From positions 25,062,001 to 25,126,000 of the forward strand of contig NC_090779.1 in assembly GCF_040054535.1 (NCBI RefSeq): a stretch of 64,000 bases of DNA. Direction: 5' to 3'. Shown here piece by piece: positions 1 to 64,000 of this stretch; the stretch's first letter is position 1; the number at the start of each line of letters is the position of its first letter. The stretch comes from Antennarius striatus (lineage: Eukaryota; Chordata; Actinopteri; Lophiiformes; Antennariidae). Position numbers and translations under genes: made by a program. The notes beneath the pieces were generated by a model that saw only the letters and a list, made by a program, of their open reading frames with translations, did not search any database and was not told the origin of the DNA.

Positions 1-111
1 CTGTCTGCGACACGAACCAGGACAGGAGTGAACGATCAGAATCGATCGCGTTGATACGAGCTGACAGGAAATGATTGGTTCTGGTTGGTCGGGGAAACAA
101 ATGTGTGTTAC

Positions 112-2681
112 CGTGCAGTTTGAAGAAAGTCTTGGGATTAAAGTCTGATGGATCCAAACCATCCGTCTCCTTCCACACCTCCTTCAGCTGGTCTTCACTT
201 CCCTGCACACACACACACACACACACACACATCCCATAATAACCCATCTCTGCTGATCTCTTCTTTACTAAATGTAATCTACGTTTACTGGTGGCGTCTC
301 ACAGGGTGGTTGACTTTGGGATGATCGGCGTGTTTCTTTTTCATCTCCTGGTAGTGCTGCTCTTCTTTCCTTCTTTCCTCCTCAGTCATGTTCTTCAGAC
401 GTTCCCTCCTCTCGTGCTCCTTCATCATCTCGTACTGCTTGAACTCATCATGGCGTTCCTTGTCATAGTTCTCCAGGTCATTAGTGGTCTGCAAACGGAG
501 AGAATAAGGTTGAGAAAGATCGTGACTAACATGTGAGACGTTGTCGTGTCATTTCTCCAACTATCTTTGCTGCTTTGTTTAAAATCCCCCCAGGCGATGA
601 AAGTTGACATGCATAATTAATTTTCCTCGGCTGTCTTTCTCGTCACAGAAGACGGATCTGCTGACGCGTCGTTGATGGAGTTACCCCCAACCAAATCAAC
701 AACCTCATCAATCTTCTCACATGACTTCATGTGACTGAGGTGCGATGACGTCCAGGAAACCCTCTTAAAATTTCAAATGTTGAGCGCTACAGTAGGAAAG
801 ATTGTGTCAGATGTGTTTCGTCAGTGCGTTCACCGATTTGATGAGTCGGTCCAGATCCTCGATCTCGAAGGTTTCTGTGTTCTTGTGGTTGAGGTGTTCA
901 AACTGTTTCAGCAGCGCGTGGTGGTCGATGGTCCGGCCTGCAGGGAAGGGAAGTAATCAGTAACTGATAACAGGTGACCTCGTTCTGTCCTTCATGTTAT
1001 CTGCCCCTCCTTTCTTTTTATACAGGAAGTCCTCAAGATATGAACATTCGACTTACGAACATTCATAGATACGAACGTTCGTAGATACGAACGACTGCCT
1101 TTAGTTTCCCTTCCTGCCACAATCCACCACCCAGTAGCGTAACATGAACACCCCATACATTTAGACTTCATGTCATGTCAACATGACTCAGCAGATCTCA
1201 GACTCGGTTTGCTGTGATGTCACTTCCTGTGGTCTCTTTCCTGTTTGTGCCATCTGCAGCGTTTCCTCCTTCTTTTCTCCACATCTCTGTGAACTTATGA
1301 GCGAGAAATGAACCCACAATGCATTTCTGTTCGTGGAGACGTTCACCAACATGTAGACTGGAGATAATTCAGGTCAGGTTGAAAGTTAGAGCAGCAAAGT
1401 AGACGATAGACTACCTGCAAGAAAACTCTGTCCCCACCTGCTGTTAGTTCACATTTATTCATTATGAATAATAAACTAAATGATGGAGGAACCAAAGTTG
1501 TCCTCCTGTAGGAACTAAAAAAATGTAGGAAACAATTTTACTGTTTTACTAGAAGATGTTAACTATTGGTGGATTAACTGAATAACTTAATGAAATGAAA
1601 CACAGGTACATTACGGTACTACAGGATTTTATTATTCTGTGTTGTTTTAATGTCCTATAATTGTTTCTGGACAGTCTTTGGGGATAGAACTTTAGTATTT
1701 AGGGTAGTAATAACATTTAAATGACCTCAAAAGGAGATTATTGATTGAAATAGAATAAATAACGCCTTACAAACAATTCCACTTATGAACAGCCTCTCAG
1801 AACCAGTCGTGTTCATAGGTTGAAGACTACCTGCATGTCTGTCTTGGTGTGTCTTCCAGCAAACTAACTTGAATCTAATCCTATGAAAGGTCACATCTAG
1901 TCTGGTTCCACATCATGTTCCTGCATCAAACATTATTTGGTAAAACTGTATCCAAATATCCGACATATGTAACTTAAAGAAGGGCCGCGTTGCTACGGAC
2001 ACGTGAAGAGGATGCTCACCATCCCCCCGGATGTCGTGTTTAGCTTTTATGAGCATCCGCAGCCTGCCGATCTCCTCCCGCTTCAGCTCGTCCAGTTTGG
2101 TACGAAAGCTGTGGTGGACAAAGTCCAGCTCTTTGGCAAGTTTTCCGTTCTGCAAGGACAAAACCAACATGTCACAGTTCATGTCAACAAAGGTCTTACA
2201 GGATAAATGCCCATTTGGTGATTGTGTGCACACACCTTTATGTCATCTATGTCAGCATTTTTGAGCTTTTCTTTAAAGTGGGGGTCTTTTTCCAGGTATT
2301 GAATCACCTCACTGAGGTAGCGGTCGTAATGCAGTCCACTGTACTGGGAAAAAACAAATCACACAGACGTGGTTGGACCGACCGTGGTTTAAACCCACTA
2401 AAGACCAGAATGAAGAACATCTGGCAAGAAAAACCACGTGACAAAATACAGAAGTACACAAAACGTCATGATCCTGTCCACATGTCCATCTGATGGGAAA
2501 CACTGTGGGTGATGGAGGGTTCCATGTGGTCCCTCTGGAGACTCACAGCAGTCTGTGGTGAATCCAGGTCCTCTGGAGGTTTGTCCTTCGTCTTATCCAC
2601 GCTGATAGGGACCGTCTGGACGCACAACCCCAAACTGAACAGAACCAGCCCACAATGGGCCAAAGCTTTATGCCTCACCAT
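112..2681 (-). CDS. nucb2: Nucleobindin-2 / nesfatin-1 precursor, N-terminal 251 residues (gene continues past the left edge)
   Basis: Coding exons on the minus strand: 2681-2547, 2343-2236, 2149-2020, 937-834, 488-303 and 202-112; all joints are GT-AG and stay in frame (754 nt, ending in phase 1). The start ATG (2681) directly follows a 3' splice site, so the longer upstream reading frame is intronic. Residues 1-23 are a signal peptide; the mature chain begins VPISVDKTK, very like human nesfatin-1. A KR dibasic site at residues 104-105 would release an 80-residue nesfatin-1 (82 in human). Exon 488-303 encodes the basic, Glu-rich region with [13 protein letters not shown], and exon 202-112 ends FFKLHG just before the EF-hands, which lie outside the window. 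The family binds calcium in the Golgi/ER lumen and gives a secreted satiety peptide. The sequence fits NUCB2 rather than NUCB1. Head-to-head with pik3c2a, as in human. Confidence 0.95.
206..231. repeat. (CA)n microsatellite at a nucb2 3' splice site
   Basis: On the gene (minus) strand this is (TG)13 ending directly in CAG, the acceptor of exon 202-112. Confidence 0.95.
1020..1835. mobile_element. Inverted-repeat element in a nucb2 intron
   Basis: The left end TACAGGAAGTCCTCAAGATA (about 1020) and the reverse complement of the right end, TGCAGGTAGTCTTCAACCTA (about 1834), match at most positions through TATGAACA. Between them is AT-rich non-coding DNA. A non-autonomous DNA transposon is likely; target duplication not resolved. 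Confidence 0.5.
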
Positions 2682-2940
2682 CTGAAAAAGACCATAAAAG
2701 AAAGAAAATGTATTAGAATTATGGGCATTATTATTACTATCCTTCATGTAATGATAATACAATCATAGAGCTGCAACATGTAATTTCTGGCAGACCGGGA
2801 GGTCAGCCTTAGAATTTAAAAACGAGGATGCTTCATTTAAGAATTTAGGGATTATTTATCATTTTTATAAAATAAAAATGAGCATTACCTTATAGTATTT
2901 TATTGTACTAAAAATGACGGCCCGCGTCAGAAACACGCAC

Positions 2941-3040
2941 CTGGGAACTGGCAGCGACTTTGCGCGTCGGTTGGACTCCTGAAACGTTCCGTGTCTCTGA
3001 ACTGCAGCGCAGCTTGTTTACGGCTCTCACTCAGCACCAA
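2941..3040 (-). other. nucb2: nucb2 5'UTR exon (right-hand end approximate)
   Basis: The nucb2 ATG sits at the very start of its exon, so an upstream non-coding exon is required. On the minus strand a donor CCCAG|GTGCGT lies at 2941/2940, in GC-richer sequence. The true transcription start cannot be fixed by eye; inverted CCAAT motifs lie near 3036 and 3164. Confidence 0.5.
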
Positions 3041-4000
3041 TCCACACTCCGACAGGCCACAACCTACTGAAAATTATCTTCACCATGACAACGCCCCGCC
3101 TACTGACACTCTCATTGGGCAGAAAAGTATGTTTACTTGGTAAAACAATCGCGTTGGGAGGCGATTGGTCGCCGCAGCTGTCATTCAAACTGAACGCTAA
3201 CCCGTGGGTTAAGGTGCTTTGAAGCAAACTGTACGTGGCGGTAAAGATCATCCGAATGTGACTGATGTGAGAACGTGGATTTGCGTGGAAGTGGATCTCT
3301 TACACCCACCAACAAATGTTCTAGCCTTCAGAATTATGAGATTTTATAATCGCTGGAATATTAGTATGCACTGACCAGATTTACCAAAGTATGAAACAGA
3401 ATTAATTTGGCAGATTACAAACCTTTCTATATTATCTAATATTTGATAGACAGAGTTTCCCAGATGTCACAGTTCTAATTAGAGATCGACAGCCTTGTTC
3501 TATTTACATATAAACACACACAAGTAGAATTTTCTTGCCTAATTGTACAGTCTGTGTTTCACAATCCAGCGTTGTACAAGGACAGGCATTACCTAATATT
3601 TGTCCACATACAGAGTAGAAAAAGTTGTAGTTTCCGTTATTACACTCATCAAAATAGACAAATCAAAGTGGCACACTTACATCCATCGAATAGGACACTT
3701 TTCCCTTTGTATTGATTACTTGTATTACATTAACAAATTAAAATCAACAAAAAACAGAGGAAATACGAGTCAATCACGAAATAATTTACTCAAGCAAAAG
3801 TTTACCCGAACTTTCATCGAGATTAATTGTACTTAAAATAACAAAAAGAGTATATAGCACATCAATTCTAATATTATGACATATTAATGTGTTTCTAAAT
3901 TATTATTCCTTATAATAAACGCTATTTCAGTAGTGACGATAATTGTATTTTCCGTCCACACATGTCGTACCGGTGTCGACCACACGGTGGCGCCACGCCC
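3041..4000. promoter_or_regulatory. Shared divergent promoter interval between nucb2 and pik3c2a
   Basis: About 1 kb separates the nucb2 5'UTR exon (minus) from the pik3c2a 5'UTR exon (plus). The nucb2 side carries inverted CCAAT boxes (about 3036 and 3164) and GC-rich sequence; the middle (3300-3950) is AT-rich with no recognisable gene. The head-to-head order matches human NUCB2/PIK3C2A. Boundaries are inferred. Confidence 0.45.
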
Positions 4001-4140
4001 CCGTCTCTCCAGCAGCGGGACCCCGCGAGCACAACCAACTCCATCTCGCCTCCTCAACAGGAACTGACGTTCCCTCCGCGCAAGTGGATGGAAAAATGCT
4101 GCTGCAGGAAAAATGGCTCGAAACACTGCACCGTTAAAAG
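4000..4140 (+). other. pik3c2a: pik3c2a 5'UTR exon (left end approximate)
   Basis: A GC-rich segment ends in a good donor, TTAAAAG|GTGAGG at 4140/4141. The next acceptor that leads into the pik3c2a start codon is at 6896 (pyrimidine-rich tract ending TTTTAG), so the intervening 4141-6896 is read as intron 1. That 2.7 kb intron shows no coding exon; it contains a short GAGA run near 5990 and otherwise nothing recognisable. Confidence 0.55.
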
Positions 4141-6972
4141 GTGAGGAGTTTTATGTCTTTGCAAAAACTGTCCGCGTTTAAAAGTTTTCCTTTGTGCCGC
4201 CTTCATGTCGACGGTTGCGGCTCCGTGGCATCCGGTCGACTCCGGGATGACGAGACATTCATTTCCTCCTTGTTTTGGGCTTTTGGTGGGACCGAAGCAG
4301 TTTCCTGGGTACTTTAAAATCAATTAATCAATATCCTTGAAAGTTTAGAGCAATAAGCTCTTCTAATAACTGAGCTAAATCCAGTCAAGTTTGCGTTTCT
4401 ACTATCGAGATGTTTGCCTTCCGTCTTGTTGTTTAGCGGCTAACTAAGTTAGCAACTCCCAACTCCAAAGTTAGAAGTTCCAGCGCCAACAAAACTACCG
4501 ACCGGTGACATTTGTTCGGGCTATAGCTGGGTTAGTTAGCTGGATTAAGGTCTGATTAGCTGTGGAAAGTCGATGTTATCTGGGGTTAAAAGCCAGCTAA
4601 CGTTTATTTAATGCTTTGTGCACCGTGAGAAAAGCGAACGTCCGGGACTTGTTGACCGTTCTTTCCCCGGTGTCAGGTGAGCGTCAGCCGACAGGTTAGC
4701 TAGCTAGCAGCGCGTTGACAGCTAGCTTCGGTTCTGTGTAGAAAAACTATTAAACTTTAACGTTTATAGAGTTAGTTAAGTTTTCCTGAGGCTTTGTCCC
4801 CATTGATGTTAAATAATTAATAAACTGTTATCTAACAGGAGATTTTAATAACCCGGTGCTAACCGACAACGACTGACTTTAGCTCCAGTTTTGTTATTAT
4901 GAAGATATTTGAGGAAGTTTTTAGCTTTTATGAACTGAAATGTGGAGATGGAAGTAACTTACTCTTAATAAGCTGGTTTTTTTTGTAATTAAAATAAACA
5001 GACAAGTTATTAAACTAATTTGAAATTAGCATCCGATTAAAGGACTTCCTGTATTGATTGTTTATTTATCTTTGATAATCACTTTGTTTCACTTCCAGCG
5101 AAGACAACGAGTAAAGAAAAAGGTTTCAATCAATTTTTTTCCCCATTTGCTAAAAACAAAAACAGAATGTGTCACAGAAATCTATAAAGTTGAATAAGTT
5201 ACACATTTTTCATTTTAAATACCCTGACCTGTACTTTGATCAGATTTACAGTCTATGCTAGCTCCTACATCTCCCCACTGCTTTTGGAAGCAAAGCTGTT
5301 ATTTGCTTTATTAAAAAATAAATCTTAATTAGTAGAAAATATTATCCTATTCATACTAGCTAGTTAGATTTGCTAATGAACCAGTAGAACTCTTACACTC
5401 TTCATTTGTGCATGAATAGATGATCTAATCCGGTGTGACCTGCTTTGTATTTCCTTGTAGGTTTTCTGGACTCTCACTTTGATATTTGCACAGACTTAGA
5501 ATAAAATTAACCTAGGAAGGTTTTCACCCAATTTGCCTAACTGTGATTTACCTGATGTATTTAACTTTAATGGATTTTCCGTGTTTTTCTTTTCACAAAC
5601 AGAAGGAACAAGGAAACCAAATAAAACTTAAGCTTCAGTGGATATGAGATGTATCGTAACACATGGTGCACCTTCAGTTTGTTCACACCCACATAACTTG
5701 TTTAACTCTCATGGAGATTTTATATTAAACTTCATTCTGTGATATACACATTAACTCAGAGACAAGTGACTTATGTGCTTAGAATGAAGCCATCAGTGAC
5801 AGCAGGTGTCAAAAGACAACAACCTCTCTCTTTATGCATTTAGTGCTCCGTTGCTATGTTATTGACAAAGTTGGCACTGTTCCTCCGCTCAAATGCTTAA
5901 TGCATGCAGCCACATTGTCGCCGCCCGCTGGTGTTAGCACAGCTGATAAGACAATCTTGAGCCATGGTGCTAACATAACGCTAACAGACTGAGAGAGAGA
6001 GGGAGAGACCCGTTGGGCTGCTTAGCATGCCAAATTCCTCAGCTGCACAATAGCGCTGTGCTAGTCTGAGCCCCTGCACAGCCAGCCTTCTGCATCAGAA
6101 TGGGAGGGGAGTCTCAGGAGAGGTTGGTAACGCCTGGGGAGGGAAGGAACTCACTCAACCCTGGGGCACAGATTGTTGGATGAATGGATGCTTTGAGGGG
6201 ACGTTGTGTCATTTTGAGGAAACACAAAACACCCTTTCGAGCTATATTTTTCTCCCCTTGTGGTCTTAGGACTCTCGGCTGACTGTAAATAGATAGACGG
6301 AGTTATCAGAAGTGGAAGATTCTATTCTGGGGCATCAACTTGAATTACTCAGTAATGAAAATGAATTGTGATCTTCTGACTTGTGTTGCATCACACCTGT
6401 TTGTAACTTAGCATCCTGCCAAAAACTGACTTGTGTGTCACCTCCTAGTTATGAAGTACTTCCACAGTTGTTTGATGTCGACCTTCTGGTATGCGGTCCG
6501 CTCAGCTCCTCGTTGATACAGTTTAGGTTCCATCTGCAGTGAGTGACCTGTTCAACTTAAGTGTTGTTTGATTTGTTTTGGTTTTGAGCTGGGTGGTTGA
6601 CCTGTTTTATGTCCTTGACACAGAAACAAACACAATTAATTATTGGTTGTGTGGAGGTGACAAACGACAGCCAATCAATAAGCAATCAACGTGGTTTAGG
6701 GAAGCCTCGGGACCAGGTCGCGCCTCTGAGCGAGGTAGCTCCCACATTAACAGGGTGTGAGGGGTGTGTCGATGTCAATATTTCATTCCCAAGTATTTAT
6801 CTATGAATTTGATGGCATAATTTCAACATTTTTACATGAGTAAATTTGAAAATATTTTTTTATCTGCCTGACGAACACTTTCCCCCCCTCTTTTAGGTGT
6901 TTGAAGACTTGCTACTCGATTATTTGGGCCTGATTAAAGCTGTCACATCCATGGCAACTTCCAGTTGACAGA

Positions 6973-28272
<21,300 letters not shown>

Positions 28273-29645
28273 CCTGCCTCCTCCGACAGCGCCTCTCCAA
28301 ACGAAAGCTGCATTCTAGTCACGTGGGAAAGGTGACAGACGTGGCCTTACTTGAAAGCACCGGTCACCTTGGTTTTCATTTCAGAATCGTTATCACTGCA
28401 TCTTTACGTCTGCAAACAGGGTTGAACACTTTGGCTCTCTCTCTCCGTGTTGCACCTGTTACCGTAGGACGTGAACGCAGACTTCTCTTAGCCCCGCCCT
28501 CTAAGGGCGATAGATGGCACAGGTTCAGAACCCTCAAAGAGGAGCCTGCCCTCCCTTCTCCTGTTCTTCTCTCCCTCTTTAACCGGTGGTGATTGTTTCT
28601 GTGACAAACGACCGCCGGCTCGTTTGTGTCTTCCTCTTCTGCTATCATGAAGAGCTGTAATGTTTTGTACATTTTGATATGAGAGGACCAAAAGCGCTTC
28701 CTGTCAGAGGAGTATATATAGATTTTTAACAAATAGAAAGGGGACTCATTTTTCATTTCCTTTGTTTTCTATGTAGACAAACAGGAGGCATCAGGGTTTT
28801 CTGCTTTCTTCTGGGTAGAATGGTTCAACACAAAAGATTCTAAGATCATGACCTTATCACCCCCCCCCTCCAGGAATGTGCCAAAAGTCATGAGAGGGGT
28901 TGAAATCATACCACTCCTAAGCAGGGGGATGAACAGGGTGCCTTTGTGCTCACAATCTCTGAAATGCTCCACTTGGCCTTACTGCGATAAATATATTTTA
29001 TTAACGATGTGATATGGCCTTACTAAGAAATGACTGTATTCTATAAACCTGGTTCTTCCGGAGGCGGGCTGCCTCACCTGCCCCCCCCATGGTGATCGGC
29101 AACTAAGTGCACACTACCAGGTTTTTCTAGGTGCCTTGACTGTTTTCATGCAGCACACCTTTAAGGGCAGTTTGTATCGTGAGTTTTGGTCCGGGTGCAG
29201 CGACTGTTAGCGGTGCAGCGATTACCAGGTGACATCCGGGTCCAGCCGGCTTTTCTAACGTATTTAAATGAGAAAACTCGCTGAGCTTCGAGGGAGGGGC
29301 TGAACGCAGACGAACACCAGGATCATGACTCTCATCTTCACAAAAAGGGAACGGGATCATGAGCGAGAGATGAGCTGCTTTCCTCTCCACACACTAACTA
29401 GAAATTGTTGGATGTTAAATAAAGAAATTAAGATAAATTTATCTGAGATGTTTTTTAAGAGAAAATCTTGGAGACTCACACTCTGAATAGTTCCACTCTT
29501 TTAATGACTGTACAAAGAAAGCATCAGAGTTTGGATTAACATGGCCAGTTATTTATTCTTAATTGGTGACCTGTATCCTGTCTGGATCAGTGTGTACTGT
29601 AATCCCTCTTTCCTAAAGCAGAATAAATGTTTTTGGAACAAATAT
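28273..29645 (+). other. pik3c2a: pik3c2a 3'UTR with poly(A) signals
   Basis: No further gene lies between the pik3c2a stop (28272) and bet1l. AATAAA hexamers occur at about 29418 and at 29622-29627; the latter is the likely 3' end. Length about 1.37 kb. A GU/AU-rich stretch follows. Confidence 0.5.
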
Positions 29646-29878
29646 CAGTTTCTTCATTTTACATCAAATATTTAGTTTTTGTATTAGTCATAAAACGTGT
29701 AAAATATTAATATTTATCTTCTATACTGAATTAATCACCAAAGGGAAATTAATGTTAATATTTAATTATAATATAAGTTAATGAGTTAATATTTACTGTA
29801 TAAACAAACGGAAGTGGTTCGCGTCTCACGCGCGTGACATATACGTATTAACAGCTGACAGTGACGTCACTTCCCATC

Positions 29879-30677
29879 ATGGCGGACTGGACGAGAGGTA
29901 TGTTTGTTTTTGACACGTATCCACTTTCTAAATTGCTCACTGATCAACTCTCTTTTCGGCTGCGGCGGTGACCATCTACCTGATCGATGGGTGACGTCAT
30001 CGACCGATCGATCTTTGTGATCGGCGTCTGGGTCGTTAGCGGTTAAAAGCGGAGCTCGGGGCTAAGCTAACATGCTAGCTAACTAGTTCGGGTTTGGGTG
30101 GATTCTGGGCTTTACGGTTGATGCTAACGTGCTAACCCCACGAGTTATTCGTGAATTAATCACTAGTGGGCGCAACGTTTACAGGATTAAAGTGAAGTGG
30201 ATTAATTTAACCATAAAAAATAAAACAACATTGAAAACATCAGTTTTTCTAAGACAGACGCTTCGGGTCTGGAAGCCTCTGTTTTGATTGAATCTGGTTG
30301 CTTTGTTGTTTATTTGTTTACATCCTGTGTTTACAGATCGTAGTTCTGTGGATGACATGCTGGACGCTGAGAACAAGCGGCTGGCTGAGAACCTGGCCTC
30401 CAAAGTGTCCAGATTGAAGTCTGTGAGTCCAACCAGCAGCCACCATCTTCATCTTCATGTCTGATAGATGTCTTCATGTTGTTGACTTGTGATCATTTTT
30501 TTAAAAAATCTGCTCTTCTGTGTGTGATTCCACGCTAGAATGATTATCTAGTGATGTGAAGTCTTCACTTTCCCTCAAGACGGCCGAGATGAAACCTGCT
30601 TTTGTTTTTGACAGCTGGCGTACGACATCGACAGAGAAGCAGACGATCAGAACGAATATCTGGATGGCATGGTCATT

Positions 30678-30760
<83 letters not shown>

Positions 30761-31711
30761 TTTATGCAATCAGGGGGCAATTTGTTTGGGGGTCCACCCC
30801 AATCTGGTTTTTACATCTCTTCCTCTACTGAATCAAATCCTTACTGATGTCCACACTGAGTGAACAGGTCAGAGCAATTTGTTCACTGAGTCTGAGATGT
30901 GCTGTGTCATGTTAACATGACGCGTGAAATCTGAATCGATGGGTGTTAATGTTACGTGTATAATGTAAACAATATACACACACTACCCATGCCTATCCAG
31001 GTTTATTCATTCATGCCCTTTATTCCTAAGCCCATTTATGTCTTTGTATTTGTATATCTTTTTATTAGGTGGGTTATTTAATATTTATTATTCTCTCTAT
31101 CTGGTGGGTATTTATTTATTACTCTTTCTATTTGGTGTTGGCATTACTTTCTGTGTGTCTTTTCTCACTGTGCTGTGTGTAATGTGACGGAGAAATTAAT
31201 TTCCCTGATGGAACCTCCTGAAGGGATGAATAAAGTCCTACTCTACTCTCTCCACTCTGTTTTGCAGACCATTAGCATTAGCATCAGGCTAAATCCTGTT
31301 GCCATGTTGGTGTGATTGGCCCTTATCCATGGCCCTGAAACCTTATTAGGTCATCTTCATCATTTTCATCTTCCACATCATGGCCAGCACAGAAAATTTA
31401 ATTTTTCTCATCCTTTTAAGTTTGTGTTGAATATGACTATTCATCTGTTCAGGATTTAAGTTCACATGACCAAGAGCACAATTGAAATGGTTGTTTGGTT
31501 GTTGTGTGTCTCACTCTCCTATCGTTTCTTCTTTAACTTGCAGGACTCAAACTTCATGAGTGCGACGGGTCTGCTCACCGGCAGCGTGAAACGTTTCTCC
31601 ACCATGGTCCGGTCGGGAAGAGACAACCGCCGCATCCTCTGCTACGTCTCTGTGGGCCTGGTCTCTGGCTTCTTCCTGCTTTACTACCTAATCTCTAGGA
31701 TTCAGCGCTAG
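29879..31711 (+). CDS. bet1l: BET1-like Golgi SNARE (GS15)
   Basis: Four coding exons, 29879-29897, 30337-30422, 30615-30671 and 31544-31711, give a 109-residue protein (human 111). A Qc-type SNARE helix (about residues 15-75) is followed by the RSGRDNRR linker and a C-terminal membrane anchor at about 85-105, ending ISRIQR. The family works in retrograde endosome-to-trans-Golgi and intra-Golgi fusion, with syntaxin-5, GOS28 and Ykt6. The start MADWTR matches the human start MADWAR. The exon 3 donor is unusual: ATG|GTCATT, with GT but no GTRAG context, and a (CA)n run of about 79 bp begins 8 nt downstream (30680). The 5' exon lies 230 bp after the pik3c2a poly(A) signal, so the two genes are tandem. 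Confidence 0.95.
30680..30758 (+). repeat. (CA)n microsatellite beside bet1l exon 3 donor
   Basis: About 79 bp of perfect CA starting 8 nt into intron 3. Confidence 0.95.
31090..31250 (+). repeat. LINE 3'-tail-like fragment in bet1l intron 3
   Basis: The AT-rich tract with AATTTCCCTGATGG followed by GATGAATAAAGTCCTACTC resembles the common teleost LINE tail (fragment with AATTTCCC...GAATAAAGT). The left limit is approximate. Recognition is from memory only. Confidence 0.45.
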
Positions 31712-33180
31712 CAGTAGAACCAGCTTCTGTAGAAGCTGGACCTGATGCGAGGCTCAGATGATGAACTGTGACGTCATTCCTGAAGAGAAGAAGATGTCTT
31801 AAAATGCACCAAAGTGAGAAATCAAACAAGAATGGACCCAAACAAACATGTGGAATTGTTGAAGTGACCAATAGGAAGATTAGGCGGGGTCAGCGGTAAA
31901 CAGCAATGGGTGTTGTCATAGGAAAGGTGCGCGGGTCTAATTTAAGAAACCTTCTTGACTTTTCCCTACCTGTGTGAGCAAAGAGAGGTGGAACGGATAT
32001 CTCACTGCCGCCAGATTCACCTGTTCATTGAGAGACAAATGTACATTTCCTGACAAAGCAGCCGTCACCTCTCAGGTGTCTCAATGCCAGCTGCACAAAA
32101 GAGGTTTTGAGATGTCGCTTCTCCATTCAGATAGAAATAATAAAAATTCCTGAAACATATACTATAGATTTAAAGATATATTTTTAAGCGTGCTCCTTTA
32201 AATCACATCATTTTCAAATATTGTCTAGTTTTATGGTGAAATCAGGGAGAAAAATATTAAATCTCAATAAAACATTGAGCGTTCTCTGATGTTCCATTGA
32301 GAGTGGAGGTCAATGTTTGATCGATGCTTAATGTTCGGTATAAAATAATAACTTGTGAAGTAGCCAAAGACAAATAACAATTATAGAATTATATGGCGGT
32401 AAAATGTGATTTTTTTTGTGTAGCAGATGATAATGCAAGCTGTTATTGATGGCCTTTGGTACATGGGTTGAGGTTACTGTGTGTTAAAGGTTTCAACAAA
32501 GTTTTGATCCTTTTTTTACCTTAATGTTAATAAACTAAATGTTGTGTTAGCAGATATCTGTGGTAATCATCCAGTGACGTGTTACTGATCCTGCAGGTGG
32601 TTGACTGGAGACGAGGCTGTATGAAAACAGTCACAATATCTGTTCTGTTTTTGATTTATATAGACATATTTTGTTCTTGTTTAGGTCAACAGCCCATCTT
32701 TCTGTACTGCTGAATGTGAAGGGAAGGTTTAAGACGGTTAAAATCTGTTTCTTCATGTGTTTACATTCCATCAACAGGCCACAACATACATGTGGAATGA
32801 ATGTTTTTACTTGTGTTATGGATTTTAAGCTGTTGGGGGGAATCCTTCTCATTTACATGCTTATTTACAGGCATTATATGTCTCATTAAAATAAGTTTCT
32901 ACAGTCTTCAGTTAAATCTTATGTACTAAACTTTTTTTTGAAATCAAACATTTTATTTTGATTAAATTTAAGAGAATAGAAATGTAATTAGAATAAACAG
33001 CGAACATAATTTAATAAAAAACGCTATTTAATAAAGTCTGTAGTCCCAGAGTTTAAAAACTAGAGCATGAAATATTTACAAACTCAACAGGAAATAAACG
33101 TACAGAATTAAAATGAATGATTCACAGATATAAAACTGAAATAAATTATCAATAGAAATTTGTGTGTGTGCATCTTATTT
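31712..33180. other. bet1l 3'UTR and AT-rich intergenic DNA
   Basis: No gene seen. Candidate poly(A) signals AATAAA occur near 32265 and 32529. The DNA from about 32900 to 33180 is strongly AT-rich and leads into the LINE relic. Confidence 0.5.
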
Positions 33181-33184
33181 TAAC

Positions 33185-34856
33185 GCTTCTTTATGTAGCC
33201 TCATCCAAAAAAACTGGAACGACAATTTTAACAAACAAGAACGTCAATTTTTTTCTGAGCGGTGGTGACTGTGGCACCAGGTGCTCAGGAAGAGAGGAGC
33301 TCCTGGGGAGGAAGGTGAAGTACCAGAGAAGCAGAGGAGAGTTAAAAGTCCTGAAGAACTCACAGTGCTGCTCAGAGTTAAGGGAGCTAAACCGGGGGAC
33401 GCGGGGTTCAAGGCAATCAACCCTTTACAAATTGACACGTCACTACAGAGTCAGATAGGGTTTTGAGGCCAAGATTCTATTTAATGGAGTGTTGAAGATC
33501 AATTGTGTAAATAGAAAGCAGTATGAAGATGCTATCAGCATGGGGAAAGTGGTGACCAAAGTAGAGAAGATAAACTTAACTCCTAAAGGGAATCAAGGCG
33601 TTAAGGGAGTGGTCTATGGAATGTTTGCTGGTATGTCAGAAAAAGAAATACTGGACAACATTAGAGGGGGACAGGTAACAAATGTACGGAGGTTTAAGAG
33701 TAGGGAGGGAGCTGGGGGGGACCCGCCGGTTCTGCTAACATTTGCAGGAACTGAGTTACCAGGGAGAGTTTTTCTTGGTAGTATGGCCTGTCAGGTGAGG
33801 AGGTACGTGAGGCCGTCGCTGCGCTGCTACAACTGTCAAAGGTATGGACATATTGTGGACTCCTGTAGGGGTAAGAAAAGATGTGCAAAGCCATTCCCCC
33901 ATGGGTAATGAATGAGCTAGACATCGAGATGAGTTTTCTTCAGAAGAAAGATAAGAAAGAGATGACAACTAGTGTTCAAATGTATCTTAATTCAATTAGG
34001 GAGAGTAAATTGCTAATATATACAGATGGTTCTAGGGATCCAGATAGTAGGGGAGCTGGGTTTGGGGTCTATGTAGAACAACTTAATTTAAAATGTAGTA
34101 TTAGAATCTCTGATGAAAGCTCTGTGTTCACATCTGAGTTAATGGCACTTCTTTGGGCTTTACGGTGGGTAGAGGAGACAAATGCCAGGGGAGTTGTTAT
34201 CTGCTCCGATTCTGCTGCTGCCCTGGAGGCATCAAAGGGGGGGAAATCTCAAGCTCAATCTGACATTGTACATGAAATCCTGATAGTAATAAATAGAGTA
34301 AGGGTAGGCAGTGACATCTCATTTTGCTGGGTTCCCGGGCACAATGGGATACAGGGTAATGAGCAAGTAGACAGCTTAGCCAAAGAAAGTTTAAATAAGC
34401 AAGTTGTAGAACATCTCCTTTTAGGAAGAGTGGAACTGAGAGGAATAATTAAAGAGGAAATGTCATTATAGTTCAATATCCTGAAGGGACTCTGTTAAAT
34501 TATGGAGGTTGAGGATGGGTCATTGTGGTTTAAATCAGTCTCTATTTATTATAGGAAAGCATGACACAGGTTTATGTCACTGTGGGAGGCCTGAAACAGT
34601 TAAGCATGTGTTCTTAGAATGTCGTCAATACAACAATGAAAGGCTGAGATTATTTATCCAGATGGCAGAACTAGAAGTTCAAGTCTTTTTTATTTCTTCT
34701 TTGTTTGGCCACTGTGAGAACCATCAATTGATTTCCAGAGCAATCTGGACTATATGGAAGAATCTGAAGTAGATTAAAATTACGACCAGTGGAGGGCAGT
34801 AACACGCAGTACATCGTCTACGCTGCCGAAAATTAGAAGAAGAAGAAGAAACTTTT
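33185..34856 (+). mobile_element. Internally deleted non-LTR retrotransposon (I-clade-like LINE) relic
   Basis: Two groups of frames survive. 33281-33466 and 33489-33895 carry an ORF1/gag-like protein with a CCHC knuckle (CYNCQRYGHIVDSC). After a junction near 33890, 33881-34471 carries an RNase H domain: YTDGSRD, SELMALLWALRW, CSDSAAALEA and WVPGHNGIQGNEQVD supply the acidic residues and the late motif. Then 34509-34772 shows the Cys/His tail CHCGRPETVKHVFLEC. Endonuclease and almost all reverse transcriptase are missing, so the copy cannot move by itself. ORF1 has a frameshift and there is a stop between the RNase H and the tail. The 3' end is an AGA/AGAAG repeat at about 34840-34856. RNase H plus CCHC gag fits the I/Nimb group; the exact family is uncertain. 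The 5' end is approximate. Confidence 0.85.
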
Positions 34857-34860
34857 CTCT

Positions 34861-34940
34861 ACGTCATTACGTCATTTCCGACGCAGGCGCAAAGTAGCCT
34901 TTTCTGTCTCGTGTGCGGCCTCTCTTCCTCTACCGCCATC
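34861..34940 (+). promoter_or_regulatory. rps13: rps13 core promoter with 5'TOP start
   Basis: ACGTCATTACGTCATTTCCG (34861-34880) gives two ATF/CRE-like half sites and an ETS-type TTCCG. A pyrimidine run CCTTTTCTGTCTC (about 34898-34910) has the form of a 5' terminal oligopyrimidine start, standard for ribosomal protein mRNAs and their mTOR-controlled translation. The start site is inferred. A LINE 3' tail ends immediately upstream. Confidence 0.6.
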
Positions 34941-39276
<4,336 letters not shown>

Positions 39277-39823
39277 ACTCTACATACTTTGGATTAATAA
39301 AACAATTTGAATTGTAAAGTGTCCAGGTGTCTAATTTTTTTTTTTTTAAATGTGTATGTAGGGAAAGTTTATTGATCATCCAAGCGTGAAGGATTGGCTC
39401 ACATGAGTTTTTCCATTTTTGAATCGTGTTTATTATGAATGATGCAATCCACCCACCTCTCATTGGTCCATGAACATGAAACAAAAACACTTGAGGGGGT
39501 CAAACTGAAAGACCACCCCCCCCCCCCCCCACCCCAAAAAATCACTTTCTGTTTAATTTGACTCTTTTAAAAAATTTCCATCTTTTTATTCTCCAGTCGT
39601 TTATTTTGAGCCGTTCCCGGATCTGTCTGGGGTTTTCTGGTAGCTGTAGTAATTTCCATGCGTCATCCATTTCGTAATACGTGGGCGTGCTTTGTGGCAC
39701 GTAAGGGAGGCGGGAGCCCTGATGAATGACATCTGTCTCGACCAATCAGAGCGCCGCCTAACGTCACGAGCGTTTATTTCAGCGGTCTGGTGTAGCCGGA
39801 GCGTCACATTCACTCCTACTACG
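39277..39823. other. rps13 3' end and ppp1r15 promoter region
   Basis: After the rps13 poly(A) signal the DNA is simple (T-run at 39337, C-run at about 39517). From 39700 it becomes promoter-like: TGATGAATG (about 39720) resembles an ATF4/CHOP response element, CCAAT lies in GACCAATCAGAG (about 39740), and ACGTCACG (about 39762) is a CRE-like site. These fit a stress-inducible gene, but function is inferred. Confidence 0.45.
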
Positions 39824-39874
39824 ATGAAGACGACACAGCGGAGCAACATGGCGCACACTGAACGGCACGTTTGA
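39824..39874 (+). CDS. uORF1 of ppp1r15 mRNA (16 codons)
   Basis: ATG at 39824 opens a frame that closes at TGA 39872-39874, 176 nt before the main start. It is presumed to be in the 5'UTR. Short uORFs are a known device of PPP1R15 mRNAs for stress-dependent translation. Confidence 0.45.
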   Translation: MKTTQRSNMAHTERHV

Positions 39875-39889
39875 CTAAAGAGCGTAGCA

Positions 39890-39997
39890 ATGGAGCACAT
39901 TTACCAGAAGATGAAGCGACAACTTACTGACGAAAGTCTGTCACTGACAAATCAGCGAAATTTGTTGGTTTTTGACGAGGAATACCAGAATACGTGA
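39890..39997 (+). CDS. uORF2 of ppp1r15 mRNA (35 codons)
   Basis: ATG at 39890, with purine at -3 and G at +4 (good Kozak context), reads 35 codons to TGA at 39995-39997, 53 nt before the main ATG. Second of two tandem uORFs. The encoded peptide has no recognised domain. Confidence 0.5.
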   Translation: MEHIYQKMKRQLTDESLSLTNQRNLLVFDEEYQNT

Positions 39998-40049
39998 GAT
40001 TTTCTTCGACATCAGCCACTTCAAAGAGACTCCGGAAGAGGGGGAAAAA

Positions 40050-40323
40050 ATGGCTACGACCGTTGGTGCCGCCGAGGCTCCGGAGCGGACGGCGATGGAG
40101 AGATTCGGTACCGGAGGGCTGGCGCTGCTGCCGTGGACCCGACAGATGCTGACCGTGTTGTGGGAGCAGTTCCGGCTGCTGATGAGCGTCATTTACTACA
40201 CCTTCATGTCCGGTAAGAGCCCCAACGGCCGCGAACGGTGGTGCGTTTACGGCCCCTCGGACCGTTAAAGTACTCATTTCTAGGTAATGGAAATCCACAA
40301 TATCAACCCGTCACGTATCGCGG

Positions 40324-40385
<62 letters not shown>

Positions 40386-42569
40386 AGACAATGGCCGCTC
40401 TCGTTCTTTTTATTTTTTTATTTTATATACTTGATTAATCCCCGGTTATATAAAGTTTTGATCCACTTGTTGGATTTCTGTCCGCTTTGAGCCCCTCGGT
40501 TTGAAGGAGATGAATTTCAGGTTTTGCTGCTTTTATTGTCGTGAAAACAATGAATTTTTGTTCTAATCGAACTGCATTCTCTTGATTTTCCAGTTTTCCA
40601 GATGTTCCGGTTCGAGGTCCACGTCCGGATCACGGATGACATCCAGCACATGGGCGCCGCTGCTAACCCCACCGAGTCCTTCCTGTTCTCCTCCTTGTTC
40701 GACGGAGAAAACGCCGTGATGGTTGGAGGTTCCAATCCCCTCTCCAACTTCTGCGGGGAAGTGGGCGACCCGTTCGCCGGGAAGTCCACGGCGGAGGCCC
40801 TGCTGTCCAGCCTGCGCGCCGACGACCTGTGTTGTGGGCTGGTGGACGACTTTGTGTCCCGAACCACCGGGAGCGAAGACGGGATCTTTCGGGGACACCA
40901 CTCCAGCTGGAAGATGGGTTTCCCCGGCGACTGGAACATCTTCGTCTCAAGCGGCGAGGCGGCCAGTTCGGACGACTCGTGTCACAGAGGTGGTGAGAAA
41001 GTCTTCAAGCAGGACGCTTCGGAGGAGGACCGGAGCTCCAGCTGGAGCAGCGAGGAGGACCAGAACCTGGCTGAGTTCGACAGCGAGGAAAGCAAAGCAC
41101 TCTGGGAGTCCCTGTCCAGATCCAGCGATCCCTACAACCCCTTCTTTTTCTCAGCTTGCATCTCAACCAACGCCAACATGGGGAAGAGCGAACGAGAGGC
41201 GGCGGACGATGTCGATGATGTGTCTGTCACAAAGGTCGGCGAGGCCCCGGGGCCCCCGGGTCTGAACTTCTGGGTCAGCCGCTCCGACAGCGAGAACAGT
41301 TGGAGCAGCTGGGCGGGGTCCGACGGGTCGGCCCCTGACGTCGACGAGGACAACGAGCGGCTCCTGGAGCTGTTCAGCAGCGCCGACCCGTACAACCCCC
41401 TGTGCTTCACCGCCAGCCGAGGCAGCGGCGCAGCGGAGAGACCCACCTCCACGCTGCGGGCCCCGCTTCCTGTCGCCGAGGAAGAGGAAGTCAGCCCCCA
41501 GCCTTCGTCTGAGGAAGATGACGAGGAAGAGGAGCAGCTGTGGAAATCCCTCTGCTCGACAGATGACCCATACCACCCCCTTAACTTCAAGGCGTGCCTC
41601 CAGACCTCGGCGCCCCCCCGGTGTGAGGAGCATCCAGACGCCACGGATGTTGACGGGGCGAAAAACTCACAAAAAAAGTACCAAAAATGTCAAAAGGAGG
41701 CTCGAACGCCTAAAATGTCACAAGTCACCAAACCCCCCCTGCAGGACAGACACTCCACCAAACCCCCCCTGCAGGAGAGATGCGTCAAGAGTCACGCCCA
41801 CCCAGAAATGACACAGGTGCCCTGGATCCGACCTGGACGGACACCCAAGACCCCTCCACAGGGGGACGGCACGGCTGCCCCAAAAAAGGTGAGTTTCTAA
41901 CACACCTTTACTGTGATGTCATCACAACACTTGTGATGTCATCACAGCGTCTCTGATGTCATCACACCCTGGTACTTGAGGGTGGTGTTTAAGGAGAGAT
42001 GACACCTTTAGGGCCTGTGGTAAACGTGGATTCCTCAACGAACGCTCACCGCTCTGTAGATGAGTTGTTGTTTGTTGTTGCTTAGCGACGCTGCTGGTTG
42101 CCATGACTAAGCGGGTCATGTGGTTCCTGTGAGTCAGCAGAGCGCTTTAGAGCCACATGGCCTGAACTAGGCTGTCGGTTTATTTCTGTTCTTTACATCA
42201 GACCCTGACAGGAAGTCGGTTTTATTCTGATGATGCATTGCGTTGGGAAGCCACACCTTCTCCGTGTCGACCAATCACAGTCGCCGGTGACTCGGCACAT
42301 AACTGACCTTTACTCTTCTTTCTCCCGAACAGGTGCGGTTTTCTCCTCTCGTCCACGTCCACGTCATGCGGTCCTGGACGTTCGCTCAGCAGGCGTCTCG
42401 CAAAGGACCCTGGGAAGAGATGGCGCGGGACCGGGACCGCTTCCGCCGGCGGATCCAGGCGGCGGAGCGAGCCATCGGTTACTGCCTGGCGCCGTCACAC
42501 AGGGAGAGCGCGCGGATGTACGCGGATGGTTCCTCGAAGCGGCAGGAAGTCCCGGACGCTGAGCGTTGA
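40050..42569 (+). CDS. ppp1r15b: Protein phosphatase 1 regulatory subunit 15, B-like (eIF2-alpha phosphatase targeting subunit)
   Basis: Three coding exons, 40050-40212, 40594-41888 and 42333-42569, give 564 residues. The family recruits PP1 to dephosphorylate eIF2-alpha and end the integrated stress response. Residues ~22-60 form a hydrophobic/amphipathic segment that fits ER attachment. Three acidic repeats of type LW.SL...DPYNP..F.A occur near residues 233, 319 and 379, typical of PPP1R15B. The PP1-docking motif KVRF is at 486-489 and is split by the last intron (K|VRF). The C-terminal block has [17 protein letters not shown] with Trp513 and Phe523, matching the substrate and actin contacts of PPP1R15A. 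KVRF-to-Trp spacing (27) equals remembered human PPP1R15A, while the repeats and AIGYCL fit PPP1R15B, so A/B assignment is open. Poly(A) signals at 42879 and 43054. Confidence 0.9.
40325..40383 (+). repeat. (TG)n microsatellite in ppp1r15 intron 1
   Basis: Perfect TG run of about 59 bp. Confidence 0.95.
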
Positions 42570-43542
42570 ACTTCCTGTGCGGATGAGGACTCCTGATTGG
42601 TTGCAATGCAACAGTGATTTTGATCTAGACCAATTAGAAATGTGAAGTTAGGCCTTTTATCTGTTGTTTTTTACCGTTGTCCAGCTGAACAACGTTGTAC
42701 CTCAGACGGTTTCTATGGCGACTGTTGCACTGACTGACACTTTGTTCTACTAACCTCAGCAGTAACGTGTGGAATGTTTTTTTTATGCCTTACTCACTGA
42801 CGAGCCGGTAATGTACCTGATTTCTGGCCTCTGGATGTCGTTTGTTTACCTGTTTACTACTTAAATGTTTTACGTGTGAATAAATAACGCTGGTGTCTCT
42901 AGAAGCTGACGTGAGAAACCGGGGTGATACTGAGACGTGATTCATAAATTTGCTTCCTGGCGGCGCCGTCGGACGAATGAAACGTCTGGTTCTGTCACGG
43001 TTTCTCACCACAAAGCGTCTGTAGCAGATTTATGTGAGGTGCTTTGTCAAATCAATAAACTTGATCACCACGACTCATCGATCTCTGATCTTTAATTCGT
43101 CTTCGTCGCTCTGGTGGTGAAGACGAGTTCACGTCTGGTTTAAGCCAGTGTAACAAATATGAAGACAAGCGGGTTTGTGTTGATGTCTGTAAACAACCTG
43201 AGGTCAACAAGCAGTCTGACCCCCCCCCGACCCCCTCAAACCCGTACGAACCTTTATTTAGTGAATCAGTTGTAAACATATTTATGTTTTTCGCTTTTTA
43301 CCACTTCCTGTCGGGGCGGCGGCTTTCACTTTATTTTCTTTTCATGATCAAATTCTTTAAACACTAAAACTAGACGGTCTGGTGTGGGGCGTGGGGTTCT
43401 GACTGAGGGCTCCATGCTTTAGCTGGGGGGGCGCTGATGGCAGCGCCACATTAATCCAGTCCATTAAAACCACTTATCAGCCCGTTTTTTTAATTGTAGA
43501 TAATTCTCATATATTTACATTCATGCAATTATCTTCTCTCTG

Positions 43543-43588
<46 letters not shown>

Positions 43589-44677
43589 TTTCCCAGAGGG
43601 ATGCAGACTTACTGCTGTAAGGCTGTCGTAAGACAGCAGATAAAAACACCGAGGATGATGAAATGAGTTTCCAGAGAGATGAAATCAATTAGCAGACCTC
43701 CTCCTCCCTCCTCCCTCCTTCCTCCTCCTCCTCCTCCTCCTGTGCACACAGACACACAGAGATGGTGCAAAGGTGAGCAATCTGTGAAAATGTTGCTGTG
43801 TCAACCCAGCAGTGGGTCCTTTTGTTAGTGTTGACCTCTTCCTCCTCCTCCCCCTCCCCCTCCATCATGTTGCATGTTCTAGTTGTCATTAGTGGTTGTA
43901 AAAGGAACACGACGCACACACACTCTCATGTTGGCAGCCTGTCATGTCTGCTTCACCAGGAAGCAGGAAAACATTGAAAATGAGGACATCGAACCAAGAA
44001 ATAATGACCACAAAAATCTCATTGTTGATCTCATGCTGTAATGGAACCTTCTGACGAATTAGTGAAGAAAAAATTTCCAAAAAATTCTATTTAGGAGCTT
44101 TAATTTATATAATTACGGCTAAATCCAGAATTTTTTTTCTCATGCAAAATATAGACGCAGGTGTGTGATTGAAACAGGCTTTAATAAAAAAAAGTCAAAG
44201 TCAATTTTTACAGGTTTAAGGTCAAAGTGAATGTTTTGTGTTTACTCTTACAGAACCTACAAAGATGAATTTAATGAGGTAAATATTTGCTTCTGAATTC
44301 TGCTGCTGGTTATTGACCTTTGAGTTCAGTTATTAGTGCATCAAACAGATTTTTGCAGACTCTCACTGCCAACATTTCTTGCATCATTTGTTTTTCACTG
44401 CTGCCGTTAAAGGTGTTTATCGTGAGGCGAGACAAGCGTCTGTTTCCTGCACGCCGCGTCTTTGTCTATGTCCCTCTTTCACCTCCGTTACCTCCCTTCC
44501 TTCCCTTCCCTCCTTTCTTTGCATCTCTGTCTCCATCTTCCTCCTTCTCCTCCTCTGCCAGCATCATCGTTTCTGTGGCCTAGGCGACCCCGTCTCCAGG
44601 CAACCGACAGGAGTGGTGAGGCGTTGAAAGGATTGCAGGTGATTGCAGCAGCAGCATCGGCAGCAGCGGGTCTTCAG

Positions 44678-44678
<1 letters not shown>

Positions 44679-44739
<61 letters not shown>
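44679..44739. repeat. (CA)n microsatellite
   Basis: Perfect CA run of about 61 bp in intergenic DNA. Confidence 0.95.
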
Positions 44740-44741
<2 letters not shown>

Positions 44742-46329
44742 TTACCCATCTCTCTCGCCCGCCAGAGAAGGGTCTCTCCTGAGTCACAATTAGCTGATGA
44801 TGCAATCCAACATCAGCTATTGTGTCTAATACAGAAAGATTGCATGAAATGCAGAGGAAAACAAAGGGAATCTTTGTGTTTGTTGTTCGCTGCAGTGAAC
44901 ACACAAACATATCAGGATTAAACCCCACAACCTCCTGGTTAACCCACTCTGTCCCGTGTGTCACACTGTGGATTTGTTCATTCTGACCAGGAATAAAACA
45001 TTTAGAGATGATGTGTTTGAACTTTCTCTCTCTGAGGTTTATTTTAAGGGTAAAATTCAGGTAAAATGCTGGAGACAGAAAGGCTGAAGGTTTATTTCAG
45101 ACTCATCTGGTTTAACGACGTGAGGCATTCGGGGTACATTCATCACAATAAGGGATTATTCCATTTCACTGTCAAAGAATTGAAGTGAATTCTACAGCTC
45201 CACATGTTCATTGTGTCTGCTCGGTGTGTGTGTGTGAACACACACTCTGTAGAGTCCCATTAAAGTGACAGAGACAGGTGAGGATGTGCTCAGGGTTAGG
45301 GGTTCTACTGGAGGGCGGGGCGCTCTGCCCTTCTCCTTCTTTAACCTGGACAGAAGGTTGACCTCTGAACCTGCTGAGGTGAGGAACATGCTGTAACCGG
45401 TTCCCTGTCAGGACTGACCTCTGACCCCTATCAGGGTTATCTGGGGCGGGGGCGGGGGGGGGCAGTCAGACCTGTTTGCTGGGTCAGTGAAGTTTAGAAG
45501 AGACTCCAGGCCTCTATTGAAACAGAGAAATGAAAATTAAAGAACAGTATAAGGAAGTATCTCCTTTCACATTTATCGTGGTTTCTAACAAATTTTAAGA
45601 GAAAACATCGTCCTTCTCCTGAATCAGAACAATCTTCCAATTTGTTCTTTTTAATTTCGGAATTAAAACATTTTTCCTGCTTACAGCCAACTCCTGATAC
45701 TCTCTTCTTCTTCTTAAAGTTTATCCTACATATTTGCAGACCACCTCCAGCCCCAACCAGGGAAACTTATGGATTTTCAGTACGGGACAAACATTCGCCT
45801 CTGCTGCCACCGTGTGGCGAAACCGAGATCCATCTGTGTAAATGGAAAAAAAAGGAAAAGAAAAAGGACATGTTAGTTCCTGGAGTGATTTCCAGGAATT
45901 CGGTTCCATATAAAGACCCCGAGTCTCTCAAGTGTCTTTATAAACTGTTGGATAGTTTTATATAAATTACTCTCAGGAACTGTGATGGAGTTTAACGTTG
46001 CTGACATCAAAGAGGTCACGGTGCTTCAAATAAGAATGACCTTTTATTCTCTGCGTCACATGAAATGACGTTTTTGTCATTTTCAGGTGCATATGAGCTG
46101 TCAGTAATCTTAATGCTTACACAAATGTAAAACTGAATCATATTGTGTCTATTAAAAACTGACTTTAAATGCTTTTCTTTCTTTTAGTTGATTAGGATTA
46201 CTGAGATCTGATGGAACATCTGTGTGAAAAGATGTTAGAAATATGTTTAAAAAAAAATATCGCGATGGTCGGCATCAGTGTTTTTTTTAATTTTTTTAAA
46301 TTTTGGACATTTGATCTGGATGGTATTGT

Positions 46330-46418
46330 TGGCTTTCTATCTGTAAAGCGCTTTGAAATGTCTTCAGATGTCATTAAGCGCTATATAAATAAAAGTTGAT
46401 TGATCGATTTATTGATTG
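46330..46418 (+). repeat. LINE/SINE 3' tail fragment
   Basis: CTGTAAAGCGCTTTGAAATG then AAGCGCTATATAAATAAAAG and a TTGATTGAT-type tail is a very common teleost retroelement end. A copy of the same class in the other orientation lies at 55904-56000. Confidence 0.6.
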
Positions 46419-48555
46419 GTTTTATTCGGGTTAAATGAAGCCTCTCCTTCCTGTGAGGTGATGACACGTGATGTCCACTTGAGGGAGACAGCGGAACGCA
46501 GAAATGTGACGCGTCTCGGTTTTCCTGATGATTGACTGTGATTGTCTCAAAAAGTAGAAATTAAAGTAAAGTGAATATATAAAGCACCTTCACGATTACA
46601 GCAGGTATAAAACACGGTTCCATGGATAAATCTTTGAACTTGAGTTCTGGTTCCTGTACTTTATCTGTGTGTGCTTTTACTTTGATTCACTACATTTTTA
46701 AATAGCTCTACTTTCTACTGAACGTTTGGCTCTTTTCTCACGTCCTTCCTTCAGTCAGAACACAATGAGCTTTAATCATTACTTAATCATAGCAAAATAC
46801 ATCCAGAGAGTGTAATTTGTCGTGTAAGACAAACTGAATGTATTGATAATCACTTTTATGGTGTTTGTTCAGTCATGAACTGAATGTGTGGCATTGGAAG
46901 TGATTGATGTGATTGACACACGGATGATGAGACGTCTCAATCCATAGAGAAACATCGTCACGCTGACTGATTCTAGAGCGTTCTGATTCCGTCAGAGGTT
47001 AAAGGCCTCGAAACCACGAGCTTCCCTCAGGTGATGCATTTCACAAGGCAGCCTGACAGCCTGTTTCTGTGCACATCTTTCCATCATAAGTCTATTTTTT
47101 ACAGAAAGCTTGAAGTCATAGCAGGTTTTTGTCTCGTTGTTAACAGACGCAGGAGGCATTAGTCACAAATTCATTCAGATTTCTCTCACAAGGCTGAAAG
47201 AGAAGATTAATTTAGCGCTTAAAAGACAGACAACAAGAATTAGACGGGGATCATTGCTTCTGTTTGTGTTGAGTCGGCAAGAAATTGGATGACACTGTTC
47301 TTTAATTCCAAGTGTCATGTTTTGTTTTTATGACCTTCATGTGTGTTTTTTTTAAATTCCCTTGAGAATTTAAATAACTGAAGTTTACCTGGAAAAGTTT
47401 CACTTTCTCTGCACCATTTCCATGATACTCAGATTGGTCGCCTTCAGTCACGTCAGACGGGGAGCTGAGTCATATGCTATGGGTCACCTGTAGACCAGGT
47501 GTGGCTATACTTTAACCCCCTCGGAAGACCTCAGGGATTTAAACTCAAGCCATGGTGCAGAGGAGGCGGTGACATCATCTGCAAGCTCCACCATCCAATG
47601 GGCTCCATGTTTGCTTCTGCCAGACGTTAAGTCCCTTCTTATCTTATCTTACGCTGTATCTTCTGAAGTAGATTTTTTTTTTTTTTTTGCATCTTTGAGA
47701 TTTGAACTCTTCTGTTCAGGTGATGTGTGATCAGGTGTTCACCTGATCACACACCCGCTGGCTCGCTATCTGCTGACCTCCACCTGACCTTCAGCTGTGT
47801 CTACCTCATCAGGAAGTTTCTTTTGTTTGACCATTAGCCGCCGCCGCCGCCACCTGATCCCAAACAGGAAGGACAGAATCAGACGTGTAATCAGAAGTAA
47901 ACGCTGGAGTTTAGTTGACAAGAAGAACAAATAATGACACATGAAGGAAACTAAAAATAGACTCAGGGCTGTCCAACAGTCTTTAGTGTGCTTTAATGAT
48001 CTATTGTTAAACGCCGTATAAAAACGCTTCAGGGTGTGGCGAGTCTGCGTGAAGAAGGTGTGATGAATGGCGACGTCGTCTTTCTGTTCACACACTCACA
48101 ATTTGAAAATTGCTGCTTTCGTCGAGGGAATTCCTGCAGACTGAGTTTAACAACACGTCAGGTGAAGTGTTTTCATCCCCTGTGGATCTGGAAATAATAG
48201 GGCAGTGGAAAACGTATCAGGATGTTGCTATAAGCACGTCGCCACACGTCCCCTGGATATGGAGCCACCCCGGAAAACCAAATTCCACTGAGTCCAGAGT
48301 TCCTGATGCGTGACTCAGAGCAAACTGTGTGTGACTGCAGATGGGAGGGGGGGGTCTCCTCAACCCCAATGAGACCAAGACTCATCATCACCATTGGATA
48401 TTTTAACCTAAAGATTAAAAAGTGCATGTGTAAGATTGTTAAATTTCACACATTGTCAAATCTATAAGTGTCAAAAGTGTTTGAGTTTAGATGAAATAAT
48501 GTTAATAACAATCATGCGATTAAAAACTGCATTTAAACCGGTTTCCAAGTCATAA

Positions 48556-48557
48556 TG

Positions 48558-48606
<49 letters not shown>
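48556..48606. repeat. (TAA)n microsatellite
   Basis: About 17 uninterrupted TAA/ATA units upstream of plekha7. Confidence 0.95.
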
Positions 48607-48612
<6 letters not shown>

Positions 48613-48879
48613 TAACACTATATTTAAACAAAAGTAATCTTGTTAACACATTGTTTGTGTTGAAATAACAACACAAGCAACAACAATAATCATAATAATA
48701 CTAAGAATTCCATTAAAAACGGCATTTAAACAAACGTAATATTTTTAATATGTTTGTTTTAAAACAACAATAACAACAACACCAACAACAACAATAACTC
48801 GATTAAGACCCGCGTTTAAACAAACATACATTATTTCATTAGTCACGTTATAAAGCTGTAAATAACGACTAAAACACGA

Positions 48880-49047
48880 ACTCAAACGCCTCCTCCACTC
48901 GGAGTCCCGAGCTTCCCTCAACCGGTTGTGATGCTCGGATGTCCGTGCCGCGGAGGGAGCTCCTGAACGCAGCGCCGGCCCGACCGTCGCTCCGACTCCC
49001 AGGAGACTCCATGGAGCCGGAATGAGATGAACGATCCGGGCCGGATC
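48880..49047 (+). promoter_or_regulatory. plekha7: plekha7 GC-rich promoter/5'UTR
   Basis: GC content rises sharply from about 48890, with many CpG, and leads directly into the first coding exon. An upstream in-frame ATG (49027) adds seven residues (MNDPGRI) before the chosen start. Confidence 0.5.
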
Positions 49048-49542
49048 ATGGCGGCGACTCTCGGGCGGGACACCTTACCTGAGGGCTGGTCCTACGGGGT
49101 CTGCGGGGACGGGAGAGTCTTCTTCATCGAGTGAGTTGACGACCGGAGCGGTTCGCGGCTCCGCGGGTCGCTTTAACGGGAGTTGTGTGCCGGTGCTTTC
49201 CTCCCCGGTGGTGTAACAGGTGTCTTCTCTCCCCTCTGGCCGCGCGGCAGCGACCAGACGCGGACGACCACCTGGCTGCATCCCCGCTCCGGTGAACCGG
49301 TCAACTCCGGACACATGATCCGCTCAGGTGAGCTAGCTACGGGAGCTAGGTGTGCTCCGGACCCGGGATCAACCCGGGATCACTTTATCATGATTATTAT
49401 CGGTGCCAAGTTGGTGCGTTCGAGGCCCGGTCCGGGGGGGGGGGAGTTCAGGTGTGACCAGATGTGTGTTGTGGTGTTTTTCAGATCTACCCCGCGGGTG
49501 GGAGGAAGGCTTCACGGACGCGGGGGCCAGTTTCTTCATCAA
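49048..49542 (+). CDS. plekha7: PLEKHA7, first three coding exons (tandem WW domains); gene continues beyond the window
   Basis: Exons 49048-49130, 49251-49327 and 49485-49542 join in frame (218 nt, phase 2 at the end). The protein begins MAATLGRDTLPEGWSYGV, close to human PLEKHA7. WW1 has Trp14 and Trp36; WW2 begins LPRGWEEGF (Trp59) and breaks off at SFFI, so its second half is in the next exon, which I could not find up to 64000. PLEKHA7 is an adherens-junction protein that binds p120-catenin and, through its WW domains, PDZD11. The PH domain and coiled coil lie outside the window. The start at 49048 was chosen because it aligns with human. Position after rps13 and pik3c2a agrees with human 11p15 order. 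Confidence 0.93.
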
Positions 49543-50148
49543 GTAAGGAGAGGGTGTTATTACTGCGTATACGTGGGGCTCAATATGGCTCCTAATGCCT
49601 AATTACCACCGGGGGGAAGGTGGGGGGCAGTTCGGATTTACGCGGGGTGTTAACGGGACTAGCCTGACCCTAGAATGACCCCATTCACTGCTAGCTGTTA
49701 TTGTTATTTTTGTTATTTAACGCTTATTTACAGTGTAACCGTCTACGGTTGAACACACGCACCTGTAGAGTTGTTAATGAACTTATTACACACAGAATAT
49801 TTTTTAATTTTAATACGATTGTGTAATCTGTGAAGAAACTCGAGGTTTGTCTTGTTAAAAGCTGGCTAGCTGCCGTTTATTATAACATACGAGTTATTTA
49901 TAACACTGTATAACTCTCTAAGTTTGAACAAAGACACCTGTAAAGTTGTCATTAACTTATCCACACACATGAGTTCATATTTTAATAAGGTTGTGTAAAG
50001 TTTTGTTCAGAAATTAGAGGTTTATCTCGTTAATTGCTAGCTAGCTGCTATTTGTTCTTGTTTTTTTTTTATGGCGGATGTGAACGCCTCTGCCGCCCCC
50101 CTCTGGTGGAAACGGTGAATTACACCCAAATAGGCTTTTTAACAGTAA

Positions 50149-50504
50149 TTCATTCATTGTCACATGACCACCGCTATATCTGCCGCAGCGGGTCACGGGG
50201 AGCTGGAGCCTATCCCAGTGGCATAGGGCGTGAGGCAGGGGACACTCCGGGCACGACGCCAGTGCACCACGGAGCCACACACAAAGACAGACAACCACTC
50301 ACACACACACTCACTCCTACGGGCAATTTGGGACCGGCCAATCAACCTGAAGCGCATGCTTTTGGAGGTGGGAGGAAGCGGAGAACCCGGAGAGAACCCA
50401 CGCAGACACGGGGAGAGCATGCGAACTCCGCACAGAGCGGGACTCGAACCCGGGTCCGCCGTGTTGCGAGGCGGCAGTGCTACCCACTGCGCCACCGTGC
50501 CGCC
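50149..50504 (-). mobile_element. tRNA-derived SINE with perfect 14-bp target-site duplication
   Basis: Read on the minus strand, the element starts at 50504 with GGGCGGCACGGTGGCGCAG, has an A box TGGCGCAGTGGGTA (50494-50481) and a B box GGTTCGAGTC (50450-50441), then the body with GGTTCTCTCCGGGTTCTCC and GGCTCCAGCTCCCCGTGACC, and a (AATG)n-type tail at 50149. CTTTTTAACAGTAA flanks it on both sides (50135-50148 and 50505-50518). The tRNA-like head is part of the SINE and not a tRNA gene. Confidence 0.9.
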
Positions 50505-52560
50505 CTTTTTAACAGTAAATAAAAAATTATATTACTTTTTAATAACTATTTTAAAGTCGGCGTCCATGAGTGTAATATTTCATTTGACACTCTTAGAAGT
50601 AGCGTTTTTTCCCCCGTTAACATCCGTAATCCTTCTCCTCATGGACTGGTGCGACCTTCAGATGATCTCGTCCTCTTTGGTTAAATTTGCTGCTCATTTA
50701 GAAGAGGTCAGGGGTCACGATTTTTATTCCCCTGGCATGAAAGTGATGGGGGAGCCCATCGCTATGGATACATTTCCAGATGCCTCTGGTTTTGTTTTTC
50801 TCCTGACTTAGTGCTGCTTAATTTCATCACGAACTAATAAGGCATCTAAATTCAGTGAGAGTTCTGGTTCTGATTCCCAGCAGCAGCAAGGTGAAACACT
50901 TTCCTGCTTTGAGTCGCTGTGTTTGAAATAAGACAACTGAAGCCTGAATTCCTCGTCTCTGCGTTGCATTGTGGTCTTTTGAAGCGCTCCTTCCTGCCTC
51001 CTCTTTCGTGAAGTGTCTGCGGACAAATAAAATGTGAATGGTACCAAAGTAAGCTCCCACTCTCGACCTTGTGATTTTAAGGAAATGACTAACCACCTCC
51101 ATTATGGCTCAGCTGGGAATACGTCAATGCGGTGCTGCGTCTCTTCAGAGTGGCGGCAGGCGGCGGCGTGGAGGGTGCATTTGATGGCAGTGGAACTCTG
51201 TAAAAATCCTTCATGCAGTGCATCAGCAGCGGTTAAATGTTTTTGTGTGGATCATCTCCTGATTTATTCTACTAACCCTTCAGAACTAGTGGCTGTTTGA
51301 TGCTAATAGATGCTGTTTGATCCACATTGAGCTACAGGTGATGAGACGCGTTACAGCGTAGAGGAAACGGCGTGCTCTAGCCGCTCTATTTTCTCGACTC
51401 CTGGCTGGATAATTGATTTCTGTGGTTGTTGAATATTCATACTCACAAACTGCTGTCATATTGTGACTGTTTTTAGTGCCAGATTTTACGACTTCCCTTC
51501 TGCTGAGCTGTTGTGCCGATAGAGATTAAACTGTTGTTGCAGATAAAAGAGGGCGAAGGTAATTCATGTTGCTGTTGATGCAGACGACCGTCGGATGCTG
51601 CCGGACGTCAGGATTAAAATTCATCCACTGCGTTTGGCGGTGACTCAGACTGTGTCTCTCTGCTGCTGCCGTCTAAAATGAATTCTGAATGTTATAATTG
51701 GAAAGTAGATGAAACTGGTAATTACTGTGCATTTAGCGTTCCCTTTTAAATGAAGGCTTTTGCTCGTCCCTGTAGGTGTCTCCTTTCTGCTGATCACGTG
51801 ACGGCGATGGAGCTGTCAGTCGTCGGGTTTGTGAGGAACAGATTGTTTAATGCGATGGAAAACTTTCGGAACACTTTGCTTTATTGAAGCCAGACGTTTT
51901 TTCATCATTTCACGAGTTTGTGAACGTTATTTCATGACGAGAGAGAACAAGGCAAAGCAATAACGACCTTCAAATCCTCTTCCTCCTCTTCAGGGTGGGG
52001 GGGGGGTGTTTATCTTGAGGGGTTGTTAATCCAACCCCCCCCACTAGCTTTTGCCGTGGATCTGGAGTCTCTCCTGTCCAGAAAATGTTTTTCCCGCTGT
52101 ACACAATCCGGGGTGTTTGCATGGAAGTTGGTTGAACGGCGTGATTAATGTGAACTTTTTGAAATTTGCATTAAATTTGAATGAGGTAAACAAATCGTGT
52201 CTGATTAGCCTGGAAGGTTGGAGTTTGGTAGAATAAATTATGTTGATACATAATTGGCTCCTTTGTGTAATTGTTTTACATTAAAATAATTACTTACTCT
52301 AATTATTATCATTTAATTGAATGATTTTCTGACGGTTAAATGATTTCTGTTCTGCTTCTGGGTGATGGCGGCGGGCGAAGCCGGGGAGCGTTCCATGTTA
52401 GTTCAGTTTGCGTTTCCACTCGTCGCAGGTTTAAACAATCCTGTCGGGTCCATCCGCCGCTTTTGACCCGAAACCAAGAGACGGCAGATCGGAGTCGTCT
52501 CGCCGTCAGGCTTCGTCTTCATTTCCTGTCTTCTCTTTATTATCAATGAGTTTGTTAGTT

Positions 52561-52566
52561 TGTGTG

Positions 52567-52619
<53 letters not shown>
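52561..52619. repeat. (TG)n microsatellite
   Basis: TG run with one TTTG interruption in the plekha7 intron. Confidence 0.95.
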
Positions 52620-52620
<1 letters not shown>

Positions 52621-55417
52621 GTCTGCTTGGCGGTGAAGTAGCCTCCAGTCGGCGGTTAGCCACGTCCTACCGGTTTTCAGACAGGGATCGTTTTCCCCGC
52701 TCCTCTGTGACTCGCACAACCGTTGATGATGTCATCGTCGACACAGGGACGTCAGATTGTTCTCCTCCGGGTGTTTGTTGCCTCTTCCTGCCCCCCCGGC
52801 TGCTGTTCTCTGCCCAGGCGTGTTTTAATGACTCCTACGACCCTCTGTGGACAGGTGGGAGGTGAAAACGCTCCTCTGAGGCGCCGCCGCCGTCACATAC
52901 CTTCAGAAGTGTTCCTGCATGACGCCCGTCTCCTCACACATACGTGTGTAAACACCAACACACGCCGTGTCACGCTTACCTCCGAGGGGCCTCCAGATGG
53001 TGCTTAGCCACACCCAGCCGGCGCACCTGGGGGAGCAGAGCCAGTCACATCCTGCGCTCATCGCTGATGAGTTCGCGTCTCTCTCAACACATCCTGCTAA
53101 TGAGCTGCTAACTGCTAACAGTTCGCAAACTTGTCCAGATCGGCGAACACCCGGTTGATAAAAACACGCCGATCCTTTTTTCTATGTCACCTGAGACGCT
53201 GTCTGCCCTTTGACCTCTCTGCAGAAACACGTTTTTACTTGAGCTTAGCGCGACGCTAGCTGCTGCTACGGTTCTTCCATTTGATTCTGCATTCTGGACA
53301 CGTGGGGCACGAACAACTGCAACAGGAACAGCGTTTGTGTTCCACGTTGTGAGTCGGTCGTTGTGAAGCTGCTAATAATAAGGGACAGAGAGCATAGGGT
53401 GGGTTTGCACCCCCCGTCCAGCGCTCTTTGTCCTCCAGAGAAAAAGAGGCTTTGTTTCGACGCGGAGCCGAGGCGGAACCGAGGAACCAACGGCAAACAA
53501 ATAACGGCTGGAAGAAGGAGCTTTGTCATCAATGGCTGTTCTGTTGCTTTGATTGGTCGGATCCAACCAGTTTGTGTGTTTGTCTTCAGAACAGCAGGAA
53601 AGTTAAAGATTATTCCTAGTAAATGTCAGCCCAAGGACAGAGTTTCTGTCTGGTGGCGTCTTCCATACTTAACGATGTTCCCTCAAGATATCTGCTTCCA
53701 CCACCTGCTCCTCTGTGAGAACGCTCCCTTCAGCGGCTTTTTGTTGTTTTAAATGTGGTTTCACATCAGTGACAGCAGATCTCAGGACGTTTTCGGAGAT
53801 CACGAGGGTAAATTAGTAACTTTCAGGGTCGTCAGCGGTAAATTATTCCCCCACTCCGTCCTGGATTCAGATCCTAGATGATAAAACGTGTTAATAGACG
53901 TGGAACTCTTTGAGCCTCGCTGTTCTGCATGGCTTTAATTTCACTACACATGTTTTCACAGTCGAGCATCGAAGCTCTCGGCTTCATTGTGGTTCCACCT
54001 GGAAGAATAGTTCCACTTTGAGTGGAAGTCCATGTTGATTGAAATCTAGAAGACAAACCTTCGTTTTCTATTCCCCACAGATTCCTCTGACAGTTGTTGC
54101 TCACTCCTTTGTGTGTCTGAGGAGATGCTCAGATCTCCTAGTTGTGTTGGGGTGGATCATCATGAGATGGTGATGGTACTGTCGGCCCCAAAAGGACCGA
54201 TTCATGGTCTCAAACTCTAGAAGTTTCCTGTTTATGGATTCAGGATCTGGGATCCAAGACCCAACGACAATGCCAAAAGTCTCCAGTTGAGGTCGAGTCG
54301 ATCTGGACTCGCCTGAACTCTCTGCTGGCTAATGATTGATCAATCGCCCGTCCTGTTGGGCTGGAGCAGTAAAAGTCCAGGTTTGTCTTTGTGATTTTGG
54401 TCAGTGAGTATTAACTTGTGTCCATGAGGATCTGGTCCAAAGTGTGTTCATGTCCGGTGCAGCCCGGTCCCCTCATGAGTCTGTGTTTAGTTCTAACCCT
54501 CAGAAGCAGCTGTGAACAGAATATCGAGTTGTTTTAATCACATTTTCTCCCCCCAACTGCTGCAAAGAAATGTTGGGATTGTGACCTAGTTTTGCTATTT
54601 GTTTTGCTGCTGGGACTCAGATCAGATTGATAACGCCTCGCCGTCTCCATGTTTGTTCTGCAGCCGCGGTTGGGAGGCAGGAGACTCCCGTGGAGCTGGA
54701 TCCGTCTCCCTCGTTGTTCTCTGTGAGCTTTCCTCCTACATTCATGCTGCGCTGTGGACATGTGTTGGTTAATCCCCCGTACTTCCTGACAAACGCATCA
54801 CAGAATGTTTTTCCCAAAACACGTGGAGATTCGTCTCCCTGATGGTCGTCTTCTGTCGACGTTCCAAACGAGGTGTTACTCCTGGAGACGTTTTGTCTTC
54901 CTCTTTCTGTCCTCATTGTTATAGATTATTCTTTTGGTTCATTTAATGCATCACATCCCTGAGTGTGTGTGTGTGTGTGTGTTAAATTTCATCTTTGAAG
55001 TTCAGCCTAAAATGGATGTCTTGAATATTTAACCTTGCCTGGAGGCTGCAGCGTAGCTCACCGTCTCTCACAGAGAATCTGATCTCAGCGCAGATCCTTT
55101 AGGATCGGAGGAGGTCTATCTGTGGGAACACATCGGATCCGGAGCGTCGATGACACGGACCGACACACTGATGTGTTGTTTATCTCCGTGACACAGCAGA
55201 GGAGCACCGGACAAACAGTCGCTCTCATAAATCCTGTCAGAAGATAATTAAGAGCTCAAAAATGCATTAAATGATTCATGTGAACATAACGTTTTTAAAG
55301 GACTCCACAAAGACAAAAACACTTCAATATAAAAGATTAACATCACAGCATCACAGCGGCTGTTACTGGTTTTAGCTTCATGTTTAATTTCCCTACTCAC
55401 CTCATCCATTCCCACTC

Positions 55418-55855
55418 GACTGGTCTAATCTGGTCTAATCTAATCTGGTCTAGTCTGTCTGGTCTGGTCTGTTTTGATGTGGTCTGACCTGGTCTGATCT
55501 GACTTGGTCTAATCTAGTCTGGCCCGGTCTGGTCTGATCTGGTCTGTTTTGATGTGGTCTGGTCTGATCTGACCTGGTCTAGTCTAGTCTGGCCCGGTCT
55601 GGTCTGATCTGGTCTGTTTTGATGTGGTCTGGTCTGATCTGACCTGGTCTGGTCTGGTCTAATCTTGCCTAATCTGATCTGACCTGGTCTAGTCTGGTTT
55701 TGCCTGGTCTAGTCTGATCTGATCTTGTCTAATCTGGTTTTATCTGGTCTTATCTGGTCTAATCTGGTCTGGTTTGGTCCGATCTGATCTGGTCTAATCT
55801 GGTCTAATCTAATCTGATCTGATCTGGTCTAGTCTGGTCTGGTCTGATCTGGTCT

Positions 55856-55856
<1 letters not shown>
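55418..55856. repeat. Degenerate pentamer satellite (TCTGG/TCTAA/TCTGA)
   Basis: About 440 bp of GGTCT-AATCT-like five-base units with higher-order blocks such as TCTGTTTTGATGTGGTCTG recurring at about 55467, 55543 and 55611. The array resumes at about 56004-56024 after an inserted retroelement tail. Confidence 0.85.
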
Positions 55857-55905
<49 letters not shown>

Positions 55906-56003
55906 GTTTTATTTCTATAGCGCTTAATCATGGCAACAGACCTTTCAAAGCGCTTTAACAGACAGAGAAGCCCAACTGAACCCTCCAGAGCAAGCCTAAG
56001 TGA
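55857..56003 (-). mobile_element. (AATC)n plus LINE/SINE tail inserted in the pentamer satellite
   Basis: Twelve or so AATC units (55857-55904) are followed by AGTTTTATTTCTATAGCGCT and CCTTTCAAAGCGCTTTAACA, the reverse of the element tail seen at 46330. The pentamer satellite lies on both sides. Confidence 0.65.
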
Positions 56004-56530
56004 TAATCTGGTCTGGTCTGATCTCCTTCAGACTCGTCATCAATGACCAGGTCAAAGGTCGACTGTTTCAGTTCTCTTGCTTGAAACAATCTGATGGCCG
56101 ACCAGCAAATACTTGTGAACCAGTCGTACTTCAGCCCCCCACCCCTCCACACGTCCACACCGAGAGGTTCCTCACCCACGCCTCACACATTGAAATGTCA
56201 CCAGGATCACAGACGGTAAAACAAAAGAACCAGATTTGTGAGTGTTGGTCGTGTTTCTGCTGACAGCAGCAGCAGCTGCCGTTCAGTTCCTGCGTGTCAG
56301 CCGTGAAGGAATTCATGTTATTTCCTTCATTTCAGCAGTTATTTCATCCTCAGACGCTTTACTGCTCTTTGTTTCCTGTGTGCAAACTTTACGTAAAATC
56401 ATCAAAAAACCGTCACAAAAACGAAAGCAGACGTTTGAACCAGTTCCTGAGCACCGAGTAGGAACACGTGTAGGAAGGACAGAACTTTAAAGGTCCTTTT
56501 CCTTTAGTTTGGGTTCCCTTCAGCATCTTA

Positions 56531-56551
56531 ACACACACCCACACACATACA

Positions 56552-56644
<93 letters not shown>
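56531..56644. repeat. (CA)n microsatellite
   Basis: Imperfect CA array with CCCA, CATA and CGCA interruptions. Confidence 0.95.
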
Positions 56645-56963
56645 TCCTGTTGCTGTTGGCGATTTTAAATCACCCCAATTAGAAGATACTGTATGTAAAT
56701 GGACCGACCTATAGATATCCAACGCCCTCTGGGAAGCCAGAGACTCTCAGCATCACGGTGAGCAACGAATGAAATAAAGCCAAGACTTCAGGGAGCCTCT
56801 TAAAATCCAGGGGATTGTGGGAAAACCGATGAGCCGGGGGGGGGGACTTGAACTTGTTATTATTCTTTCTAGCTCTGCTTCCTGTGTCCTTGAACAGTTG
56901 TTGCTGTTAAAGGCACCGTCGTCTGCTTCCTCGTATCCTTATTTCCTACATCGTTCCATTTGA

Positions 56964-57084
56964 GCATCGCCGCCATTGCATCGCCGCCATTGCATCGCCG
57001 CCATTGCATCGCCGCCATTGCATCGCCGCCATTGCATCGCCGCCATTGCATCGCCGCCATTGCATCGCCGCCATTGCATCGCCG
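56964..57084. repeat. 14-bp minisatellite, 8 full units plus a partial
   Basis: Unit GCATCGCCGCCATT repeated without error from 56964 to 57075, then a 9-base partial unit. The reverse strand reads AATGGCGGCGATGC and contains ATGGCGGC, the YY1 core. It is not CRISPR: units are contiguous with no spacers. Confidence 0.95.
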
Positions 57085-60000
57085 TTCTCTAAATGACTGC
57101 TGTTTGAGGACCAGGCAAAAAGCTTGTAGAGTGGAAATTGCGGGGTGTCAACGGCGCGAACAGGAGGACAGACACAAAGGAGTGATTGAGGGACGCTGAT
57201 TCAAACACGGGGCAAGAGAAGAACGACGCTAATGGAATGCTGGAGCTGTCCGGTCCGTCCTGGGGAGACAGTAACGCTTGTGTCAGAGGAAGGCGGAGGC
57301 CGACGCCACCAGGGCCGCGCCTCCAAAACGTTAGCTCCTCATCATGTGAGGAGCGCTGGGGAGGTCGGAGAAGACAAGAAGACGGGCAAAATGGGAGACA
57401 GAGACAGTTTCAACGTCTCTTGTGCTCCTTGAAGTTGTTCTGAGTGTAGAATTTGAGCAGGAAAATCAAACAAAACATGGAATTGTCTCCGTAAAAGAGG
57501 GAAGTCTGGAGTCAGGAATGTCCGGCGACTGACCTCAGGTGTTTGGGAGGTCTCACCGTTCCTTTGTCGTGGAACGATGGGCACCTGCTGCGGCAGGAAC
57601 GCCACGCCCGACGTCGGCCATGAGCTGGTTTCCATCAGACGCCACGCGGTTTGGCCGCGGACAGTCCAGACCGTCGCTAACCTGGAAAACCACGAGTTCT
57701 CTACGTGGGATCTGACAGGTGACGCCAGGTAAGCCCCCATCTAAGGCCCACCCTTTGAGGAGACATGGGAGACGTTTACCGCCATGTTTCACCGCCCCGT
57801 TGGCGCGCAATAAAAACGGGTGTAGGTTGCCTTTAAGTTCAGCTACTCAACGCTCTCCTTGTGGGAAAAGAGTTTCAAAATGGGAAAGAGTTTCCTTTTA
57901 ATCCCTCGCTCTGACTCACTCGGTGTCGTTGTTTTTTTAAAGCGTTCTGACTCTGACGTGAGATGAACGTGTCACCGATCATCTCTGAATGCTTGAACCT
58001 TTTTCTGCATGTCATGTTTGTTTACGCAGCCGTCACCGTGAGAACAACGTTCCCACTATGGTCCGTCCCGTGTGTGTGGGTGCTGCTGGATTCCTGCTGC
58101 ATTCTGTGTGTTTGCACAATAACACACACAGAGAAATTCATACTGCAGAACAAACTCCTTGTCGGTTTGAGTTCTACTCATCGTTTAGCCGTCAGATGAA
58201 GGTTCAGGTCGCTGGCGTGAGGAGATGAAGGCGTCGAGAACGGATTCTAATCAAGTCGATTTTGAAAATAAAACTAATAAAAAATGTGAGAGACTTCAGG
58301 AAATTAACTGTCAAAACAACAAAAACTTCATTTCGGCTTCTCGCATAATTGACGATTGTCCCGGGACGATGATCCACGATGAGTCGTCACGGCTGATGAA
58401 GCAACCGATGCGCAAGAATATGTGTACGTTTGATTTAGAATGAAGCGTAAAATAATGAACCTGGACTTGTCACCTCGTACCTGATTCACAACCCAATCGA
58501 TGATGTCATGATCTGTCGCACGCCATCATCCGTCCTGGTTCCTGTCACAGAACGCCCCACCGATCGACGCGCTGGAAGTTTCCAGAACGGCTCAACAACA
58601 GATGATTTATTCAAGTCCTTTTTGTCTTTTATTTTTTTAGCATTGCAGTCTTCACAAATAAATTTGTGCATTCATGAACGTGTCTCCAAAAGGTTCCGTC
58701 TGTCAGGGCTTCTGTCTGTCTGTCTGCTGATTGGCCGGCCTGTTTGCTATTCAGACGGTGAATTGGCTGTTTGGTTGCCACCGAGCGCCGTGTGTTTGAC
58801 TGAATTAGGTTAGCAGTAAAAAGCAGTGCATTAGTGAGAGGACTACTTTTGTCCGCTCCCCCCCCGGGACGCCGTTCTATTAACTCACACCGGAAGAGAA
58901 GCTCTGCTCCTAAATAACGTTCACCTCCTCAGAATAACAGGTAGAAACGTTCTGTTTCAAAGAGGAGTGGACAGACCGCTCGTTCTCTCGTGAGTCCAGA
59001 CTGGTGATCACGCTTAGAAATCATAATCACGAATGCAAATCGTTCATACAGATGTTGTGTGTTGTGAACAAACGGTCATTTGCATTCTAAATGCAAACGT
59101 TAAAGCGTTCTAATTAAAACTCCATTAAATGTAAATCTGAAGGAAACAAGACGTTTAGAGGAGTTTTCAGACGCAGATGGCGCCGCTGCTTTACGGCGTT
59201 TCTTTGTTGATGACTTATCACTTATTTCCTCATCTGGTTGAAGAGGAGCAGATGATCTTTTTCGGCCCCCCCCCCCCGGTCTTCTGGGGACGAGTGGAGA
59301 CATTTAAAGCAGTCAACCAAGACTCCTCCAGTCTGCAGATCTGCTCCTCCAATTTCCCTGCGATTAAAAGTCCACTGTTGACCTTCAGCATCTGACCTGG
59401 TGACATTTCCAGACAATGAGGAGCTGACGACAAAAAGATGAGCAGGTGGAGAACCCCCCCCATCTTCCCTGTAAAGCCAAACGCTTTTGTCGCGCCTGAA
59501 GGCCATTAAATAAACTCCCGCCGGTTGTTGATGCGTGAAAGTCTCTCTGGCGTATCGCTGTAATCGTGGACGCCTCATCAAAACGGATGCTAACCCCAAA
59601 CAGGCTCATTATGGCGCCGATGAGGCGGCTAATGCTAAAAGCTAAAAGCAAATCAGTGTTTGTCCGACAAACCTTTAAATAGTCGACTTTTAGAGAGGTC
59701 AAGGCTGCATTGATTTAGTACCGCCTCTCTTTTTGTGGCTCCTCCCTTTTACGTCACCTTTCTCCGCCCCCCCCCCACCCTCAGGGACACGTGAAGATGC
59801 AGCAGAGGGTAACCTTGGGTTTCCTTTCCTGTCACCTCTTCCATTGGCGGACTGAGACTCTTTATTAGATCTTCTTTGTGCAGCAGAAACAGCTTCAAGT
59901 TGACGCCGGTCAGCGACCCAGAACCACCCGGTGCGACCCGTCTCTGCAGCAGGTGTGAAGGAAACAAGACATGTTCCGACCCGTGAAATGTATAAGAGAG

Positions 60001-61002
60001 AAAAACACGTACTTTAGAAATTTGAAAATGTTTTCCAATGGCGAGCTTTCATTCAGTCTGGAGCTGGTGGTCCGTTCTGGTTTTGTCCCGTCTTGGATAT
60101 TTAAATCTGGATATTTAAATCTGGTTAAATTAATCCACTACGACTGGTTAACCAGGTAACTCGTGTTCTGTATTTCACAGTGAAGCGGTGATGCATTCAG
60201 GGTGTGTTGGATGCAGGGGTACCGCTGGTCTCATGAGGATAGTCCACACTGTGGTTGACCTTTGCCCTCTGACAACCTCCCATGGGTCGAGGCGCTGGTG
60301 TTTATCTTTTCGTTGTTGTTTTTGTCTCCTTTCTACTTCCTGCTCCTTTGCGCCTCGTCTCTCCACTGGATCATTACGGTTTTATTCTCTGTTGTCCACG
60401 TCTTGCATACTGATGGCTGAAGCGCCTGTAGTCCGTTTACCCGCTCATAAATAATTTGACCTCACAGAAACATCAGCGGGATGAATTACAAGCTGCACGC
60501 CAACGTGAAAACCCGAAATACGTCGGCGTCTGAACGAACGTCGGTCTTCCAGCTGCATCGCCGTCAGACGTCACGTCACCCTGAGACAAACATCCAGCTG
60601 TGTTTGTTGTCATTCTCTGCATCCTTTGACCCCCCCCCCCCCCTTCGCTGGAGACATCTTCTTCTTCTTTTTCTGGTGATTCGGACCGCACGGCGCCATC
60701 TTTGAGGTGGAAACATCAGAAGCCAGAAACCTGGCGGCAGACATCGATCACTGTTATTGTGTTTGTGTTCTTGATCGGCGGGATGGACTGGGAGGGGGAT
60801 TGAATGGGGGGGTGGGGGGCAGATGTGTGTTGAGAGGTTTTAAGCGCTACAGGCTCAGGTGTGGCTTCGTTGATCCTCGTGTGTGTTTTTTAAAGCGGCG
60901 TTCCAGAACCAGATAAGGTGAACCCCATGACCAATCACGCTCCTCCAATCTCACCCACTGACAGAATCATCTAACAGCAGCTGTCTGCAGGAAGACAACC
61001 GC

Positions 61003-61215
61003 TGTGTGTGTGTGTGTGTCTGTGTGTGTGTGTGTGTGTGTCTGTGTGTGTGTGTGTGTGTGTGTGTCTGTGTGTGTGTGTGTGTCTGTGTGTGTGTGTG
61101 TGTGTGTGTCTGTGTTTGTGTGTGTGTGTGTGTGTGTACATATATCTTATTTTACGTCACACCAACCTGCATGCATGAATGTGCAGTTGTACGTCTTCAT
61201 CTGTGTTTGTGTGTG

Positions 61216-61261
<46 letters not shown>
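61003..61261. repeat. Two (TG)n arrays separated by about 63 bp
   Basis: 61003-61138 has TCTG interruptions; 61202-61261 is purer. Long Cys/Val-rich ORFs here are translations of the repeat. Confidence 0.95.
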
Positions 61262-61263
<2 letters not shown>

Positions 61264-63699
61264 GGGCGGGGGTCAGCCTGCATCTTCAAATGAAAACATT
61301 GAAGACAGACGGAGGAGGATGGAGACGGAGCGGGACACCCTGTTTCTCTCATTCCTGCTCGGATCGTGCTGGAATAAAATTTCACAATAAAAAGCAAACA
61401 GCCCCCCCCCACCACCACCCAAACCCCACCAGTCAAAACCAGTCAATGACATCACAGGTGATGAGGATTCTTACATTCAGGTCTGTATGACGTCACCACA
61501 CTGAGATGTGTGACATTAGTTGGTACGATGTGATTTAGCAGGATTTAAAACATGGAAGCAAAAGTTGATGAAGAATATAATGAAATGAATCAACTATAAA
61601 ATACATGAACAGCTGGGGGACTCTATTTAATGACAAGCAACTCAATTACTTTCATCAGCCTGTTGATCATTCTCTCCATTAACTGAGTAAAAGGAAAACA
61701 TGAATATTAAAAAAAGGAATTTAAATTCAATACGTTTTCCAATTGAAAGCAGGTCGACTCCCTGTTAATTAATCCAGTATCAATAACGTTTCACATATGT
61801 TTATTTCCTTTTATTTATTCATTTTGTTTGCATTTTTTTAGGCGCGGTTGAATTTTTCTGTTCCACTTCAGTTCGTTCACGTTCAGGGGGTGGGGGTCTG
61901 GATCCTTCAAACGAAGGATGCTTGGGATTGTTATTATTGATACGAGGATCAGATTGGATCGTCTGAGAGTTCAGTTCAGAAGCACGAGATGTTTTCTGAT
62001 TTAATGACACAACTGTTTGTGGGATGCCTCCGTCGTCCTTCTCATTTGAAAGGGGGGGGCGCAGTGATGCGAGACGACGTCTGGACTTTGACTCATGCTG
62101 GACGAAGTTGTCACGTCTTCATCATGACGACAGCAGCAGCGTCGCCCTTCCTCCCTGGGGAGACGGGGACAGAGGTGACCCCCCCCCCCAGCCCAGTTAC
62201 CTGTAGGCGTTACGTACCCCAGTGAAGACTCTGTGCGTCTGACATCTTCTCAATCCTCTTTTTGAATTGTCTTAAAATAATGATGCGAACAAAGCCGCTC
62301 GCCGCTCGCCGCTCGCCGCTCGCCTCTCTTCTCTGAGACGTTAGTGAAAAGATTTTTGTGTTTTTGTTCGTTGTGCTTTGAAAACCTGAAGCCGGGCGTC
62401 AAATAACAACCAAGACTCACGCTTCTTTTGAGACATTTAAAACCAATTTTCTCTGGAATGTAAAAAAACCCCCAAAACCTTTTGTACTGAGACACTCAGA
62501 GAGTTTCATCAGCATCGCTGGAAAACGTTAAATAACTATTTTTCCATCGGAGCAGCTACACCTGCATAAATTACCTGTAAATACATCGAACCTAAATCCA
62601 TAAATAAATAAAGTCGGAGCGCGTCGACTGTGTTTAAACGTCCTCCTGCAGCTCAGCCAGCTTTCTATTCAGATCTTAAATTACACGCTAATCACAGTTC
62701 TGTGTACATGTAAATAGCGTCACGGTCTCTTTCTCTCTCCTCACCCCTTCTCTCTCTCTCTCCCTCCCCCTCTCAGCGCCGTGCGTGCTGCCAGATGAGC
62801 AGATGAGCGGGAAAAGGAATGCAGCTCCGCTCTGTTTACCTCTTCCTCCTTTTTCTCTCGCTCCTCTTTCTCTCTCTCTCTCTCGCTCGGTCATTCAGCT
62901 CCGCCGCGGTTTGGCGAGACGGGAGATCCAGAAGGAAACGGGAGCTCACGCCGGAGTCGGCGATCTCCAAACCCGACCAGATCTGATGCAGGTGGGGGGT
63001 TGGGGGAGAGAGAGCGCAGAGGCTGTGGATTTCAATCTGTTCATGTCGTGAAGGGATGGATTCTGGTGCCGGTGAACTTTAGAGAGAATGCGTTGCACTT
63101 CTCACTGATGTAAACAGATGCTTTTCCAAACGGAGGCGCGTGAAATCAGCGTGGAACACTCTCTGATGTCGATCCGCGCCTCGGAGACATCGTGAGCCCG
63201 GCTCGCCGGCGGAGACGCGCATCAGGCGGGACTCAACAAGCAAAAGTGTCGGTCTGGGTTCACCTCAGACGTCTGCGGTGACAGCCTGTTCACACCTGAG
63301 ACACGGGGGGGGGGGAGACGACTGGCTGCAGGCGAGACTGAAACGGGATCCTGTGATGTCAGCCCCCACCCGAGGCGCTCGTCTGAGTCTCTGCTGACTC
63401 GTCGTCGGGCGGTCGGAGCCTCGTTCCATTCCAGGTGTGCAAACCACACTGGACCTGACTCACCTGACATCCCCCATTCTTCATTTGGACTCAAACCCCC
63501 ACCCACCCCCTTCTCACCTCCTCCTCGTCGCCGCCGCCTCCCATCGTCTCTCCATGGAGACGCAGCGGAGATGAGCGGACAGACTTTGATGAATGCGACT
63601 CCCGGCAGCCGGCGTTAGATTGGACGGCGCTAGAAATAGAAAGGTGAAAGAAGCAACGGCAGCTCTCGTGAAGGCGTCACGTGGAACCAGAGGAGCGCC

Positions 63700-63770
63700 A
63701 TGTGGAATCAGTCCGGATACTGCAACCACATTCCTCACGCTGGATATCCGTTCTACAACGCGCCCTGCAG
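63700..63770 (+). CDS. Candidate alternative first coding exon of plekha7 (no WW domains)
   Basis: ATG at 63700 has a purine at -3 and opens 23 codons, MWNQSGYCNHIPHAGYPFYN and then APC, ending in a strong donor CTGCAG|GTACGC at 63771. The exon ends in phase 2, the same phase as plekha7 exon 3 (49542), so both could splice to the same downstream exon. It is preceded by 800 bp of GC-rich, CT-tract-containing, promoter-like DNA. I do not recognise the peptide. It may be a start for a WW-less isoform; a chance ORF is possible. Confidence 0.45.
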
Positions 63771-64000
63771 GTACGCCGTCACAACCCCAACGCTAATCTG
63801 GTATTCTGAGTGCGGTTACTTTTTTGAATTTGTGGTTTTTTTATTGTCGGTTAAACCAGAAATTAAAAATTGTGTATTTGCTCTATTTTCACATGGAAGC
63901 GACTTGGAGTACTTTTAATTTCGGCGTCCCACAGGGATCAATGCTCGGACCGCCGTTAGAAAGGTTTGGCGTTTTGTTTTGAGATATTTGTTGACTCAGA

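Follow-up and report, generated by a model that had tools for sequence, protein, structure and literature searches.

The 64,000-nucleotide stretch of Antennarius striatus DNA analysed here (the window, which lies on contig C4 of the genome) carries a complete ppp1r15-like gene that we read, with a probability of roughly 0.78, as a third vertebrate PPP1R15, that is, as the 2R ohnologue belonging to the NUCB2-PIK3C2A-RPS13-PLEKHA7 (human 11p15) member of a paralogous quartet, closest to PPP1R15A (15A, or GADD34) in core spacing and kept in a fish where no nucb1-linked 15A was found. Two things are present together in this genome, namely the nucb2-pik3c2a-plekha7 position of the window gene and a separate PPP1R15B (15B, or CReP) elsewhere. 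The choice between an ohnologue and a true 15A orthologue is made here by synteny and not by sequence, and the 2R date is one that we infer. Since land vertebrates reportedly lost the PPP1R15 in this type of neighbourhood, the window gene probably stands to human GADD34 as a sister and not as its direct counterpart.

The Plekha7-Ppp1r15 linkage as such is not new, since PMC8983885 (section 12) reports a gene next to Plekha7, labelled 'Ppp1r15b', in Chondrichthyes and Actinopterygii, i.e. the same linkage in cartilaginous and ray-finned fish; in coelacanths and tetrapods it is reported as lost, which is the ground on which the 'lost in mammals' of a first-pass annotation of this DNA now stands. 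The consulted part of that paper sets out parallel blocks (Plekha7-Ppp1r15b, Plekha6-Ppp1r15b and Plekha4-Ppp1r15a; Plekha7-Pik3c2a and Plekha6-Pik3c2b; Plekha7-Nucb2 and Plekha4-Nucb1), and section 12 names no third family member. Excerpts of two kisspeptin papers (PMC3530029, PMC4015844) place PPP1R15 in the same tetra-paralogon with two members, and those of a recent review (PMC10743859) likewise count two vertebrate genes, GADD34 and CReP. In the literature surveyed, mostly at listing level, we found no naming of a third member; 'PPP1R15C' occurs once, in an extract where it is a qPCR primer name paired with PPP1R14C_F, evidently a misprint. New here are (i) that the window gene is not 15B, (ii) the failure to find a nucb1-linked 15A in this fish and (iii) a chimeric retrocopy on contig C11.

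A complete gene between rps13 and plekha7

The gene lies on the forward strand, with its ATG at 40050 and the end of its stop codon at 42569, and encodes 564 aa in three exons with GT-AG introns, rebuilt from the DNA. Exon 1 (40050..40212) holds the start codon and a hydrophobic N-terminal segment, spotted by eye, which by analogy with the family may be an ER-membrane helix. Exon 2 (40594..41888) encodes an acidic stretch in which DPYNP occurs twice and DPYHP once, and its final KK precedes a phase-0 intron, while exon 3 (42333..42569, stop codon 42567-42569) opens with VRF and encodes the putative PP1-, G-actin- and eIF2alpha-binding core. The protein matches the Pfam family PF10488 (PP1c_bdg) at E=1.4e-28, and its score of 100.6 bits, against a curated cut-off of 26.1, means that the match is not due to chance. 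A pseudogene or a chance ORF is excluded by this match and by the intact gene structure, and the first-pass view of a complete ppp1r15-like gene in this place is confirmed.

Six ATGs were scanned 5' of the gene, and two putative leader ORFs stand out on the same strand. The first (39824..39874, 16 aa) is in a frame different from that of the main start, with further ATGs at 39722 and 39726 and a nested one at 39848; the second (39890..39997, 35 aa) has a GCAATGG start context and a nested ATG at 39911, and ends 52 nt 5' of the main ATG. They would fit the uORF control that is described for both GADD34 and CReP (PMC10743859, in excerpt).

The protein is mixed, as had been noticed at first sight: its DPYNP repeats and an AIGYCL stretch lean to 15B, and its core spacing leans to 15A, as does, in the present analysis, its PhiPhi pair. 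The distance from KVRF to Trp is 27 residues and that from KVRF to Phe 37, which are the human 15A values, as against 22 and 32 in human 15B and 25 and 35 in the fish's own 15B (on contig C5), so that the 'about 22 to Trp' first given for 15B is the human value and does not hold for the 15B of this fish. The PhiPhi pair (Val564-His565) is common to the window core and human 15A and occurs in neither 15B, where Glu-Tyr or Glu-Ile take its place. At the position of human W616, the window gene has Arg, its copy on C11 Gln and both 15B genes Phe; the searched text of PMC8500838 holds no W616. Residues V556, F558, R578, W582, F592, R595 and R612 are retained, as are R587, R591 and R594, and with them the predicted PP1-binding and selectivity features (RVxF motif, R578, W582), G-actin contacts (F592, R595, R612) and eIF2alpha contacts (R587, R591, R594). 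These roles are taken from parts of PMC5429092 (PP1 binding and PP1/actin alignment) and PMC8500838 (actin and eIF2alpha contacts). The RARA motif of GADD34 (612-615; PMC10743859, in excerpt) is RESA in the alignment of the window gene.

The order in the window is nucb2, pik3c2a, rps13, ppp1r15, plekha7. Pieces of nucb2 (92..2690, reverse strand) were matched by Pfam NUCB1_N and by tblastx to copies on C1 and C16; pik3c2a occupies approximately 6973..28269 on the forward strand, with its start codon at about 6973. We take the next gene to be rps13, of which the 3' part (36449..39276, forward strand) ends in exons at 38786-38886 and 39243-39276, and the last to be plekha7, represented by WW-domain exons at about 49048..49543 (forward strand); the 10 kb that follow the window showed no PH-domain exon of plekha7 by motif, so that plekha4 and plekha6 could not be placed. 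The last rps13 intron contains a SNORA19 H/ACA snoRNA (38997-39127; Rfam RF00413, 101.4 bits), and ORFs at 33459-34769 presumably belong to a non-LTR retrotransposon with an RNase H-like stretch. An ORF at 50227 with a tblastn match to C5 was left unused; a similar stretch is found on C11 too, so that this match looks like a repeat.

On the human map, as assumed here, PPP1R15A lies near NUCB1 and PLEKHA4 on 19q13 and PPP1R15B near PIK3C2B and PLEKHA6 on 1q32, and 11p15 holds NUCB2, PIK3C2A, RPS13 and PLEKHA7 without a PPP1R15. The window gene, whose neighbours are nucb2, pik3c2a and plekha7, thus fails the 15A linkage (nucb1/plekha4) and, since the pik3c2b-like gene belongs to the C5 copy, that of 15B as well.

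Other PPP1R15 copies in the same genome

Searching the genome (548 Mb, 42 contigs) with PF10488 gave five matches at three loci, on C4 (the window gene), C5 and C11, with 10 candidates scored, and the window core, used as a protein query at E<=10, led to the same three (3 candidates). No fourth locus was found at E<=10 in these genome searches, carried out exon by exon on the best candidates. A genome search for PI3K_C2 gave 13 matches, one of them at C5:25641052 beside the C5 ppp1r15, and none in the window despite its pik3c2a; because this gene was overlooked, the absence of a fourth PPP1R15 is not proven, and we regard it as likely.

On C5, the copy is a canonical 15B: a 274-residue piece reaches 72.6 bits with human 15B and 36.5 with 15A, and the gene has in common with the window gene the phase-0 intron KK|VRF. 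Some 3 kb upstream of it lies a class II PI3-kinase gene of the same strand, in the order and orientation of pik3c2a and ppp1r15 in the window, and 504 of 832 aligned columns are identical between the two kinases over 18 kept pieces. When the joined pieces of each kinase are compared with the PIK3C2A structure 7bi2, those from the window reach 1085.7 bits and those from C5 805.9, which makes the window kinase pik3c2a and the C5 kinase a different paralogue of class II. The best 60 PDB rows included no PIK3C2B structure; we take the N-terminus of the C5 kinase to be that of PIK3C2B. The surroundings of the C5 copy did not yield Plekha6: of ten ORFs searched there against Pfam, seven matched the families Isy1, PP2C, HLH, KCNQ, helicase, 7tm and Ig, three matched nothing, and none was plekha6. 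The N-terminal frame of the C5 15B (C5:25629100-25632000, L015/L016) is broken by a run of ten G, possibly an assembly error.

Two further regions could hold more copies. C1 has a second plekha7 start (19440490-19440936) and, some 4 kb from it, another nucb2, whose first matched exon is at about 19444726; this region (C1:19440490-19447000, partly L029) is the probable teleost-duplication (3R) sister of the window. The best ppp1r15 match in the 10 kb read there has E=2.2, with no PF10488 match elsewhere on the contig, and neither pik3c2a nor rps13 was matched in the same 10 kb. Nine TEA-domain matches, which occur on C4 (two places), C1, C2 and C5 (one place each), agree with a sister relation between C4 and C1.

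Of the nucb copies, the third, on C16, resembles the window nucb2 least (tblastx 1.7e-72, vs 5e-99 for that of C1). A glycogen synthase (gys) gene lies 8 Mb away on the same contig, and a liprin-like ORF beside the nucb, which matched nothing in a PDB search, is presumably PPFIA3. We regard the nucb1 (19q13) region as the best interpretation of this locus. A check of synteny near nucb1 in the same fish had been proposed, and it found no PPP1R15 at this nucb1-like gene: the best match in the 10 kb read has E=1.4, and PF10488 has no match on C16. No nucb1-linked 15A was thus found in this fish.

Third ohnologue or displaced orthologue

A tree of five cores (window, C5, C11, human 15A and human 15B; the human ones from PDB fragments), computed under the LG model with 200 bootstraps, unrooted and without an outgroup, joins C5 with human 15B at 96 and the window gene with C11 at 98, and places human 15A between them. 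The window gene is therefore outside the 15B pair, and in an unrooted tree of five sequences a sister relation to 15A does not follow. Core identities are 31/66 between the window gene and human 15A, 31/63 with human 15B and 29/66 with C5, vs 39/65 between C5 and human 15B.

These data bear most directly on the idea that the window gene is a 15B orthologue, either relocated or a second copy from the teleost (3R) duplication. Its DPYNP repeats and AIGYCL are those of 15B, and the label in PMC8983885 (section 12) agrees, but the fish has a separate 15B beside a pik3c2b-like gene on C5, this one joins human 15B in the tree, and the window gene has pik3c2a and nucb2 as neighbours, with the 3R sister region on C1. 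We reject this reading as very unlikely.

The other possibility concerning a known member, that a true PPP1R15A orthologue moved from the plekha4/nucb1 region into that of plekha7, we consider improbable, with rather more to be said for it: the 27/37 spacing and the Val-His pair are as in human 15A, and no second 15A-like locus came up in the genome searches. Against it, RARA is not retained, Ppp1r15 adjoins Plekha7 in cartilaginous fish too (PMC8983885, section 12), and pik3c2 and ppp1r15 have the order and orientation seen at C5, so that no move is required. A further alternative is a separate small-scale duplication within fish whose product reached this position by chance. A single genome does not date the duplication, but the matching neighbours in paralogous regions and the presence reported in cartilaginous fish (in the same section) make this alternative very unlikely.

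The ohnologue reading, first proposed from the sequence of the window, is hence supported by synteny, by a C5 15B about 3 kb from its pik3c2b-like gene and by the tree, which leaves the window gene outside the 15B pair. What had been named beforehand as refuting it, a genome with no other 15B near pik3c2b together with a firm place of the window gene inside 15A or 15B, is not what was found. Against it stand the core, about equally identical to human 15A and 15B; the PDB matches, which are close (48.7 bits for the human PPP1R15A chain 7nzm vs 43.8 for PPP1R15B 4v0u, phmmer); RESA instead of RARA and Arg at the W616 position; and the missing Plekha6 near C5.

Proposed function

The window protein most likely works as the known PPP1R15 members do. 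The putative N-terminal helix would keep it attached to the ER, and PP1 would be held by the C-terminal core through its RVxF, PhiPhi and Arg motifs. The helix after the Trp would then present one face to G-actin and the other to the beta-barrel of eIF2alpha, from which PP1 would remove the Ser51 phosphate, ending the integrated stress response and switching protein synthesis back on. Upon eIF2alpha phosphorylation, the upstream ORFs may raise translation, as is described for GADD34 and CReP.

With human GADD34 (7nzm_C, 4xpn_B), the window gene shares the KVRF core, the Val-His pair, the 27/37 spacing, the actin- and eIF2alpha-contact residues and upstream ORFs, and it differs from it in RESA for RARA and in its linkage to plekha7, pik3c2a and nucb2 instead of nucb1 and plekha4. 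GADD34 is not known to have the DPYNP repeats that the window gene has. With CReP (human 4v0u and 9hvf; fish C5), it shares these repeats, AIGYCL (human 15B), the KK|VRF intron (fish 15B) and a same-strand upstream pik3c2 gene, and it departs from CReP in its KVRF-to-Trp distance, its Val-His pair and its position outside the 15B pair of the tree.

Should fish have retained a third ohnologue instead of 15A, genes annotated in them as 'ppp1r15a' or as a second 'ppp1r15b' might not be orthologous to their human namesakes, a misassignment that would bear on fish studies of the integrated stress response or of GADD34-directed drugs. The quartet also lets one ask in which of the ohnologues stress inducibility was retained.

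A retrocopy on C11 with a predicted chimeric product

The C11 copy is, by its DNA, an intronless retrocopy of the window gene. Window positions 41226-41891 (73% similarity) and 42324-42693 (77%) adjoin end to end there (L003:865-1855), so that intron 2 is missing. An exon with a Dpy-30 motif (PF05186, 1.8e-11), which a genome-wide family search also places at C11:16733058, lies 1340 bases before the retrocopy exon, and a GTAAGA donor and a TTGCAG acceptor would join them (L026:9273-9419 to L003:760-1722, from C11:16733058 onward) into a predicted in-frame product of 369 residues that contains the DPY30 motif, a short coiled stretch and the PPP1R15 repeats and core. We take the host gene to be dydc-like (DYDC1/2).

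For the retro part compared with the window gene, dN/dS is 0.206/0.539 = 0.38 (NG86), 0.208/0.474 = 0.44 (LWL85) or 0.222/0.458 = 0.48 (YN00), and for the core it is 0.156/0.594 = 0.26 (NG86 only). In 3000 neutral simulations from the window sequence (substitutions only, no frameshifts, the window gene standing in for the ancestor), the frame stayed stop-free in 0.1% of runs at 0.27 substitutions per site and in 4.6% at 0.1. Constraint on the chimera is suggested and not proved, since both branches contribute to a pairwise ratio and the window gene serves as an approximation of the ancestor.

It is possible, at somewhat less than even odds, that an mRNA of the window gene was reverse-transcribed into a dydc-like gene on C11, that a new kind of protein arose in this way, a chimera which, if translated, would carry a stress-ending phosphatase to the sites of DPY30-domain partners (e.g. 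in cilia or in the flagella of sperm), and that in this fish the role of GADD34 falls to an ohnologue and not to the orthologue. A literature search for a DYDC-PPP1R15 fusion returned nothing relevant in the best 8 of 289. The chimera would test the effect of aiming the phosphatase core elsewhere. Dpy-30 motifs occur at eight other places in this genome.
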